DNA of 64,000 bases from Tagaea sp. CACIAM 22H2 (lineage in GTDB: Bacteria; Pseudomonadota; Alphaproteobacteria; CACIAM-22H2): positions 1 to 64,000 of the forward strand of contig PVXE01000003.1 in NCBI GenBank assembly GCA_014444615.1, read 5' to 3'. The notes beneath the pieces were generated by a model. The model worked only from the letters and a program-made list of their open reading frames with translations, was not told where the DNA came from and ran no database searches. Shown in pieces: positions 1 to 64,000 of the stretch. A program made the position numbers and the translations under genes. Every line of letters begins with the position of its first letter. Within the stretch, counting starts at the first letter, position 1.

Positions 1-355
1 TTTCCGGCAGAAACGCGGCCAAGGCCGCCGCTTCGCCGTCGCCTTCGACCGCGCGCGCGCAAGCGTCGAGCAATGCCGCCTCGTCGGGCGAGATTTCGGG
101 GCAGGCGACGCAGCGCACATCCACGCTGCGCGTCGCCGTGGTGCCGATCAGCCACGTCATCGCTTCCAGCGTGTAGGCGGCGGATGCCACGCCGTTGCGG
201 ATGAACGCCGCGTGATATTGCGCATCGGCGGGTTTGTCCCGGCGCATCAGGCCCGCGCGATAGCGGAATCCCCACAGCACCAAGGCCGCACCGGCCGCGA
301 TCTCGCCGGGATCGCGCTCGCACAGCGGCAAGCCGCCGCATTCGTGGCCGTTCAT
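1..355 (-). CDS. Hypothetical protein, C-terminus outside window
   Basis: The reading frame opens with ATG at 355 and runs off the left edge, giving at least 118 residues without a stop. The start is MNGHECGGLPLCERDPGE, followed by an alpha-helical stretch rich in Ala and Leu with an FRYRAG segment and a later VRCVACPE motif. I recognise no family. The start codon overlaps the stop of the 33-residue gene before it (ATGA), so the two are probably translationally coupled. It is the third gene of a small minus-strand operon whose promoter region carries a Fur-like box, so an iron-related role is inferred from context only. Confidence 0.6.
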   Translation of the reverse strand, partial: MNGHECGGLPLCERDPGEIAAGAALVLWGFRYRAGLMRRDKPADAQYHAAFIRNGVASAAYTLEAMTWLIGTTATRSVDVRCVACPEISPDEAALLDACARAVEGDGEAAALAAFLPE

Positions 356-453
356 CGCGCGCCGCCCTTCTTGCGCAGACGGTCCTTGGCGATCCCGATC
401 AACACCGACCCGGCCCCCAGCGAGACGAGCGCGCCCAATACGACGTAACCCAT
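352..453 (-). CDS. Small single-pass membrane protein, 33 residues
   Basis: A 33-codon frame encodes one hydrophobic segment (about residues 3-21, rich in V, L, G and A) followed by a basic tail (KDRLRKKGGAR). This is the usual pattern of a small inner-membrane protein with its C-terminus in the cytoplasm. It lies 17 bases after the preceding gene and its stop overlaps the next start (ATGA), so gene order supports it despite its size. No family is recognised. A real gene is favoured by the tight packing and by the hydrophobic-then-positive pattern. Confidence 0.5.
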   Translation of the reverse strand: MGYVVLGALVSLGAGSVLIGIAKDRLRKKGGAR

Positions 454-470
454 GATCGACGATCCCTTCG

Positions 471-959
471 TCAGTGGCGCCATTGCGCGGCGGCGGCCGA
501 TGCCGGCATCACATGCGCCGCGAATTTCCAGGCGAGCGACGCGCCGCTCGCCTCCAGCGCCGCCGCGAGCGTGGCGACATGGCCCGCGAATTCGCCGCCG
601 TCCCGCGGCGTCAGGTCCGCGATCGCCGCGTCGAAAAGATCGGGGGCGCTGGCATGGAACGCGCGCAGCGCGGCGAGCAATTTTTCCTCGCCGGCCGAGA
701 CCACGCGCAGCGCCAGCGGAACGGCGATATTCACCCCCGCACGCGACGCTGCCGCGATTACGCACGCGAACGCGGTTTCCAATTCGGCGGCGCGGCGCGA
801 ATCGAGATTGGAAAGCTCGGCGCGGCGGATGTTCCCCGCGCGCGGCATCGCCGCCGTATGACGCAAGGCCCAGACGACGATCTGCTCCGCGCGGCGCAGC
901 GACGCGATCGGCCGCGCCTGCGCCGCGGAAGCCGCTTTGATGCCGGGATCGATCGTCAT
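471..959 (-). CDS. Hypothetical protein, first gene of a Fur-boxed operon
   Basis: A 162-residue, alanine-rich, probably all-helical cytoplasmic protein with no signal peptide or membrane segment. I do not recognise the family. ATG at 959 is preceded by a short leader holding an imperfect palindrome that resembles an alphaproteobacterial Fur box (975-997). It leads two smaller genes, one a tiny membrane protein, and the bacterioferritin gene ends just upstream on the same strand. Together this suggests an iron-repressed operon of unknown role. Codon use matches the surrounding genes. Confidence 0.6.
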   Translation of the reverse strand: MTIDPGIKAASAAQARPIASLRRAEQIVVWALRHTAAMPRAGNIRRAELSNLDSRRAAELETAFACVIAAASRAGVNIAVPLALRVVSAGEEKLLAALRAFHASAPDLFDAAIADLTPRDGGEFAGHVATLAAALEASGASLAWKFAAHVMPASAAAAQWRH

Positions 960-974
960 GCCTCTTTCTCCATA

Positions 975-997
975 ATGCGATTGCGAGTCATTCGCAT
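975..997. promoter_or_regulatory. Fur-like operator upstream of the 959-1 operon
   Basis: An imperfect palindrome with outer arms ATGCGA and TTCGCAT and a core TTGCGAGTCA. It resembles the TGCGAATGA...TCGCA type of site seen before iron-regulated genes in alphaproteobacteria. It sits 16-38 bases upstream of the ATG at 959, where a bound repressor would block transcription. A related motif lies before bfd (1906-1936), which supports the reading. Family assignment (Fur, or another iron regulator) is inferred. Confidence 0.5.
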
Positions 998-1008
998 ACT
1001 AAGATCCG

Positions 1009-1042
1009 AAAAAACCCGGCGAGCCGATGAGGGCCCGCCGGG
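1009..1042 (-). terminator. Rho-independent terminator after bfr
   Basis: Read on the minus strand, a 7-bp GC stem (CCCGGCG/CGCCGGG, arms at 1036-1042 and 1015-1021) is followed directly by six T (1014-1009). It lies 16 bases after the bfr stop codon and separates bfr from the next minus-strand operon, so that operon needs its own promoter. Confidence 0.8.
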
Positions 1043-1057
1043 CGGCTGGTCGTCGCG

Positions 1058-1540
1058 TCAGCTGCTCGAGCCGGGCTCGATCTGGCTTTGCAGATAATTC
1101 TGCAAACCGATCTGCTCGATCAGCGACAATTGGGTTTCGAGATAGTCGATATGCTCCTCGGTGTCGTCGAGGATATCGACCAGGATTTCACGCGACACGA
1201 AATCCTCGTGGCTTTCGCAAACCTTGATCGCGTGTTGCAGCATCGGCCGCGCGGCGCGTTCCAACGCCAGGTCGCAGCCGAGCCCCTCGGGCACCGTCTC
1301 GCCCGTTTTCAACTTGCCGAGATCCTGCATGTTCGGATGGCCGTCGAGCATCAAGATGCGCTCGACCAGCTTGTCGGCGTGCTTCATCTCCTCGATCGAT
1401 TCTTCGTACTCGTGCTTGGCGAGTTTCACGAAGCCCCAATGCTTCCACATGCGCGCATGCAGGAAGTATTGGTTGATCGCGGTGAGTTCGTTGGTCAGCA
1501 GCTTGTTCAGCTCCGCCAGAACCGCCTTGTCGCCCTTCAT
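1058..1540 (-). CDS. bfr: Bacterioferritin (heme-binding iron-storage protein)
   Basis: This 160-residue protein has the normal bacterioferritin length and should form the 24-subunit iron-storage shell in the cytoplasm. Ferroxidase and heme ligands are in the expected places: E18, E51, H54, E94 and H130, with heme-binding M52. At the position equivalent to E127 of the E. coli protein there is T127 with E128 beside it, in a [12 protein letters not shown] segment, so the last iron ligand may be shifted by one residue. A strong AGGAGG ribosome site precedes the ATG at 1540. The bfd gene lies 142 bases upstream on the same strand and a terminator follows, making a bfd-bfr unit for storing and releasing iron. 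Confidence 0.95.
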
Positions 1541-1682
1541 CGCCGCCTCCTGAAAATCCGGCGCCGCTCCCGTGCGACCCCTGCGAAAGGTCTAAAACGG
1601 GCATGGCGAATTCTCAAGAACAAGGCAACGAAAGTCGCGAAAATCGCAAGCGCCACAAGCAATTGCAACGCAGTCGCGAGAC

Positions 1683-1865
1683 TCATTCTGCGGCCATCGC
1701 ACAGGCTTGGCCTTTCAGCGTTTCACGAATCTCGCGCACGCATTTTCCGCAGCAGGGCTGCGCGCCGGCGGTGCGCTCGAAAATCTCGCGCACCGTGCGG
1801 CAGCCTTGTGCGCACGCGGCGTGGATCTCGCTCGAACGAATACCGTGGCAATTGCAGATGAACAT
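1683..1865 (-). CDS. bfd: Bacterioferritin-associated ferredoxin (Bfd)
   Basis: Bfd is a small [2Fe-2S] protein that reduces the ferric core of bacterioferritin so that iron can be released. The 60-residue product starts MFICNCHG and carries the ligand pattern CxC near the N-terminus and CCGKC about 32 residues later, the fer2_BFD signature. I use the ATG at 1865; a TTG at 1883 would add six residues but the family normally begins just before the first cysteine pair. It is upstream of bfr on the same strand, and a Fur-like motif lies about 40 bases upstream, consistent with induction when iron is scarce. Confidence 0.9.
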   Translation of the reverse strand: MFICNCHGIRSSEIHAACAQGCRTVREIFERTAGAQPCCGKCVREIRETLKGQACAMAAE

Positions 1866-1905
1866 CGTGCGGCGGCCCGACAATCAAACGCGAAGGGATG
1901 TAACG

Positions 1906-1936
1906 TAACGCGAATGCGAATGAGTTGCAATATCTC
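1906..1936. promoter_or_regulatory. Fur-like operator upstream of bfd
   Basis: The segment contains GCGAATGCGAATGAGTTGCA followed by ATAT. It shares the GCGAATGA-type half site with the box at 975-997 and lies about 40-70 bases upstream of the bfd ATG. Bfd genes are commonly repressed by Fur, so the position makes sense. The exact footprint and the regulator are inferred. Confidence 0.5.
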
Positions 1937-1961
1937 GCCGTGCGCCGGCTAATACGCTGAT

Positions 1962-2000
1962 AAAAAAGAAAAAGGCCGTGCCCTTTACCGACACGGCCTT
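1962..2000 (-). terminator. Rho-independent terminator after the FAH-family gene
   Basis: On the minus strand a perfect 9-bp stem (AAGGCCGTG/CACGGCCTT, arms at 1992-2000 and 1972-1980) is followed by a T-rich run (1973-1962). It lies 18 bases after the stop of the fumarylacetoacetate hydrolase-family gene. Confidence 0.85.
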
Positions 2001-2018
2001 CAATCCGATGCGGAACGA

Positions 2019-2867
2019 TCAGGCTTCTTTGATCGTATGGCGCAACAAGCCCACGCCGGTGATTTCGACCTCCACCACGTCGCCCGCCTTCATGAATTCG
2101 GGCGGGGTGCGCGCGGCCCCCACGCCGCCGGGTGTGCCCGTCACGATCACGTCGCCCGGCTCCAGCGGGCAGAAGATCGAGATATAGGCGATGATCTGCG
2201 GGATATCGTGGATCAGCATGTCGATCGTCGCTTGCTGCTTCACGACACCGTTGACGCGCGTGGTCAGCGTCTGGCGCACGATGTCCTTCTGCTCGTCGGC
2301 CGTGACCATCCATGGCCCGAAGCCGCCGGTGCCGACGAAATTCTTGCCCGGCCCGAATTGCGAGGTGTGACGCTGATAGTCGCGCACCGAGCCGTCGTTG
2401 TAGCAAGCGTAACCCGCGACATGCTTCATCGCGTCTTCGCGCGCGATGCGCCGCCCCTTCTTGCCGATGATCACGGCCAACTCGCCTTCCCAATCCAGGC
2501 GTTCGCTTTCCTTGGGCTTCAGCATCGGCTGGTCGTGGCCGATCTGGGTGAAGGCATAGCGCATGAAGATTGTTGGATGCGCGGTGTCGGGACGGCCCGT
2601 CTCCGCGCGATGCTCGCGATAATTCACGCCCACGCACCAGATGCGCGTGGCGTCGGGGATCACCGGCAGCCAGGTGAACTTGCCGTTCTTCACGTCGGGC
2701 TTCTTGCCCTTCGCGGCGGCCTTCAGCTTGGCGAGCCCCATTCCCGCCAGCGCCGCGCGCAAGGTCGGGAACTTCTTGCCGAATTTTTTGCCCAGATCGA
2801 CGATGCCGCCCTCGACGACCGCCCCATAGGATTCGGTTTTTCCGGCTTTGAACGACGCGAGCTTCAT
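2019..2867 (-). CDS. Fumarylacetoacetate hydrolase (FAH) family protein
   Basis: FAH-fold enzymes hydrolyse or decarboxylate acylpyruvates and related diketo or enol acids using a divalent metal. The product is about 282 residues. It has the family core: IWCVGVNYREH, then LDWEGELAVIIGKKGRRI with metal-binding acidic residues, and the C-terminal GDVIVTGTPGGVG. I use the ATG at 2867 (MKLASFKAG, the usual N-terminus) rather than 2885. It stands alone with its own terminator and faces away from bluB, so the substrate cannot be told from context. A ureidoglycolate lyase or 2-hydroxyhepta-2,4-diene-1,7-dioate isomerase label would be equally possible. Confidence 0.85.
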   Translation of the reverse strand: MKLASFKAGKTESYGAVVEGGIVDLGKKFGKKFPTLRAALAGMGLAKLKAAAKGKKPDVKNGKFTWLPVIPDATRIWCVGVNYREHRAETGRPDTAHPTIFMRYAFTQIGHDQPMLKPKESERLDWEGELAVIIGKKGRRIAREDAMKHVAGYACYNDGSVRDYQRHTSQFGPGKNFVGTGGFGPWMVTADEQKDIVRQTLTTRVNGVVKQQATIDMLIHDIPQIIAYISIFCPLEPGDVIVTGTPGGVGAARTPPEFMKAGDVVEVEITGVGLLRHTIKEA

Positions 2868-2969
2868 GGCGCTTCGGATCCCCATTTTATGATTCGAATT
2901 TAGGGTTCCTGATTAACGCCTTCCGCGTTTCGCCACAACCGGGGCGAAGGCCTGTAGGATGGCGCCCCC

Positions 2970-3614
2970 ATGTCCGATGTCGACCCCGATTTCGATACCG
3001 CTTTTGCCGCCGAATTCGACCGGCTGCTGACCTGGCGGCGCGACGTGCGCCGCTTCCGCCCCGCCCCCCTGCCGCCCGGCACGATCGCCGAACTGGTCGG
3101 GCGCGCGAAGCTCGCACCCTCGGTCGGCAACAGCCAGCCCTGGCGCTTCGTCCATGTGCGCGAAGCCACCCGCCGTGCCGCCGTGCGCGCGGAGTTCGAG
3201 CGCTGCAACAAAGCGGCCCTCGCGGGCTATGACGGCGAACGCGCCAAAGCCTATGCCGCGCTCAAACTCGCCGGATTCGACGCGGCCCCCGAACAGCTCG
3301 CCGTGTTCTGCGACGACGCGGAGGCCAAGGGCCACGGCCTGGGCCGCGCGACGATGCCGGAAACCTTGCGCCATTCGGTCGTCTGCGCCGTGCACACGCT
3401 GTGGCTGGCCGCGCGCGTGCGCGGCATCGGTGTCGGCTGGGTGTCGATCGTCGAGCCGGACGAGGTCGCGCGGATTTTGGACGTGCCGCTGCCGTGGTCG
3501 CTGGTCGCGTATCTGTGCGTGGGCTATCCCGAACGCAGCGACGACGTGCCGGAGTTGGAGCGCGCGGGTTGGCAGGCGCGCGCCAGCGATACCGCCTATT
3601 TGATCGAGCGCTGA
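2970..3614 (+). CDS. bluB: 5,6-dimethylbenzimidazole synthase BluB
   Basis: BluB uses O2 to break down reduced FMN into 5,6-dimethylbenzimidazole, the lower ligand of vitamin B12. The 214-residue nitroreductase-fold protein has the BluB hallmarks RRDVRRF (23-29), LAPSVGNSQPWRF (49-60), a TMPETLRHSVVCAVHTLWLAAR helix region and GIGVGWVSI near the C-terminal third. No other cobalamin gene is beside it and I see no cobalamin riboswitch in the short leader. The 3' end overlaps the end of the convergent MFS gene by 19 bases. The downstream flavin reductase could supply reduced flavin, but that is speculation. Confidence 0.92.
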   Translation: MSDVDPDFDTAFAAEFDRLLTWRRDVRRFRPAPLPPGTIAELVGRAKLAPSVGNSQPWRFVHVREATRRAAVRAEFERCNKAALAGYDGERAKAYAALKLAGFDAAPEQLAVFCDDAEAKGHGLGRATMPETLRHSVVCAVHTLWLAARVRGIGVGWVSIVEPDEVARILDVPLPWSLVAYLCVGYPERSDDVPELERAGWQARASDTAYLIER

Positions 3615-4852
3615 TACGGCGCCAGCATCCGGAAGCCGGCGGCGCAGGCGATCAGCGCCACGATGCCCGAGCCGAGCACCGAATAACCGGGCCCGAACAG
3701 CGCGAACAGCGTGGGCGACATCAGGCCGGCGATCATGATGCCGCCGAACGCGGTGACCAGGCGCACGCGATGAACCGACGCCGCCGCGGCGCGTGGCGCG
3801 CCCGGCCCGCCGGAAATCTGCACATGCAGCGACAGCGGAATGTCGAAGAAGGGCGAGCCGAGCGCGCACAGGCCAAGCGCCACGTAGAAATACGGCAGCA
3901 CCAGATCGGGCGGGGCGAGCAGCGGGGCGGCCGCCATCGCGGCGAGACCCGCGCTCATCACCGTCGAGCCCATCAACATGCGCCGCGGCGACAAGGTCGC
4001 GGGCAAGGCGCCGACCGCGAAGGTCGATGCCGAATTCGAAACGCCATAGACCGCGATCCCCAGGCCATAGGCCGCCACGCCCGAAACATGGAAGCCGAAC
4101 ACCGACCAGCTCGCCCCCGTCGATTCGACCACGACCGGAAAAGCGTGGGAGATGACGACGACCCAAGCGCCGTCGGTGACGGTCTTCACCGCCAGCAGGC
4201 GTTTCAACACCGGATCGTCGCGCAGGATTTTCAGCCCCAGCACGAAGCCGCCCGCCTCGCGCGGCTCGCGCTCGGGGAACTTCGCCCCCACCGCCAGCAG
4301 CAGCCAGCCCGCCAGCAGCAGCGTCAGCATATGGATCAGGAAAATCTGATGCACGGCCAGCACAAGCGCCAGCGCCGCCGCGATCATCGGGCCGGTGACG
4401 CGCGCGATGCGGCGCGTGCCTTCCAACAGGGCGTTGGACGCGAACAACACGTCGCGGTTTTTGACCAGCAGCGGCAGATTGCCCTGCACCGTCGGCTCGA
4501 TCTGCGCGCGCAGCGAGCCCACGCCCACCGCCGTGAAGGCCAGCGCCAGGAAGGCGGGCGTCCCGAATTGCCAAACCAGGAACGGCACGATCGTGCATGC
4601 CGCGCCGAAGATGCAATAGGTCGTCAGCGCGCGTTTGGGATCGAGGAAGGCGGTCAGCGCGCCGCCGAACATGGCGCCCGCCAAAACGGCGCCCGATTGC
4701 AGCGCGCCGAGGTAGCCGACATCCCGTCCGACCGTTTCGACGGCGAGCCAGATCAGCGCCACGCGGAACAATTCGTCGCCGGTCGTGAAAACGGCCATCG
4801 CGCCCCAAAGGCGCGCGACGATCGGTTCGGCCAGCGGGGCGAAGGCCCTCAC
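3596..4852 (-). CDS. MFS transporter
   Basis: A 418-residue, very hydrophobic protein with about 12 predicted membrane segments and the MFS layout of two six-helix halves. A basic loop (FLDPKRALTTY) follows the second or third helix. It probably exports or imports a small solute across the inner membrane. GTG at 4852 is chosen because it overlaps the flavin reductase stop (GTGA) and starts VRAFAPLAEPIVARLWG just before the first helix; the open frame further upstream is only the shadow of the reductase gene. The fragment GTRRIARVTGP resembles MFS permeases of the DHA/EntS type. Substrate unknown. Confidence 0.85.
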   Translation of the reverse strand: MRAFAPLAEPIVARLWGAMAVFTTGDELFRVALIWLAVETVGRDVGYLGALQSGAVLAGAMFGGALTAFLDPKRALTTYCIFGAACTIVPFLVWQFGTPAFLALAFTAVGVGSLRAQIEPTVQGNLPLLVKNRDVLFASNALLEGTRRIARVTGPMIAAALALVLAVHQIFLIHMLTLLLAGWLLLAVGAKFPEREPREAGGFVLGLKILRDDPVLKRLLAVKTVTDGAWVVVISHAFPVVVESTGASWSVFGFHVSGVAAYGLGIAVYGVSNSASTFAVGALPATLSPRRMLMGSTVMSAGLAAMAAAPLLAPPDLVLPYFYVALGLCALGSPFFDIPLSLHVQISGGPGAPRAAAASVHRVRLVTAFGGIMIAGLMSPTLFALFGPGYSVLGSGIVALIACAAGFRMLAPYQRSIK

Positions 4853-5382
4853 TTCTTCGTTTTCTTGGCGGCCGGTTTTTTCGCCGGGCCCCGCGCGACG
4901 CCGGCGAATCCGCCGTCGGCGTAAAGCAGCGCCTTGCCGCCCTTGCGCGTCGCGACAGCCACGACGCGGCCGATGAAGATCGTATGCGTGCCCGACTGGA
5001 TCGCGCGCGCGAGTTCGCAGTCGAAACTGGTCAACGCGCCGTCGAGCACCGGGGCACCCGTCGCCAGCACGTTCCAACGGCCTTTGGCGAAGCGGTCCTC
5101 GCCCTTATGGCCGGTGGCGCCCGCGAAACGCAGCGCCAAGCCCTTCTGCCCGCCCGACAGCACGTTGACGCAGAAGCGTTTGGCCCGCGCGATCACCTTG
5201 TTGGGATAGGCTTGCCGGTTGACGCAAACCAGCAATTGCGGCGGCTCGGCCGACAGCGAGCAGACGGCCGTGGCCGTGAGCCCCGCGCGCGCTTGCCCGT
5301 CGAAGGTGGTGACGATGGTGACGCCGGCCCCGAGCCGGCGCATCCCGGCCTTGAAGTCGGCCGCGAGATGGTGTGTCGACAT
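4849..5382 (-). CDS. Flavin reductase-like protein (FMN-binding split barrel)
   Basis: A 177-residue protein of the HpaC/RutF/NtaB type, which uses NAD(P)H to make free reduced flavin for a partner monooxygenase. Visible family features are MRRLGAGVTIVTT (14-26), GLTATAVCSLSAEPPQLLVCVN, the FCVNVLS segment and DCELARAIQSGTHTIFIGRV. The C-terminus is an extra lysine/alanine-rich tail (GPAKKPAAKKTKK) of unknown purpose. The next gene, an MFS permease, overlaps its stop codon, so the two are co-translated. No monooxygenase partner is adjacent. Confidence 0.88.
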   Translation of the reverse strand: MSTHHLAADFKAGMRRLGAGVTIVTTFDGQARAGLTATAVCSLSAEPPQLLVCVNRQAYPNKVIARAKRFCVNVLSGGQKGLALRFAGATGHKGEDRFAKGRWNVLATGAPVLDGALTSFDCELARAIQSGTHTIFIGRVVAVATRKGGKALLYADGGFAGVARGPAKKPAAKKTKK

Positions 5383-5451
5383 GATGACGCCACAATAGCG
5401 GCTCCGGGGCCCGCTTGCGAAGGAACTTGGGACGGGGTACGTACCCGCATC

Positions 5452-5916
5452 TTGAAGCGCGCCCTTTTACCGTTCCTGGCCTTGTTGCTCGGCTCCGCCC
5501 CTTCCATCGCCCAATCGGCCCTGGAAATCGAGCTGGCGCGGGATTTTCTGACCCTGGAACTGGCCGGCTGGCGCCTGCCCGACCCGGACCCCGAATGCCT
5601 GCAAAACGCGCCGCTGACGCGGCTGGAAGCGGGCAGTTACGGGGCCTCGGAAATGGCGATCGATCCGATCGCGGTCGAAGGGCCGGGCCCGTTTTATCGC
5701 GCGCTGACCGTCGAGCCGCACCCGACTGACCGGCGGCGCCGGATCGCCCGGTTCGAATGGACGGTCCGCGACCAAGGCCGGGCGAAAACGCTGCCCGACC
5801 GTTTCGAATTCGCCGTGAATCCGGCTGGCGGCGGCGGCGATGCCGGGCGCGGCCTTGCCACCATGATGCGCGAACCGGAGTGGATCGTCGTCCGCCGGGA
5901 ATGCATGAACGGCTGA
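5452..5916 (+). CDS. Secreted hypothetical protein
   Basis: The 154-residue product starts LKRALLPFLALLLG and has a clear Sec signal peptide with likely cleavage after SIA-Q (about residue 20), so it is probably periplasmic. The mature part is a small mixed alpha/beta domain with two cysteines (PECLQNAP and RRECMNG), which could form a disulfide. No family is recognised. The start is uncertain: TTG at 5452 is the only in-frame start that gives a signal peptide without running into the divergent flavin reductase gene. It lies 20 bases before the polysaccharide cluster on the same strand but looks unrelated to it. Confidence 0.55.
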   Translation: MKRALLPFLALLLGSAPSIAQSALEIELARDFLTLELAGWRLPDPDPECLQNAPLTRLEAGSYGASEMAIDPIAVEGPGPFYRALTVEPHPTDRRRRIARFEWTVRDQGRAKTLPDRFEFAVNPAGGGGDAGRGLATMMREPEWIVVRRECMNG

Positions 5917-5935
5917 GCGCGTTGGAGTAACCAGC

Positions 5936-6685
5936 ATGTCCGACTCTTCCACCAACCCCGCCACCGATTGGCGCCGCCGCGTCCTGCAGCGCTATGTCTC
6001 CACCCATGGCGCCGTTTCCGACGCCGCCGCCAATCTCGACCGGCGCCGGCCGTTCCTCGACAAGTTGATTGCCGAGCATTTCCCGGCGAACCGGACGATT
6101 ACGGGAGTCGATCTGGGCTGCGGCCACGGCGCCGTGGTATGGGCCGCACGCCGCGCGGGCTACGCCAATTTCATCGGCGTGGACGCGAGCCCCGAGCAGG
6201 TCGCGATGTCCAAAACGCTGGGCATCGAGGGCGTGCGCGAAGGCGATTTGATGGCCGAATTGGCGGCAACGCCGGACGCCACCTACGACGTCGTCGTGTT
6301 GTTCGACCTCTATCACTATTTCGATCCGGCCACGCAGATGAAGCTGGCCGACGAAGTGCGCCGCGTGCTGAAGCCGGGCGGACGCTGGATCCTGCATTTG
6401 CCCAACGGCGAGGCGCTGTTCGCCGGCCGCGTGCGCTATTGGGATTTCATGGCGACGGGTTCCTTCACCCGGAAGTCCATCGAGCAATTGCTGCTGGTCT
6501 GCGATTTCCGCGACGTGCGCTGCTACGAGGACAAGCCGGTCGCCCATGGCCTCAAAAGTTCCGTCCGGGCCGTTCTGTGGGCGGGCTTGCGGGCGGTATT
6601 GCGCCTGGCCTTGGCCGCCGAAACCGGCGAAACCGGCCGCGACGCGATTTTCAGCCAGACCTTCCTGGCGGTCGCGACGAAGTAG
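5936..6685 (+). CDS. Class I SAM-dependent methyltransferase (paralog 1)
   Basis: A 249-residue cytoplasmic methyltransferase. Motif I GVDLGCGHG is at 57-65, the acidic ribose-binding end is GVDASPEQ (81-88), and the later VLKPGGRWILHLPNG is the post-motif typical of sugar or small-molecule methyltransferases. Its N-terminal LIAEHFPAN and C-terminal HGLKSSVRAVLW...ETG segments are closely matched in the gene at 7906, so the two are paralogs on either side of a glycosyltransferase. In this cluster the likely role is methylating a sugar of a surface polysaccharide; the acceptor is not known. Confidence 0.85.
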   Translation: MSDSSTNPATDWRRRVLQRYVSTHGAVSDAAANLDRRRPFLDKLIAEHFPANRTITGVDLGCGHGAVVWAARRAGYANFIGVDASPEQVAMSKTLGIEGVREGDLMAELAATPDATYDVVVLFDLYHYFDPATQMKLADEVRRVLKPGGRWILHLPNGEALFAGRVRYWDFMATGSFTRKSIEQLLLVCDFRDVRCYEDKPVAHGLKSSVRAVLWAGLRAVLRLALAAETGETGRDAIFSQTFLAVATK

Positions 6686-6769
6686 GGCTATCTTCCCGTC
6701 CCGCAAAGGGAATATCGCTTTCCCGCCGGCCGTTACATGGGCCGGACGTTCCATTCGAATTCGGGCCCC

Positions 6770-7909
6770 ATGCGCATCCTGTTTCTCGGCTTCGACATCG
6801 AAGGCTATGGCGGCATCGCGACCTATAGCCGTTATCAGATCGAAGCGCTCAAACGCCTGGGCCACGACGCCGATATCGTGTCGATCGACAAGCAGACCGA
6901 CGGCAAGTTGCTGGCCCCCGGCTTGGCGCATCGCAAGCTGCCCTTCGAGAATCGCCTGAAGGCGGTCGCGACGCTGGTGCGCGAGGCGATCGCCGCGCGC
7001 GGGCGTTACGATTTGGTGATGCTCAACCACGTCTATCTCGCCGGGCTGGGCTGGCTGGTGAAAAAGCTGTCGGGCACGCCGTTCACGGTGAACGTCTACA
7101 ACATCGACATTCTGACCAAGCTGCCGCGCCTGCGCGAAGCCGCGTTCCAGGCCTGCGATCTGGTCATCGCCGATTGCAATTACACGATCGACTGGATGCC
7201 GAAATATCGCGACAAGGTCCCGCCCAGCGGGTTGCTCTACGATCCGGTCGACGTGCATTTCTTCAAGCCGATGGACAAGCGGGCGGCGCGCGCCGAGATC
7301 GCCAAGCATTACGGCTGGGCCGATCTTGCCGATAAATTCGTCATGACGACCGTCGCCGCGATGCTGCTGCCGCCCAACAAGGGCCAGCGCCAGACGATGG
7401 ATGCGATGGCGAAGCTCGGCGACAAACGCCTCGTCTACATCATCGTCGGCTCGGGTGCCGATCGCGCGGACCTCGAAGCCTATGTCGCCGCGAAGGGCCT
7501 GGGCGATCAAGTGCGCTTCACCGGCCGCGCCCCGCAGGACCATCTGCCGATCCTTTACGCAGCCTCCGACCTCGCCACGCTGATCGCGCGCGGCGGCCCG
7601 GGCTGGGGCGAGGCCGTGCCGCTCGGTTTGATCGAAGCCGCGTCCTGCGGCACGGCGTTCCTGTGCGGCAACGAAGACGGTTCGCCCGAAGCGATCCTCG
7701 CCGACGATCCCTGCGGCTTCGCGTTGCCGCCCTTGGATATCGACGCGATCGCCGCCGCCATTGCCAAGCTCGCGGCCGATCCCGCCCTGTGCCGCAAGAT
7801 GGGCGAGGCCGGTATCCGCACGGTCGAGAAGGTGTTCGCGTTCGAGCGTTACGTCGAACAGCAGGGCCGCTTGTTGGAACGCTTCACGCAGCGGAAAGCC
7901 GCAGCATGA
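6770..7909 (+). CDS. Glycosyltransferase, GT4 type
   Basis: A 379-residue GT-B glycosyltransferase. The N-terminal half starts MRILFLGFDIEGYGGIATYS, a typical GT4 acceptor domain. The C-terminal half has VGSGADRADLEAYVAAKGLGDQVRFTGRAP and then the donor-binding acidic loop WGEAVPLGLIEAASCGTAFLC. ATG at 6770 is preferred to 6737 because the first beta strand begins there. It probably transfers a sugar from a nucleotide sugar to a lipid-linked oligosaccharide on the cytoplasmic face. Its stop overlaps the start of the second methyltransferase (ATGA). Confidence 0.88.
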   Translation: MRILFLGFDIEGYGGIATYSRYQIEALKRLGHDADIVSIDKQTDGKLLAPGLAHRKLPFENRLKAVATLVREAIAARGRYDLVMLNHVYLAGLGWLVKKLSGTPFTVNVYNIDILTKLPRLREAAFQACDLVIADCNYTIDWMPKYRDKVPPSGLLYDPVDVHFFKPMDKRAARAEIAKHYGWADLADKFVMTTVAAMLLPPNKGQRQTMDAMAKLGDKRLVYIIVGSGADRADLEAYVAAKGLGDQVRFTGRAPQDHLPILYAASDLATLIARGGPGWGEAVPLGLIEAASCGTAFLCGNEDGSPEAILADDPCGFALPPLDIDAIAAAIAKLAADPALCRKMGEAGIRTVEKVFAFERYVEQQGRLLERFTQRKAAA

Positions 7910-8640
7910 CCAGCGACCGTCTGCGCAAGCGCATCTACCGGCACTACACCTCTGCGACCAACGCGCCTTTGGCGCCCGATACGGTCGATGGCTTGGCGCC
8001 ACGCGCCGCGCATTTGAACCGCCTGATCGCGGAGCATTTCCCCGCCGATCGCGCGGCGAAGATTCTGGAACTGGGCTGCGGCCACGGCGCCTTGCTGCAT
8101 TTCGCGCGCAAAGCCGGCTACGCGAATATGCAGGGCGTGGACGGTTCGCCCGCCCAAGTCGCCGCTGCGCGCAAGCTTGGCATCGAGGGTATACGCGAAG
8201 GCGATCTGCAGACCGCGTTGCGCGAAACGCAGAACGACAGCCTCGACGCCGTGATTTTGTTCGACGTGCTCGAACATCTCACGCGCGACGAAATCCTCGA
8301 CACGGTCGACGCGATCCATCGCGTGCTGAAGCCGGGCGGAAGATTGATCCTTCACGTTCCCAACGGCGCCTCGCCCTTCGGCACGCTGATGATCTATTCC
8401 GACCTGACGCACGAAATCGCCTTCACGCCGGAAAGCTTGGCGCAGTTGTTCCTGGCCTCGGGCTGGAAGTCGGTCGAGAGTTTCGAGGACCCGCCCGCGA
8501 CGCATGGTCTGAAAAGCAAGATCCGCGGCGTGTTGTGGTGCGCGATCCGCGCGGCGTTGCGCTTCTATCTCGCGGTCGAAACCGGTTCGCGCGAGCATAA
8601 GGTGCTCACGCAGAACCTCTACGCCGTCGCGATCAAGTGA
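7906..8640 (+). CDS. Class I SAM-dependent methyltransferase (paralog 2)
   Basis: A 244-residue methyltransferase with motif I ILELGCGHG (53-61), GVDGSPAQVAAARKLGIEGI and VLKPGGRLILHVPNGASPFG. It is plainly a paralog of the product of 5936-6685: both share LIAEHFPA, the KLGIEG-IREGDL type segment, and HGLKS-(R)-VLW-RA-LR-ETG near the end. ATG at 7906 overlaps the glycosyltransferase stop. Having two methyltransferases suggests two methylated positions, or two different sugars, in the glycan made by this operon. Confidence 0.87.
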   Translation: MTSDRLRKRIYRHYTSATNAPLAPDTVDGLAPRAAHLNRLIAEHFPADRAAKILELGCGHGALLHFARKAGYANMQGVDGSPAQVAAARKLGIEGIREGDLQTALRETQNDSLDAVILFDVLEHLTRDEILDTVDAIHRVLKPGGRLILHVPNGASPFGTLMIYSDLTHEIAFTPESLAQLFLASGWKSVESFEDPPATHGLKSKIRGVLWCAIRAALRFYLAVETGSREHKVLTQNLYAVAIK

Positions 8641-8641
8641 C

Positions 8642-10402
8642 ATGTGTGGCATCGCCGGCATTTTCGCCTACGCACCCGATGCCCCGAACGTAAGGCGGGG
8701 CGAGCTCGTCGCCATCCGCGACGCGATGGCGGCACGCGGGCCCGACGGAACCGGCGAGTGGTTTTCCGACGACGGGCGCGTGGGCTTCGGCCATCGCCGC
8801 TTGTCGATCATCGATCTGCGCTCGATCGCCGATCAGCCGATGCGCCTCGCCGGCACCGGCCTCCATATCGTTTTCAACGGCGAGATCTATAACTACCGCG
8901 CCTTGCGCGACGAGTTGATCGCGGAAGGTGCGCAGTTTGCGACCGAGTCAGATACCGAGGTGATCCTTCACCTCTATGCGCGGCGCGGGCCGGAGAAGAC
9001 GGTCGCGGCACTGCGCGGCATGTTCGCCTTCGCGATCTTCGATCCCGACAAGGGCGGCATGTTCTTCGCGCGCGATCCGTTCGGGATCAAGCCGCTCTAT
9101 CTTGCCGACGACGGGCGCACGATCCGCTTCGCAAGCCAAGTGAAGGCGCTGCTCGCGGCCGATACGCCCGACACGACGCCGAACCCGGCGGGCCATGCCG
9201 GATTCTTCGTCTGGGGCCATGTGCCCGATCCGCACACGCTGTATCGCGGCATCGTGGCGCTGCCCGCGGGCACATCGCTGTGGGTCGATGCGCGTGGTCA
9301 AGGTCCGCGCAAGCCATTCTTCGATCTGATCGAAGCCTTGCGCGGCAACGGCGAAGGCAGCGATTTGCGCAGCGCCGTCGTCGATACGCTCGCCCATCAC
9401 ATGGTCGCCGACGTGAAGGTCAGCGTGTTCCTGTCGGCCGGGATCGATTCGACCGTGCTGGCGGGCGTCGCCGCCGAAACCATCGCGGGCCGGCTCGACA
9501 CCGTGACGCTCGGTTTCGACGCCTATCGCGGCACCGAGAACGACGAGACATTGCTGGCCGAGCAATTCGCGAAGGCGCGCGGCACGAACCATCACACAAT
9601 CTGGATCGGGCGCGAGGCGTTCGCGGCGGAGCGCGACAATCTGTTTACGGCGATGGACCAGCCGAGCGTGGACGGCATCAACACCTATTTCGTCGCGCGC
9701 GCGGCCAAGCAAGCGGGATTGAAAGTCGCGCTGTCGGGCCTGGGCGGCGACGAGGTTTTTGCGGGCTATCCCGGCTTCGCGCAGATCCCGTCGCTGGTCG
9801 CGCGCACCGCACCGTTTGCGATGTTTGGGGGTGCTTTCCGCGCCCTCACCCAAGGTTGGATCGGCAATCTCACGTCGCCCAAATATGCCGGGCTGCTGGA
9901 ATACGGCGCCAGCTACGAAGGGGCGTATCTTTTGCGCCGGGCCTTGTTCATGCCCTGGGAAATCGAAGGAATTTTGGGCGCCAAGCTCGCCCGCGAAGGG
10001 CTGGCCGCGCTCGACCTGCCCCGGTCGCTCGACAAGGGCCTCGACCGGCTACACGCGGGACGGTTGAAAGTCTCCGCGCTGGAGATCGCCAATTATATGC
10101 GCGATCGCCTGTTACGCGATTCCGATTGGGCGGGCATGGCGCAATCGATAGAAATTCGCGTGCCCTTCGTCGATCCGTTTTTCCTGGCCAAGATCGCGCC
10201 CGCGCTCAACCGTGCCGGCGCGCCGGGCAAGCGCGACCTGGGAGCAACACCGCGCCCGCCCTTGCCGCCCGAAATCCTCGACCGGCCGAAAACCGGCTTC
10301 GTCGTGCCCGTGCGCGAATGGCTGATGGGCGATTCGTCGCCGGAAGCGGCACAGCGCGGCCTTCGCGGCTGGGCGCACCAAGTCCATCGGGCGTTCGTCT
10401 GA
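8642..10402 (+). CDS. asnB: AsnB-like glutamine amidotransferase (asparagine synthase family)
   Basis: A 586-residue protein. The N-terminal Ntn-glutaminase domain begins with catalytic Cys2 (MCGIAG) and has RRLSIIDL (52-59), NGEIYNY (79-85) and ESDTEVILH. The C-terminal domain is the ATP-pyrophosphatase part. Its P-loop reads SAGIDST (265-271) instead of the usual SGGLDSS, and GLGGDEVFAGY follows. Members inside polysaccharide clusters often amidate carboxyl groups of uronic acids or surface glycans rather than make free asparagine, and the setting between a methyltransferase and a glycosyltransferase points that way. The Gly-to-Ala change in the P-loop is unusual but may be tolerated. Confidence 0.88.
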   Translation: MCGIAGIFAYAPDAPNVRRGELVAIRDAMAARGPDGTGEWFSDDGRVGFGHRRLSIIDLRSIADQPMRLAGTGLHIVFNGEIYNYRALRDELIAEGAQFATESDTEVILHLYARRGPEKTVAALRGMFAFAIFDPDKGGMFFARDPFGIKPLYLADDGRTIRFASQVKALLAADTPDTTPNPAGHAGFFVWGHVPDPHTLYRGIVALPAGTSLWVDARGQGPRKPFFDLIEALRGNGEGSDLRSAVVDTLAHHMVADVKVSVFLSAGIDSTVLAGVAAETIAGRLDTVTLGFDAYRGTENDETLLAEQFAKARGTNHHTIWIGREAFAAERDNLFTAMDQPSVDGINTYFVARAAKQAGLKVALSGLGGDEVFAGYPGFAQIPSLVARTAPFAMFGGAFRALTQGWIGNLTSPKYAGLLEYGASYEGAYLLRRALFMPWEIEGILGAKLAREGLAALDLPRSLDKGLDRLHAGRLKVSALEIANYMRDRLLRDSDWAGMAQSIEIRVPFVDPFFLAKIAPALNRAGAPGKRDLGATPRPPLPPEILDRPKTGFVVPVREWLMGDSSPEAAQRGLRGWAHQVHRAFV

Positions 10403-10404
10403 CC

Positions 10405-11631
10405 ATGGGCAAGAAAATCCGGCTCGCCTACCTGGTCACGCATCCGATCCCGTACCAGGCGCCCTTGCTGCGGATGATGGCGGCCCAGCCCGATATCGAA
10501 TTCGAAGCCTTCTTCGGCACGGATTTCACGACGCGCCCCTTCGTTGCGGGCGAGTTCAAGCAGATGATCGATTGGGACGTGCCGTTGCTGGAGGGCTATC
10601 GCTCCACAACTCTGGCGCGTCTCGATCCGCAGCCGCCCGCCGGCGTGCTGGAACCGCTCACGCTGTGGCGCCCGCTGTCGCGCGGTTTCGCGCGCGAGCT
10701 CGATCGCGGGCAATTCGACGCGCTGTGGATTCACGGCTACGCCCATGTCAGCCATTGGGCGGCGATCGCGTCCGCCAAAAAGCGCGGCATCAAGGTGATG
10801 ATCCGCGACGAGGCGACGCCGATCTCGGCGCAACGCTCGGGGTTGAAGCGTTTCGCCAAGCGCGCCTTCTTCGAGGCGTTCAAGCTTGGCATCGACGCCT
10901 ATCTCGCCATCGGCGAACTCAACAAGCGCTACTATGTCGAGCACGGCGTCGATCCGAAGGACATTTTCAGCGTGCCTTACGCGGTCGATAACGACCGTTT
11001 CAAGGCGCAGGCGCAGGAAGCCGCAAAATCGCGCGCCGCGTTCAAGCGCGAGCTGGGCATCGAAGAAGGCCGGCCGATCGTGCTGTTCGTCGCCAAGCTG
11101 ATCGAACGCAAGAGACCGCGCCTTTTGTTGGAAGCGTTCGCCAAGGTCCGCGCCAATCCGGCCTTGCGCGATCCGGTTCTCGCCTTCGCGGGCGACGGGC
11201 CGCAGCGCGCCGAATTGGAAGCGCTTGCGCGCGAATTGCCCGCAGGGTCGGTCAAGTTCCTGGGCTTCAAGCGCCAGAACGAATTGCCCGCCTGCTACGA
11301 TCTTTGCGACGCGTTCGTCTTGCCCTCGGGCCAGGAAGCCTGGGGCCTGGTCGTCAACGAAGTGATGTGCGCGGGCAAGGCCGTGATCTGCTCCGACATG
11401 ATCGGCGCCGCGCCCGATTTGTGCCGGCCGGGCGAGAACGGCGCGATCTTCCGCAGCGATGACGTCGACGATCTCGCGCGCGCGTTGACCGACGTGCTGG
11501 GCGACGCGGACAAGCTTGCCGCTTACGGCAAGCGTTCGCTGGAAATCGTCGATCGCTGGAGCTATCGCGAGGACGTCGCCGGTATCCGCGCGGCCCTTGC
11601 CCATGTGCTGCCGGGGCGGATCGCGCCATGA
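10405..11631 (+). CDS. Glycosyltransferase, GT4 type
   Basis: A 408-residue GT-B enzyme. The N-terminal domain starts KIRLAYLVTHPIPYQAPLLR, a pattern of GT4 proteins in capsule and exopolysaccharide clusters. The C-terminal donor domain shows VLFVAKLIERKRPRLLLEAF, FAGDGPQRAELEALA and then LPSGQEAWGLVVNEVMCAGKAV, where the conserved E-x7-E motif is visible. ATG at 10405 lies two bases after the asnB stop codon. Its own stop overlaps the flippase start, so it belongs to the same operon. The donor sugar is not predictable. Confidence 0.88.
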   Translation: MGKKIRLAYLVTHPIPYQAPLLRMMAAQPDIEFEAFFGTDFTTRPFVAGEFKQMIDWDVPLLEGYRSTTLARLDPQPPAGVLEPLTLWRPLSRGFARELDRGQFDALWIHGYAHVSHWAAIASAKKRGIKVMIRDEATPISAQRSGLKRFAKRAFFEAFKLGIDAYLAIGELNKRYYVEHGVDPKDIFSVPYAVDNDRFKAQAQEAAKSRAAFKRELGIEEGRPIVLFVAKLIERKRPRLLLEAFAKVRANPALRDPVLAFAGDGPQRAELEALARELPAGSVKFLGFKRQNELPACYDLCDAFVLPSGQEAWGLVVNEVMCAGKAVICSDMIGAAPDLCRPGENGAIFRSDDVDDLARALTDVLGDADKLAAYGKRSLEIVDRWSYREDVAGIRAALAHVLPGRIAP

Positions 11632-12908
11632 AGGACATGTCCTGGTCCTTCGTGACGACCGCGATCATCCAGGTCGTCAATATTCTGACCGGGCTTCTGG
11701 CCGCGCGCTTGCTCGGCCCCGAAGGGCGCGGCCAGCTCGCCGAGATCATGCTCTGGCCGGGTCTGCTGGTCGAGTTCGGTATCCTGGCGCTGTCGGACGC
11801 GCTGCTCTATCGCGCGGCGACGCGCTCGGCCGCGCCGAAAACGCTGTTCGCGACGATCATGTTCCTGGGTGCCGTGTTGTCGGCGGTGCTGATCGTCATC
11901 GGTTATTTCGTCATCCCGTTCGTGCTGGTCGGCGAATCCGTACGCCTCGAAGCGACGATCCATCTCTACATCGTCGGCTATATCCCGATCTATCTGTTCG
12001 CGTTGTTCGTCGCCACGATGTTCCAAGGCCATCTCGACATCAAAGGCTGGAACGTCGTGCGCTTGCTCGTCGGCATGGGCTATCTCGGCTTCATCCTGCT
12101 GTTATGGGCGACCGGCAATATCGGCGTGAACGGTTTCGCTTCCGCCTTCGTCGCGGGCATGGCGCTGTCGGGCGTCGTCGGCTTCGTTTGGTTGTGGCGC
12201 AAAGGCTGGGTCGCGTGGAAACCCGATCTCGACGCCGCGAAGGGATTGCTCGGCTACGGCATCCGCGTGCATGTGGGCGAGATCGTCAATTCCGCGCGCC
12301 AGCGCGTCGATCAAGCGGCGGTCGCGATGTTCCTGACCTCGCACGATCTGGGGCTTTACGCCGTCGCGTTGACCGTCGCCAACGGCCCGATGATTTTGGT
12401 CAACACGATCGCGGGCATCGCGTTTCCGAAAATCAGCGCCGCCCCCGACAAGGAAGAGAAGCTGCGCATCTTCGGCATCTATTTGCGCCTCGCCATGATT
12501 GTATCGGCGGGAAGCGCGGTCGCGCTCGCCATCCTCGCCGAATTCCTCGTGCCCCTGATCTTCGGCGGCGATTTCGACCATAGCGCGACCATCAGCCAGA
12601 TCATGCTGATCGGTCTGCCTTTCTTCGCGGCGAAGCTGATGTTCATTCAGGCGTTGAACGCGTTCGACCGCTCGCTGTCGATCGGCCGCGCGGAATTGAT
12701 CGGCTTGATCGGTGCCGCCGGCGCGTTGGCGCTGTTCTTGCCGGGCCTGGGCCTGGAAGGGGCGGCCTGGGCGATGGTCGTCGCCAACGTCGTCGCGATG
12801 GTCGTCATGGCGATGACTTTGGGCGCGACGATCGAGGCGAAGCTGCTGCCGCTGTTCCGCCCGACGCAGGACGATTTCGCGGCGATGCGCCGGCTGTTGC
12901 GCAAATGA
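11628..12908 (+). CDS. Wzx-type polysaccharide flippase (MOP superfamily)
   Basis: A 426-residue integral membrane protein with about 12 hydrophobic helices. The first carries NILTGLLAARLLGPEGRGQLAEI, a typical start for lipopolysaccharide and lipid-linked oligosaccharide flippases of the MOP superfamily. It would move the lipid-linked repeat unit to the periplasmic side of the inner membrane. Its presence with three glycosyltransferases suggests a Wzx/Wzy type pathway, but no polymerase (Wzy) or chain-length protein is visible in the window. It overlaps its neighbours by ATGA on both sides. Confidence 0.85.
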   Translation: MKDMSWSFVTTAIIQVVNILTGLLAARLLGPEGRGQLAEIMLWPGLLVEFGILALSDALLYRAATRSAAPKTLFATIMFLGAVLSAVLIVIGYFVIPFVLVGESVRLEATIHLYIVGYIPIYLFALFVATMFQGHLDIKGWNVVRLLVGMGYLGFILLLWATGNIGVNGFASAFVAGMALSGVVGFVWLWRKGWVAWKPDLDAAKGLLGYGIRVHVGEIVNSARQRVDQAAVAMFLTSHDLGLYAVALTVANGPMILVNTIAGIAFPKISAAPDKEEKLRIFGIYLRLAMIVSAGSAVALAILAEFLVPLIFGGDFDHSATISQIMLIGLPFFAAKLMFIQALNAFDRSLSIGRAELIGLIGAAGALALFLPGLGLEGAAWAMVVANVVAMVVMAMTLGATIEAKLLPLFRPTQDDFAAMRRLLRK

Positions 12909-14155
12909 AGCGCGGCGACGCCACCGGCCTGATCGGCCATCCGGGGTCCAACCACCTCGCGTATCAACTTGTCGCAGCACTTCAAGCGCAAGGCTACGAC
13001 GCGCGATTCGAGACCGGGATTTTCTGGACCGGCAAAGGCCTGCTGCCGAAGCTGACCGGCCTATTGCCGGGAGCGATCCGCGCCAAGATCGAACGCGAAC
13101 TCAAACGCCGCTCGCATCCCGGCGTCGATCCGGCCCGCGTCGACTTCCTGCCAGTGCCGGAGATGATCTATCTGGCTTCGACGCGCCTCAAATTATCGGC
13201 AGAACGCCAGCTACAAGCGATCGCGTGGCGCAACGAGGTGTTCGACGCGCAGTTCGCGGAACGCGTGCGCCGGGAGCGCCCGCGCTTCGTGATCGGTCAC
13301 GACTCCTCGGCGTTGAAGGCGCAGCGCGCGGCGCAAAGCGTGGGGTCGCTCGCGATTCTCAACCAAGTCATCGGCCATATCGAGGCGGGGTTGGAGGTTT
13401 TCGCCGCGGAGGCGAAAGCCGCCCCCGAATTCGCCGAAACGCTGCCCTTGCCGCCCAAGCGCGTGATCGAGATTTGCCGCCGCGAAGCGATCGAAGCCGA
13501 TCGCGTGATCGTGCCGTCGGATTACGTGCGCGACACGCTGACCGCGCGCGGCGTGGATGCGGCACGCGTGTTCGTGCTGCCTTATGGCGTCGACACGAAT
13601 CGCTTCCGCCCCGCCCCGCGCGCGGCGGACGGAAAATTCCGTGTGCTGTTCGTCGGCGGCCTGTCGCAGCGCAAGGGCATCAAATATTTGCTGGAAGCGG
13701 CCAAGCGCGCGGATATTCCCGGCCTCGAGCTCGTCTGCGTGGGCAAGCTCGCGGGCAACCCAGCGGCCTTCGCACCCTATGCGGGCGTGTTCCGGCATGT
13801 GCCGCATGTGCCGTTCCACGAGGTCCACACGCTGTTCCAAACGGCCGACGTGTTCGCCTATCCGTCGCTGCATGAAGGCTCGGCCTTCGCGAGCTACGAG
13901 GCGCTGGCGTCGGGCCTGCCGGTCGTTTGCACGCCGAACACGGGTTCGGTGGTGCGCGACGGCGTGGAAGGATTCCTCGTCCCCGTGCGCGACGTCGACG
14001 CGATCGTCGAACGTTTGCGCACGCTCCATCGCGATCCGGATCTGCGCGCGCGCATGGGCGTCGCGGCACGCGCGCGCGCCGAAGAATTCACCTGGAAACA
14101 TTACGGATCGCGCTTGACCGCGTGGCTCGACGCCGAGTTGGGCGTCAGCGCGTAA
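12905..14155 (+). CDS. Glycosyltransferase, GT4 type, last gene of polysaccharide operon
   Basis: A 416-residue GT-B glycosyltransferase. The donor domain is clear: RVLFVGGLSQRKGIKYLLEAAKRA, HVPFHEVHTLFQTADVFAYPSLHEGSA and then FASYEALASGLPVVCTPNTGS, the E-x7-E region. The N-terminal domain is less typical (TGLIGHPGSNHLAYQLVAALQ), with a histidine and serine-rich first loop. ATG overlaps the flippase stop. The 3' end overlaps the end of the convergent TAXI gene by 11 bases, which closes the operon. Confidence 0.87.
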   Translation: MKRGDATGLIGHPGSNHLAYQLVAALQAQGYDARFETGIFWTGKGLLPKLTGLLPGAIRAKIERELKRRSHPGVDPARVDFLPVPEMIYLASTRLKLSAERQLQAIAWRNEVFDAQFAERVRRERPRFVIGHDSSALKAQRAAQSVGSLAILNQVIGHIEAGLEVFAAEAKAAPEFAETLPLPPKRVIEICRREAIEADRVIVPSDYVRDTLTARGVDAARVFVLPYGVDTNRFRPAPRAADGKFRVLFVGGLSQRKGIKYLLEAAKRADIPGLELVCVGKLAGNPAAFAPYAGVFRHVPHVPFHEVHTLFQTADVFAYPSLHEGSAFASYEALASGLPVVCTPNTGSVVRDGVEGFLVPVRDVDAIVERLRTLHRDPDLRARMGVAARARAEEFTWKHYGSRLTAWLDAELGVSA

Positions 14156-15167
14156 GCCCGGCGTTTTGGTAATAAGCCAAGGCGCCGGCATGCAGCGGCA
14201 GGCCGAATCCGTCGGCCGCCGATTCCGGACGGATCAACCGGCCCAAACGTTCGTTCGCGTCGATCGTCCGGCGGTTATTCGGGTGCCAGAGTGCGCGCAC
14301 CAAGCCCTGCGCGATCGCGCTGTCGAGCGATTCGTTCACCACCCACAGAATGCCGACCGAGACGGCCTTGGTTTCCGCCGTGTCGGGATAGGAATCGGCG
14401 GGGATCGTCGTTTCGGTGAGGAACGGCAATTCCTGACGAAGCCGCGCGACCAAGCCGCCCAGCGGCAGCAGCGTGATGTCCTGATCGGCGGCGAGTTCGC
14501 GCACCAGCGACGACGGCACGACGGCCGTTTCGAAAAACGCGTCGAGCTTGCCCGCCTTCATCGCGTCGATCGCTTCGGCGGTTTTGAGATATTGCGCGCG
14601 CAGATCGCGTTCCGGCACGCCAGCGGCGGCGAGCAGCGAGCGCGCGTTGTTGGCCGTGCCCGATTCGCGCTCGCCCAGCGAAACCTGTTTGCCGCGCAAG
14701 CCGCGCAACTCGGTCACGTTGGCCGATTTGCGCACGATGACGTGCAAGGTTTCGGGATAGAGATAGGCGAGAACGCGCAGATTGGCGGTCGCGGCCTTGC
14801 CGCGCCACGCGCCCTTGCCGGTGAAGGCGGCATAGGCGAGATCGGATTGGCACAGCACCGAGTCGATCTTGCCGGTCGTCAGCAATTCGAGATTGGCGAG
14901 CGAGCCCGCCGTGGTCTGATTGACCGCGATCATGCCCGGCACGCCGCACGATCCGCCGCGCGCGCAATCGCGCGCACCGGGCGGCGAGGAGACGACCTGG
15001 CCGATCAGCGTGCCGGCTTGGAAAAGGCTGGATTCCGTGGGGCCCGAGGCAATGCGGAAAAATTTGGCGTCTTGGGCCGCGGCGGGATTCGGGCAGAATC
15101 CGCCCCCGAGAGCCGCCAAACCGGCCCCCCCTGCTCCCGCCAATAACCGGCGCCGACTTAAAGACAT
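14145..15167 (-). CDS. TAXI-family TRAP transporter substrate-binding protein
   Basis: A 340-residue exported binding protein of the TAXI (TRAP-associated extracytoplasmic immunogenic) group. It starts with a twin-arginine-like signal (LSRRRLLAGAGGAGLAAL) and a likely cleavage near AAA-Q. The mature part has FRIASGPTESSLFQAGTLIG, NQTTAGSLANLELL and ALWHPNNRR, usual for the group. Two close cysteines (CARGGSC) may form a disulfide. It lies 81 bases after dctM on the same strand. This is odd, because that permease pair already has a DctP-type binding protein (17151-18158) and TAXI proteins usually work with a fused DctQM permease. Confidence 0.85.
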   Translation of the reverse strand: MSLSRRRLLAGAGGAGLAALGGGFCPNPAAAQDAKFFRIASGPTESSLFQAGTLIGQVVSSPPGARDCARGGSCGVPGMIAVNQTTAGSLANLELLTTGKIDSVLCQSDLAYAAFTGKGAWRGKAATANLRVLAYLYPETLHVIVRKSANVTELRGLRGKQVSLGERESGTANNARSLLAAAGVPERDLRAQYLKTAEAIDAMKAGKLDAFFETAVVPSSLVRELAADQDITLLPLGGLVARLRQELPFLTETTIPADSYPDTAETKAVSVGILWVVNESLDSAIAQGLVRALWHPNNRRTIDANERLGRLIRPESAADGFGLPLHAGALAYYQNAGLTR

Positions 15168-15248
15168 CCGCCGCCCGAACCTACAAGGAGTACGCCCGGC
15201 CGTCCGGGAACTCCCGCTTGTTCTATTTAACGGACCATCGCGGCGCCG

Positions 15249-16550
15249 TCATCCGACCATTTGTTTGGGCAGCCATGTGACGAGTTCAGGGAACCACACC
15301 AGCAGCGCCACCATCACGCACATCATGACGAAGAAGGGGAAGGCGACCTTGCCGATATAGGTGATCTGGTGCCCGGTCATGCCCTGAAGCACGAACAGAT
15401 TGAACCCGACGGGCGGGGTGATCTGGGCCATTTCAACGACGATGACGATGAAAATACCGAACCAAAGCAGGTCGAAACCGGCGCGTTCGATCGTCGGCAT
15501 GACCACGGCCATGGTCAAAACAACCATCGAGATACCGTCGAGAAAACACCCCAGGACCACGTAGAACACCGTCAGCACGACGATCAGCATGCCCGAGGAA
15601 AGATTCAGCGAATCAATCCATTCGGCCAGATGGCGCGGCAGGCCCGTGAACCCCATGGCAAGGGTCAAGAAAGCGGCCCCGGACAGGATCAAGGCGATCA
15701 TGCAGGAAAGGCGCGTGGCGCCCATCAGGCTTTCCTTGAACACCTTCCAATTCATGTCGCCCTGGACGGTCGAAACGATCAACGCGCCCGCCACCCCCAC
15801 GGCCGCCGCCTCGGTCGCCGTCGCGAATCCGGCATAGATCGAGCCCAGCACGATCACGATCAGCGCCACCGACGGGATCAGATGGCGCGCGGCATAGAGC
15901 TTTTGCAGAAACGACAGCGACATGTCGGCGCCGGGAACGTTCTTGCCCTCGATCAGCGCCCAGATCATCACGGTCAGCATGAACAGCCCGGCCAGCGTCA
16001 GGCCGGGGATCACGCCCGCGATAAAAAGCTGCGCGATCGAGGTGTTCGTCTGCACGCCGTAGACGATCATGATCAGCGACGGCGGGATCAGCAGGCCCAG
16101 CGTGCCCGAGCCCGCGAGGCTGCCCACGATCATCCCTTCGGGATAGCCGCGCTTGCGCAGTTCCGGGATCGACATTTTGCCGATCGTGGCACAGGTCGCG
16201 GCCGAGGAACCCGAGATCGCCGCGAAGATCGTGCAGCCGATGACGTTGGTGTGGATGAGGCGGCCGGGCAGACGCTGCATCCACGGGGCGAGGCCCTTGA
16301 ACATGTCTTCCGACAGGCGTGTGCGGAACAGGATTTCGCCCATCCAGATGAACATCGGCAGTGCGGTTAGCGTCCAGGACGAGGCCGAGCCCCAGATCGT
16401 GGTCACCATCGCCGCCCCCACCGGGCGGCTGGTGAACATTTCCATCGCCGCCCAGCCGACGGCCAGCAACGCGATGCCGATCCACACGCCCGAGCCGAGG
16501 ATGACGAAGAGCAGGACGATCAGCAGACCCGCGATCCAAAGATTTTCCAT
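15249..16550 (-). CDS. dctM: TRAP transporter large permease subunit (DctM)
   Basis: A 433-residue protein with about 12 membrane segments. Typical DctM stretches are MEMFTSRPVGAAMVTTIWG, AAISGSSAATCATIGKMSIPELRKRGYPEGM, LIPPSLIMIVYGVQTNTSIAQLFIAG and ITPPVGFNLFVLQGM. This is the ion-coupled transport subunit of a tripartite TRAP importer in the inner membrane. It follows dctQ by 12 bases and is part of the unit with the DctP-type binding protein. The substrate is probably an organic acid handled by the CoA-transferase and HMG-CoA lyase encoded upstream (inference). Confidence 0.93.
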   Translation of the reverse strand: MENLWIAGLLIVLLFVILGSGVWIGIALLAVGWAAMEMFTSRPVGAAMVTTIWGSASSWTLTALPMFIWMGEILFRTRLSEDMFKGLAPWMQRLPGRLIHTNVIGCTIFAAISGSSAATCATIGKMSIPELRKRGYPEGMIVGSLAGSGTLGLLIPPSLIMIVYGVQTNTSIAQLFIAGVIPGLTLAGLFMLTVMIWALIEGKNVPGADMSLSFLQKLYAARHLIPSVALIVIVLGSIYAGFATATEAAAVGVAGALIVSTVQGDMNWKVFKESLMGATRLSCMIALILSGAAFLTLAMGFTGLPRHLAEWIDSLNLSSGMLIVVLTVFYVVLGCFLDGISMVVLTMAVVMPTIERAGFDLLWFGIFIVIVVEMAQITPPVGFNLFVLQGMTGHQITYIGKVAFPFFVMMCVMVALLVWFPELVTWLPKQMVG

Positions 16551-16562
16551 GGCGCGCTTACC

Positions 16563-17078
16563 TTATTCCGTGTGCTGCTGGTCGGCGGAAAGATCGCTCT
16601 CGCGGATTTCGCGCCCGCCGAGGACCTGGACGAATTCGTCGGTGAAGGCGACGCACAGGATCGTCACGCCGATCGACATCGCGAGTTGGGGAATCCAGAG
16701 CAGCGTCGCGTCCATCGCGTCGGAGCGGCTTTCGAATTCCCAGGACCAATAGACCATGTCCCAGGCGTACCAGGCGAAGAAGCCGGTCATCAGCACGGCC
16801 ACGCCCAGGCACAGGATTTCCATGACGCGGCGCGTGGCCGCCGGCAGGCGCTGGAGGATCAGCGTCACGCGAATATGCTCGCCGCGCTTGAGCGTATGCG
16901 CGAGCGCGAAGAACGACGCGGCGGCCATCGCGTAGCCGGCATAAGCGTCGGTGCCGCGCAGGAAGATGTCCGAAACGCCGCCGAGGATCTGGATCAGCGT
17001 GACGATCAGGATCGCCAGCATCGAGAACCCGGCGAGCCAGGCGGAGGATTCGTAAAGCAGATCGAGAGCGCGGCGCAT
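16563..17078 (-). CDS. dctQ: TRAP transporter small permease subunit (DctQ)
   Basis: A 171-residue protein with four hydrophobic helices. SDIFLRGTDAYAGYAMAAASFFALAHTLKRGEHIRVTLI is the family core, including the RGEHIRVTLI segment. DctQ supports the large permease in TRAP systems. It lies between dctP and dctM; a terminator-like hairpin at 17101-17132 separates it from dctP, which fits a lower expression of the permeases than of the binding protein. Confidence 0.9.
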   Translation of the reverse strand: MRRALDLLYESSAWLAGFSMLAILIVTLIQILGGVSDIFLRGTDAYAGYAMAAASFFALAHTLKRGEHIRVTLILQRLPAATRRVMEILCLGVAVLMTGFFAWYAWDMVYWSWEFESRSDAMDATLLWIPQLAMSIGVTILCVAFTDEFVQVLGGREIRESDLSADQQHTE

Positions 17079-17100
17079 GATCCCAAGCCGTTCGGGTCGA

Positions 17101-17132
17101 AAGAAAAAGGCCGGCGGGTTACCCCGCCGGCC
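17101..17132 (-). terminator. Terminator or attenuator between dctP and dctQ
   Basis: On the minus strand the stem GGCCGGCGGG/CCCGCCGGCC (arms at 17123-17132 and 17109-17118) is followed by TTTTTCTT (17108-17101). It lies 18 bases after the dctP stop and 23 bases before the dctQ start. Since dctQ and dctM must still be expressed, it probably works as a partial terminator that keeps binding protein in excess over permease. Confidence 0.75.
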
Positions 17133-17150
17133 CGATTTCCGCGAGACGCG

Positions 17151-18158
17151 TCAGGACGCGGCGCGGAAGGCGTTGACGAGCGCTTGGCCGTCGGCGCCCG
17201 CGCGCTCCAGCCAGCCCTTCGATAGATCTTCGCCCCAGCGCTTGAAGCCGTCGCGCAGCGCGGGCGACGGTTCCGAGACCGTCATACCGTTCTTGGCGAA
17301 AGCTTCCAGGAAGGTGCGATCGAGGCGCTGGGATTCCGCCCAGCCGCGCGCTTCGGCGACCTTGCCCGCTTGGGTGACGGCGGCCTGCACGCTGGCGGGC
17401 AACGTGCCCCAGGCGCGGGCGTTGACCATCGTCATGTTCTTCGGCAACCAGGCTTGGACGTCGTAATAGAACTTGATGTGCTCCCAGATCTTCGAATCGA
17501 AGCCCGTGGCACCCGACGAGATCATCGAGTTCACGCGGCCCGAGGCGAGCGCTTGGACGAGCTCCGCCGCCTGCACCGTCGTGACGCGCATACCGGCGAG
17601 TTCGGCGAAGCGGCCGGCCGAAGCGCCGTAGGAGCGGAACGACAGGCCCTTGAGATCGTCCGGCACGTTGAGCGCCTTGGGGCTGTAGAAGCCCTGCGGC
17701 GGCCACGGCACCGAGAAGAGATGGCGCACGCCGCGCGCGGCCAAGCGCTTCTCGATATAGGGCAGCTGCAGATCGGCGAGGCGGCGCGCCGCCTGGAACG
17801 ACGTGGCGAGGAACGGCACGTTGTCGGCGCCGAACATCGCGTCGTCGTTTTCCATGACGACCATCAGCAATTCGCCCATCTGCGCCTGGCCCGTTTGAAC
17901 CGCGCGCATGATTTCCGGCACCTTGAACAGCGAGGCGCCGGGATGGACGGTGATTTCCAGCTGGCCGCCGGTCGCATCCTTCACGTCCTTGGCGAATTGG
18001 ATGAGGTTGGCGGAGTGGAAGTTGGTCGCCGGATAGCCCGCGGGCAAATCCCATTTCCAGCGCGCTTGGGCGCTAGCGATCATCGGCATGCCGAGCACCG
18101 GAACGGCGGCGGCCGTGCCGGCGAGGAAATGGCGGCGCGAAACGGTTGTCTTCTTCAT
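17151..18158 (-). CDS. dctP: TRAP transporter substrate-binding protein (DctP family)
   Basis: A 335-residue exported binding protein. Its twin-arginine signal TVSRRHFLAGTAAAVPVLG ends near ASA-Q. The mature part shows PATNFHSANLIQFAKDVKDATGGQLEI, VQTGQAQMGELL, and the conserved arginine region LKGLSFRSYGASAGRFAELAG that usually binds the carboxylate of the ligand. ATG at 18158 has an AAGGAG ribosome site; an upstream in-frame ATG would add an unlikely 28 residues. It heads the permease genes dctQ and dctM and follows the CoA-transferase gene after 144 bases that include a perfect palindrome, a likely promoter or operator. Confidence 0.9.
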   Translation of the reverse strand: MKKTTVSRRHFLAGTAAAVPVLGMPMIASAQARWKWDLPAGYPATNFHSANLIQFAKDVKDATGGQLEITVHPGASLFKVPEIMRAVQTGQAQMGELLMVVMENDDAMFGADNVPFLATSFQAARRLADLQLPYIEKRLAARGVRHLFSVPWPPQGFYSPKALNVPDDLKGLSFRSYGASAGRFAELAGMRVTTVQAAELVQALASGRVNSMISSGATGFDSKIWEHIKFYYDVQAWLPKNMTMVNARAWGTLPASVQAAVTQAGKVAEARGWAESQRLDRTFLEAFAKNGMTVSEPSPALRDGFKRWGEDLSKGWLERAGADGQALVNAFRAAS

Positions 18159-18289
18159 CTTTTTACGACTCCTTGCGATTCCGGTGCCGTCGATCATGGA
18201 TGCGGTCGGTCCGCGACCATGCAGCCGGCATGCCGGTTCCAATGACGAAAAGCCTAGTCCCTGATTTGTTACGAGGGAAGCTAGGATAA

Positions 18290-18308
18290 CGTTGACGAAT
18301 CGTCAACG
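18290..18308. promoter_or_regulatory. Perfect palindrome, possible operator of the TRAP genes
   Basis: CGTTGACGA and TCGTCAACG form a perfect 9-bp inverted repeat around one central base. It overlaps the last codons of the CoA-transferase gene and lies about 130 bases upstream of dctP. There is no T-run, so it is not a simple terminator. The size and symmetry suit a dimeric regulator; which one is unknown. It differs from the palindrome before the IclR gene. Confidence 0.4.
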
Positions 18309-19514
18309 ATTATTCGACGTTTCGGTTTTGACGACACCGGACGCGATCAGGCGCTCGATCTCGGCGGGGACGATTCCCATCTCGCGCAGGATCGCGCCGC
18401 CATCCGCACCGATCCCCGGCAAATCTCGACGGATCGGCAGGCGTTCGCCGTCGAAGCTGATCGGCAAGGCGGGGATGCGCACCTTTTTGCCGTCGGGATT
18501 GGTGACTTCGGCGAGGCCGCCGCTGGCGATCAGATGCGGATCGTCCAGCAGATCGACCGGCTTACCGATGGGCGCATAGGGAATGCCGAGTTTCTCGGCC
18601 TTGGCCAACAACTCGGCCTTCGTGCATTTCTTCGCCGCCGCTTGGATCACCGGCAGCATCGTGTCGCGCGCGGCACAGCGCTGGTTGTTGGTGGCGAGGG
18701 CCGGGTCGGCCTTCAATTCGGCGAGGCCGAATTCGTCGCAGAACGGCCCCCATTGCGTGTCGGAGACGACGGCGAGGAACAATTGATCGCCGTCGGCCGT
18801 GTCGAACACGTCGTAGACGCCCCAGGCCGCGCGGCGCACCGCCATCGGCGGCGGGGCGACACCGGTCACGCAATATTGCGCGACATGCTGGGCCATCAGA
18901 AAGGCGCAATTCTCGAACAATGCCGACTTCACGTAACGGCCCTTGCCGGTCGTTTGGCGCTCATGGATCGCGGCCAGAATGCCGATCACGGCGAACATAC
19001 CGCCCATGATGTCGTTGACCGACGTACCGGCGCGCAAGGGGCGGCCAGCGGGCCCGGTCATATAGGCAAGCCCCGCCATCATCTGCACGACTTCGTCGAG
19101 CGCCGTGCGATGTTCGTAAGGCCCGTCGAGGAAGCCCTTCAGCGAGCAATAGACGAGCTTCGGGTTCGTTTTGGAAAGCTCGTCATAGCCGAGGCCGAGC
19201 TTGTCCATGGCACCGGGGCGGAAATTCTCGGTGACCACATCGGCGTCGGCGACCAGCTGGCGCACGATCGCGAGGCCTTCGGGCGATTTCATATCGATCG
19301 CCAGCGAACGCTTGTTGCGATTGAACGTCGCGAAGAACCCGGCCCCCGACGCACCCAGGCGGCGCGTATTGTCACCGGCCGGCACAGGTTCGACTTTGAT
19401 GACGTCGGCGCCGAGATCGGCGAGCACCAAGCCGCAGCTCGGCCCCATCACCATATGGACGAATTCGACGACTTTGAGGCCGGCGAGCGGCTGCGGCCCT
19501 TGCACATTCGACAT
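18303..19514 (-). CDS. Family III CoA-transferase (CaiB/BaiF)
   Basis: A 403-residue enzyme. Family III transferases move CoA from a donor thioester to an organic acid through an aspartyl-CoA intermediate. The start PLAGLKVVEFVHMVMGPSCG and LADLGADVIKVEPVPAGDNTR are typical, as are FNRNKRSLAIDMKSPEG, NFRPGAMDKLGLGYDEL and the catalytic aspartate region AGTSVNDIMGG. ATG at 19514 is five bases after the HMG-CoA lyase stop, so the two form one unit. Together with the TRAP importer they could activate and cleave an imported branched dicarboxylate such as 3-hydroxy-3-methylglutarate (inference). The 3' end carries a palindrome. Confidence 0.9.
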   Translation of the reverse strand: MSNVQGPQPLAGLKVVEFVHMVMGPSCGLVLADLGADVIKVEPVPAGDNTRRLGASGAGFFATFNRNKRSLAIDMKSPEGLAIVRQLVADADVVTENFRPGAMDKLGLGYDELSKTNPKLVYCSLKGFLDGPYEHRTALDEVVQMMAGLAYMTGPAGRPLRAGTSVNDIMGGMFAVIGILAAIHERQTTGKGRYVKSALFENCAFLMAQHVAQYCVTGVAPPPMAVRRAAWGVYDVFDTADGDQLFLAVVSDTQWGPFCDEFGLAELKADPALATNNQRCAARDTMLPVIQAAAKKCTKAELLAKAEKLGIPYAPIGKPVDLLDDPHLIASGGLAEVTNPDGKKVRIPALPISFDGERLPIRRDLPGIGADGGAILREMGIVPAEIERLIASGVVKTETSNNR

Positions 19515-19519
19515 GATGG

Positions 19520-20446
19520 TTACGCCGCTTCCTTGAAACCCTTGGGCAGACCCGCTTTGGCGAGATGGCCGTGGAATTCGGCCCCCGGCAAGGCTTCTTC
19601 GAGGATGCGGCGCGCTTCGATCAGCTTGTCGAAATCGACGCCGGTCGAATAGCCCATCGCTTCGAGCATGAAGACAAGATCTTCGGTGATGACGTTGCCC
19701 GAGGCGCCCGGCGCATAGGGGCAGCCGCCCAAGCCCGCCATCGACGAGTCGAGTGCGGTCACGCCCGCTTCGAGCGCCGCCATGCAATTCGCGAGGCCCA
19801 AGCCCCGCGTATTGTGGAAATGGGCCGCGTCGAGTTTCGGCCCGGCGATCTTGCGCGCCTCGACGAACATCTCGCGGACTTGCTTGGGGTTGGCGTAGCC
19901 GACCGTATCGGCGATCGAGATCGTGTCCGCGCCCGTCGCGGCGATGCGTTCGACCAAGCGCAGCACGTCCGCTTGCGGCACTTCGCCTTGCAGCGTGCAG
20001 CCGAAAGCGGTCGAAATGCCGCCATTCACTTCCATCTTGCGGCCCGCGGGCAACGAATCGCGCAAGGCGACGATGCGCTTCAGCTCGTCGACCTGTTCGT
20101 CGACGGTCTTGCGGACATTCGATTTGGAATGCGCTTCGCTGGCCGAAATCGGCAGCGAGATTTTATGCACGCCCGTCTCGGCGGCGCGTTCCGCACCCTT
20201 CAAATTGGGCACCAGCGCCACGACCTGGATATTCGGGATCGTCATCGCGAATGTCGCGATCTCGGCCGCGTCGGCGAATTGCGGGATCAGCTTCGGGTTG
20301 ACGAAGGAACACACTTCGATCTCGCGCAAACCGGCGGCGGCCAACGCCGCGATCCAACGCTTCTTGGCGTCGGTCGGCATGAAGATCTTGGTGTTCTGCA
20401 ATCCGTCGCGCGGACCCACCTCGCTGATGGTGATGTTCTTCGTCAT
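19520..20446 (-). CDS. mvaB: Hydroxymethylglutaryl-CoA lyase
   Basis: A 308-residue TIM-barrel enzyme that cleaves 3-hydroxy-3-methylglutaryl-CoA into acetyl-CoA and acetoacetate. The key residues are visible: EVGPRDGLQN (9-18), the metal-binding histidines in AHFHNTRG (H209, H211), and the flexible GLGGCPYAPGASGN loop with its cysteine (C242). These set it apart from isopropylmalate-type relatives. The usual leucine degradation genes (isovaleryl-CoA dehydrogenase, methylcrotonyl-CoA carboxylase) are absent. Instead it is followed by a CoA-transferase and a TRAP importer and preceded by an IclR regulator. A related lyase, for example for citramalyl-CoA, is the main alternative. Confidence 0.9.
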   Translation of the reverse strand: MTKNITISEVGPRDGLQNTKIFMPTDAKKRWIAALAAAGLREIEVCSFVNPKLIPQFADAAEIATFAMTIPNIQVVALVPNLKGAERAAETGVHKISLPISASEAHSKSNVRKTVDEQVDELKRIVALRDSLPAGRKMEVNGGISTAFGCTLQGEVPQADVLRLVERIAATGADTISIADTVGYANPKQVREMFVEARKIAGPKLDAAHFHNTRGLGLANCMAALEAGVTALDSSMAGLGGCPYAPGASGNVITEDLVFMLEAMGYSTGVDFDKLIEARRILEEALPGAEFHGHLAKAGLPKGFKEAA

Positions 20447-20498
20447 GACGTTTCCCCGATATTTTTTTATTCGGTCAGGCGCGCTTGCGACGGCGCCG

Positions 20499-21254
20499 TC
20501 AACTCGGCGCCGTCCCGCCCAGCTGGCGCGAAAGCTCCGCGCCCGCGCGCTTCAGCGTGGCGGCCAGCATATCGATCGCATGGGCGGCGAAACGCTGCGT
20601 GGGGCCGGACAGCCCGATCGCGGCGACGACGCGCCCGTCGGCGCCGTAGACCGGCACGGCGATCGCCGCACTTTCCGGCGTCACTTCGCCGAGCGACGTG
20701 ATGTAGCCGTCGGCGCGCAGCTTGTCGTAATCGGGGCCTTGGCCTTCGGCGGCGAGCAGCGCCTTGCCGGTGGCGCCTTTGCCGAGCGGGCGGCGGTCGC
20801 CTTCGCGCACGATCGAGCGCACGACATGGTTCGATTCGACGCGATGCAGGCAAACGCGCACGTCCTTCTCGCGCACATAGAGCGACGCGGTCTCGCCGGT
20901 CTCCTCGGCCAGGTTGCGCAGGACGGGCAAAGCCACGTCGCCGAGCTTGAACGCGGCTTGATAAAGATGACCCGCCTTCAACGCCGCCGGCCCGATGCGG
21001 AACGCGCCGTCGGAATCGCGGGTCAGGAACCCGGCGCGGTCGAGCGACACGGACAGGCGCAGAATGGTGCTCTTGTAGAGGCCGGTGCGCTTGGCAAGTT
21101 CCGCCAGCGTCAGGCGCGGGTTGCGCTCGTCGAACGCGGCAACGATGGCGAGTGCGCGGCCGACGGCGGCGACGCCTTCTTTGTCGCGGTTGGGTTTGGG
21201 GGCGATGGCGGCAGCAGGGGGCGGTACGTCGATATAGGACATCGGAACGATCAT
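20499..21254 (-). CDS. IclR-family transcriptional regulator
   Basis: A 251-residue regulator. The N-terminal winged helix is at about 27-90 (VGRALAIVAAFDERNPRLTLAELAKRTGLYKSTILR is the HTH core), and the C-terminal effector domain ends in AIGLSGPTQRF. It is the first gene of the minus-strand unit leading to HMG-CoA lyase, CoA-transferase and the TRAP importer, so it probably senses their substrate or an intermediate. ATG at 21254 has a CAGGT ribosome site. A near-perfect palindrome just upstream (21264-21278) is a likely site for autoregulation. Confidence 0.9.
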   Translation of the reverse strand: MIVPMSYIDVPPPAAAIAPKPNRDKEGVAAVGRALAIVAAFDERNPRLTLAELAKRTGLYKSTILRLSVSLDRAGFLTRDSDGAFRIGPAALKAGHLYQAAFKLGDVALPVLRNLAEETGETASLYVREKDVRVCLHRVESNHVVRSIVREGDRRPLGKGATGKALLAAEGQGPDYDKLRADGYITSLGEVTPESAAIAVPVYGADGRVVAAIGLSGPTQRFAAHAIDMLAATLKRAGAELSRQLGGTAPS

Positions 21255-21263
21255 TCTACCTGT

Positions 21264-21278
21264 CAGAACAGCGTTCTG
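21264..21278. promoter_or_regulatory. Candidate IclR operator
   Basis: CAGAACAGCGTTCTG is a palindrome with perfect 6-bp arms (CAGAAC/GTTCTG) and a 3-bp centre. It lies 10-24 bases upstream of the IclR-family start codon. IclR proteins bind short palindromes of this size near their own promoters. The link to this regulator is inferred from position. Confidence 0.5.
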
Positions 21279-21386
21279 TTACGCGGAGGGGTTATCTCCA
21301 GCATCATCCTGTATGCAGTCCCGAGTCAACAACCGCATACCGCGTCCGCGAAGATTTTTTTTGCGCCTGCGAAGGCGGCCACCTCG

Positions 21387-21983
21387 CTACGGCGCCGTCA
21401 AATCCTTGGTCCAAAAGGCCATCGGCTTTGCGGTCGGCGCCGGATCGCCGAGATCGCGCCATTCGAACGATGCGGTCAGATCGGGGCGCGGCGTGAACCC
21501 GCGCTTGGTCCAGAACGCGTCGAGCGGCACGTAGTCGGCGGGCCTTGCGGGATGATCCGGGGCCCTCACGACGCCGCAGAACGTGGCGAGCTTGAAGCCG
21601 AGTTCGCGCGCGCGCTTCTCGCGTTCGACGAAGAAGCGCACCCCCGCCCCCTGCCCGCGATATTCGGCGAGCAACACGGACTCACCGTAATAGTAGATAT
21701 CCGCCGGATCGAATCCCGCTTCGACGAAGGGCTTGCGCAACTCGGCTTCGCTGTCGTTCATCGGCAAGGCGGTGGACGCCCCGACGATCGCGTCGCCGTC
21801 CTTGGCTATCACGATCGTGGCGCGCGGCAGCTTGACGTATTTGGCGAGGTATTTGCGCTCGTAGTCGAGCGAGCCTTCGTAGAGATAGGGCCAGTCGCGG
21901 AACACGGTCACGCGCAAACGTGCCAGATCGGGCACGACGCTTTCGACCGAAGCCCCGGACAGGACTTGGAAGGCGAGGCTCAT
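21387..21983 (-). CDS. GNAT-family N-acetyltransferase
   Basis: A 198-residue acetyltransferase. The acetyl-CoA pyrophosphate loop is EYRGQGAG, followed by the helix VRFFVEREKRARELGFKLATFCGV; the N-terminal beta-alpha part has ARLRVTVFRDWPYLYEG. ATG at 21983 overlaps the stop of the NTF2-like gene (ATGA), so I prefer it to the ATG six codons upstream. It is the third gene of the rfbF operon. Acetylating an amino sugar made by the divergent aminotransferase (23284) is a reasonable idea but not shown; many GNATs act on other substrates. Confidence 0.82.
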   Translation of the reverse strand: MSLAFQVLSGASVESVVPDLARLRVTVFRDWPYLYEGSLDYERKYLAKYVKLPRATIVIAKDGDAIVGASTALPMNDSEAELRKPFVEAGFDPADIYYYGESVLLAEYRGQGAGVRFFVEREKRARELGFKLATFCGVVRAPDHPARPADYVPLDAFWTKRGFTPRPDLTASFEWRDLGDPAPTAKPMAFWTKDLTAP

Positions 21984-22405
21984 TTGACCTGCGCCAGCCA
22001 ATCCTTGAGATTGTAGTGGTTCGACACGCGCGCGATTTTGCCGCCCTTCACGTCGAAGAAAGCGCCCACGCGCAGCGTGTAACGCTGGCCCTTGGCCGGC
22101 GGAAAATTGCCGTCGGTCGCGAGATACTCGCCGTCGAGCTCGAATTCCGCGGCGGCGCGCGCACCGCCGGCGGCGACCATGACGACTAGCTCGCGCACGT
22201 TTTCGCGATAGCGCGCATCCATATGCGCCAGGAACGCCTTGAATGCGTCGCGCCCGATTTCGCGCCCGCCCTGGCTGATATCGTGGGCGACGTCGTCGGT
22301 CAGCAGCGCCAGCATGCCGCTCCAGTCGCGGGCGTTGAAGGCGGCGTAATAATCGCGGATCAGTTTCTCGGTCGTTTGTTCGCCCATCGTATTTTCAATC
22401 GTCAT
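21980..22405 (-). CDS. NTF2-like / SnoaL-type protein
   Basis: A 141-residue protein of the nuclear transport factor 2 fold. LIRDYYAAFNARDWSGMLALLTDDVAHDISQGG and the later GEYLATDGNFPPAKGQRYTLRVGAFFDVKGGKIARVSNHYN are the typical start and core of SnoaL or ketosteroid isomerase-like domains. These bind small ligands and sometimes isomerise them. Both ends overlap the neighbours (ATGA with rfbF and ATGA with the GNAT), so it belongs firmly to the sugar-nucleotide operon. No catalytic assignment is possible. Confidence 0.82.
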   Translation of the reverse strand: MTIENTMGEQTTEKLIRDYYAAFNARDWSGMLALLTDDVAHDISQGGREIGRDAFKAFLAHMDARYRENVRELVVMVAAGGARAAAEFELDGEYLATDGNFPPAKGQRYTLRVGAFFDVKGGKIARVSNHYNLKDWLAQVK

Positions 22406-23187
22406 GCCCACGGCGCCTTCCCGGATGCCCACATTTCGTTGAGAAGAGTCATGTCGCGATACGTGTCCATGCATTGCCAGAACCCGCCATGGCGATGCAC
22501 GGCAAGCTGATTGCCGGCCGCGAGCTTCGGCAAGACATCGACTTCCAAGCTGCGCGCGCCGTCTTCCGGCGATATGGAATCGAGCGCCGATTTGCGCAAG
22601 ACCAAAAACCCGCCATTGATCCAGCCTTCGGCGATTTGCGGCTTTTCGCGGAAAGTGCGCACCTCGTGGCCTTCGATATCGATCTCGCCGAACCTGGATG
22701 GCGGGTGCACGGCCGTGACGGTGCCGAGCTTGCCGCTGCGTTGATGCGTGTCGAGCAAGGCCGCGATGTCGATATCGGCGACACCGTCGCCATAGGTCGC
22801 GAAGAACGTGTCGCCGCGCACGTGTTTCAACGCCCGCGCGATCCGGCTGCCGGTCAGCGCGTCGGCCCCCGTCTCGACCAGCGTGACGGTGAAATCGAGC
22901 GGGGCCACGTCGCCCAGCACGCGCACGGCGCTGGTGGAAAGGTCGATCTCGAGATCGGCGTTGTGCAGCCGGTAATTCACGAAGTAATCGCGGATCACGT
23001 TGCCCTTGTAGCCCAGACACACGATGAACCGCTTCACCCCGAAGCGGCGATAGATCCGCATGATGTGCACAAGGATCGGCAACCCGCCGACTTCGATCAT
23101 CGGCTTGGGGCGGATATCGGTTTCCTCGCGCAGCCGCGTGCCCATCCCGCCCGCGAGGATGACGGCTTCCATATCGGCGATGGCCAT
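22402..23187 (-). CDS. rfbF: Glucose-1-phosphate cytidylyltransferase
   Basis: RfbF makes CDP-glucose from glucose 1-phosphate and CTP, the first step to CDP-linked deoxy sugars such as abequose, tyvelose and yersiniose. The 261-residue product has the nucleotide-binding VILAGGMGTRLREETDIRPKPMIEVGG, then GDGVADIDIAALL, PPSRFGEIDI and the C-terminal GFWQCMDTYRDMTLLNEMW typical of the enzyme. CDP-glucose 4,6-dehydratase (RfbG), the usual partner, is not in this window. The gene leads an operon with the NTF2-like and GNAT genes and is divergent from a sugar aminotransferase. Confidence 0.92.
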   Translation of the reverse strand: MAIADMEAVILAGGMGTRLREETDIRPKPMIEVGGLPILVHIMRIYRRFGVKRFIVCLGYKGNVIRDYFVNYRLHNADLEIDLSTSAVRVLGDVAPLDFTVTLVETGADALTGSRIARALKHVRGDTFFATYGDGVADIDIAALLDTHQRSGKLGTVTAVHPPSRFGEIDIEGHEVRTFREKPQIAEGWINGGFLVLRKSALDSISPEDGARSLEVDVLPKLAAGNQLAVHRHGGFWQCMDTYRDMTLLNEMWASGKAPWA

Positions 23188-23283
23188 TTTTCGCGTCTCC
23201 CGAATCGAACCGTCGAGATTCTAGCCTCTGTTGACTTCCGCGCCCATCCTGCCGACAAGAAGCGGTCATTTCCGGAGTGCGCC

Positions 23284-24411
23284 ATGCAGTTCTACCGTCA
23301 CGGCCTGTCCTCGGCCGACGCCAAGGGGATCGCGGAGGTTCTCGATACGCCGTTCCTGACCTCGGGCGCGGTGGGCAAGAAGGTCGAAGCGCAGCTTTGC
23401 GAGTTCTTCGGCCAGACCCATGCGCTGCTGGTCAATTCCTGGACCAACGGGGCGCTCGCCGCCATCCTTGCCATGGATATCGGCCCGGGCGACGAGGTGA
23501 TCGTCCCCGCCCAGACCTTCATCGCAACGGCGAATATGGTCGAGCTGGTCGGCGCCAAGCCCATCTTCGTCGACGTCGATCCCGAAACGCTGCTGATGAC
23601 GCCCGAGCTGACCGCGAAGGCCGTCACCAAGAACACCAAGCTGGTCATTCCCGTCCATATGTACGGGCAGATGTGCGACATGAAGGGCTTGCGCGCAGCA
23701 CTGCCCAAATCGGTGCGCATCCTCGAAGATTGCGCGCATTGCTTCGAGGGCACGCGCGACGGCGAGCCGCCGGGCAAGCATTCCGATCTCGCGATCTTCT
23801 CGTTCTATGCGACCAAGAACGTCACCTGCGGCGAGGGCGGGGCGATCGTCACCAGCGATGCCGATCTGTTCGGCAAATTGCAGCAGACGCGCCTGCACGG
23901 GATGAGCGCCATCGCCGCCGATCGTTTCAAATCGGGCCAGTACCGGCATTGGGACATGGCGCGCCTGGGCGTGAAGGCGAACCTGCCCGACCTGCTCGCA
24001 GCGCTGCTGCCCAACCAGATCGCGACGATCCGCGAACGCCTGCCTGCGCGCACGGCGTTGTCGGATCGCTACCGCGACGCTTTCGCCAATCTGCCCATTC
24101 GTCTGGCCAAGCTCGACAAGGGCAGCGTGTCGGCCGAGCATTTGTTCCCGATCCATGTGAAGCCCGCGCAACGCGACGCGGCGATCGCGGCGTTGAACGA
24201 GGCGGGCGTGCCGGTGACGGTGAATTATCGCTCGGTCCCGACGCTCACTTACTATCGCGAGAAATACGGCTTCACGCCCGCGTCCTTCCCCGTGTCCTAC
24301 GAATGGGGCGAAGGCGAAATCACGCTGCCGCTGTGGCCGGGCATGCCCGATGCCGATATCGAGCAGGTGATCGCGACGGTAAAGGACAAGGTCGTCCCGC
24401 TGGTGCGCTAA
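23284..24411 (+). CDS. DegT/DnrJ/EryC1-family sugar aminotransferase
   Basis: A 375-residue PLP enzyme of the sugar aminotransferase fold type I. The PLP lysine is K178 in FYATKNVTCGEGG, and the cofactor-ring aspartate is in ILEDCAH (near 149). QTFIATANMVELVGAKPIFVDVDPETLLM is typical of enzymes that aminate nucleotide-linked keto sugars. This one therefore keeps the lysine, in contrast to the His-type relative at 35264. It is divergent from the rfbF-GNAT operon, 97 bases apart, and may supply the amino sugar acetylated by that GNAT (inference). Its 3' end overlaps the aldo/keto reductase gene by 4 bases. Confidence 0.88.
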   Translation: MQFYRHGLSSADAKGIAEVLDTPFLTSGAVGKKVEAQLCEFFGQTHALLVNSWTNGALAAILAMDIGPGDEVIVPAQTFIATANMVELVGAKPIFVDVDPETLLMTPELTAKAVTKNTKLVIPVHMYGQMCDMKGLRAALPKSVRILEDCAHCFEGTRDGEPPGKHSDLAIFSFYATKNVTCGEGGAIVTSDADLFGKLQQTRLHGMSAIAADRFKSGQYRHWDMARLGVKANLPDLLAALLPNQIATIRERLPARTALSDRYRDAFANLPIRLAKLDKGSVSAEHLFPIHVKPAQRDAAIAALNEAGVPVTVNYRSVPTLTYYREKYGFTPASFPVSYEWGEGEITLPLWPGMPDADIEQVIATVKDKVVPLVR

Positions 24412-25376
24412 GCGAACGCGGACGCCTTGTAGTCGCGCGCGATCCGGTCGAGATCGGCGGCGGTGAGCGCGCCCGCTTCGCCGGCGGCGACGTTGAGGTC
24501 CGCTTCCTCGGGCCGCAACATGCCGGGGATCGTCGTGGCCACCTCGGGGCGGGACAGGCAAAAGCGCAACGCGATCTGCGCGAGGCTTTGTTTTTCGCGC
24601 GCGGCGATGTCGCCGATGAATTCGCGCGCCGCCTTGGCCCACAGCGCCAAGCGTTCCTTGGGCCATTGGCGGCGGTGATCGCCTTCGGGGAACACCGCGT
24701 CGGCCGACAAACTGCCGCTGAGGAAGCCGAAAGCCAGCGGCGTGCGCGCGATGACGCTCGCCCCGACTTTCGCCGCCGCGTCGAACAATCCGCAATCCGC
24801 CGCGCGGTGGTCGATGACGTTGTAATTCGCCTGCACCACCGGGGCGGCGAATTCCTCGATCCCCGCCTTGGCTTCGGCGGGCGATTTCATCGACAGACCC
24901 CAGGCGCGAATCGTGCCGGCACGGCGCAAATCCTCCAGCGCGCCCAGGATCTCCGGCCGTTCGCGCAGCAATTCCGGTGTGGCGTTATGGAGCTGCAACA
25001 GGTCGATCGCCGGCCGGCGCAGGCGCTTCAACGAAGCCGCCGCCGATTCTTTGATCGCTTCGGGCGAGAAATCCACCGGATCGGCGAAGCGGGTTTGCCC
25101 CGCCTTGGTACCGACCACGATGCGGTCGGCATCGGCTTTCGGCATTTCCGCCAGGGTTTCGCCGATCAATTCTTCCGAATGCCCGTCGCCATAGGCGGGT
25201 GCCGTGTCGACGAAATCGATCCCGCGTTCGAAGGCCCGGCGCAAGGCGGCCTTGGACACCGCGTCGTCGGTTTTGCCGTAGGACGCGCCGGGCACGAAGC
25301 CGCCGATCCCCCAGGCGCCGAAGCCGATAGGGGAGACGGACAGGCCGGTACGGCCAAGGGCGCGTTTTTGCATCAT
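24408..25376 (-). CDS. Aldo/keto reductase
   Basis: A TIM-barrel NAD(P)H-dependent reductase of about 322 residues. LGRTGLSVSPIGFGAWGIGG is the usual start, with the catalytic tetrad region FVDTAPAYGDGHSEELIGETL and then RPAIDLLQLHN. The cofactor-binding C-terminal part is ARTPLAFGFLSG...ATTIPGM. ATG at 25376 or 25373 is preferred to 25433. Its end overlaps the aminotransferase end and it is divergent from a nucleotide-sugar dehydratase, so reduction of a keto sugar or a related compound is possible. General detoxification is equally likely. Confidence 0.85.
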   Translation of the reverse strand: MMQKRALGRTGLSVSPIGFGAWGIGGFVPGASYGKTDDAVSKAALRRAFERGIDFVDTAPAYGDGHSEELIGETLAEMPKADADRIVVGTKAGQTRFADPVDFSPEAIKESAAASLKRLRRPAIDLLQLHNATPELLRERPEILGALEDLRRAGTIRAWGLSMKSPAEAKAGIEEFAAPVVQANYNVIDHRAADCGLFDAAAKVGASVIARTPLAFGFLSGSLSADAVFPEGDHRRQWPKERLALWAKAAREFIGDIAAREKQSLAQIALRFCLSRPEVATTIPGMLRPEEADLNVAAGEAGALTAADLDRIARDYKASAFA

Positions 25377-25465
25377 GGCGCCGACCCTAAAACGCCCGCC
25401 CGGAAAGGCCAAGTGCCGCAATTCCCTTGGCAAATCGGACGGGCTTGTTTACGCAAGAGCCCCAA

Positions 25466-27361
25466 ATGGCCAAGGGTCCCGGCACTTTCCTGTCGCGGTT
25501 CGACCGCGTGCGCTTGTCGATGGCGATCGATATCGGCCTGGCGGCCGTGGCGTTCGTCGCGGCGCTGTATCTGCGCCTGGGCGACGATCTTTGGGATTAT
25601 CCCGGCGAATTCATCTGGGGCGGGGCGGCGGTCTTCGCGCTCGCCGCCGGAATCGCCTTCAGCCTGACCGGCTTGCCGCGCGGCGTGTGGCGCTACGCGG
25701 GCGTCGAAGACCTTCTGCTCGCCGCACGCGCGGTCACGCTGGCCGTGCTGCTGTTCCTGCCCGCGATGTTCCTGTGGCAGCGTTTGGGCGCAATGCCGCG
25801 CTCGGCGCTGTTCATCGTGTGGACGGTGCTGTTCGCCTTCATCGCAGGATCGCGCTTGCTCTATCGCGCCTTGCGCGAAGGGAATTTGAACCTCGTCGCC
25901 GGCGCGCCGCGCGACGATCAAGTGCCCGTGCTGATCGTCGGCGCCAATGATGGCGCCGAGTTGTTCATCCAAGCCAATCGCCGCCGCCGCCGCGCGCCGT
26001 ATTTCGTGCTCGGTATCGTTGACGAAGGCAACACGCGCACCGGACGGCGCATTGGCGGCGTGGAAATTCTGGGCTCGCTCGACCGCCTGCCGGAAATCGT
26101 GCAGGCGATGAAGGCGAAGGGGCGCGGGCCGCAGCGTTTGGTCATCGCCGCCCGGCATATCGAAGGCCAAGCGCTGGAAGCCTTGGTCGATACGGCCGAC
26201 AGCCTGGGCATGAATGCCGTGCGCTTGCCGCGCATCAACGACCTGTCGGGCGACGCGGACGCGACCGCCACGGCGCCCATCGCGATCGAAGATCTACTCG
26301 GCCGCCCGCAACGCGTGCTCGACCGCCCGGCGATGGATGGTCTTATTCGCGGCAAGCGCGTGCTGGTGACCGGGGCCGGCGGCTCGATCGGCGCGGAACT
26401 CGTGCGCCAGATCGCGCAGCGCGGCCCCGCCAAGCTCGCGCTGATCGAGAACGCCGAACACGCGCTCTACACGATCGACCGCGAGCTCGCCGAAACTTGG
26501 CCCGAGGTGAAGCGCGTGGGCATCATGGCCGATGTCCGCGACCCGCAGCGCCTGGCGAGCGTGTTCGCCGCCGAGAAGCCGGAGATCGTGTTCCACGCGG
26601 CGGCGCTGAAACACGTGCCGATCCTGGAGGACAATCCGTCCGAAGGCGCGCTCACCAACGCCATCGGCACGCGCAATGTCGCCGACGCCGCGATCGCTTC
26701 GGGCACGCGCGCGGTCGTGATGATTTCGACCGACAAGGCGGTGAACCCGTCGAATATTCTGGGCGCCACCAAGCGCTTGGCCGAGAAGCTGTGCCAGGCG
26801 CTGGATGCGGCCCAAAGCCCGACGCAATTCGTGACCGTGCGCTTCGGCAACGTCCTGGGCTCATCCGGTTCGGTCGTGCCGCTGTTCCAGCGCCAACTCG
26901 CCGCCGGCGGGCCGCTGACCGTCACGCATCCTGATGTGCGCCGCTATTTTATGACCATTCGCGAAGCCTGCGAGCTCGTCTTGCAGGCGAGCGTGCTGGC
27001 CACATCCGCGAACGGCCCGTCGGTCGGTGCGATCATGGTGCTGGAAATGGGTTCGCCCGTGCGTATCCAAGACCTCGCGCGAAGGATGATCCGCTTGGCC
27101 GGCAAGCACCCCGACCGCGACGTGAAGATCGCGTTCACCGGCTTGCGCCCCGGCGAAAAGCTGGACGAGGAATTGTTCCACGGTCACGAAGCGCCCTCGC
27201 CCACCGCCACGCCGGGGATCATGCTCGCACTGGCCGAGGCCGACGCGTTGGATGCCTTGCGCATCGCCTTGGCCGAGCTGGAAATCGTGGCCCGCAACGG
27301 CGATCACGAAGCCGTACGCGCGCTACTGAAAAAGCTCGTGCCCGAATTCAAAGAAGTTTGA
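25466..27361 (+). CDS. Membrane-bound nucleotide-sugar 4,6-dehydratase (CapD/WbpM/FlaA1 family)
   Basis: A 631-residue protein. Four N-terminal membrane helices (up to about residue 135) are followed by a Rossmann domain (VPVLIVGANDGAELFIQA) and a second SDR domain starting RVLVTGAGGSIGAELVRQIA. In it HVPILEDNPSEGALTNAIGTRNV, STDKAVNPSNILGATKR and RFGNVLGSSGSVVPLF are the family core. The position of the usual SDR tyrosine is a leucine in LGATK, as in the Met-type members of this family. It should act on UDP-GlcNAc or a similar substrate at the inner face of the membrane. ATG at 25466 is preferred to a TTG upstream. The last 14 bases overlap convergent rfbD. Confidence 0.9.
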   Translation: MAKGPGTFLSRFDRVRLSMAIDIGLAAVAFVAALYLRLGDDLWDYPGEFIWGGAAVFALAAGIAFSLTGLPRGVWRYAGVEDLLLAARAVTLAVLLFLPAMFLWQRLGAMPRSALFIVWTVLFAFIAGSRLLYRALREGNLNLVAGAPRDDQVPVLIVGANDGAELFIQANRRRRRAPYFVLGIVDEGNTRTGRRIGGVEILGSLDRLPEIVQAMKAKGRGPQRLVIAARHIEGQALEALVDTADSLGMNAVRLPRINDLSGDADATATAPIAIEDLLGRPQRVLDRPAMDGLIRGKRVLVTGAGGSIGAELVRQIAQRGPAKLALIENAEHALYTIDRELAETWPEVKRVGIMADVRDPQRLASVFAAEKPEIVFHAAALKHVPILEDNPSEGALTNAIGTRNVADAAIASGTRAVVMISTDKAVNPSNILGATKRLAEKLCQALDAAQSPTQFVTVRFGNVLGSSGSVVPLFQRQLAAGGPLTVTHPDVRRYFMTIREACELVLQASVLATSANGPSVGAIMVLEMGSPVRIQDLARRMIRLAGKHPDRDVKIAFTGLRPGEKLDEELFHGHEAPSPTATPGIMLALAEADALDALRIALAELEIVARNGDHEAVRALLKKLVPEFKEV

Positions 27362-28232
27362 GCAACGCCGGCACGGCGTCCGCGAGGCCCACGCGCCAAT
27401 CCGGCGGCGCCACTTCGAACACCCGCGAATAACGCGCGCAATCCAACACCGAATTCGCGGGCCGCACGGCCGGCGTGGGATATTCGGCCGTCGTGATCGT
27501 CACGATCGGCGGGCGCTTATGCCCGTGCTTCGCCCCTTCGTCCAAAATCGCATCGGCGAAGGCCGCCCAGGTGACGGCCGGACGGCCTTGGAAATGAAAT
27601 ACGCCGGTCGCGTCTTTCTGCGCAGGATCGCCAAGCTTGGGCAGGATGCGATAGATCGCATCGGCGATGTCGAGCGCCGGAGTCGGTCCGCCGCGCTGAT
27701 CGTCGACGACGCGAAGCTCCGGCTTCGTCGTGGCCAAGCGCAACATGGTGCGCACAAAATTATTGCCCCACGGGGCGAACACCCAGGATGTGCGCAGGAT
27801 GGCCACACGCCCGCCCGCTTGCCACGCGGCGATCTCGCCCGCGCGCTTCGTGCGGCCATAGACCGATTGCGGTGCGCAGGGATCGCTTTCCTTGTAAGGC
27901 GCCGTGCCGTTGCCCGCGAAAACGTAGTCGGTCGAGATGTGAAGATAGGGAATACTCGCTTCGGCGGCGAGGCGGGCGTGCAGGCCGGGCGCTTCGGCGT
28001 TGAGCTTATGGGCGGCCGCTTCGTCGCTTTCGGCCTTATCCACCGCCGTATAAGCGGCGGCGTTGACGAGCGCTTGCGCGTCGGTCGTTTCGATGGCCGC
28101 GCGGATCGCGTTTTCGTCGGTCGCATCGACCGCATCGCGCCCGAAGGCGATGGCGTGGTACCCGGCGTTCTCCGCCCGCGCTTGCAGCGCGCGGCCGACT
28201 TGCCCGTCGCCGCCAAGGACGAGCACGCGCAT
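27348..28232 (-). CDS. rfbD: dTDP-4-dehydrorhamnose reductase
   Basis: RfbD (RmlD) reduces the 4-keto group to give dTDP-L-rhamnose, the last step of the pathway. The 294-residue SDR protein has MRVLVLGGDGQVGRAL at the start, then LVNAAAYTAVDKAESDEAAAHKLNAEAP, HISTDYVFAGNGTAPYKE and the YGRTKRAGE catalytic pair (YxxxK). ATG at 28232 fits the first beta strand. It is the last gene of the minus-strand rfb operon, two bases after rfbB. Confidence 0.93.
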   Translation of the reverse strand: MRVLVLGGDGQVGRALQARAENAGYHAIAFGRDAVDATDENAIRAAIETTDAQALVNAAAYTAVDKAESDEAAAHKLNAEAPGLHARLAAEASIPYLHISTDYVFAGNGTAPYKESDPCAPQSVYGRTKRAGEIAAWQAGGRVAILRTSWVFAPWGNNFVRTMLRLATTKPELRVVDDQRGGPTPALDIADAIYRILPKLGDPAQKDATGVFHFQGRPAVTWAAFADAILDEGAKHGHKRPPIVTITTAEYPTPAVRPANSVLDCARYSRVFEVAPPDWRVGLADAVPALLKLL

Positions 28233-28234
28233 CG

Positions 28235-29287
28235 TCAGCCGGTCCCGAGGCGCGACAGCGCGTAACGCTCCGTCTTGATGCGCCCGAGCCAATCGCCGGC
28301 GGCGAGATACCAATCGATCGTCGCGGCGAGGCCCGATTCGAAATCGTGCTGCGGCGCCCAGCCGAGTTCGCGCGCGGCTTTCGTCGCGTCGATCGCGTAA
28401 CGGCGATCATGGCCGGGGCGGTCGGCGACGTATTCGATCAAGCGCGTGCGCGGTCCTTCGATCGCGATGCCCAGCTTCGCGTCGATATGCGCGCAGATCG
28501 TTTTCACGATCGTCAGGTTGGCGAGTTCAGCCCCGCCGCCGAACGCGTAGACCTCGCCCGGCTTGCCCTTTTCAAGGGCGGCTTTGAGGCCGCGTACGTG
28601 ATCTTCGACATGCAGCCAATCGCGGATCTGCTGCCCGTCGCCATAGACCGGCAATTTCTCGCCGGCCTTCGCCTTGGCGATCATCAGCGGGATCAGCTTT
28701 TCGGGGAATTGCCACGGCCCGTAATTGTTGGAGCAATTCGTGATCAACGCCGGCAAGCCATAGGTCTTGAACCACGCGCGCACCAGATGATCGGACGCCG
28801 CCTTGCTGGCCGCGTAAGGGCTGTTCGGCGCGTAGGCCGTGGTCTCGCGGAACGGTTCGTCGTCGGGTTCCAGCGCGCCGAAGACCTCGTCGGTCGAGAC
28901 ATGCAGGAAACGGAAATCGGCGGGCGCGCCGCGTCCGCGCCAATATTCCAGCACCTCGACCAACAGACGGCCGGTCGCGCCGACATTCGTCTCGATGAAG
29001 GCGAGCGGCCCGTCGATCGAGCGATCGACATGCGTTTCGGCCGCGAAATTCACCACCGCATCTGGCTTGTGCTTGGCGAGGATATCGCGCATCGCCGCGC
29101 GATCGCCGATATCCGCCTTGTGAAAGGCATAGCGCGGATTCTGCGCGGCCCCTTCCAGCGCTTCGGGATTGGCGGCGTAACCGAGCTTGTCGACATTGAC
29201 GATGCGCGTATCGGCATCGCGCAAGGCCAAGCGAACGAATGCCGAGCCGATGAACCCGCAGCCGCCGGTGACGAGGATCGTGCCCAT
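28235..29287 (-). CDS. rfbB: dTDP-glucose 4,6-dehydratase
   Basis: RfbB (RmlB) converts dTDP-glucose to dTDP-4-keto-6-deoxyglucose. The 350-residue product has ILVTGGCGFIGSAFVR at the N-terminus, FAAETHVDRSIDGP, HVSTDEVFGAL with the T-D-E active site triplet, YAASKAASDHL with the YxxxK pair, and NCSNNYGPWQFPEKLIPLM. ATG at 29287 is two bases after rfbA. It supplies the branch-point intermediate for rhamnose and possibly for other deoxy sugars made by nearby genes. Confidence 0.95.
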   Translation of the reverse strand: MGTILVTGGCGFIGSAFVRLALRDADTRIVNVDKLGYAANPEALEGAAQNPRYAFHKADIGDRAAMRDILAKHKPDAVVNFAAETHVDRSIDGPLAFIETNVGATGRLLVEVLEYWRGRGAPADFRFLHVSTDEVFGALEPDDEPFRETTAYAPNSPYAASKAASDHLVRAWFKTYGLPALITNCSNNYGPWQFPEKLIPLMIAKAKAGEKLPVYGDGQQIRDWLHVEDHVRGLKAALEKGKPGEVYAFGGGAELANLTIVKTICAHIDAKLGIAIEGPRTRLIEYVADRPGHDRRYAIDATKAARELGWAPQHDFESGLAATIDWYLAAGDWLGRIKTERYALSRLGTG

Positions 29288-29289
29288 CG

Positions 29290-30168
29290 TCACGCGCGTC
29301 CGATCAAGCGCAGCAGATAGTCGCCGTAACCGGATTTTCGTAAAGGTTCGGCGAGCGTGGCGAGGCGATCGGCATCGATCCAGCCTTGGCGCCACGCGAC
29401 TTCTTCGGGGCAGCCGATCTTCAAACCTTGGCGGCGTTCGACGGCGGCGATGAAATTCGCGGCGTCGAGCAGCGAATCTTGCGTGCCCGTATCGAGCCAC
29501 GCCGTGCCCCGGCTCAAGGTTTCGACCGTCAGCGTGTTCTCGGCCAAGTACGACGCGTTGAGATCGGTGATCTCCAACTCGCCGCGCGGCGACGGCTTCT
29601 GCGTTTTGGCACGCGCGGGCGCCGTGCCGTCGTAGAAATAAAGCCCGGTGACGGCGAGATTGCTTTTCGGCGCTTTGGGTTTTTCGACGATCGACAGCGC
29701 CTTGCCGTTCGCGTCCATCTCGACCACGCCATAGCGTTCGGGATCGCGCACTTGATAGGCGAAGACCGTGGCACCTTTCGCATCGCGCTTGGCGATGCTC
29801 TGCAATCGGTTGGAGAGGCCTTCGCCGTAGAAGACGTTGTCACCCAAGATCAGCGCCGACGGCGCACCGGCCAGGAATTTCTCCGCGATGATCAGCGCCT
29901 GAGCCAAGCCTTCGGGCTTGGGCTGTTCGGCATAGGTCAGTTCGATGCCATAGGCCGAGCCGTCGCCCAGCACGCGCTTGAACGCGGGCAGATCCTGCGG
30001 CGTGGAGATCAGCAGGATCTCGCGCAAACCCGCCAGCATCAGCGTGCTGAGCGGGTAGTAGACCATTGGCTTGTCGTAGACGGGCAGCAATTGCTTGCTG
30101 ACCGCCAATGTCGACGGATGCAAGCGCGTGCCCGCACCCCCCGCCAGAATGATTCCCTTACGGCCCAT
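29290..30168 (-). CDS. rfbA: Glucose-1-phosphate thymidylyltransferase
   Basis: RfbA (RmlA) makes dTDP-glucose from dTTP and glucose 1-phosphate. The 292-residue protein carries [49 protein letters not shown] and [19 protein letters not shown], all typical. It is preceded on the same strand by a small lipoprotein gene and rfbC. Allosteric feedback by dTDP-rhamnose is usual for this family but cannot be seen directly. Confidence 0.95.
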
Positions 30169-30209
30169 AAGCGCCGGGTTTAGGCGAAGGGGCCTTGCCT
30201 ATCAAGCGC

Positions 30210-30473
30210 TTACTGCGGCGTGCCGCCGGACGGCGTCGACGACGGCGGCGGCGGGCGGGTATAGCGCTCGATGACGTAGCCGGCGCCCGCACCGACCGCG
30301 GCCCCGGCGATGGCCGCCGTGGTCACGCCGGGCGCGCCGACGACGAAATTATAGCCGACGATGGCGCCCGCCAGGGCTCCGCCGCCGGTAAAGGCTTCCT
30401 GGCGCGAGGGCATGTAGCACCCCGCGAGCGTCAGGCTGGCCGCCGCGACGGCCGCGATCTTGATCGGTTTCAT
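30210..30473 (-). CDS. Small lipoprotein with glycine-zipper motif
   Basis: An 87-residue protein with a short lipoprotein signal MKPIKIAAVAAASLTLAGC; the lipobox is LAGC and C19 would be lipidated. After it comes GGGALAGAIVGYNFVVG and AAIAGAAVGAGAGYVIE, a glycine-zipper pattern of the kind found in small outer-membrane or periplasmic lipoproteins (YMGG and related domains). The tail is proline and serine rich. ATG at 30473 is preferred to 30518. It interrupts the rfb gene set between rfbC and rfbA, perhaps without a functional link. Confidence 0.75.
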   Translation of the reverse strand: MKPIKIAAVAAASLTLAGCYMPSRQEAFTGGGALAGAIVGYNFVVGAPGVTTAAIAGAAVGAGAGYVIERYTRPPPPSSTPSGGTPQ

Positions 30474-30543
30474 CCGGACCTCTCTTCCCCGGATTTCTTC
30501 CAGGGCCCCGGATTTCAACCCAAAACGGCCAAAAAGGCGAGTC

Positions 30544-31071
30544 TTAGGCCAAAAAAGGTGCCGACGCGTCGCGCGGGGCCAGCAAAACGGTCCCGGGATC
30601 GATCTTCCAGTCGATTTTCAGGGCCGGATCGTCCCATCGGACGGTCACCTCGTCCTTGGGGCTATAGGGCGCATCGACCTTGTAGGCGAAATCCGCGACG
30701 TCGCTGAGCACCGCAAATCCATGGGCATAGCCGCGCGGGACCCACAACTGACGGCGATTATCGGCGGTCAACTCGACGCCCAGCCATTTGCCGAAATTGG
30801 GATGGCCCTTGCGCACTTCGGCCACCACATCCCACACCGCGCCCGCGACGCAATGGACGAGCTTGCCCTGCGCGTTGGGTTCGTTTTGCAGGTGAAGCCC
30901 GCGCAACGTGCCCCGCACGGAACGCGACAGATTGTCCTGCACGAACGGCCCGATGCCGATCTCGGCGTAACGCTGCGCGTTCCAGGTTTCCAGAAAATGG
31001 CCGCGATGGTCGCTGAAGATCTTCGGCTCGATCAGCTTGACGTCGGGTAGCGAAAGTTCGGTGACGTTCAT
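30544..31071 (-). CDS. rfbC: dTDP-4-dehydrorhamnose 3,5-epimerase
   Basis: RfbC (RmlC) inverts C3 and C5 of dTDP-4-keto-6-deoxyglucose. The 175-residue cupin has PKIFSDHRGHFLETWN, QDNLSRSVRGTLRGLHLQ with the catalytic histidine, VVAEVRKGHPNFGKWLGVELT and WVPRGYAHGFAVLSD. ATG at 31071 overlaps the stop of the upstream epimerase gene (ATGA). With rfbA, rfbB and rfbD nearby the complete dTDP-rhamnose route is encoded. Confidence 0.93.
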   Translation of the reverse strand: MNVTELSLPDVKLIEPKIFSDHRGHFLETWNAQRYAEIGIGPFVQDNLSRSVRGTLRGLHLQNEPNAQGKLVHCVAGAVWDVVAEVRKGHPNFGKWLGVELTADNRRQLWVPRGYAHGFAVLSDVADFAYKVDAPYSPKDEVTVRWDDPALKIDWKIDPGTVLLAPRDASAPFLA

Positions 31072-32012
31072 ACGTTTCCGTAAACCGTGTTGCGGATCAT
31101 CTTGAAGCCCTTCATCAGCTCGACGATGCCGTCGTCCAGCGAATGGGCCGGGTTGAAGCCGGTCGCTTCGATGCGCGCGTTCGACACGATGTAGTCGCGC
31201 TTGTCCGGGTCCTCGCCGATCGGCGCTTCCATGAACACGAAGCCGGGCACGTGCTTCTGGATGCGCTCGCAAAGTTCCCATTTCGACAGATTGGCGTCCG
31301 ACAGGCCGACGTTATAAGGCCGGTCCTTCATCGCATCGAACCGCGCGAGCCCATGCAGGAAAGCGCGCGCCACGTCGCGCACATGCACGTAGTTGCGCTT
31401 GAAATGCGGCTCGAACAGCACGACCGCGCGATCGGTGACCGCGCGATGGACGAAATCGTTGACCAGCAGATCGATGCGCATGCGCGGGCTCATCCCGAAC
31501 ACGGTGGCGAGGCGGAACGAGATCGCGTTGCCGCGATCCAGCGCCGCTTTTTCCGCGTCGACCTTGGTGGTGCCGTAAAGCGAGATCGGGCGCAGCGGCG
31601 AATCTTCCGTGCATTCCTTGCCCTTCTCGCCCACGCCGTAGCCCGAATTGGTGATCGGCATCAGCACGCGCTGGTCTTTCGACAACAGCTTCAGCAGCGT
31701 TTTGACCGCCCCCAGATTGATCGTCTCGGCGCCGATCTTGTCGGCGTTGCAAAGCGGAGCGCCGACGAGTGCCGCGAGCGGCACCACGACATCGGCCTTG
31801 GCGACCAGCGGCTTCAGCACGGCTTCGTCGCGCGCGTCGCCGCGCACGATGTCGAAATCCGGATGCGCGCAGACATGGGCGAGCGGCGCCTGCTTGAACA
31901 TGAAATTATCCAGCACCGTCACCGCATAGCCCGCGTCGAGCATGGCGGGCACCATGGTGGAGCCCAAATAGCCCGCACCGCCGGTCACGAGAATCCGCGT
32001 TTTCTGCGCCAT
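31068..32012 (-). CDS. NAD-dependent nucleotide-sugar epimerase/dehydratase
   Basis: A 314-residue extended SDR. RILVTGGAGYLGSTMVPAML is the NAD-binding start, VDAEKAALDRG follows YGTTK with the YxxxK pair, and PITNSGYGVGEKG supplies the catalytic Ser/Thr region. It acts on a nucleotide sugar or a similar compound. Close relatives are found in heptose and deoxy-sugar gene sets. It heads the rfbC-A-B-D unit and is divergent (116 bases) from the GHMP kinase operon, so it may belong to either route. Confidence 0.85.
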   Translation of the reverse strand: MAQKTRILVTGGAGYLGSTMVPAMLDAGYAVTVLDNFMFKQAPLAHVCAHPDFDIVRGDARDEAVLKPLVAKADVVVPLAALVGAPLCNADKIGAETINLGAVKTLLKLLSKDQRVLMPITNSGYGVGEKGKECTEDSPLRPISLYGTTKVDAEKAALDRGNAISFRLATVFGMSPRMRIDLLVNDFVHRAVTDRAVVLFEPHFKRNYVHVRDVARAFLHGLARFDAMKDRPYNVGLSDANLSKWELCERIQKHVPGFVFMEAPIGEDPDKRDYIVSNARIEATGFNPAHSLDDGIVELMKGFKMIRNTVYGNV

Positions 32013-32127
32013 TTTCGTTCCTTCCCGAGAAGTCCGCTTGGGTCTAAGTCAGGTCCGTTCACTTGGCAAGTGATGGGGCTTCGGGCGATAGTCAGGATAA
32101 GAATTTCCCGCCGGAGTCGCCAAGCCC

Positions 32128-33132
32128 GTGATCATCAGCCGCACGCCCTATCGCCTGTCGCTGTTCGGCGGCGGGACCGATTACCCGAAATGGTACCTGA
32201 AGCACGGCGGAGCGGTGATCGGCACCGCGATCGACAAATACTGCAATATCTCTGTCCGGCGCTTGCCGCCCTTTTTCGAGCACCGCTATCGCATCGTCTG
32301 GAGCAAGATCGAACTGGTCAACGACCTGCTCGAAATCGACCATCCGGCCGTGCGCGCGATCTTGCTGGATATGAAGGAACGCCGGGGCCTGGAAATCCAC
32401 CATGACGGCGATTTGCCGGCGCGCTCGGGCCTCGGCTCGTCCTCGTCCTTCACCGTCGGCCTGCTGAACGCGCTGCATGCGATGCGCGGGCGCATGGTGT
32501 CGAAGGACGAACTCGCCAAGGACGCGCTGCGCATCGAGCAAGAGGTGATCCGCGAACCCGTGGGCTCGCAGGACCAAGTCTGGGCCGCTTATGGCGGTTT
32601 GAACCGTATCGATTTCGAGCGCGACGGCTCGTTCGCCGTCACGCCGTTGATCCTCGGCCGCGAGCGCCGCGACGAATTGGAAGGCAGCTTGATGCTGTTC
32701 TTTACCGGCTTGTCGCGCTTCGCGATGACCATGGCGAAGAAACAGATCGCCAATATGGACGCCAAGGAGCGCAACCTGCACCGGATGCGCGAGATGGTGG
32801 ACGAAGCGCAGGCGATCATCACTGCCCCCCGCCGGCCGATGCTGGAGTTGGGCACGCTGCTGCTGGAAGCCTGGCGCCTGAAGCGCGAATTGGCCGAGGG
32901 CGTGTCGACGCCCGAGATCGACGCGATCCACGATGCCGCGATTTCGGCCGGGGCCGTCGGCGGCAAGCTGCTGGGGGCCGGCGGCGGCGGCTTCATGTCC
33001 TTCGTCGTGCCGCCGGAAAAACGCCAAGCGGTGCGCGAGAAACTCGGCCATTTGATCGAGGTCGAGATCCGCATCAACGCCCCCGGCAGCCGCATCGTGG
33101 TTTACGAGCCCGACGACGCTTTTCAGGACTGA
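32128..33132 (+). CDS. GHMP-family sugar kinase (HddA-like)
   Basis: A 334-residue kinase of the galactokinase/homoserine kinase/mevalonate kinase superfamily, like the D-glycero-alpha-D-manno-heptose 7-phosphate kinases HddA. RTPYRLSLFGGGTDYPKWYLKHGG is the sugar-binding start, DLPARSGLGSSSSFTVGLL (about 96-112) is the ATP loop, and GGKLLGAGGGGFMSFVV is the third GHMP motif. It begins with GTG at 32128, the first codon of the conserved start VIISRTPYRLS. It probably phosphorylates the anomeric carbon of a sugar feeding an NDP-sugar. The TPP enzyme genes follow 64 bases later on the same strand. Confidence 0.87.
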   Translation: MIISRTPYRLSLFGGGTDYPKWYLKHGGAVIGTAIDKYCNISVRRLPPFFEHRYRIVWSKIELVNDLLEIDHPAVRAILLDMKERRGLEIHHDGDLPARSGLGSSSSFTVGLLNALHAMRGRMVSKDELAKDALRIEQEVIREPVGSQDQVWAAYGGLNRIDFERDGSFAVTPLILGRERRDELEGSLMLFFTGLSRFAMTMAKKQIANMDAKERNLHRMREMVDEAQAIITAPRRPMLELGTLLLEAWRLKRELAEGVSTPEIDAIHDAAISAGAVGGKLLGAGGGGFMSFVVPPEKRQAVREKLGHLIEVEIRINAPGSRIVVYEPDDAFQD

Positions 33133-33196
33133 ACTTGGCGGATTCGAGGGGGACCGGTACGATCCCAGGCGTCGAGTCGGCACCCTAGGGAGAGCC

Positions 33197-34165
33197 ATGC
33201 CCGCCCCGAAACCCGTCCCGCCGAAAAAGGCCGATCCGGCCCGGCTCTACCGCGCCGTGCGGCGCATCCGCCGGGTCGAGGAGGAGGTGGCGCGTATCTA
33301 CCCCTCCGACAAGATCAAAAGCCCCGTCCATCTGTCGATCGGTCAGGAAGGCATCGCCGTCGGCGTGTGCGATCCGCTGGAACCGCGCGACGCCGTGTCG
33401 GGCACGTATCGGGGCCACGCCACCTATCTCGCCAAGGGCGGCAACCTGAACGCCATGATGGCGGAGCTGTTCGGCAAGGACACGGGCTGCGCGCGGGGCA
33501 AGGGCGGCTCGATGCATCTCGTCGACATGAAGGCGAACGTGCTGGGCTGTTCGGCCGTCGTCGGCACGACCGTGCCGGTCGCCGCGGGTTTCGCGATGGC
33601 GCAGAAGATGCGCAAGACCGGCGCCGTGGTCGCGTGTTTCCTGGGCGATGGCGCCTCCGAAGAAGGCTGCTTCCCCGAGACGCTGAACTTCGCCGCCCTG
33701 CACAAGCTGCCGGTGATCTTCGTTTGCGAGAATAACGGCTTCGCGATTCACGAGCCGCTCGCCAAGCGCTGGGCGACCGACAAACTCTGCGAGCGCGTGC
33801 GCACCTATGGCATTCCGGCGGTGCGCTTTGCCGATTCCGACACCGTGAAGATCCGCGACCACATCGCCAAGGCGTTGCCCGCGATGCGCAAAGGTGGCGG
33901 GCCGATCTTCCTGGAATGCATGACCTGGCGCTGGCGCGAGCATGTCGGCCCCGGCGAGGATTACGACGCCGGGTTCCGCAGCAAAGCCGATCTTGCGAAG
34001 TGGCAGAAGAAAGATCCGGTCGTCGTGCTGGCCAAAAAGCTCGACAAGAAAGTCAAAGCCGCGATCGACGCGGAGATCGAAGCGGAGCTCGCCGCTGCGG
34101 TGCAATTCGCCGAGACCTCGCCCTGGCCCGACGCGAAGGAGCTGTATAGCGATGTCTTCGCGTAA
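33197..34165 (+). CDS. Thiamine pyrophosphate-dependent dehydrogenase E1, alpha subunit
   Basis: A 322-residue subunit of the pyruvate/acetoin dehydrogenase E1 type. TPP is bound by the GDG motif at 150-152 (FLGDGASEEG) and CENN (177-180), and HLSIGQEGIAVGVCDPL and RGHATYLAKGG are typical of the family. The beta subunit gene overlaps the 3' end by 14 bases. No lipoyl E2 or E3 gene is nearby. Instead it sits between a sugar kinase and a 3-dehydratase-like PLP enzyme, which suggests that it transfers a two-carbon group to a sugar rather than to lipoamide. That is inference. Confidence 0.9.
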   Translation: MPAPKPVPPKKADPARLYRAVRRIRRVEEEVARIYPSDKIKSPVHLSIGQEGIAVGVCDPLEPRDAVSGTYRGHATYLAKGGNLNAMMAELFGKDTGCARGKGGSMHLVDMKANVLGCSAVVGTTVPVAAGFAMAQKMRKTGAVVACFLGDGASEEGCFPETLNFAALHKLPVIFVCENNGFAIHEPLAKRWATDKLCERVRTYGIPAVRFADSDTVKIRDHIAKALPAMRKGGGPIFLECMTWRWREHVGPGEDYDAGFRSKADLAKWQKKDPVVVLAKKLDKKVKAAIDAEIEAELAAAVQFAETSPWPDAKELYSDVFA

Positions 34166-35264
34166 GAAACTCCCCCCGCCGCCGCTGACCTGGCCCGGCC
34201 GCATGGAAGACGGGCGGCGCGTGTTGCGCTATGTCGACGCGCTGTCGGAAGCCGTGGCGCTGGAAATGACGCGCGACGAGAAGGTCTTCCTGTTCGGCCT
34301 GGACGTCGACGACCATAAATCGATCCAAGGCTCGACGCGCGGATTGCTCGAACGCTTCGGCAAGGATCGCGTGTTCACCACGCCGTTGTCGGAAGACGCG
34401 ATGACCGGTGTGGCGATCGGCGCCGCGATGGCCGGCATGCGGCCGATCCATGTGCATATCCGCATGGATTTCCTGATGCTGTGCATGAACCAGATCGTCA
34501 ACATCGCCAGCAAGGCGCGCTACATGTATGGCGGCCAGGTGAAAGTGCCGATGGTCGTGCGTTCGATCATCGGCAAATCCTGGGGCCAGGGTGCCCAACA
34601 CAGCCAGGCTTTGCACTCGCTGTTCATGCATTTGCCCGGTATGAAAGTGGCGGCCCCGTCCAACGCGCATGACGCGAAGGGCTGCACCATCGCCGCGATC
34701 CGCGACGACAACCCGGTGCTGATGATGGAGCACCGCCTGCTCTATCCGACCGAGGCGGTCGTCAACGAAGGCGCTTACGTGGTGCCGCCGGGCCGCAGCC
34801 GCGTGTGCCGTTTCGGGCGCGACGTGACGATCGTGGGCGTGTCGAACATGGTCGTCGAAGCCTTGCGCGCCGCCGAGTTGCTGTCGGAAGCGGGCGTGTC
34901 GGCCGAAGTGATCGACCCGATTTGGCTTGCTCCGCTCGACACCGACACGATCATCGAAAGTGCCCGGCGCACGCGCAAAGTGCTGATCGCGGACAATGGC
35001 TGGCTCAATTGCGGTGCGTCGGCCGAAATCGCCGCGCGCCTTGCCGAAGCGCTCGCCGGCGAAGGCCCGATCCAGATCAAGCGCGTGGGCTTCGCGCCCA
35101 CGCCCTGCCCGCCCTCGCCCGAGTTGGAGAACGCGTTCTATCCCAACCCCGGCACGATCGCGGCGGCGGCCTATGCGCTGGCCAAGCCCGATGCGCCCGC
35201 CTGGGCGCCCGATCCGGCGGCCACGAAACTCGCCTATCAGCTTCAGTTCAAGGGGCCGTTCTGA
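34152..35264 (+). CDS. Thiamine pyrophosphate-dependent dehydrogenase E1, beta subunit
   Basis: A 370-residue transketolase-like beta subunit. After an unusual proline-rich start come RVLRYVDALSEAVALEM, DVDDHKSIQGSTRGLLERFG, TTPLSEDAMTGVAIGAAMAGMRP, and VAAPSNAHDAKGCTIAAIRDDNPVLMMEHRLLY. The last domain shows VTIVGVSNMVVEALRAAELLSEAGVSAEVIDPIWLAPLD. The start at 34152 overlaps the alpha subunit; its stop overlaps the next start (TGATG). Both subunits and the 3-dehydratase-like gene are therefore translated as one group. Confidence 0.9.
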   Translation: MSSRKKLPPPPLTWPGRMEDGRRVLRYVDALSEAVALEMTRDEKVFLFGLDVDDHKSIQGSTRGLLERFGKDRVFTTPLSEDAMTGVAIGAAMAGMRPIHVHIRMDFLMLCMNQIVNIASKARYMYGGQVKVPMVVRSIIGKSWGQGAQHSQALHSLFMHLPGMKVAAPSNAHDAKGCTIAAIRDDNPVLMMEHRLLYPTEAVVNEGAYVVPPGRSRVCRFGRDVTIVGVSNMVVEALRAAELLSEAGVSAEVIDPIWLAPLDTDTIIESARRTRKVLIADNGWLNCGASAEIAARLAEALAGEGPIQIKRVGFAPTPCPPSPELENAFYPNPGTIAAAAYALAKPDAPAWAPDPAATKLAYQLQFKGPF

Positions 35265-36439
35265 TGTTTTATGAATTGGCCACGCCGTCCTGGGGTCCGG
35301 AAGAGATCGACGCGCTGCAAGCGGTGATCGTGTCCGGCCGTTTCACGATGGGCGAGCGCGTGGCGAAATTCGAAGCCGAATTCGCCGCCTATCACGGCAA
35401 GAAATACGGCGTGATGGTGAATTCGGGCTCGTCGGCGAATCTGATTTCGATCGCCGCACTCGCCTATCACTCGACGCGGCCGTTGAAGCGCGGCGACGAA
35501 GTTTTGGTGCCCGCGATTTCGTGGAGCACCACCTATCACCCGCTGCAGCAATACGGCCTGAAATGCCGGTTCATCGATGTCGAGCTCGACACGCTGAACA
35601 TGGACGTGTCGAAGCTTGAAGCGGCCTTGACCAAGGACACGAAGGCGCTGCTCGCCGTGTCGATCCTCGGCAATCCGTGCCAGCTCGATGTGATGCGCAA
35701 ATTCTGCGACAAGCACGGGCTGTGGTTCATGGAAGACAATTGCGAATCCATGGACGCGGAATTGCCGTCGGGCCAGAAGGCCGGCACGCTCGGCGATCTC
35801 AACACGTTCAGCTTCTTCTTCTCGCACCACATCTCGACGATGGAAGGCGGGATCGTTCTGACCGACGATCTGGAGCTTTACCATCTGCTGAAATGCATGC
35901 GCGCCCATGGCTGGACGCGCGATATCCCGACCGACTCGCCGCTCTACAAGCGCGGGGCGAGCGACCATTTCGAGGCCTATCGCTTCCTGTTCCCGGGCTA
36001 CAACGTCCGCCCGCTGGAAATGGAAGCGGCGGTGGGTAGCGAGCAGCTCAAGAAGCTGCCCGCGATGACCGCCGCCCGGCGCAAGAACCTCGCGCTGTTC
36101 CAGAAGCTGTTCGCCGGCGACGAGAATTTCATCATCCAGCGCGAGCACGGCAAAAGCTCGTCCTTCTGCTTCACGATGATCCTCAATCCGAAGAAGGATC
36201 TCGACCGCGAGAAGATTTTCGCGGCGTTGAAGTCGGCGGATATCGGGTTCCGCATCATCACCGGCGGCTGCTTCCTGCGCCACGACACGATCAAGTATTA
36301 CGATTACTCGATCGCCGGGAACGGCACGCCGAACGCGGAGCTGGCGCATGATCGCGGCTTCTTCGTCGGCAACCATCCGCAGGATCTGACCCCGCAGATC
36401 GAAACCCTGCGCCGCGTGCTGGATAAAGCGGTCGCGTAA
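35264..36439 (+). CDS. ColD-like PLP-dependent sugar 3-dehydratase
   Basis: A 391-residue member of the sugar aminotransferase family in which the PLP lysine is replaced: FFFSHHISTMEGG puts histidine at 188-189. In ColD (GDP-4-keto-6-deoxymannose 3-dehydratase, 388 residues) His188 takes that place and the enzyme removes the 3-hydroxyl instead of aminating. The length and position match, so a 3-deoxy sugar product is likely. RfbH-type CDP enzymes share the histidine but have a different loop (HHITMGEGG). The nucleotide carrier cannot be told. It is the last gene of the kinase-E1 operon and ends directly against convergent rlmH. Confidence 0.87.
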   Translation: MFYELATPSWGPEEIDALQAVIVSGRFTMGERVAKFEAEFAAYHGKKYGVMVNSGSSANLISIAALAYHSTRPLKRGDEVLVPAISWSTTYHPLQQYGLKCRFIDVELDTLNMDVSKLEAALTKDTKALLAVSILGNPCQLDVMRKFCDKHGLWFMEDNCESMDAELPSGQKAGTLGDLNTFSFFFSHHISTMEGGIVLTDDLELYHLLKCMRAHGWTRDIPTDSPLYKRGASDHFEAYRFLFPGYNVRPLEMEAAVGSEQLKKLPAMTAARRKNLALFQKLFAGDENFIIQREHGKSSSFCFTMILNPKKDLDREKIFAALKSADIGFRIITGGCFLRHDTIKYYDYSIAGNGTPNAELAHDRGFFVGNHPQDLTPQIETLRRVLDKAVA

Positions 36440-36913
36440 CTAACCGCGATGATAGGGGTGGCCGGCGAGCAGCGAGGCCGAACGGTAAAGCTGTTCGGCC
36501 AGCATCGCGCGCGCCAGCAAATGCGGAAACACCATCGGGCCGAAGCTGAGTTTCGTGCGCGCTTTGGCGAGTAACGGTGACGCAAGCCCATCCGCCCCGC
36601 CGATGACGAAGGCGAGGTTGGCATGGCCTTCGTCGCGGATACGGCCCAGCAGCGCCGCGAATTCCTCGGTCGACAGCGCCTTGCCTTTGGGGTCTAGCGC
36701 GATCAGCGGCGCGCCGTCGGGAATTTGCGCAAGCAGCTTGGCGCCCTCGTCGTCCTTGCGGCGCGCAGGCTCGCGTTCCTTGGTTTCGATTTCGCGTATG
36801 TCGAGCGGCCCCAGCCCGGCGGGGGCGGGTTTCAGCCGCTTCGCATATTCGGCGACGAGCGCGTCTTCCGCCGTGCCGCGGGCCTTGCCGGCCGCGCAGA
36901 TGATCAAGCGCAT
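36440..36913 (-). CDS. rlmH: 23S rRNA (pseudouridine1915-N3)-methyltransferase RlmH
   Basis: A 157-residue SPOUT methyltransferase that methylates pseudouridine 1915 in helix 69 of 23S rRNA. PLIALDPKGKALSTEEFA, FVIGGADGL and the C-terminal AEQLYRSASLLAGHPYHRG are the family signature, forming the SAM-binding knot. It is the last gene of the housekeeping unit obgE-proB-proA-nadD-rsfS, 45 bases after rsfS, and its stop abuts the convergent ColD-like gene. Confidence 0.95.
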   Translation of the reverse strand: MRLIICAAGKARGTAEDALVAEYAKRLKPAPAGLGPLDIREIETKEREPARRKDDEGAKLLAQIPDGAPLIALDPKGKALSTEEFAALLGRIRDEGHANLAFVIGGADGLASPLLAKARTKLSFGPMVFPHLLARAMLAEQLYRSASLLAGHPYHRG

Positions 36914-36958
36914 CGTCGTTCCGGCGGCGCGTGGATTGCGCCGCCGCCTTTCAATCCG

Positions 36959-37399
36959 TCAGGCGCGCGCCGCTTCCGCGCGCGACCAATCGGCACCCCA
37001 CATTTTTTCGATGCCGTAGTGATCGCGCAATTCGGGGCGGAACAGATGGACGATCACGTCGCCGCCGTCGATCAATACCCAATCGCCCTGCGCCACACCC
37101 TCGACGCGGATGCTCTTCAGGCCTTTTTCTTTGAGTTTTTCGACGAGATGTTCGGCCATCGCCTGAACGTGGCGGGCGGAAAGCCCGCTGGCGACGACCA
37201 TGTAATCGGCGATGGGCGTGCGGCCGGCGAGATCGATGACGACCGGATCGGCCGCCTTGTCGTCGTCCAAGGTTTTTTCGACGACTTTGAGAACCGTCTT
37301 TGTGGCGCCGACGGTCTTGCGCTTCGCAGTGGCTATCTTCGCTCTCCTCGACAGGCTCGGGTGACGACGATGATCCTCTGCATCGACCATGCCGGTCAT
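36959..37399 (-). CDS. rsfS: Ribosome silencing factor RsfS
   Basis: RsfS (Iojap-related) binds ribosomal protein L14 and blocks subunit joining when nutrients are low. The core is PVVIDLAGRTPIADYMVVASGLSARHVQAMAEHLVEKLK and then GDWVLIDGGDVIVHLFRPELRDHYGIEKMW. The protein is 146 residues from ATG at 37399; the first 30 or so residues before VVEKTLDDDK are not conserved, so the true start may be at 37390 or later. It lies 13 bases after nadD. Confidence 0.9.
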   Translation of the reverse strand: MTGMVDAEDHRRHPSLSRRAKIATAKRKTVGATKTVLKVVEKTLDDDKAADPVVIDLAGRTPIADYMVVASGLSARHVQAMAEHLVEKLKEKGLKSIRVEGVAQGDWVLIDGGDVIVHLFRPELRDHYGIEKMWGADWSRAEAARA

Positions 37400-37412
37400 G
37401 CTTCGCGTCCGT

Positions 37413-38066
37413 CTACCGAGCGCTCCGCCCCGGTTTCGCGCGTTTGGTCAAAGCGCGCAGCCGCGTGGCGGAGGCCGGGTGGTGCCGGACGGGGAAGAAC
37501 GTCCAGGCCGGCGGATCGAACGTCGCCAGGGACCGCGCCCGCGAAGGCGCGACCCGGACTGTGGATAACGCCCGCGCCGCCTTTCCGGCCAATGCTTTGA
37601 CATCATACGCGGGGCGCGCGAACACGGCAATGACCATCGCGTGAAATATGGACCGCCAGCGCTGCCAGCGGTCGATCTGTCCGAGATTGTCCGCCCCCAT
37701 CAGCCAGACGAAGCGTGCTTTGGGGAAGCGGCGGCGCAGCACGGCGAGCGAATCGGCCGTGTAGCGCGTGCCCATCGCGGTTTCGAGCGACACCGCCCGC
37801 AAGCGCGGATCGGCGCCGCATTGCGCTTTCGCGCTCGCCAAACGCGATGCGAGCGGCGCCATCTCGGCCGGGCTTTTCAGCGGATTTTGCGGGCTGACGA
37901 GCAGCCAAACCTCGTCGAGGTTGAGGCGCTTCAACGCCTCGCGCGCGATATGGATATGCCCGTCATGCGCCGGATTGAACGAGCCGCCGAGCAAGCCGAC
38001 GCGTTTGCGGGGCACGCGGCCCAGCGCCGGCAATTGCAGCACCAGACCGGGCGAAGGCAGTGTCAC
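37413..38066 (-). CDS. nadD: Nicotinate-nucleotide adenylyltransferase
   Basis: NadD adenylates nicotinate mononucleotide to deamido-NAD. The 217-residue product has the nucleotidyltransferase motif GGSFNPAHDGH (27-37), then FVWLMGADNLGQIDRW and the C-terminal SATRLRA, a variant of the usual ISSTxIR signature. Its ATG overlaps the proA stop. The place next to rsfS and rlmH is the usual order in this class of bacteria. Confidence 0.93.
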   Translation of the reverse strand: MTLPSPGLVLQLPALGRVPRKRVGLLGGSFNPAHDGHIHIAREALKRLNLDEVWLLVSPQNPLKSPAEMAPLASRLASAKAQCGADPRLRAVSLETAMGTRYTADSLAVLRRRFPKARFVWLMGADNLGQIDRWQRWRSIFHAMVIAVFARPAYDVKALAGKAARALSTVRVAPSRARSLATFDPPAWTFFPVRHHPASATRLRALTKRAKPGRSAR

Positions 38067-39358
38067 GGCCGCGTCTGACCCGCCCCGCGCAGCACGTACT
38101 TATAGGTCGTGAGCTGTTCGGCGCCGACGGGCCCGCGCGGCGGCAAGCGGCCGGTGGAAATACCGATCTCCGCGCCGAAGCCGAATTCGCCGCCATCGGC
38201 GAATTGGGTCGACGCGTTGTGCAGCACGATCGCGGAGTCGACGCGGGCGAGGAATGCGTCGGCCGCATCCTTGTCGCCCGCCACGATCGCGTCGGTGTGG
38301 TGCGAGCCGTAATTGTTCACGTGTGCAATGGCATCGTCGAGCCCGGCGACGGTCTTCACCGCCAGGATCGCGTCGAGATATTCGGTCGTCCAATCGGCTT
38401 CGGTCGCGGCCACGACGCGCGTGTCGAGCTTGCGCACCTCGTCGTCGCCGCGAATCTCGCAGCCCGCCGAAATCAGATCGTCGAGGATCGCAGGGCCATG
38501 CGTCGCCAAGGCCGTGCGGTCGATCAGCAGCGTCTCGGTGGCGCCGCACACCGACACGCGGCGCATCTTGGCGTTCATCACGATCTTGCGCGCCATCTCG
38601 ATATCCGCCGATTCGTGCACATAGGTGTGGCACAGGCCTTCGAGATGCGCGATCACCGGAATGCGCGTTTCCTTCATCACGCGTTCGATCAGCGACTTGC
38701 CGCCGCGCGGCACGATCGTGTCGACATAGCCGTCGAGCTTCAGCAGATGCCCGACCGCCGCGCGATCGCGCGTGGGGATGAATTGGATCGCGTCTTCCGG
38801 CAAGCCATGGGCGGCAAGAGCCGCACGCATCGCGCCGACGATAGCCATCGACGATTCGAAGCTTTCCTGCCCGCCGCGCAGAATGCACGCGTTGCCCGAC
38901 TTCAAGCACAACCCGCCGGCATCGGCGGTCACGTTGGGCCGCGCTTCGTAGATGATGCCGATGACGCCGATGGGCACGGCCACACGGCTGATCAGCAAAC
39001 CGTTCGGCCGCGTCCAGCCCGCCTGAATCGAACCGACGGGATCGGACAAACCGGCGACGTCCTCCAAGCCCTTGGCGATGGCTTCGACGCGCTTGGGATC
39101 GAGGCGCGTGCGATCGACCATCGCGGCCGAGTTGCCGTTGTCCATCGCGAAGGCGATGTCGCGCGCATTGGCGGCGAGGATCGCATCGGTCGCGGCGCGC
39201 AGCTTGTCGGCGGCGGCGCGCAAAGCGGCGTTCTTGACCTTGGTCGGCGCCTGGGCCAGTGCTGCAGCGGCTTCGCGCGCGCGTTTGCCCATCGCGAGCA
39301 TCGTCGCTTTAAGGTCCAGGTCGGTCGAATTCGTGGCGGCGGGTTCGGCGGGTGTCAT
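38063..39358 (-). CDS. proA: Gamma-glutamyl phosphate reductase
   Basis: ProA reduces gamma-glutamyl phosphate to glutamate 5-semialdehyde, the second step of proline synthesis. The 431-residue aldehyde dehydrogenase-like protein has VPIGVIGIIYEARPNVTADAGGLCLKSGNACILRGG, VPRGGKSLIERV and the catalytic cysteine region MRRVSVCGATETLL, plus the C-terminal RGPVGAEQLTTYKYVL. It lies 79 bases after proB; the gap contains no clear terminator, so co-transcription is likely. Confidence 0.96.
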   Translation of the reverse strand: MTPAEPAATNSTDLDLKATMLAMGKRAREAAAALAQAPTKVKNAALRAAADKLRAATDAILAANARDIAFAMDNGNSAAMVDRTRLDPKRVEAIAKGLEDVAGLSDPVGSIQAGWTRPNGLLISRVAVPIGVIGIIYEARPNVTADAGGLCLKSGNACILRGGQESFESSMAIVGAMRAALAAHGLPEDAIQFIPTRDRAAVGHLLKLDGYVDTIVPRGGKSLIERVMKETRIPVIAHLEGLCHTYVHESADIEMARKIVMNAKMRRVSVCGATETLLIDRTALATHGPAILDDLISAGCEIRGDDEVRKLDTRVVAATEADWTTEYLDAILAVKTVAGLDDAIAHVNNYGSHHTDAIVAGDKDAADAFLARVDSAIVLHNASTQFADGGEFGFGAEIGISTGRLPPRGPVGAEQLTTYKYVLRGAGQTRP

Positions 39359-39437
39359 GATTCTTATCCGGCAACTTTACGGCGAAGGGCGGGCGGCGGC
39401 AAATCGCCGGCGCACGGTCGGATCGGGCGTGATGCTT

Positions 39438-41641
<2,204 letters not shown>

Positions 41642-41651
41642 CTAAATGCGC

Positions 41652-41684
41652 GAAGGGGAGCGGCCTTGGCGGCCGCTCCCCTTC
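41652..41684. other. Strong 14-bp stem-loop between rpmA and obgE
   Basis: GAAGGGGAGCGGCC (41652-41665) and GGCCGCTCCCCTTC (41671-41684) pair perfectly around a 5-base loop. Neither side has a T-run, so it is not a simple intrinsic terminator. It lies between the abundant ribosomal protein genes and obgE, where such a structure could protect the upstream mRNA end or reduce read-through. Function is inferred. Confidence 0.7.
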
Positions 41685-41717
41685 CGTAATCCGTTCGTGG
41701 CGAAGGGTCGGCGGCGC

Positions 41718-41990
41718 CTATTCGGCGGCGGCCGGCACCGGAGCCACGTCGATCGAGACGATCGTCTTGCCGCCGGCCTTGTGAAACTTCACCTTGCCCG
41801 GCTTCAGCGCGAACAGCGTGTGGTCGCGGCCCATGCCGACTTCCTTGCCGGCGACGTAAACCGTGCCGCGCTGACGCACGAGGATGTTGCCGGCGAGGAC
41901 GGTCTGGCCGCCCGCGCGCTTCAACCCAAGGCGCCGGCCTTCGGTATCGCGACCGTTGCGGGAAGAACCGCCTGCTTTCTTATGTGCCAT
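41718..41990 (-). CDS. rpmA: 50S ribosomal protein L27
   Basis: A 90-residue L27. [22 protein letters not shown] is the standard start, with [17 protein letters not shown] and the loop that reaches the peptidyl transferase centre. The acidic C-terminus (PVPAAAE) is short. It lies 13 bases after rplU, as in nearly all bacteria. Confidence 0.97.
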
Positions 41991-42003
41991 ATCCCGTGCT
42001 CCC

Positions 42004-42318
42004 TCAGGCGACCTTGATATCGACGATGCGCAGCGTCGTTTCGAACTGGCGATGGCCGTTCTTGCGGCGCGAGTTCTTGCGGCGGCGCTTCTTGAAGACC
42101 AGGACCTTGTCGCCCTTGCCTTGCTCGAGAACGGTCGCGGTGACCTTGGCGCCGGCCAGCGTCGGCGCGCCGACCTTGGCGGTGGCGCCGTCGACGACCA
42201 TCAGAACGTCGTTCAGTTCGACCGTCTTGCCGGCCTCGCCGGCCAGCTTCTCGACGACGACGACGTCGTTCTTGGCGACTTTGTATTGCTTGCCGCCGGT
42301 GCGGATGACTGCGTACAT
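42004..42318 (-). CDS. rplU: 50S ribosomal protein L21
   Basis: A 104-residue L21. [25 protein letters not shown] is the standard N-terminus, followed by [34 protein letters not shown] and [12 protein letters not shown] at 42318 is clear. It is the first gene of the rplU-rpmA-obgE-proBA-nadD-rsfS-rlmH unit. The leader to the likely promoter at 42510-42539 is about 185 bases and may hold a regulatory structure; I could not fold a specific one. Confidence 0.97.
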
Positions 42319-42509
42319 CTTGCCGTTCTCCAGGTTCCGCGTATCCGGGCGGCCGAAGGGCCAAGGACGACGAAACCGCGCAAAAAACCGGCCGCGACGA
42401 GCCTGGAAGGGCCCTCGCGGCGTGAGGGCGCGGAATATACGCGGGTTCTCGGGCCTGTCAAGCGCGCAAGGGGGTATCGGCACACACCCGTTAAGCGCTT
42501 GATCGGCCA

Positions 42510-42539
42510 AGTATAGTCGATTGCGGACAGGACCTGCAA
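42510..42539 (-). promoter_or_regulatory. Predicted sigma70-type promoter of rplU
   Basis: On the minus strand TTGCAG (42539-42534) and TATACT (42515-42510) are separated by 18 bases, close to the sigma70 consensus. Transcription would start near 42503, leaving a leader of about 185 bases before rplU. The divergent membrane protein gene starts at 42563. Confidence 0.55.
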
Positions 42540-42562
42540 ACCCTGCTACACCCCGGCCCTCG

Positions 42563-43576
42563 ATGACCCAAACCGCCCCTTCGGGAGCGGCCCGGCTGCT
42601 GCGCTGGGCCTGGATCCCCGTCACCCTGGCCGCTGTGGCGGGGTTGGCCCTGCTGGTCGACTGGAAAACGGTCGGCCGGGAGCTGGCGGGCGCGTCGATA
42701 CCCGAACTCGCCGCCATGCTGGCGGTCTGGGGCTTGTGGCTGATCGTGCGGCCGATGCGCATGCGCATGTTCGTGCGCGCGACCGGCCAAGGCGAGCGGC
42801 TGACGGTCAACGACGCGTTCGGCACGCATGCGGTCGGCAATTCGGTCAATTCGCTGCTGCCCATGCGCGCGGGCGAAGTCGCGATGATCTGGCTGCTGCA
42901 CAAGCGCGCGAATGTGCCCGCGGGCAGCGGCGCGTCGGCGATCGTGCTCGACCGCTTATGCGATCTGTTCGGCGCGCTGGGTTTGCTGCTGATCGCGATG
43001 TCGCGCATGTCGCAAATGCCGGCGACGATTTCGCAAGGCGTGCCGATCTTCGCCGCGGCGTTGATCGCAAGCCTGGTCGTATTCGCGATCGGCTTGCGAT
43101 ATCGCGGCTTCGCGTTGCGCGTGGCCGCGCGTTTCCTGCCGGCGCGTCTGATCGCGCCGCTCGGCCATTTGCTCGACGGGTTGAGCGTGCTCGCCAGGCC
43201 GCGCGTGGCGCTCGGCGCCGTCTTGTGGACGGGCGCGATCTGGAGCTTGATCGCCGCGTCGTTCTATTTCGGCATGGATGCGATCCTGCCCGATCTGCGC
43301 CCGACCATGGCGATCTTCACCGTGGCGGTGATCTCGCTCGCCTTCTTGGTGCCCGCCGCCCCCGGCGGGATCGGCGTGTTTCACGCGGCGGCGGTGTTCG
43401 CGCTGTCGATCTTCGGCGTGCCGGCGGAAGCGGCCCTGGCCTTCGCCATCCTCACCCATGCGCTGACCTTCGTGTTCGGCCTGTGCGTGGCGCTCGCCTG
43501 GGTGCTGGCGAACGGGATCAACCCCCGAATCCTCACCCACCGCGTCGACGAAGCCCCGGATTCCAAAGGCGAATGA
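42563..43576 (+). CDS. UPF0104 / lysylphosphatidylglycerol synthase-type transmembrane protein
   Basis: A 337-residue inner-membrane protein with about eight hydrophobic segments. Motifs typical of the family (AglD/UPF0104, the membrane half of MprF) are FGTHAVGNSVNSLLPMRAGEVAMIWLLHKRANV, VLDRLCDLFGALGLLL and FLVPAAPGGIGVFHAA. It lacks the soluble aminoacyl-transfer domain of MprF, so it is probably a flippase or lipid-handling protein of unknown substrate. ATG at 42563 is preferred to one 14 codons upstream. It ends 65 bases before the tRNA-Ser gene. Confidence 0.85.
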   Translation: MTQTAPSGAARLLRWAWIPVTLAAVAGLALLVDWKTVGRELAGASIPELAAMLAVWGLWLIVRPMRMRMFVRATGQGERLTVNDAFGTHAVGNSVNSLLPMRAGEVAMIWLLHKRANVPAGSGASAIVLDRLCDLFGALGLLLIAMSRMSQMPATISQGVPIFAAALIASLVVFAIGLRYRGFALRVAARFLPARLIAPLGHLLDGLSVLARPRVALGAVLWTGAIWSLIAASFYFGMDAILPDLRPTMAIFTVAVISLAFLVPAAPGGIGVFHAAAVFALSIFGVPAEAALAFAILTHALTFVFGLCVALAWVLANGINPRILTHRVDEAPDSKGE

Positions 43577-43582
43577 CGACAC

Positions 43583-43610
43583 TTGCCCGGCGCGACGTTC
43601 GGGGTTAGGT
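43583..43610 (+). promoter_or_regulatory. Possible promoter of tRNA-Ser
   Basis: TTGCCC (43583-43588) and TTAGGT (43605-43610) are 16 bases apart and end 31 bases before the mature tRNA. The match to the -10 consensus is weak, so this is only the best candidate. Confidence 0.35.
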
Positions 43611-43641
43611 TCCCGGCCCTTCGAGACCGCGAAGACGTTGC

Positions 43642-43731
43642 GGACAGGTGGCCGAGTGGCTGAAGGCGTCAGTCTCGAAAACTGAAATACCGGCAACGGT
43701 ATCGTGGGTTCGAATCCCACCCTGTCCGCCA
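43642..43731 (+). tRNA. tRNA-Ser (anticodon CGA)
   Basis: A complete 90-nt class II tRNA. The acceptor stem is GGACAGG/CCTGTCC with discriminator G and encoded CCA at 43729-43731. The anticodon stem TCAGT/ACTGA encloses CTCGAAA, so the anticodon is CGA, which reads UCG serine codons. The long variable arm (about ATACCGGCAACGGTAT) is typical of tRNA-Ser. Its 3' end is the left attachment site of the mobile element that follows, and the element restores the CCA end. The original terminator seems to have moved to 51061-51094. Confidence 0.95.
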
Positions 43732-43733
43732 CT
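43718..43733 (+). repeat. Left attachment site attL (3' end of tRNA-Ser)
   Basis: CACCCTGTCCGCCACT occurs here at the end of tRNA-Ser and again at 51045-51060. This 16-bp direct repeat marks the ends of the integrated element. Bases outside the repeat differ (TCATG here, ACGCC on the right). Confidence 0.9.
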
Positions 43734-43853
43734 TCATGTTTCCTAGCGTCTCCCCCCGCTCGGGGGATCATTGAAAAGCCCCTTATATTCAGCGCTGGAT
43801 GCCTTGCCGCCTCAAGGCGTCTCGGGCAAGCTCATGCCTGCCCGTGGATCAGT

Positions 43854-43861
43854 TTGTGGAT
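43854..43861 (+). repeat. Putative integrase arm site, left end
   Basis: TTGTGGAT lies between attL and the integrase gene. The same word occurs twice near attR (50963-50970 and 50975-50982). Repeated short words flanking both attachment sites are typical of arm-type sites of tyrosine integrases. It is assigned by pattern only. Confidence 0.4.
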
Positions 43862-43885
43862 CGATCCATATACTTTGGATTGAAT

Positions 43886-45157
43886 ATGTCGAATATTAGA
43901 AACCGTCTTAATGCCCTAAGCCTCAAGGCGCTGGTTAAACCCGGCCTTTACAATGATGGCGGGGGCCTTGGGCTTCGCATCACTGCTCACGGTGGCCGCG
44001 CTTGGACGTTCCGGTACATGTTCGAGGGCAAGGCACGCGAAATGGGCCTGGGGAGTGCGGCAGATATCGCTCTCGCTCGTGCGCGTGAGCTTGCCGCTGT
44101 CGAACGCGCGAAGTTGGCGGAAGGGCTTGACCCCCTCGTAGAGCGCGCCAAGGCACAAGCCAAGCAAGCGGCCGAAGCAGCAAGTACCGTCACGTTCGAG
44201 AGCTTTGCGCGCACATACATTGATCGCCGTAAGGCGGCGTGGGTTAACAAAAAGCACCGCGCCCAATGGCTCGCAACGCTGGAAGCCTATGCCTTCCCCA
44301 CCATCGGCAAGGTCTCCGTCGCGGACGTTGATACCGGGATGGTGCTTGAGCTTTTGAATGCGATTTGGGTGTCGAAGCCCGAAACGGCGCGTCGCGTGCG
44401 TGGCAGGATCGAAACCATCCTTGATGCGGCGCGTGTCGAAGGGAAGCGCACAGGGGAAAATCCGGCACGCTGGCGCGGTCATCTGCAAGTGCTTTTGCCG
44501 GACCCGCGCAAGGTGCGCGCGGTGCTGCATCATGCGTCACTTGGCTACGCCGCTTTGCCGGAGTTTATGGCGAAGCTCAAGGCGCAGCCCGGCGAAGCTG
44601 CCCGCGCGCTCCGCTTCGCGATCCTTACCGCCGCGCGTACCGGCGAGATCATCGGCGCGACTTGGAGCGAGATAGATTTGGAGAAGCGCGAGTGGCGTGT
44701 GCCCGCGTCGCGAATGAAGGCGAAGCGCGAGCATCGCGTGCCCCTCTCCCCCGAGGCCGTCGCAATCCTGAAAGAGCAACTAGCTCTGCGCAAAGACGAG
44801 AAGATCGAACTCTCCGCCGATCACTACGTTTTCGGTTTGCCGGGTCAAGGTCTATCGAATGGCGCCATGCTCGCTTTGCTTGATCGAATGGGCGTGCGCG
44901 GCACGATCACCACGCATGGCATGCGCTCCACCTTCCGCACTTGGACCGCCGAACAGACCGCGTATCCGCGTGAGATCGCGGAAGCCGCTCTAGCGCATGT
45001 CAACGGTGATGAGGTTGAAGCAGCATATCAGCGCTCGGATTTCTTCGAGCGTCGCCGCAAGCTGATGGCTGAATGGTCGGAGTTTGCGACGAGCCCGACG
45101 ACGGAAAAACCGAAGCGCGGCAAAGTCATTTCGATTGGGGCGCGCAATGGCAAGTAA
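43886..45157 (+). CDS. int: P4-type tyrosine integrase
   Basis: A 423-residue site-specific recombinase. The N-terminal arm-binding domain (DUF4102 type) reads LNALSLKALVKPGLYNDGGGLGLRITAHGGRAWTFRY, and the core-binding SAM-like domain is around 95-190. The catalytic set is visible: Arg in TAARTGEIIGATW, the HxxR box in THGMRSTFRTW, the second His in LAHVNGDEVEAAYQRSD and the Tyr of the same segment. It should cut and join the tRNA-Ser sites at 43718 and 51045. ATG at 43886 gives the usual start; in-frame codons further upstream run into the attachment region. Confidence 0.93.
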   Translation: MSNIRNRLNALSLKALVKPGLYNDGGGLGLRITAHGGRAWTFRYMFEGKAREMGLGSAADIALARARELAAVERAKLAEGLDPLVERAKAQAKQAAEAASTVTFESFARTYIDRRKAAWVNKKHRAQWLATLEAYAFPTIGKVSVADVDTGMVLELLNAIWVSKPETARRVRGRIETILDAARVEGKRTGENPARWRGHLQVLLPDPRKVRAVLHHASLGYAALPEFMAKLKAQPGEAARALRFAILTAARTGEIIGATWSEIDLEKREWRVPASRMKAKREHRVPLSPEAVAILKEQLALRKDEKIELSADHYVFGLPGQGLSNGAMLALLDRMGVRGTITTHGMRSTFRTWTAEQTAYPREIAEAALAHVNGDEVEAAYQRSDFFERRRKLMAEWSEFATSPTTEKPKRGKVISIGARNGK

Positions 45158-45689
45158 ATCGAAGCGCCGCATCTCGTCTGCCGATTTTGTCGCGTCATTG
45201 ACTGCTAGCGAAAAAGAAGCCATCCGCGCTGCATGGGCCGAAGGCAACTTCGATCAAGTCCAATCGGCCTTCTTCCGCACTCAAAGCACTTCAACGAAAC
45301 GCAAAGCCGAGCGGGTGTTGCCGTTGATCGCAAAGCTCCGCGACGACTGCGAGTCACTTGCGAAGCTCCATGAATTTGGCCCATCGAAAAAAACATTCGC
45401 ATTCGGTCGTGCGGAAGAAATGCGCGATTTTCTCAAATGGCTTTCGCGGATCGAACAAGACTGGCAACTGCGGGCTGGTCGGAGCATCACGACGGGGAGG
45501 CCAAGCGTTGATGATCTCTATGTCCCGGTAGTTCGTACGGTCGGAGCCATCGCGCGTAAGCGCCAAATTCGCGTGACCTCTCAAGGCGCGTTTCCGATCA
45601 TCCTTGAAGCTATCGGCACAGAATTACGCCTTAAAGATTGGCGCCTGCCGAACTTTCGCACCTTAGGCCGCATCATCAACACCATGTAA
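45147..45689 (+). CDS. Hypothetical protein, co-expressed with integrase
   Basis: A 180-residue basic protein of unknown family. It starts MASKSKRRISSADFVASL and has two helical parts, a KRKAERVLPLIAKLRDDCESLAKL segment and a C-terminal part with the string RLKDWRLPNFRTLGRI. No enzyme motif is seen. Its start overlaps the integrase stop by 11 bases and a perfect terminator follows, so it is the second gene of the integrase transcript. A recombination or regulation accessory role is a guess from position. Confidence 0.6.
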   Translation: MASKSKRRISSADFVASLTASEKEAIRAAWAEGNFDQVQSAFFRTQSTSTKRKAERVLPLIAKLRDDCESLAKLHEFGPSKKTFAFGRAEEMRDFLKWLSRIEQDWQLRAGRSITTGRPSVDDLYVPVVRTVGAIARKRQIRVTSQGAFPIILEAIGTELRLKDWRLPNFRTLGRIINTM

Positions 45690-45717
45690 AAAAGATCAGC
45701 GCCGGGCGATCTTTTTT
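45688..45717. terminator. Bidirectional intrinsic terminator after the integrase operon
   Basis: AAAAAAGATC (45688-45697) and GATCTTTTTT (45708-45717) pair perfectly over 10 bp around a 10-base GC-rich loop. The T-run on the plus strand ends the integrase transcript right at the stop codon; the A-run gives a matching T-run on the minus strand. Confidence 0.85.
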
Positions 45718-45792
45718 CCCGGATGTGCGGGCACGCGATACGGCCCACCATGAAGACACGCCGTGAGAAACGGCAATCTTCAGAGGTGCCCC

Positions 45793-46011
45793 ATGAACCC
45801 GATCCCGCTGCCGCCCGCCGCCTTGTCGATTTCCGAAGCCTGCGCTTACGCGCGTCTCTCGCGTGCCACTCTCTATCGCTTGATCGGTATTCCGAACTCG
45901 CCGCTGCGTACTTCGAAGATCGGCGCGCGTCGCGTCGTCCTGCGTGAAAGTCTCGACGCGCTTCTGGCGACTGGTGCGGCGATCAACGCCGTCCCTTCGA
46001 AGGCCGCCTAA
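45793..46011 (+). CDS. AlpA-like helix-turn-helix DNA-binding protein
   Basis: A 72-residue protein with one MerR/AlpA-type winged helix. LSISEACAYARLSRATLYRLIG is the helix-turn-helix, followed by LRTSKIGARRVVLRESLDALLA, the wing and helix with a conserved arginine pair. AlpA proteins activate integrase or act as excisionase in P4-like elements. ATG at 45793 has an AGAGGTG ribosome site. It is the first gene after the integrase terminator, so it begins a separate transcript that continues to 46024. Confidence 0.85.
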   Translation: MNPIPLPPAALSISEACAYARLSRATLYRLIGIPNSPLRTSKIGARRVVLRESLDALLATGAAINAVPSKAA

Positions 46012-46023
46012 GGTTTCGGTCGA

Positions 46024-46854
46024 ATGCCTTCGCCCGCCCCCGTTGCGCGTCTGCAATGGCTTGCTCGCATCGCCGTTGACCCCGATGCGTCGAAAGGTGC
46101 TGTCGCCATCGCGGCGGCCTTGGCAATTCATCCGACTGCGCCGGGCGGCGATCTCTATCCCTCCGTCCCTGGCCTTGCACAGCGCGCGATGCTGACGCGC
46201 CGTGGCGCGCAAAAGGCTATCGCTGCTCTCGCAGGGCTTGGCTATCTCGCCGTCGAACAGGGTGGCGGCCGTGGCTTCAAAAATGCCTTTCGCATTGTCG
46301 AAACGGCGAATGGCTGTTCGCCCATCTGTGCATTGGAAACGATGAACGATGGTTCGCCTATTCCGAGCGGAAAAGGTGAACCGCAAAGCACGAAAGGGCG
46401 AACGGCAGAGTCGAAAACGGCGAACGGTGGTTCGCCCGAACCCGGTATCGAGCCCGGTATCGAACCCGGCCGGTCGGTCGCGGATGCTTTCGACGTGGAA
46501 GGCTGGACAAATCGCGCGGGCCGCTATGGCAAGGGGCGTGAGCAACGCAAGGAAGCCATCAAGAAGCTCCGCGATGCTGGTGCGACCAACGACGACATGG
46601 CGGCGATCTTCAAGTGCCTCCCGTCGCCCGACACGCTCGGCAAGGTCGAAGGTGCGAAATGCTTCGACGAAGCCGTGGCGACGTTCGTTTCGCGCAATCG
46701 CAAGCCCGATATGGACTTCGTTTGGGAGTCTCGCATGAAGGCTTGGACCGAGAAGAACTTTTGGACGCCCGCTTGGGGTCCGGCTCCGGATCAGCGCGGA
46801 ACCCAGGTTCCGATGAAACTTCGTAACGGGGGCCTTCATGTTGCCGCTGAATGA
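46024..46854 (+). CDS. Winged-helix replication-like protein of the element
   Basis: A 276-residue protein. The first about 95 residues form a winged helix (AAALAIHPTAPGGDLYPSVPGLAQRAMLTRRGAQKAIAALAGLGYLAVEQGGGRG), like the helix-turn-helix domain found in phage and plasmid replication starters. A flexible linker has three related words, ANGCSP (95-100), MNDGSP (107-112) and ANGGSP (133-138), then a GIEPGIEPG repeat. The C-terminal domain has FVWESRMKAWTEKNFWTPAWGPAPDQRG, a common ending of such proteins. A role in starting element replication is likely but not proven. Confidence 0.7.
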   Translation: MPSPAPVARLQWLARIAVDPDASKGAVAIAAALAIHPTAPGGDLYPSVPGLAQRAMLTRRGAQKAIAALAGLGYLAVEQGGGRGFKNAFRIVETANGCSPICALETMNDGSPIPSGKGEPQSTKGRTAESKTANGGSPEPGIEPGIEPGRSVADAFDVEGWTNRAGRYGKGREQRKEAIKKLRDAGATNDDMAAIFKCLPSPDTLGKVEGAKCFDEAVATFVSRNRKPDMDFVWESRMKAWTEKNFWTPAWGPAPDQRGTQVPMKLRNGGLHVAAE

Positions 46855-47197
46855 AATCGCGCCCGTTGCTGCCGGGCGCGCGGACAAGGGCGCTGGTGGT
46901 TCGGCGTGCGCGTTGCGCAGTGGCGGGCCGGGATTTCTCCGCTCGGCTCGCCATCCCTCGTCCGACTTGATCGCGCCCATCGTCGCCCATGTGCCCGTAA
47001 TCGAGCGCGCGGCCCGTCTGCGCGCGTTGGCTGCGTTGGTGGGTGTCATGGCGCGCCCCAAGCCCCTCACGCTTCTCCAAGCCTTGCGCGAGGCCGAATG
47101 CAGCGATGTTGCGCTCGCCCTAGCCGACGACGAACTCGACCGCCTCTCCTCTCTCGACCAACGCCGCGTGCTTAGCGCGTGGACGAACTGTTTCTAA
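46838..47197 (+). CDS. Hypothetical small protein of the element
   Basis: A frame of 119 residues that overlaps the previous gene by 17 bases. The first 70 residues look compositionally random (Gly, Ala and Arg rich), while the last 49 (MARPKPLTLLQALREAECSDVALALADDELDRLSSL...) look like a real helical protein. A start at the internal ATG (47048) is therefore possible. No family recognised. A strong ribosome site for the next gene lies 10 bases after its stop. Confidence 0.45.
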   Translation: MLPLNEIAPVAAGRADKGAGGSACALRSGGPGFLRSARHPSSDLIAPIVAHVPVIERAARLRALAALVGVMARPKPLTLLQALREAECSDVALALADDELDRLSSLDQRRVLSAWTNCF

Positions 47198-47215
47198 ACC
47201 TCGAAAGGGCCGACA

Positions 47216-47860
47216 ATGCAGACCATCGAAAAAATTCCGAACGTGGATCAAGTCGCTCACGCCAATCGTCGCTTGAACGAGATCGCCAGCAAGATCGGTG
47301 ATTTGCGTCAACGCGAAGCCCGCGCGCTTGCCGAACGTCGCAGCATGCCGCAACCGCGCGATGCCTATGATCGCGATCAGATTGCCGCGCAGGATCGCAC
47401 GGTCCTCGCCTTGTCGACCCAAATTGGCGCACTCGAAAACGAGGCGCGCACGCTGGCCGTTGTCGTCGAAGATCATAACCGCCAGCAGGCCGCCCACCGC
47501 GCCCGCGAGAAGGCAGCCGAAGCCGCCCGCGACCGCGACCTCGCTGCCGATTTGGCGGTGAAGCGTATGGAGATCGCGCGCACGATCGACAAGACCCTCG
47601 CGGACCTTGCTGTCCAGTTTTCGACGTTCGAGAATTTGGGCAACGAGTTGGCCGCACTGGAAGCCGTGACGAAACTTTCGTCCGGCAATCTGCGCTCTGA
47701 TCGCGCGATGCGTGCGGCCGTCGCTGCGACCGGCGAATTGCGCCTCGCTACGATCTTCGGTCACGCCAACTTCGCCGATAGCACCGGCCGCCTTCACGAC
47801 GACCAGCGCGCCTTGCTCGCTCACCTCATTCCCGCTCCGACCGCCAGCGCGGCGGAGTAG
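47216..47860 (+). CDS. Coiled-coil hypothetical protein of the element
   Basis: A 214-residue protein, nearly all helical. Residues about 15-130 show heptad-like spacing with many Arg, Glu and Ala (IASKIGDLRQREARALAERR and EKAAEAARDRDLAADLAVKR), so a long coiled coil is likely. No catalytic motif is seen. It begins with ATG at 47216 after an AAAGGG ribosome site. Together with the next gene it could be a structural or scaffolding-like pair, but there is no direct evidence. Confidence 0.6.
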   Translation: MQTIEKIPNVDQVAHANRRLNEIASKIGDLRQREARALAERRSMPQPRDAYDRDQIAAQDRTVLALSTQIGALENEARTLAVVVEDHNRQQAAHRAREKAAEAARDRDLAADLAVKRMEIARTIDKTLADLAVQFSTFENLGNELAALEAVTKLSSGNLRSDRAMRAAVAATGELRLATIFGHANFADSTGRLHDDQRALLAHLIPAPTASAAE

Positions 47861-47886
47861 TTGAAGCTCTGAAAGGATATCGAACA

Positions 47887-48507
47887 ATGGAACTCGAAAA
47901 CTTTGGCTCTACCGCCTTCGTGACTATTCGCAAGGCCCGGTCGTTCAACGAGATCGAAGTCGCGAAGAAGTCGGCTGCTCGCGAACTTGGCGATCAAATC
48001 AAGAAGGGCGTCGAGCAAGCCTTCGCGCGTCATGGCGTCATTCTCAAATCCGCGCCGGGTGCGACCTCCCGCACCGAACCGTTGCCCGTTCAGCGGATCG
48101 AGCGCGAACGCACCGCGTCGGATATTTACGTCGAGATCACCACGAAGGTTCAGGCGATGCGCAAGGACGGCGAAACGCTCACGATGGCCTGGGATCGCGC
48201 GATGAACGACCCCAAGGTCAACGAGTTGTACGTCGGCTATCTCGCCGCCCGTACCCGCGAAGGCGACAACGGCGGCGTGAGCAAGTCCCTGGCAATGGCG
48301 CGTGAACAAACGCGCGAACGTGCGAAGGCCGAACGCTTGAGCATCGAGCAAGAAATCGAGCGTCAGGCCGTCGAACTGCGCGCCCGCTATCCGATGATGA
48401 CGATGGAAGCGGCGCGCTCGAAGATCATCGAGGCCGACAAAGCGCTCTATACCCAGTGGACCCTCGCTGCCATGCGCGAGAAAGACCCCGGTATCCAGGG
48501 CGTTTAA
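47887..48507 (+). CDS. Hypothetical protein of the element, helical
   Basis: A 206-residue acidic-basic helical protein with a good ribosome site (AAAGGA). The middle has TKVQAMRKDGETLTMAWDRAMNDPKVNELYVGYL and the end ELRARYPMMTMEAARSKIIEADKALYTQWTLAAMREKDPG. Segments like YP-x-MT-x-A-x5-(A)-ADKALY resemble parts of phage proteins near capsid or protease genes, but the match is from memory and weak. No function is assigned. Confidence 0.55.
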   Translation: MELENFGSTAFVTIRKARSFNEIEVAKKSAARELGDQIKKGVEQAFARHGVILKSAPGATSRTEPLPVQRIERERTASDIYVEITTKVQAMRKDGETLTMAWDRAMNDPKVNELYVGYLAARTREGDNGGVSKSLAMAREQTRERAKAERLSIEQEIERQAVELRARYPMMTMEAARSKIIEADKALYTQWTLAAMREKDPGIQGV

Positions 48508-48573
48508 CGGCTCCTAGACGGCCGATTACGGCCCTTAACGGTCCCTGCGCGCACGGTCAAAACGGCACAAGCC

Positions 48574-48837
48574 ATGACGAAAGCGAAGAAAACCAAGCCC
48601 CATACCCCCCAAATGCCCGCGCGCCGCGTCGGGCGGTTGGATACGCTTGGCGGGATCGTGACCGAGTTGGGCCGGGTCTATCGCGACTGCCGTAATGGCC
48701 GCACGTCGTCCGGTGACGGTGCGAAGCTGGCGTACATGCTGGGCACGTTGCGCGCGACAATCGAAACCGCCGATCTGGAAGGCCGCCTCGCCGCGCTTGA
48801 AGCCGAATTGCACGAGGGCAAGTCGAATGCCGATTAA
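48574..48837 (+). CDS. Small hypothetical protein of the element (87 residues)
   Basis: An 87-residue protein with a basic start and a conserved-looking core RRVGRLDTLGGIVTELGRVYRDCRNGRTSSGDGAKLAYMLGTLRATIETADLEGRL. Similar VYREARSG...(L)AYVL type small proteins are common next to terminase or HNH genes in prophages of alphaproteobacteria, to my memory; the role is not known. The stop overlaps the next gene by 11 bases. Confidence 0.6.
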   Translation: MTKAKKTKPHTPQMPARRVGRLDTLGGIVTELGRVYRDCRNGRTSSGDGAKLAYMLGTLRATIETADLEGRLAALEAELHEGKSNAD

Positions 48838-49264
48838 TCGCGCGCGCATCGTGAAGATCGAAGCCAAGCTCCGCCGCGAAGTGGCGTTGCGCCGGAAGAT
48901 GCTACCCTTCGAACGATTGGCGGCCGACGACACCGCGCACCCGGCGCATCGTGCGGCGGCGTGGCGCAAGATCGGCGATCTGTGGACGGAAGCAGCGCGC
49001 AGCAGCCGCGAGAACTCGGCAGCACGCGACGGCGCGTTTAGTCGCGCGCGCGCCGCGTATTCCAAAGCCGATAGCTTGGCGCCGGAACCCAGCGCCGTGT
49101 TGCGTCAACGCCTTGTCGAGATCATCGAAACTGGCGGCCCCGTCACCCCTATGCCGCCGCTGCATCCCGCTTTTCCGAGCAAACCGACGAATGAGGAAAC
49201 CTTGGGCCGCATCGTCGAGCGGTTGAGCGCGCTTCGCCGCGCGCATCTGTCGAACCTTAACTAG
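48827..49264 (+). CDS. Hypothetical protein of the element (145 residues)
   Basis: ATG at 48827 overlaps the previous gene, which favours coupling. The 145-residue product is helical and rich in Arg and Ala (RARIVKIEAKLRREVALRRKMLP at the start), with a proline-rich middle (GGPVTPMPPLHPAFPSKPTN) and a last helix RIVERLSALRRAHLS. No family is recognised. The open frame reaches further upstream but only as a shadow of the preceding gene. Confidence 0.5.
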   Translation: MPINRARIVKIEAKLRREVALRRKMLPFERLAADDTAHPAHRAAAWRKIGDLWTEAARSSRENSAARDGAFSRARAAYSKADSLAPEPSAVLRQRLVEIIETGGPVTPMPPLHPAFPSKPTNEETLGRIVERLSALRRAHLSNLN

Positions 49265-49268
49265 ACCA

Positions 49269-49499
49269 ATGGCCGCCCCGGTCCCTGACGCTGCCCTGGC
49301 GGCCGATACGGCTTGGATTGCGCGAATGCTTGAAGCCGAGTGGGGGCATCATCCCGCCGGGGATCGCGCCAAGGTCATTGGGGCCATCCGCCGGGTCCGC
49401 GACGAACTCCGGCGCCGGGCAGCCAGTCCTACACCTGCCAAACCGGCCCGCGCCGACTCTGCGGCGGCCACTGGCCCATTCCAGGGCGTCGGGCGCTAG
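49269..49499 (+). CDS. Small hypothetical protein of the element (76 residues)
   Basis: A 76-residue frame starting four bases after the previous stop. It has a helical N-terminal part (DAALAADTAWIARMLEAEWG, then DRAKVIGAIRRVRDELRRR) and a low-complexity Ala/Pro tail. It may be a real last gene of the small-gene run. There is no recognised family and no strong ribosome site. Confidence 0.4.
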   Translation: MAAPVPDAALAADTAWIARMLEAEWGHHPAGDRAKVIGAIRRVRDELRRRAASPTPAKPARADSAAATGPFQGVGR

Positions 49500-49563
49500 G
49501 GATGTGGCCCGGACGGCGCCTTGCCCTTCCTAGCGAGTTCTAGGCCGGTTTAGACTCCGGCCC

Positions 49564-49779
49564 ATGATCCGGTTCGTCGCCTTCGCATTGGTCGCGCTAA
49601 TCGCCATACCGACGCTCGCAGCCGATCCGCCGCCGCCGGTTTGGGCCGGTGATGCACCGGCCGAATGTCGTCAGACTTGGGAACACCTAGCCGAGTGCTT
49701 CGATAAGCGAAGCGGTCGGAAGGTCGCGGCATGCCGGTACGATCACGTCGCGGGCAGGTGGACCTGCACACGCATTTGA
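49564..49779 (+). CDS. Small secreted protein of the element (71 residues)
   Basis: A 71-residue protein with an N-terminal signal peptide (MIRFVAFALVALIAIPTLAA, cleavage near LAA-D). The 51-residue mature part has four cysteines (in ECRQTW, ECFDK, ACRYD and WTCTR), so two disulfides are possible. No family is recognised. A secreted cysteine-rich protein is unusual cargo for an element without conjugation genes. Confidence 0.5.
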   Translation: MIRFVAFALVALIAIPTLAADPPPPVWAGDAPAECRQTWEHLAECFDKRSGRKVAACRYDHVAGRWTCTRI

Positions 49780-49810
49780 ATAGGAATACTAAAATTTACT
49801 TCGCTTGAAT

Positions 49811-50392
49811 TTACTTCTTCTTACCGCCGGTTTTTGCGGGAGAAGTCGGGCGCTCAGGCTTGTTGGCGTTTCCATGCAATCTGCCTCGAATGAATAGCCC
49901 GCATGCGCCAACAAACGTTGCGCCTACCATCACACTAGCAACCCAAGGCTGTCCAATATACGAGCAATACAATGCGCCAGCGCAGAGCATTACAGCAACG
50001 ATCAGTCCAAAAAATTGCCCTCTTTTAGTGTCCGCGACTTGCGCGTCCAAGGCACGATTTTCCCAAGATTGACGATGATCTTGTTCTTTTTCCGCCATCA
50101 CTAAAATGCGCTGCGCGGCGTCAGGCAAAACTGCGTTGTACTTAGCAAAATGATCCGGATGCGGCAGGGGACCGCTATATTGAGCAACGGTGCTTCTTAC
50201 AGCACTGATAACAATCTTTGCCTTTTCAGGCGGCAGCGACGGCGGAAGGGCCTGAAGTATTTCCGCTTCAAGCGTCGGAATAGAAGCGGGCTCAAGTGCG
50301 CCGCTCGCCGAAATATTACCATTCGGTTTCGCAGCTAAGTCCTGCCCGCCTGTAGAGCCCACGGACTTCTTACCGCGCTTCGGCTTCTTCAT
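49811..50392 (-). CDS. DUF2335 membrane protein
   Basis: A 193-residue protein. The family-specific part is SGPLPHPDHFAKYNAVLPDAAQRILVMAEKEQDHRQSWE, followed by two hydrophobic segments (FFGLIVAVMLCAGALYCSYI and VASVMVGATFVGACGLF) and a basic tail. DUF2335 proteins are found in phages and mobile elements and their role is unknown. The N-terminal region is a charged linker (KPKRGKKSVGSTGG). ATG at 50392 is chosen over a GTG at 50494. It is on the opposite strand to the other element genes and next to attR, which is where cargo genes often sit. Confidence 0.82.
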   Translation of the reverse strand: MKKPKRGKKSVGSTGGQDLAAKPNGNISASGALEPASIPTLEAEILQALPPSLPPEKAKIVISAVRSTVAQYSGPLPHPDHFAKYNAVLPDAAQRILVMAEKEQDHRQSWENRALDAQVADTKRGQFFGLIVAVMLCAGALYCSYIGQPWVASVMVGATFVGACGLFIRGRLHGNANKPERPTSPAKTGGKKK

Positions 50393-50585
50393 CGACTTTA
50401 CGCATTGCACTACGCAAATCGTTTCCGATTGCGCGCCAGTCACCACGGAGACCGTCACCACGATACTTGGCAAAAGAATAGTGATTGCTGGCACTATGAG
50501 AAATCGCCAGCGTGCTTAAGGTCAGAAAGAAGCTTGACCAAAAAGCCTTCTTAGAGAGCAACGCAATATCCTCATGAGATGGCAT
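50370..50585 (-). CDS. Small protein with one hydrophobic segment, upstream of DUF2335 gene
   Basis: A 71-residue frame from ATG at 50585 whose 3' end overlaps the DUF2335 gene start by 23 bases. It shows a hydrophobic stretch AFWSSFFLTLSTLAI (about 14-28) and a charged, Arg/Glu-rich tail. Overlap with the next gene suggests a two-gene unit, but the small size and lack of a known family keep this uncertain. Confidence 0.35.
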   Translation of the reverse strand: MPSHEDIALLSKKAFWSSFFLTLSTLAISHSASNHYSFAKYRGDGLRGDWRAIGNDLRSAMRKVDEEAEAR

Positions 50586-51044
50586 GGCACTTCTCCCAAT
50601 CATTTAGACAGTTAGGGTGCCAATTAAAGTCCGCAAGCCAATACATTTCAGTGTATCGGCTTGATTCTGCGGGATGGTGCTCACGCGCCGGAACCTGTGT
50701 CAACTGCTCCAATCTTCTTTAGGACTGCGCGAAGCGACAAGGCCAGTTTTGTGAATATGTGAAACCGGCAAGCGTAGTGTCCTATGTGGTTCTCTCAAGA
50801 TTTGCGGTCCGCAAAAAAGAAAAATTTTTCTATATCAAAGGCTTAGATGCGAATTGCACAAGAGGCCTTCACGTCTGAAAGACTTAGGTTTCAAAGAACT
50901 TGACCCAACGAATGGCAGGGTTGCGCACCGTCTCCGATTGTAGCCTTGCATCGCATGCGAAATTGTGGATTAGATTGTGGATCATATGTTTTGTGATTTT
51001 TTAACATATTGATAAACAATACATAATTCCAGAAATAAGGCGGA
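50586..51044. other. Non-coding right end of the element
   Basis: No convincing gene is seen in this AT-rich stretch. It probably holds the promoter of the minus-strand DUF2335 unit (near 50600-50700) and, close to attR, the repeated integrase-type words at 50963-50982. Confidence 0.5.
50963..50982 (+). repeat. Putative integrase arm sites, right end
   Basis: TTGTGGAT occurs at 50963-50970 and 50975-50982, 12 bases apart from start to start, with a partial copy TTGTGATT at 50991-50998. The same word is at 43854-43861 near attL. Evenly spaced copies beside attR suit arm-type integrase binding; this is inferred. Confidence 0.4.
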
Positions 51045-51060
51045 CACCCTGTCCGCCACT
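51045..51060 (+). repeat. Right attachment site attR
   Basis: The sequence CACCCTGTCCGCCACT repeats the tRNA-Ser 3' end of attL (43718-43733) over 16 bp. It marks the chromosome/element junction. The preceding GGCGGAC makes a local hairpin with GTCCGCC, absent at attL. Confidence 0.9.
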
Positions 51061-51094
51061 ACGCCCGAGCATCCCAAAAGGGATTCTCGGGCGT
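51061..51094 (+). terminator. Displaced tRNA-Ser terminator hairpin
   Basis: ACGCCCGAG-C-ATCCC, loop AAAA, then GGGAT-T-CTCGGGCGT forms a 15-position stem with one mismatch, followed by CGTGCTTTCT. It begins directly after attR, that is, where the sequence downstream of the tRNA gene would have been before integration. It probably ended the tRNA-Ser transcript originally and now stands 7.3 kb away. Confidence 0.6.
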
Positions 51095-51224
51095 CGTGCT
51101 TTCTGGGGACAGATAGATTTTTTCATCGACAAACAACTGCGGCACGTCCAGCAGAGAACGACTTCGATCTCGCGTCGCGGCCCCAAATCGATATTGCGTA
51201 AGCAGGATCGCAGCGGGTGCAAAT

Positions 51225-52016
51225 TCATTTCGCCGATATGGCATTCAGCGCCTTCAACGTCGCAACCATCTTGTCGGCTGCCTCTACATCTTCAGCGAAC
51301 TTCTCAGGAAAACCCGCATCAGCTGCAAGAATATCGCAGCCGTTCACAATGTTTTGCCAATCGAGCGCCGCCGTCGCAAGTGCATCAATCGCTTTGATAA
51401 GTTCTTTTCGCACTAAATGCTCGTCGCGAGGGATTTTGGAACCGATGACGGTCCTGAGTCTGTTACGCGCGAAAGCTAAGCATGTCTCAAGATCGTAAAG
51501 TTCGACGCTTTCGTAAGGCAATTCAGTCGCAATCATCGTCTGGACCGCATCGGGGATGGGCGCGAACGTGAAATTGATCGTGCTTTGATCGATCTGTGTA
51601 GCCTTCGTAAGGAAAACCTCTATTTCGAGATCGTTTGCTAACTCCAGCGCTTCGACCAATCCTTTGAGACCCAAGTACCTATCCTGCACAACGTTATAAA
51701 AGGCTGATGCCAAAGCGGAGCGCTGCCTTCTTTTCGTACGCTCGGCTGAAGTTATCTGCCAGCGGGCAACGAGAAACGCGCCAAACACACCAATAGCACT
51801 ACCAATAATACTCGCGATTGCTTCTTTCCAATTACCTTCGCGAAAAAATTTTGCGGCTTCCACGAGGAGCTCGGCGGTGCCCTGTCGCGCGTCTAGATAC
51901 ATCGCCCAGATTAAAATTCCTAAGGTGATGCAGAAATATATAAATAGATCGAGCCGCCAGCGCGGACGTAACTCAAAAAAGGAACGAATGACCGATCGGC
52001 GCGATTTTCTTGCCAT
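51225..52016 (-). CDS. Hypothetical membrane protein
   Basis: A 263-residue protein. After a basic start (MARKSRRSVIRSFFELRPRWRLD) come two hydrophobic segments (LFIYFCITLGILIWAMYL and IASIIGSAIGVFGAFLVARW) about 45 residues apart. A long soluble, helical C-terminal domain of about 170 residues follows (RLKTV-type helices, DLETCLAFARNRLRTVIGSKI). No family is recognised. ATG at 52016 is preferred to an upstream codon that adds an unlikely Cys/His-rich start. Base composition is lower in GC than most of the window. Membrane-anchored helical proteins like this occur in mobile or defence regions, but no specific system is recognised. Confidence 0.6.
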   Translation of the reverse strand: MARKSRRSVIRSFFELRPRWRLDLFIYFCITLGILIWAMYLDARQGTAELLVEAAKFFREGNWKEAIASIIGSAIGVFGAFLVARWQITSAERTKRRQRSALASAFYNVVQDRYLGLKGLVEALELANDLEIEVFLTKATQIDQSTINFTFAPIPDAVQTMIATELPYESVELYDLETCLAFARNRLRTVIGSKIPRDEHLVRKELIKAIDALATAALDWQNIVNGCDILAADAGFPEKFAEDVEAADKMVATLKALNAISAK

Positions 52017-52289
52017 ACCGCCGAGCCTAGGATCAGTATAAATATTCGACAAGTGCCAGTTTTGTCGTTTGCTGCGGCCGCGTTTCGAGCAATGATCATC
52101 GCCGCGCACCTCGCCGAAGTGGGGCCGATGCTGCCGGTAGCATCCGAGGCATTCGATGCAGGAACAGCGATCATGCACCGCCAAGTCGCGGACTCTTCCG
52201 GCACGTACTTCGACGTTCTCGCGGGCTAGCTGTACCTACGCGTAGTAATCGCGCCACACTAATCTGCCACCACGCCTGCTAGCTAGCGT

Positions 52290-53669
52290 TTACAGCTTCG
52301 CGGGGCGACTATGCTCACTTTCCTTGAACTCCATGTATTTCGGCGTCTTCGAAATTCCGGGGTAGTTTGCCTTTGAATGCTTTCGAATTGAGGAGCAAAG
52401 CTTTTCATGCAAGCTTCCAAGGCGCTCTACATTCAGCATGTCCTGAGCGATATTCCGGAAAACACGGGCAAATGGTTCGTTTTTATAAAATCGAAAAAGT
52501 TGATCGAGCTTCGTGCTGAAACCCAGCGTTGGCCCTGTCAATCCAACAGACAATGAAAACGACAATCCATTTTCGGTTGATACCGCATACTTTTTCAAGA
52601 GTTTGGCGCACGACTGATCTAGGTAATTCAGGATACGGTTGATTTCCTGCACTCGATCCGCTGCAGCTAAGTGACCGAGATTGTTGAAGATCGTTCGGCA
52701 ATCCTGAAATTCGCTCGCTTTTCGCATCGAAAGCGCAAGATCAATGCACTGCTTTGGATTATCTGTTTTCGATATCAAATAGGCAGTGAAAAAGGGTAAG
52801 CGCATAGCAAATCTTGCCCGTCCAGTTGGCTCAAGTATGGACGATAGGGCCTGCTGCGACTTGGCCTTCAGCGCCTCCAGCAAGCCGGTCAGTTGCGAGG
52901 GATGATCGATCCGACAACAACTCTCACAGAAAGCGTCACGAAGCGGTGCCAAATAAGCATCCGCTCCTTCCTTGTGCGCAACTGCATTGTAAAAATACGA
53001 CCGCTCGGCAGCCCAACCATATCCGAACAGAAGGCGTGCTAACGCGCTTTTTGCATCTTCGCGCTTATATTGAGGGTTATTTGAGGCAAGTGCATGAACA
53101 AACTCTTTGACGTCCTTAATGTCGGGGCGTCCTGCGATGTTCAACGCCGGTCGATGATTTGTTTCCGCTGCAACGACTTCACGATCAACACCCTCATTGC
53201 GGAACATACTGTCTATTGATGTTTCGTAGCTTGCGTACTTCGGATTTTCGACCAAGTAGGAAAGGGTTAAATATTCGCTTGAAACCCAAACGTCCCATCT
53301 CAACTGAGGATTGATTCGAAGGGCTTCAAAAAATCTCACTACGTCACCTGCTGGCTTGGAACCCTCGAATGAAAAAGTCATGCTACGTGCAAATTGTGCC
53401 GCATCAGTCGCAAGCGACGAATACGCAGCTTGGTCTATCTTGATAAACCCAATTAAATCAAAGTTCTTAAGCCTGCCCGCACGAAACTCATCCTTGTAGT
53501 CATCGACGCCGAGTAACTTGTCGCTAAATAAAATTGCAGTTACAAGTTTCTCAAGACAGAGAATATCGTTGTCGACATAGTTCAAATTCATTATCTGGCT
53601 AACCCCGGTGATGCGCTCAACACCACTAAGTGTCGCGTTATCTACAAGAACTAGTCGATTAGTCGTCAT
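52290..53669 (-). CDS. Large hypothetical protein
   Basis: A 459-residue soluble protein with low GC codon use. It starts MTTNRLVLVDNATLSGVERITGV, and its middle shows helical stretches with conserved-looking acidic and aromatic residues (FARSMTFSFEGSKPAGDVVRFF, LRWDVWVSSEYL). A later part has CESCCRIDHPSQLTGLLEALKAKS with three cysteines. I do not recognise a domain. It is not related by sequence to its neighbours. It stands alone between a minus-strand membrane protein and a small plus-strand gene outside the element border. Confidence 0.6.
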   Translation of the reverse strand: MTTNRLVLVDNATLSGVERITGVSQIMNLNYVDNDILCLEKLVTAILFSDKLLGVDDYKDEFRAGRLKNFDLIGFIKIDQAAYSSLATDAAQFARSMTFSFEGSKPAGDVVRFFEALRINPQLRWDVWVSSEYLTLSYLVENPKYASYETSIDSMFRNEGVDREVVAAETNHRPALNIAGRPDIKDVKEFVHALASNNPQYKREDAKSALARLLFGYGWAAERSYFYNAVAHKEGADAYLAPLRDAFCESCCRIDHPSQLTGLLEALKAKSQQALSSILEPTGRARFAMRLPFFTAYLISKTDNPKQCIDLALSMRKASEFQDCRTIFNNLGHLAAADRVQEINRILNYLDQSCAKLLKKYAVSTENGLSFSLSVGLTGPTLGFSTKLDQLFRFYKNEPFARVFRNIAQDMLNVERLGSLHEKLCSSIRKHSKANYPGISKTPKYMEFKESEHSRPAKL

Positions 53670-53802
53670 GCGATACCCTAGCTAAAATAATTAAAGGTCG
53701 AAGCATTTTACGCCAAGATCGGCCCAAACTGGACGCCGGAATTCAACCTAGCCGGCAAAAATCGCTTGCGCTACTATTGACGGGAAGCGAGAGGGCACCG
53801 CC

Positions 53803-54132
53803 ATGATTGTTGTAAATCAGCAGTGGGGAGTTACTGAGGCTGGGATTGAGGCCATAGAAGGGGGCCCAGCACCGGAAGGTATTACCAGCAGATATTTGGT
53901 TGATGCGAAGCGGCTCTTAGAAATCACTAAGCGCCCAAACGGCACGTTTTACGATTGGCCCGTGCATATGGCAGAAAAGACATGGGTTGATCCAAAGGCA
54001 TTTTGTGAGGCGTTTGAACGAGCGCTGAAGTATCATTTGGAAGATTGGCAGTCACAAGTTAACCAACAGATGCTGCATGACAGCTGCATCGAAGCTCAAC
54101 GAATCGCAAAAGCAAGACATCAAAGAAGGTGA
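53803..54132 (+). CDS. Small hypothetical protein (109 residues)
   Basis: A 109-residue, slightly acidic protein. It starts MIVVNQQWGVTEAGIEAIEGGPAPEGITSRYLVDAKRLLEIT and ends in a basic helix (IEAQRIAKARHQRR). No signal peptide or membrane part. An AGAGGG-like ribosome site precedes it. The family is unknown, and low GC content suggests it was acquired with its neighbours. Confidence 0.5.
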   Translation: MIVVNQQWGVTEAGIEAIEGGPAPEGITSRYLVDAKRLLEITKRPNGTFYDWPVHMAEKTWVDPKAFCEAFERALKYHLEDWQSQVNQQMLHDSCIEAQRIAKARHQRR

Positions 54133-54521
54133 TTTGTTTCAAAGTTCAATAGTTGGACAATTTTCGGTTGCCATCGCCTCGCGCTCTTCGGAGAGATCCC
54201 ACGGCTCAATTACGCGCTCGCGCGCGCTTGGTCTCGCAAAGTTAAAACTCCATAACGGGCGCGAGTACTGCGCACGAAATGCGCTTCCGGTGGGGCCATG
54301 CCGGACCACAGCAAGTCACAAGCGAACAAAGCAGCGCACTCGGTCATGCAAAGCGCATCATCCGAGCCAATACGCGAAGCGTCCTTGGCTCCCAAAGCGC
54401 ATCCGCCTTTTGCCCTGCGACCTCCCACCGAGCGACTGGCTTATCGAACGTGCGCAGCCACATCCCTGGCGCGGGCGTCGGCGTGTCGTCGTTCGGCCGC
54501 CAAAGGTGCCGTGACGCCGCC
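54133..54521. other. Stretch without a recognisable gene
   Basis: About 390 bases. Composition rises towards the normal GC level near 54250. Short frames exist on both strands, but none has a family match or a clear ribosome site. No copy of the tRNA-Ser attachment repeat is present here, so no second element border was found. Confidence 0.5.
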
Positions 54522-55823
54522 CTACGCCGCCGTCACGCGCCAGATGACGTTGCCGACGTCGTCGGCCATCAGCAGCGAATTGTCGGGGCCGAGCGTCACG
54601 CCGACCGGGCGGCCATAGGACACGCTTTCGTCGGGTGCGAGGAAGCCCCACAGAATGTCGCGCGACGGGCCCGAGGGCTTGCCGTTTTCGAACGGCACGA
54701 ACACGACCTTGTAGCCGCTGAGCTTGCTGCGGTTCCACGAGCCGTGCTGGCCGATCACCATGCCGTCGGGGAAGCCCGGCAGCGTGCCCGCCGGCATCCA
54801 GCACAGGCCGAGCGAGGCGGTATGCCCGCCCAACGCGAAATCCGGCGTGATCGAACGCGCGACCAATTCGGGATTCTGCGGCACGCGATCGTCGACGATG
54901 CGATCCCAATAGCTGTAGGGCCAGCCATAGAACCCGCCATCGACCACCGAGGTCAGATAATCGGGCGGCGTTTCGTCGCCCAACCCGTCGCGCTCGTTGA
55001 CCACGGTCCACAATTTGCCGGTCGTCGGCTCCCACGCCATGCCCACGGCATTGCGCAAGCCGCCGGCGAAAATGCGGCTGCTACCGCTCGCGATGTCGAT
55101 CACATGGATCGCGGCGCGGCCTTCTTCGGCTTCCATGCCGTCGTCGGCGATATTGGTGAGCGAGCCCACGCCCGCATAAAGCTTCGTGCCGTCTTGGCTG
55201 ACGAGCAGGCTGCGCGTCCAATGCCCGCCGGGCTTGAACGTGGTCACGCGCTTGCCGGGCGCATCGATGCGCGTCGCGTCTTTCGCATAGGGGAACGCCA
55301 TCACGCCATCGGTGTTGCCGACGTAAAACGTGTCGCCGACCAGCGCCATGCCGAAAGGCTGGTTCAAGCCTTCCATGAACGGCGCCTGGATTTCGGCGAC
55401 ACCGTCGCCATCGGCGTCGCGCAAACGCGTGATGCGGTTGGCGCTGGGCACGATGGCGCCGGCACGCTCCATCGTGGCGCGCGTGGCGAGGCCGAAAATG
55501 GTTTTCACCGGTCCCGGCACGCTGCTCGATTCCGCGATCAGCACGTCGCCGTTCGGCAGACAATAGATCCAGCGCGGATGATCGAGGTTGCGCGCGAAGG
55601 CGTTCACCTTCAAACCCGGCGCGGCCATCGGCACTTGCCCCGGCGCCCAGCCTTGCGCGGTCGGCATCTTCAAGGTCGGTACCGCACCTTGCGGCTTGGC
55701 CGCAGGGATTGCGGGCGCACTGCCCCAAGCCGGAGTCGGATCGCCGTCGCGCATCCGCCGCAGCGCCACCGCACCGCCGCCGACCAACGCGACCACATTC
55801 GCGAACATCCTGGAAAAGCTCAT
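54522..55823 (-). CDS. Sorbosone/glucose dehydrogenase-like quinoprotein (PQQ type)
   Basis: A 433-residue protein of the soluble glucose/sorbosone dehydrogenase beta-propeller family. FARNLDHPRWIYCLPNGDVLIAES is the family start, with GLNQPFGMALVGDTFYVGNTDGV, GGLRNAVGMAWEPTTGKLWTVVNERDGLGDETPPDY and YGWPYSYW later. The N-terminus carries a hydrophobic segment (FANVVALVGGGAVAL), probably a membrane anchor or uncleaved signal, so it should work in the periplasm. The substrate is not known. It is divergent (87 bases) from a NitT/TauT-type ABC transporter; a link is possible but not shown. Confidence 0.85.
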   Translation of the reverse strand: MSFSRMFANVVALVGGGAVALRRMRDGDPTPAWGSAPAIPAAKPQGAVPTLKMPTAQGWAPGQVPMAAPGLKVNAFARNLDHPRWIYCLPNGDVLIAESSSVPGPVKTIFGLATRATMERAGAIVPSANRITRLRDADGDGVAEIQAPFMEGLNQPFGMALVGDTFYVGNTDGVMAFPYAKDATRIDAPGKRVTTFKPGGHWTRSLLVSQDGTKLYAGVGSLTNIADDGMEAEEGRAAIHVIDIASGSSRIFAGGLRNAVGMAWEPTTGKLWTVVNERDGLGDETPPDYLTSVVDGGFYGWPYSYWDRIVDDRVPQNPELVARSITPDFALGGHTASLGLCWMPAGTLPGFPDGMVIGQHGSWNRSKLSGYKVVFVPFENGKPSGPSRDILWGFLAPDESVSYGRPVGVTLGPDNSLLMADDVGNVIWRVTAA

Positions 55824-55910
55824 CGACGCCCTCTCCCGACTCGTAGCCCCGCTGGCAATGGCGGGAACGGGTTGGTACCATTGATACGATCTTTCTGGAA
55901 TAGCGACCGC

Positions 55911-56882
55911 ATGCTCGCCCGCCGCCGCTTCTCGGCCCTTCTTCTCGCCGCCGCTTCACGCCCCGCAATCGCCATCGCCGCGCCCGCCATCCGGGTCGGC
56001 GTGCTGCGCTTCGGCACCGTGTCGTGGGAGATCGACGTGATCCGCACGCACGGCTTGGCGGCCGTCGCGCCGCAGGAATTGGCCGCACCGCAAGCCGCAC
56101 AGATCGCGCTGCAAGCGGGCCAGGTCGACGCGATCGTCGTCGATTGGATGTGGGTCGCGCGCCAGCGCGCCACCGGGGCGGATTGGAGCTTCGTGCCCTT
56201 CTCCAACGCCGTCGGCGCGTTGATCGCACCCGATGCGTCGCCGGTGCGCAACGTCGCCGATCTTCCCGGCAAGCGGCTGGGTATTGCGGGCTCGCCGCTC
56301 GACAAAAGCTGGCTGATCTTGCGCGCCTACGCCAAAGATCGCCTTGGGATCGATCTCGATAGCGCGAGCGAGCGCAGCTTCGCCGCACCGTCGCTGTTGG
56401 CCGAGCAAATGAAGCTGGGCCGGCTCGACGCGGTGTTGACCTTCTGGCCCTTCGCCGCGCGCGCCGAAGCGGCGGGGGCGCGCCGCGTGATGGCAGTGGA
56501 AGAGGCGGTCGCGGAATTGGGTATTGGCGCGAACGTGCCCTATCTCGGCTACACGTTCTCGGCTGCGTGGGCCCAGCGCAATCGCGAGACACTCGCGAAC
56601 TTCCTGGCCGCATCGCGCCAAGCGCGCGAAATCCTCGCGCGGTCGGACGACGAATGGCGGCGCTTGCGTCCACTGACCGGAGCCGTCGACGACGCCGAGC
56701 TTCTCAAACTTCGTGACTGGTATCGCGCCGGCAGGCCGCGCAATTGGCGCGCGGAGGAACGCGAAGCCGCGGCGAAGCTCTACGCCCTGCTCGCGCGCAT
56801 CGGCGGGCCGGCTTTGGTCGGCCCGAGCGCTGCGGTTCCGCCCGGCACGTTCTGGCCGGTCGAGTGGCGGGAAAGCGCGTGA
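55911..56882 (+). CDS. ABC transporter substrate-binding protein, NitT/TauT type
   Basis: A 323-residue periplasmic binding protein. It has a twin-arginine-like start (LARRRFSALLLAAA) and a signal cleaved near AIA-A. The mature part has IRVGVLRFGTVSWEIDVIRTHGL, ALQAGQVDAIVVDWMWVARQRATG, and DLPGKRLGIAGSPLDKSWLILRAYAKDR; these match the nitrate/sulfonate/taurine class but the binding residues are not typical enough to name the substrate. ATG at 55911 is preferred. The permease start overlaps its stop (GTGA). Confidence 0.85.
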   Translation: MLARRRFSALLLAAASRPAIAIAAPAIRVGVLRFGTVSWEIDVIRTHGLAAVAPQELAAPQAAQIALQAGQVDAIVVDWMWVARQRATGADWSFVPFSNAVGALIAPDASPVRNVADLPGKRLGIAGSPLDKSWLILRAYAKDRLGIDLDSASERSFAAPSLLAEQMKLGRLDAVLTFWPFAARAEAAGARRVMAVEEAVAELGIGANVPYLGYTFSAAWAQRNRETLANFLAASRQAREILARSDDEWRRLRPLTGAVDDAELLKLRDWYRAGRPRNWRAEEREAAAKLYALLARIGGPALVGPSAAVPPGTFWPVEWRESA

Positions 56883-57622
56883 TCCACAGCCTGCCCATAA
56901 GGCTCGCCTCAACGCTCGGCCTTCTCGCGCTTTGGCAATTCGGCGCGATGCTGGCCGATAATCGCTTGCTGCCGAGCTTCAGCGACGTCGCGGCCGAAAT
57001 GTGGCGGCTGTCGGCCGACGGCACGTTGCCGCTCCATCTCGGCATCACGCTCGCGCGCGTCGCCGCCGCTTTCACGCTGACGCTTTTTCTGGGCAGCGCC
57101 TTGGGCATCGCGATGGGACGCTGGCGCCGCCTCGATGCGGCCCTCGACAGCGCCGTCACGCTGCTGCTGAACATGCCGGCCCTGGTCTTGATCGTGCTGA
57201 TCTATGTGTGGTTCGGCCTGACCGAGGCCGCCGCGATCGGCGCCGTGGCGCTCAACAAACTGCCGAACACGGCGGTCACGTTGCGCGAGGGTGCCCGTGC
57301 GCTCGACCCCACCGTGATGGAGATGGCGCGCAGCTTCCGCATGAAGCACGGCCGCGTGCTGCGCCATGTGATCCTGCCGCAGCTCGCCCCCTATATCGTC
57401 GCGGCGGCGCGCTCGGGCCTGGCACTGATCTGGAAGATCGTGCTGGTCGTCGAATTGCTGGGCCGCAGCAACGGTGTCGGCTTCCAGATCCAGATCCATT
57501 TCCAGCTTTTCGACGTGACCGCGATCCTTGCCTACGCGCTCGCCTTCGTGATGGTCGTGCAACTGATCGAATGGGCGGCGTTCCAGCCGCTCGAAAGGCG
57601 GGTCGCGAAATGGCGGATGTGA
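56879..57622 (+). CDS. ABC transporter permease, NitT/TauT type
   Basis: A 247-residue permease with about six membrane helices. LPLHLGITLARVAAAFTLTLFLGSALGIAMGRW is the usual N-terminal part and the EAA loop reads EMARSFRMKHGRVLRHVILPQLAPYIVAAARSGLALIWKI, which contacts the ATPase. GTG at 56879 overlaps the binding-protein stop. It belongs with the genes on either side as one importer. Confidence 0.9.
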   Translation: MIHSLPIRLASTLGLLALWQFGAMLADNRLLPSFSDVAAEMWRLSADGTLPLHLGITLARVAAAFTLTLFLGSALGIAMGRWRRLDAALDSAVTLLLNMPALVLIVLIYVWFGLTEAAAIGAVALNKLPNTAVTLREGARALDPTVMEMARSFRMKHGRVLRHVILPQLAPYIVAAARSGLALIWKIVLVVELLGRSNGVGFQIQIHFQLFDVTAILAYALAFVMVVQLIEWAAFQPLERRVAKWRM

Positions 57623-58257
57623 TCCTTCGCCTGCATATCGCGCGCAAAGCGTTCGGCGCGCGGCACGTGCTGGGCGAAATCGACATCGAACTTGGGGCAC
57701 GCGAGATCGTCGCGATCGTCGGCCCGTCCGGCTGCGGCAAGACGACGTTGCTGCGCATCGCCGGCGGGTTGGAGCGCAACTTCGACGGCACGCTCGACTG
57801 GCGCGGCGGCCAATGCCCGCGCATCGGCACGGTGTTTCAGGAACCACGCTTGCTGCCTTGGCGAACGGTGCGCGAGAACCTGCGCCTTGCCCAAGAAACG
57901 CCCGATCCGGCCTTGGCCGATAAGCTGCTCGACACGCTCGGCCTGTTGCCCTTTGCGGATTCCCATCCCGGCACGTTGTCGCTGGGCATGGCGCGGCGCG
58001 CTTCGATCGCCCGCGCCTTCGCCGTGGCGCCCGAACTCGTGCTGCTGGACGAGCCCTTCGTTTCCCTCGATGCGGAGATGGCGGCACAAAGCCGCGATCT
58101 CGTGCTGGCCGCGTGGCGCGCCACACCCACCGCGATGCTGTTGGTCACGCATGATCGCGCCGAAGCCGAAAGCATGGCCGATCGCATTTTGGAACTCGGC
58201 GGCGAACCTTCGCGCATCGTGGCGGAAATCGGCGTGGCAGCGCCGCGCCGCAGCTAA
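57610..58257 (+). CDS. ABC transporter ATP-binding protein
   Basis: A 215-residue ATPase. Walker A is GPSGCGKT (38-45), Q-loop FQEPRLLPW follows, Walker B is ELVLLDEPF and the H-loop is LLVTHDRAEAE. The signature motif is degenerate (LSLGMARR instead of LSGGQ), and there is no C-terminal extension. ATG at 57610 overlaps the permease end by 13 bases. With the two preceding genes it makes a complete importer of unknown substrate. Confidence 0.9.
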   Translation: MADVILRLHIARKAFGARHVLGEIDIELGAREIVAIVGPSGCGKTTLLRIAGGLERNFDGTLDWRGGQCPRIGTVFQEPRLLPWRTVRENLRLAQETPDPALADKLLDTLGLLPFADSHPGTLSLGMARRASIARAFAVAPELVLLDEPFVSLDAEMAAQSRDLVLAAWRATPTAMLLVTHDRAEAESMADRILELGGEPSRIVAEIGVAAPRRS

Positions 58258-58970
58258 CGCCCCAGCTTCACCGGTCCGTCTTTGCGCAATAGGGCGGCGA
58301 GATTGGCGTAAGGCAGCACGACTTCATACGTGCCATGCGCGTAGGGGCCGACCTCGTAGGGATCGAACACGATCGTCAGCGCCGTTTCGCCCCAGCAGAA
58401 GCGCGTATCAGCCTTAAGCGCTTCGAGCAGTTCTTCGCGCGGCACGGAATCGCTGAAGCCGGGCTTGGTTTTGAACAAGCGCCGCAAGCCGCTATCCACA
58501 CGCGGCAGAAGTTTCGCGCGCCAGTCAGCGCCCGAAAACACATCGCCGGGTGCGGCGAATTTCCCGGTCCGCAGATCGACCAGCGAGCACAGCGTGCCGC
58601 CATTGCCGTGCGCGCCGCCGGTATAGGCCCAGACGAGCAAGCGAACGCCGACCGCATGCGCGCCGATTTGCGCAGCCGAGCCGCGCTGCAACGTTTCCCA
58701 GCCGCGGAAATATTCGTCGTCGCGCTGTTCGGCGAAGGCTTCGAGCGCTTCGGCCTCGGCGGCTTGCGCGTCGCGGCGATAGGCGTCGTTCACTTCGGCG
58801 AATTTTGCGCCGTGGAAGCGCGGATAGTCGATTTCGACCGAGAATTCGTACTCGCCCGCCTTATCGGCGTGGCGGATCGCGACCCATTCGACCGCGGCTT
58901 GCGGCGTTTGCGCGCTTGCGGCGGCAGCGCAAAGGATCAGCGCGGCGGCAAGCCCCGCGCGGAAGATCAC
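58254..58970 (-). CDS. DUF3298-like periplasmic protein
   Basis: A 238-residue exported protein with a signal VIFRAGLAAALILCAAAASA (cleavage near ASA-Q). The mature part resembles DUF4163/DUF3298 proteins (PdaC and RsiV type): FHGAKFAEVNDAYRRDAQAAEAEALEAF, WAYTGGAHGNGG, LVDLRTGKFAAPGDVF and the typical end GPYAHGTYEVVLPYANLAALL. GTG at 58970 overlaps the stop of the pentapeptide gene, so they form a unit. It may bind cell-wall related ligands. The 3' end overlaps the convergent ATPase gene by 4 bases. Confidence 0.85.
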   Translation of the reverse strand: MIFRAGLAAALILCAAAASAQTPQAAVEWVAIRHADKAGEYEFSVEIDYPRFHGAKFAEVNDAYRRDAQAAEAEALEAFAEQRDDEYFRGWETLQRGSAAQIGAHAVGVRLLVWAYTGGAHGNGGTLCSLVDLRTGKFAAPGDVFSGADWRAKLLPRVDSGLRRLFKTKPGFSDSVPREELLEALKADTRFCWGETALTIVFDPYEVGPYAHGTYEVVLPYANLAALLRKDGPVKLGR

Positions 58971-60184
58971 GTTTTCGTGCCCGGCGGCAATTCGGCCTGA
59001 TCGAGCTTGGCGCCCGCGAATTTCGCGGCCGTCGTCTTGGCGTTCAGCAGACGCGCGAAACGCAGATCGGCGCCCGAGAAATCGGCCGCGCGCAGATCGC
59101 AATCGGTGAGATTGGCCGCGATCTTGCGGCCCGACGGCTTGCCGTCTTTGCCGATGATGTCGGCGGGGAACAGGATCGCCTTGCGCAGCTTGGCGCCGCG
59201 CAGCGAAGCGCCCATCAACACGGCGCCCGACAGATCGGCGTTGTCGAGAATGGCGCCGTCGAGCCGCACCTTGACGAAGGTCGCGAGCACGAGCCGCGCC
59301 CCCATTAGCGAGGCGCCCGACAAATCCGCCCCGTCGAAAGCCGCGCCCGACAGATCGGCGCCGACCAGATCGGCCCCTTGCAGGCCCAGCCCCGCGAACG
59401 CGGCGCGGGCCCCCACGCGCCCGCCCGAGCGCATCCAATCGGCATGGTTGCGCACCATCACCTTCAGCGAGTCGGGCGGCACCGTGCCCTCGGCGGGCTG
59501 GGGCAGCTTCGCCTGATCCATATTCGAGCCGTCGAACGAAGCCCCCGCGACATTCGCACCCGTCAACGTGGCGCCGCGCAGATCGCAACCGGCCAGGCGC
59601 GTGCCGCACAACGCAGCACCCCGGAAATTCGCGTTGGCAAGGCGGGCCCCGGACAGATCGCAGCCGGTCAAATCCGCGCCCGCGAAGCTCGCGCCGTTCA
59701 TCTCGGCGTCGACGAAACTGGACGACGCGAAACTCGCATTGTCGAAACTGGCGTTGTCGAGCTTCGCCTTACCCATATCGACGCCGTCGAACGTGGCGCC
59801 ATCGAAGGTCGATTTGCGTTCCGGGTCGCTGGACATCTTGACCGATTTGCCCGGCCGGAAATCGGCGTTGCGCAAATCGCACGCCGAAAGCTTGGCCTTG
59901 GCGAAGTTCGCCCCGCGCCCGTCGAAGCGGCGCATATCGCAGCCGACCAACGTGGCGGTGGCGAAATCGGCACAAAACGCGTCGGCGTCCGACAAGTCGC
60001 AACCGATCAACTCGCATTCCGCCACGTGCGCGTCGCCGAGCAGCGCCGCGGAAAGATTGACACCGTTCAGTTTCAGACCCAGCAAATCCAGCCCGCGCAT
60101 ATCGGCGCGCTTGCCGCCCTGCTTGCCGAAAAGGAAAGCGGAGTGGCCGACCAGAATGGTTTTGAGGGTGTCGGCAGGAATCAT
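58967..60184 (-). CDS. Pentapeptide-repeat protein
   Basis: A 405-residue protein made almost wholly of pentapeptide repeats of the A(D/N)LxG type, for example ADLTGCDLSGARLANANFRGAAL and ADLVGADLSGAAFDGADLSGASL. These fold into a right-handed quadrilateral beta helix. A break at about residues 222-255 (TVPPDSLKVMVRNHADWMRSGG) separates two repeat domains, and the N-terminus (PADTLKTILVGHSAFLFGKQGG) resembles that linker. Most such proteins have no known activity; some protect gyrase. The DUF3298-like gene follows by overlap. Confidence 0.9.
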   Translation of the reverse strand: MIPADTLKTILVGHSAFLFGKQGGKRADMRGLDLLGLKLNGVNLSAALLGDAHVAECELIGCDLSDADAFCADFATATLVGCDMRRFDGRGANFAKAKLSACDLRNADFRPGKSVKMSSDPERKSTFDGATFDGVDMGKAKLDNASFDNASFASSSFVDAEMNGASFAGADLTGCDLSGARLANANFRGAALCGTRLAGCDLRGATLTGANVAGASFDGSNMDQAKLPQPAEGTVPPDSLKVMVRNHADWMRSGGRVGARAAFAGLGLQGADLVGADLSGAAFDGADLSGASLMGARLVLATFVKVRLDGAILDNADLSGAVLMGASLRGAKLRKAILFPADIIGKDGKPSGRKIAANLTDCDLRAADFSGADLRFARLLNAKTTAAKFAGAKLDQAELPPGTKT

Positions 60185-60232
60185 TGCGCTTAGTTAAGCA
60201 TGCGGGGGGATAGGCGCAAGCTATTCCAAATC

Positions 60233-60937
60233 CTAATCGTGAAGCGCCAATACGACCCGGCGATTGCGTTTGCCCTTGCTTTCGATCTTTTCGACCGCGA
60301 TGCGGCCGATTTCCCCGGTCCGGGCGACATGCGTACCGCCGCAAGGTTGCAAATCCACCCCGGCGATATCCAGCAATCTGATCTTTCCGGTACCGCGCGG
60401 CGGCTTGACCGACATGGTGCGCACCAGATCGGGCTTCGCGTCGAGTTCGGCTTCGTCGATCCAGCGCGGCGCCACTTGATGGTTCTCGCCGATCAAGCGG
60501 TTGATCTCGGCTTCTATTTTGTCCTTATCGAACACGACGTCGCCGGGGTCGAAATCCAGACGCGAACGCTCCGCCCCGATCTGCCCGCCGGTCACGCCCG
60601 CCGGGATGACGGCGCACAGCAAATGCAGACTCGTGTGCATCCGCATATGGCGGTGGCGGCGGTCCCAATCGATCTCGGCGGTGAGTTCGCTGCCGATCGC
60701 CGGCGCTTCCGAACCGGGGGCCAGGAGATGCAGAATCCCCGCTTCGCCTTTGCGCGTGTCGGTCACGGCAAGGCGCTTGCCGTCGTCAAAAATCAGCGTG
60801 CCCGTATCGCCCGGTTGGCCGCCGCCCATCGGATAGAAAACCGTCCGGTCGAGCACGACGCCTTCCGGCCCCGAAGCGACCACGCGCGCGCGGCAGGATT
60901 TGAGATAGGAATCCTCGCGGAACAGCTCCTGGGTCAT
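60233..60937 (-). CDS. AlaX-family alanyl-tRNA editing protein
   Basis: A 234-residue free-standing editing domain that removes wrongly attached serine (or glycine) from tRNA-Ala. The zinc motifs are visible: HTSLHL (HxxxH, near 101-105) and CGGTHVARTGEI near the end, with FYPMGGGQPGDTG in the first domain. It is a long AlaX, as it retains the N-terminal beta domain. Its ATG overlaps the end of the threonine dehydratase gene (ATGA). Confidence 0.92.
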   Translation of the reverse strand: MTQELFREDSYLKSCRARVVASGPEGVVLDRTVFYPMGGGQPGDTGTLIFDDGKRLAVTDTRKGEAGILHLLAPGSEAPAIGSELTAEIDWDRRHRHMRMHTSLHLLCAVIPAGVTGGQIGAERSRLDFDPGDVVFDKDKIEAEINRLIGENHQVAPRWIDEAELDAKPDLVRTMSVKPPRGTGKIRLLDIAGVDLQPCGGTHVARTGEIGRIAVEKIESKGKRNRRVVLALHD

Positions 60938-61905
60938 GCGTCGTCCTTTTGCGAAATAATACGCGCGAACATCGCGCGGTCGACATTGCCGCCGGACAAG
61001 ATCAATCCGACCCGCTTGCCGGCATTGAGATGTCTTTCGGCGAGGGCTGCGGCCAATCCCGCCGCCCCCGCCCCTTCGGCGACATTATGCGTGTCGGAGA
61101 AATAGGCGCGCATCGCCCCTTCGATCTGCGCTTCGGAAACGCGCACGATCCGCGCCGCCCCCTTCCAGATGACCTCCAGTGCGCCTTCGACGGGCACGCG
61201 GCACGCCATGCCGTCGGCCAGCGTGTCGGCGGTGTTGGTCGAGACGGGCTTATGCGCTTCGAACGACAGGGCATAGGCGGGCGCGTTTTCCGCGACCACG
61301 CCGATCACTTCGGTCGCAAGGCCCAACGCATCGCGCGCGGCGATCACGCCGCAAATGCCCGAGCCCAAGCCGATCGGCACATAGACGCGATCGAGCGCCG
61401 GTGCCGCCCGGAAGAATTCGAGCGCGTAGGTCGAGACGCCGCGCACCAAATCGGGAAGAAAAGAGCCGACGAAGTGAAGCCCGCGCGACGCCGCCAAGTC
61501 GCGCGCGTGTTCGAGGGCCGCTTGGAAATCATGGCCGTGCTCGACCAATTCGGCACCCAAAGCGCGCATCGCGGCGTTCTTTTCGGTGGAGTTGCCGTGC
61601 GGCACGACGATCGTCGCCTTCAACCCCGCGCGCGCTGCGCCGAAGGCGATCGATTGGCCATGATTGCCACGCGTGGCCGAGATCACGCCCGGCAGCCCCG
61701 GCTTCGCCGCAGCCAGATCGGCCATGTGCAAAATGCCACCGCGCACCTTGAAGGCGCCGACGGGTGTGTGATTCTCGTGCTTCACCCAGATCTCAGCGCC
61801 CACCCGCGCGCTGAGCAGCGGCCAGTGATATTGCGGCGTGGGCGGTATAGCGCGGCGCAAACGCTCGGCGGCCGCATCGAGTTCGGACAAGGTAAATTGC
61901 GACAT
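60934..61905 (-). CDS. Threonine/serine dehydratase-like PLP enzyme
   Basis: A 323-residue fold-type II PLP enzyme. The cofactor lysine is in KHENHTPVGAFKVRGG, the glycine loop is GLGSGICGVIAA, and ATRGNHGQSIAFGA is the typical SGNHGQ variant. It lacks the C-terminal ACT domain, so it is a catabolic or general threonine/serine dehydratase (or racemase) rather than the isoleucine enzyme IlvA. The alanyl-tRNA editing gene follows by overlap; why these two are joined is not obvious. Confidence 0.9.
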   Translation of the reverse strand: MSQFTLSELDAAAERLRRAIPPTPQYHWPLLSARVGAEIWVKHENHTPVGAFKVRGGILHMADLAAAKPGLPGVISATRGNHGQSIAFGAARAGLKATIVVPHGNSTEKNAAMRALGAELVEHGHDFQAALEHARDLAASRGLHFVGSFLPDLVRGVSTYALEFFRAAPALDRVYVPIGLGSGICGVIAARDALGLATEVIGVVAENAPAYALSFEAHKPVSTNTADTLADGMACRVPVEGALEVIWKGAARIVRVSEAQIEGAMRAYFSDTHNVAEGAGAAGLAAALAERHLNAGKRVGLILSGGNVDRAMFARIISQKDDA

Positions 61906-61976
61906 TGCGGTTAATCGTCGTTTAATCGGCTGCGTTTAAGAAGGACAGATGTCGTCCTCTCGCCACCTTTGAGGCC

Positions 61977-62507
61977 ATGGCCCGCACTGTCAACCCCACC
62001 GCCGAGGCCGAACGTTTCCTGGGCGCCTTGGACGAGAAGTCTCTCGCCCTCGACGCGGCGATCGCCCACGCCAAAAGCGGCGTGGCGCATTCGTCCTTCG
62101 CCGCCTACAAGACGTTTTCGGACGCCGCGTCGGATTTCGACGGATTCTGCATTCTGATCGAGTACCGGATCAAGAAGATCCCCGGCGACGCGGAACGTGC
62201 CGGGTTCGAAAGCCGGCTGCTGACTGCGCGCGTTCACGCGATGACGCGCATGTTGAAGGCCTCGATCGAGCTGATCGGCGCGGTCGCCAATCAGAAGGAA
62301 TTGCCGCTAGGCGCCAAGGACGTGTTCCTGCGTGAGTTGCGGTCGATCTACAACCTCAAAAACACGCTGTCGCGCCCGCCTTTCCTGGGCCAATTGCCGG
62401 GCGACACCACGCACGATCTGGATCTGGCGGAGAAAATTCTGCGGGAGATCATCGACAAGGCGCCCGCCTTGCTGGAATTGACGCCTGCCGACCCCGAGCC
62501 CGCCTGA
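61977..62507 (+). CDS. Hypothetical helical protein
   Basis: A 176-residue, all-helical soluble protein. VNPTAEAERFLGALDEKSLALDAAIAHAKSG and LREIIDKAPALLEL are the first and last helices; the middle holds FDGFCILIEYRIKKIPGDAERAGF. No family recognised. It starts at ATG 61977 after a GAGG site and is followed 95 bases later by the kinase-like gene on the same strand, with which it may be functionally linked. Confidence 0.6.
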   Translation: MARTVNPTAEAERFLGALDEKSLALDAAIAHAKSGVAHSSFAAYKTFSDAASDFDGFCILIEYRIKKIPGDAERAGFESRLLTARVHAMTRMLKASIELIGAVANQKELPLGAKDVFLRELRSIYNLKNTLSRPPFLGQLPGDTTHDLDLAEKILREIIDKAPALLELTPADPEPA

Positions 62508-62602
62508 CAACGTCCAAAATCCGGCCCTTGACCCCGGCGCCCAAGGCGTGAAACTCCATACCCGGCGCCGCGTTTGCGCGGCGGGAAGGGTTTATCGGAT
62601 TC

Positions 62603-64000
62603 ATGGCCGACGACGGCGAATTGGCGGAAGCAACGGTCGGCGCCGTCGAGGCGGGCTTGCGCGCCGCGCTGGGCGGCCGCGAATCCGTCACGCTGGGCGA
62701 GCGGATCAAGATCCACCCGACCCAAACCGTGTTGGACATGGCCAGCCCCCTGGCCGAGGCCTTCGCCGCCAGCGATTCGACCCGCCCGGACACGGCTTGC
62801 GTGGCGCTGGTCGCGCGTCCCGAACAATTGCCGCGCGTGGGCGCTTGCGCGCAGTTGCGCACTTACGAACATGCGGGCGTGGTCAAGCTGCTGGAAGCGG
62901 GGCCCGTAACCTGGCCCGACGGCGCGCAGCGTTTCGCCATGGTCTACGAAACCCCGGCCGGACCGCCGCTGCTGCGCAAAGGCAAGCGGATCGAGGCGAT
63001 GGATGCGCGCCTGCTCGCGCGCATGTTCGTGATCCCGGCCGCCCAGGTGCTGACCGAATACAACCGGCGCGGTGTGGCGCATCGCGCGATCCGGCCCGAC
63101 AACGTGTTCTGGTACGACTACGGCAAAACGCGCCTGACGCTGGGGCCCGCCACCGTCGGCCCCGCCGGCGCGATGCAGCCCGCCGTGTGCGAAACGCTGG
63201 AAATGGCGATTTGCGACTCCTACGGCAAAGGGCTTGGCACGCCGGGCGACGACCTGTTTTCGCTGGGCGTTACGGTGCTGGCTTTGCTGCGCGGCGAATG
63301 GCCGCTCGCCGATCTGACGGACGAGCAGATCTTGGAAAAGCGGATGGAGCTCGGCAGCTGGGACGCGCTGGCCGGCAAGTACAATCCGCCGACCGAAATG
63401 TACGATCTGCTGCGCGGGCTGTTGTGCGACGACCCGAACGAGCGCTGGTCGCTGGCCACGCTCGCCAAATGGGCCGAAGGCTCGCGCCCGCAATTGCCGC
63501 GCTTCACCATGCCGCCCAAGGCGCGCGAACCCTTCCTGTTCGAAGGCAAGCTTTTGCGCACGGGCCGCGAAATCGCGATCGCGATGGGCAAGAATCCGCA
63601 GCCCGCCGCCGCGATTTTGCGCACCGGCCTGTTGCGCGATTGGGCGCGCCGCGCTTTGCCCGACGACATCGCTTCGCGCAAGCTCGACACCATGTCCGGC
63701 CCCGGCAGCCCCGCCGCGCGCGACGGCGACGGACCGCTGGTCGCGCGCGCGTGCATGGCGCTCGATCCGACCGGACCCTTGCGGGTCGCGGGCTACGCGT
63801 TCCGGCCCGACGGGATCGCCGCCGCCCTGGGCCGCGCCTTCACCGCCGACCGCCAGATGCTGCCCGCGATCGACGCGGCGATCCGGGCGGGCCTGCATCT
63901 GGAATGGGCCGACGCGCAGAAAGCCGCGAACCCCAACCAGAAATCCACGACGCGGCGCATCAACGCCTTCGAGCGTTTGGGACGCTGGGCGAACGAGCCG
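62603..64000 (+). CDS. Kinase-fold protein lacking the catalytic aspartate, 3' end outside window
   Basis: At least 466 residues, running off the right edge. Residues about 80-280 have a Ser/Thr protein kinase layout: a long helix (LLARMFVIPAAQVLTEYNRRG), the catalytic loop HRAIRPDNVF (160-169), and the F-helix pattern GDDLFSLGVTVLALLRGEWPL (216-236). In the catalytic loop the essential HRD aspartate is alanine (HRA), and the DFG position reads LTLGP. The ATP-binding lysine is not clear. It is therefore probably a pseudokinase, with an extra C-terminal domain (about 300 onward) of unknown type. The helical protein upstream may be a partner. Confidence 0.75.
   Translation, partial: MADDGELAEATVGAVEAGLRAALGGRESVTLGERIKIHPTQTVLDMASPLAEAFAASDSTRPDTACVALVARPEQLPRVGACAQLRTYEHAGVVKLLEAGPVTWPDGAQRFAMVYETPAGPPLLRKGKRIEAMDARLLARMFVIPAAQVLTEYNRRGVAHRAIRPDNVFWYDYGKTRLTLGPATVGPAGAMQPAVCETLEMAICDSYGKGLGTPGDDLFSLGVTVLALLRGEWPLADLTDEQILEKRMELGSWDALAGKYNPPTEMYDLLRGLLCDDPNERWSLATLAKWAEGSRPQLPRFTMPPKAREPFLFEGKLLRTGREIAIAMGKNPQPAAAILRTGLLRDWARRALPDDIASRKLDTMSGPGSPAARDGDGPLVARACMALDPTGPLRVAGYAFRPDGIAAALGRAFTADRQMLPAIDAAIRAGLHLEWADAQKAANPNQKSTTRRINAFERLGRWANEP

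Follow-up and report, generated by a model that had tools for sequence, protein, structure and literature searches.

Most of the phage satellites characterised so far are from enterics, vibrios and Gram-positive cocci. The phage-inducible chromosomal minimalist islands (PICMIs) are minimal satellites demonstrated by experiment, and they require a gene overlapping the integrase gene for excision (PMC10803314). Some PICIs carry only a small terminase (TerS) and rely on the large terminase (TerL) of the helper (PMC6092414). The genomic islands I23, I44 and I55 of Pseudomonas, inserted at tmRNA, are transduced by a jumbo phage (PMC12595487). Here we describe a 7.3-kb element from an alphaproteobacterium, a class for which we found no paper describing elements of this kind. 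On balance, we read it as a compact integrative element with the lifestyle of a phage satellite that depends on a helper, working like a PICMI or a minimal PICI; the helper, induction and packaging are the parts of this reading that we infer.

Integration site and boundaries

The element lies in a tRNA-Ser(CGA) gene (43642–43731, forward strand; ARAGORN) of the window, the whole 64-kb stretch of DNA analysed, and leaves this target intact at attL. It is bounded by the 16-bp repeat CACCCTGTCCGCCACT. The attL core (43718–43733, forward strand) is the 3′ end of the tRNA, and the attR core (51045–51060, forward strand) sits within an inverted repeat, GGCGGACA-CCC-TGTCCGCC. The 16-mer has exactly two copies in the window; by an arithmetic estimate, the chance of a second exact copy in 64 kb is of the order of 1e-5. 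Two further genomes independently confirm these exact ends, which had been proposed in the original prediction. In the sister genome G015 the site is empty, with the tRNA joined directly to sequence matching the right flank of the window (88% over 58 bp), and in another species of the genus (G014) a related element with an identical 16-bp core occupies the same tRNA. Because the empty site sets the boundary at 51060, the low-GC stretch at 51060–54500, which we had considered as part of the element and in which there is no tRNA-Ser repeat, lies outside it.

Arm-type integrase sites are found on the forward strand at both ends, in both species. The left pair (43844–43862) comprises two copies of GTGGATC 12 bp apart, one of them extending to the full TTGTGGAT at 43854, and the right pair (50963–50983), also present in G014, comprises two copies of TTGTGGAT with the same 12-bp spacing. 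All three exact copies of TTGTGGAT in the window are at the element ends, against an expectation of 0.014 for the two ends. The int gene (43886–45157, forward strand) encodes a 423-residue tyrosine integrase that is intact, as originally predicted, with all three Pfam domains, Arm-DNA-bind_3, Phage_int_M (1.6e-29) and Phage_integrase (2.6e-18), and a match to PHROG_1 (6e-52).

An intact tyrosine integrase, a core duplicated at the tRNA 3′ end and an empty site are the marks of a tRNA site-specific integrative element. Together with the exact ends and arm-type sites, they show at the sequence level that a tyrosine integrase placed the element in tRNA-Ser. The element is rare, since full relatives of its genes g6 and g7 occur only in the genome that carries it (G000) and in G014 among 23 genomes of the order, as might be expected of a genomic island that has been domesticated or has lost its mobility. 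Such an island is nevertheless improbable, given the integrase, att cores and arm-type sites that it retains and the empty site in the sister species.

Gene content and the g8 domain

All genes up to g11 are on the forward strand. Immediately after int, g2 (45147–45689) is a positional analogue of the PICMI gene iolg and varies between relatives; the overlap with int is 11 nt both here and in G014, 4 nt in locus L037 and 8 nt in locus L083. The g2 product has no family match above cut-off in Pfam, PHROGs or NCBIfam, and its single-sequence AlphaFold model (pLDDT 42.7) was too poor for a fold search. The predicted AlpA-like regulator was recovered as a 72-residue regulator or excisionase (45793–46011; Pfam HTH_17, 1.1e-7; TIGR01764 excise, 2.7e-4), 76% identical to its G014 counterpart. 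The replication-like protein likewise proved to be a winged-helix, lambda-O-like initiator (rep, 46024–46854; PHROG_391 O-like, 1.3e-6), whose HTH_36 match (3.6e-5) falls just under the cut-off. Three 23-nt palindromic iterons inside rep (46301–46323, 46337–46359 and 46415–46437) form a putative replication origin. There is no primase among the element genes; searches of phage and plasmid records with the initiator gave no match, and PDB sequence searches with the initiator and AlpA were uninformative.

The following genes are small. g5 (46838–47197) has no family in Pfam, PHROGs or NCBIfam. g6 (47216–47860), 46% identical in G014, encodes a coiled-coil protein with weak sub-threshold family matches; its assignment as a “terminase small subunit” (phrog_2414, 0.019) or an SMC-like protein was rejected as coiled-coil noise. 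g7 (47887–48507) encodes a helical-repeat-like protein with about 40% identity in G014, the G014 version having no match in the phage set. Beyond g8, g9 (48827–49264) overlaps g8 by 11 nt and has a short match in G014, g10 (49269–49499) is small and kept in G014, and g11 (49564–49779) encodes a small, secreted, Cys-containing protein with 71% identity in G014. The accessory region includes, on the reverse strand, a DUF2335 membrane protein gene, g12 (49811–50494; PF10097, 5.8e-19), and the doubtful small ORF g13 (50370–50603) that overlaps it. No defence system was called by PADLOC.

Ten genes searched in Pfam, PHROGs and NCBIfam, and g11–g13 searched in Pfam, gave no family match to capsid, portal, large terminase or relaxase. 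Nor did the element have tail genes (Pfam, PHROGs), which together with capsid, portal and TerL mark cf-PICIs and prophages, or the relaxase and conjugation genes of IMEs and ICEs (Pfam, PHROGs, NCBIfam). The earlier statement that capsid, terminase and relaxase are lacking stands, with a single amendment: g8 has a link to small terminases.

g8 (48574–48837) is the most informative gene of the element. It is a stand-alone copy of the C-terminal domain common to DUF5681 proteins and a TerS fusion, and hence a candidate packaging adaptor. Elsewhere the domain stands C-terminal to DUF5681, and on a Roseomonas plasmid that has no TerL or capsid annotations its fusion partner is a bona fide small-terminase domain (PF03592, 3e-33). 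A profile built without g8-derived seeds recovered the window g8 at 1.7e-5, with the next ORF at 0.15. In 12 of 30 alphaproteobacterial loci the DUF5681 gene directly adjoins TerL. An IMG/VR match with DUF5681 (L146) was plasmid-like, with ParA, and yielded no TerL. We rejected g8 as a complete small terminase, and do not name it as one, because the DNA-binding half of DUF5681/TerS is absent. Since the g8 protein is related to a factor with which viruses package DNA, the element may travel in the particles of other viruses.

The element could instead be a small integrative replicon that hijacks no particular phage and moves in some other way: a conjugative element might mobilise it in trans through an unrecognised oriT, or it might spread by natural transformation or generalised transduction. 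None of its genes is proven to be helper-specific, the core proteins have no match in IMG/VR or, where tried, in the phage and plasmid sets (g8 itself has none in the plasmid set, nor its G014 counterpart in the phage set), and small “non-mobilizable” plasmids that carry ParA and integrase can also encode DUF5681 proteins. Against this, there is no relaxase in the element, AlpA, Int, initiator and a variable int-overlapping gene make up a satellite layout, and g8 is tied to terminase-type proteins, which leaves this route a possible but rather unlikely one.

Considered together, these features are consistent with a model of a satellite that can probably excise and copy itself and makes no virus shell. 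By analogy with the gene families, a helper phage signal would raise AlpA, which would act with Int, and perhaps with the g2 product, to excise a circle; the initiator would then bind the iterons that lie within rep and recruit the host or helper replisome, yielding many copies of the element. In the weakest step of the model, g8, either by itself or together with g9, whose gene overlaps it, would dock on the large terminase of the helper, so that element DNA enters its capsids. The 3′ accessory genes (g11 and g12) may be variable cargo with a protective role for the host or the element. The genome of the host yielded no helper prophage: its similarity to the element DNA was confined to three matches, all short and weak, and a PF03237 search found a single TerL-like gene, in an island that has no obvious structural genes.

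Relatives across the Alphaproteobacteria

Related elements, a search for which had been proposed, were found. The G014 element is a mosaic relative of the same size class and gene order, and compact relatives of 5.8–8.6 kb, among which the integrase, replication and cargo modules have been swapped, are inserted at tRNA-Ser, -Lys, -Leu and -Arg across the Alphaproteobacteria. Two elements in one genome have 2361 bp in common at 85% nucleotide identity, with unrelated integrases. Sequence comparison thus shows the element to be a member of a mosaic set. The spread of these relatives was measured by whole-genome profile searches, degenerate-pattern scans with g6, g7, AlpA and g11 having given none in IMG/VR or in 84,980 genomes. 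The elements at tRNA-Lys (G020), tRNA-Arg (G139), tRNA-Leu (G127) and tRNA-Ser (G064), 5.8–7 kb where both ends were found, resemble ours in having an integrase, a replication gene and a gene with the DUF5681/g8 domain; in most of them AlpA was also recognised. They differ in their replication module, which is either toprim plus AAA or a large protein of replication type, and most have the full DUF5681 N terminus.

These relatives bear on whether the element is the early region of a decayed prophage that has lost its structural half. An O-like or DnaD-like initiator with AlpA/excisionase is typical of temperate phages, but the element still has its two att ends and an intact integrase and is 87% coding, its G014 relative matches it in size class and gene order, and the independent relatives are also without structural genes; a deletion product would not be expected to recur at several tRNAs. 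We regard such a remnant as very unlikely. The original suggestion of a phage satellite or small hitch-hiker fits better, since the anatomy parallels that of PICMIs, module-swapped relatives occur at tRNA genes and the g8 domain is otherwise on small-terminase-type proteins, even though a resident helper was not found.

More speculatively, the g8 domain, whether alone, after DUF5681 or fused to TerS, might be the exchangeable adaptor of an undescribed, class-wide group of alphaproteobacterial 5.8–8.6 kb satellites, recruiting the large terminase of a helper to satellite DNA without a full TerS. If so, tRNA, int, overlapping gene, AlpA, initiator and g8/DUF5681 domain without TerL would be a searchable satellite signature for soil, plant-associated and marine bacteria, DUF5681 would have a hypothesised function as a small-terminase-position protein, and the element would be a concrete test case for packaging of a satellite without a recognisable packaging gene.

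Comparison with described satellites

The element resembles the PICMIs of Vibrionaceae (PMC10803314) in its small size, tyrosine integrase, int-overlapping gene of no family, HTH_17 AlpA (PF12728), replication gene and accessory genes, and in being without capsid-remodelling genes. In contrast, the insertion site of PICMIs is fis and their defining gene encodes a DUF3987 or DUF5906 primase, neither of which matches any element gene; the element is in tRNA-Ser, and its initiator is O-like, with iterons lying inside the gene. Gram-negative PICIs such as EcCICFT073 (PMC6092414) likewise have Int at one end, AlpA, a replication gene and a small size, but in place of Pri-Rep the element has an initiator with no primase domain, and where some PICIs have their own TerS it has in g8 just the C-terminal domain that is shared with a TerS fusion. 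With P4-like satellites (PMC8628076) it has AlpA and integrase in common, whereas no Pfam or PHROG match was found to Psu, Sid, delta or the alpha primase-helicase.

By the defining features tested, then, the element is not a PICMI, P4-like satellite or cf-PICI. It had been called an element of unrecognised type, which is half right: no named family fits, but the element is one of a recurring class of compact int-AlpA-rep elements. The Pseudomonas islands I23, I44 and I55 (PMC12595487) are much larger and have genus-specific core genes, YqaJ and RadC, but they too combine an RNA-gene site, IntY and AlpA with no transfer genes, and they show that phage can package such islands.

Ends and insertion site

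The left end of the element (43718-51060) lies within a tRNA-Ser(CGA) gene (43642-43731, ARAGORN). Two copies of the 16-mer CACCCTGTCCGCCACT are present in the whole window, one at 43718-43733, the 3' end of the tRNA, and one at 51045-51060. The sister genome G015 is 94% identical to the window across the flanking gene and tRNA. In this genome ACTACGCCCGAGC lies directly 3' of the tRNA, while in the window it comes after the right-hand core (58 bp, 88%), which identifies the G015 site as the empty site of the element. G014, from another species of the genus, is 96% identical over the same stretch and carries a related 8.6-kb element in the same tRNA, with the same 16-mer at both ends. The repeat, the empty site and the G014 element together bear out the original observation of a 7.3-kb element in tRNA-Ser bounded by exact 16-bp repeats.

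Just inside each end of both elements is a pair of arm-like sites (TTGTGGAT or close variants) with 12-bp spacing. Exact TTGTGGAT is present three times in the 64-kb window, all at the element ends, against 0.014 copies expected there. In both species, the right core falls inside a perfect inverted repeat, GGCGGACA-CCC-TGTCCGCC.

Past attR, G014 has a second, partial tRNA-Ser 3' end of 17 bp (L006:4843-4859), likely a relic of an earlier insertion into the same tRNA. In the window, attR is separated from a PQQ-dehydrogenase-like gene by a low-GC stretch (51104-54510, about 0.48-0.51) encoding two unknown genes, both on the minus strand (51225-52184 and 52290-53669). G014 and G015 lack this stretch and have other sequences of ~1.2 kb in its place; it is a separate variable region, outside the bounds of the tRNA-Ser repeat.

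Gene content and mosaic relatives

The integrase, AlpA-like regulator and replication-like protein claimed from sequence inspection are all confirmed. Pfam detects all three domains in the integrase, which also matches PHROG_1 (6e-52); its last 11 nt are overlapped by g2 (180 aa), which has no family above the cut-off. AlpA matches HTH_17 (1.1e-7). The following gene encodes a winged-helix initiator (PHROG "replication initiation O-like", 1.3e-6; HTH_36 just under cut-off) and contains three 23-nt near-palindromic repeats (AAACGGCGAATGGCTGTTCGCCC and kin), starting at 46301, 46337 and 46415. As the origin iterons of phage lambda are also located within gene O, we read these repeats as a putative replication origin.

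Downstream on the plus strand are g5, g6 (a coiled coil), g7, g8, g9, g10 and g11, the last with a short, apparently secreted product. The low-GC accessory end comprises g12, a DUF2335 membrane protein (5.8e-19), and the doubtful g13, both on the minus strand. One correction applies to the run of small genes that could not be placed from sequence alone: g8 is tied to small terminases. Coding sequence makes up 87% of the element interior. No capsid, portal, large terminase or relaxase was found in the first ten genes (Pfam, PHROG, NCBIfam) or in g11-g13 (Pfam), and PADLOC found no defence system among the element genes tested.

The window and G014 integrases are 85% identical, with 66% over the first 110 residues and 91% over the remainder. 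Identities for other products are 76% (AlpA), 46% (g6), 40% (g7), 48% (g8), 47% (g10) and 71% (g11); g2 and the accessory end are dissimilar, and a DnaD-like helicase loader (PHROG_2514, 2e-13) replaces the initiator in G014. A different 7.45-kb element occupies the same tRNA-Ser in G016 (L035:6580-14031); its integrase sits at the far end and is oppositely oriented. A 6.98-kb tRNA-Lys element in G020 encodes, by inspection, int, AlpA, toprim, AAA, RuvC-like and DUF5681 proteins.

A g8 profile was run against 289 genomes from across the class and matched eight, one of them the host. Reading around the other matches revealed elements at tRNA-Ser in G064 (6.97 kb), at tRNA-Arg in G139 (5.78 kb) and at both tRNA-Ser and tRNA-Leu in G127 (L082, L086), plus an int-AlpA-toprim-DUF3987 element in G307. 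The two G127 elements have in common 2361 bp (85% nucleotide identity) that contain the DUF5681 gene, yet their integrases are unrelated and their replication genes differ. These comparisons establish the relatives of the window element as a mosaic family. The element is unlikely to be the remains of one decayed prophage: swapping of modules between different integration backbones is the behaviour of mobile elements, not of one prophage's leftovers.

The g8 domain and small terminases

Outside this genus, the g8 sequence (48574-48837, plus strand) corresponds to the C-terminal region of DUF5681 proteins. To reduce circularity, we seeded a restricted profile solely with proteins found without g8, namely three plasmid DUF5681 proteins and the Roseomonas protein described below. 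This profile detects g8 in the window (E = 1.7e-5) and in G014 (3.2e-5), with the best unrelated ORF at 0.15 (475 window ORFs); a wider profile gives 1e-10.

Two 24-28-kb Roseomonas mucosa plasmids (NZ_CP025065 and NZ_CP147885) encode a fusion protein that joins the g8 domain (E = 4e-28) to a genuine small terminase (Pfam Terminase_2, 3.1e-33, residues 34-173). The terminase part has matches in 427 phage records, none covering 80% of the protein; in this search, therefore, no phage small terminase showed the C-terminal addition. Both plasmids also encode ParA, an integrase and an HTH_17 protein, have no annotated large terminase or capsid, and are possible satellite plasmids. The 13-kb Shigella flexneri plasmid NZ_CP055032, with integrase, toprim, VapE-like, ParA, DUF5681 and "phage baseplate" genes, is apparently another capsid-less satellite-like replicon.

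Of 30 alphaproteobacterial loci inspected, 12 have a large-terminase gene immediately next to the DUF5681 gene. One is an island in the host genome (L105:8655-11965, contig C35), where consecutive genes encode ParB/methyltransferase-like, DUF5681 and large-terminase-like proteins. In the same survey, DUF5681 genes with the g8 domain had no adjoining TerL. This arrangement points to DUF5681 as the probable occupant of the small-terminase position; elements bearing the g8 domain would have a terminase-related adaptor but no terminase motor. Because g8 has the C-terminal half only, we can only infer such an adaptor for the window element.

Helper and comparison with known satellites

Integration, exact ends, empty site and mosaic family are established from sequence, and the proposal of a phage satellite or similar hitch-hiker is partly supported. 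No helper prophage was recognised in the host assembly (144 contigs, 92% complete). A PF03237 search of this genome returned only one large-terminase-like gene, that of the L105 island, which is without obvious structural genes; a serine recombinase and a DNA methyltransferase lie close by, with no evident capsid genes nearby. The element has only three short, weak matches in the rest of the genome, and therefore no shared cos or pac site is demonstrated. A virulent helper, as with PICMIs, would leave no genome trace.

From the named families, AlpA and Int would excise the element, the O-like initiator would replicate the excised circle from the in-gene iterons, and g8, in the weakest step, would recruit the large terminase of a helper.

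Among known classes, cf-PICI/prophage and IME/ICE are ruled out by the defining features tested, and a P4-like satellite by the lack of any psu, sid, delta or alpha match in family searches. The element may belong to the Gram-negative PICIs: it has AlpA and an integrase, its initiator comes with no primase domain, and g8 has only the C-terminal domain seen on the small-terminase fusion. PICMIs are defined by a DUF3987/DUF5906 primase and a site at fis; the window element has no such primase and is not at fis, which rules out membership. The proposed excision resembles that of PICMI115, which depends on each of AlpA, Int and the int-overlapping gene (PMC10803314), and of EcCICFT073, whose induction is driven by AlpA (PMC6092414). 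For packaging, a precedent is Pseudomonas I55, an RNA-gene island without transfer genes that is packaged by phage (PMC12595487).
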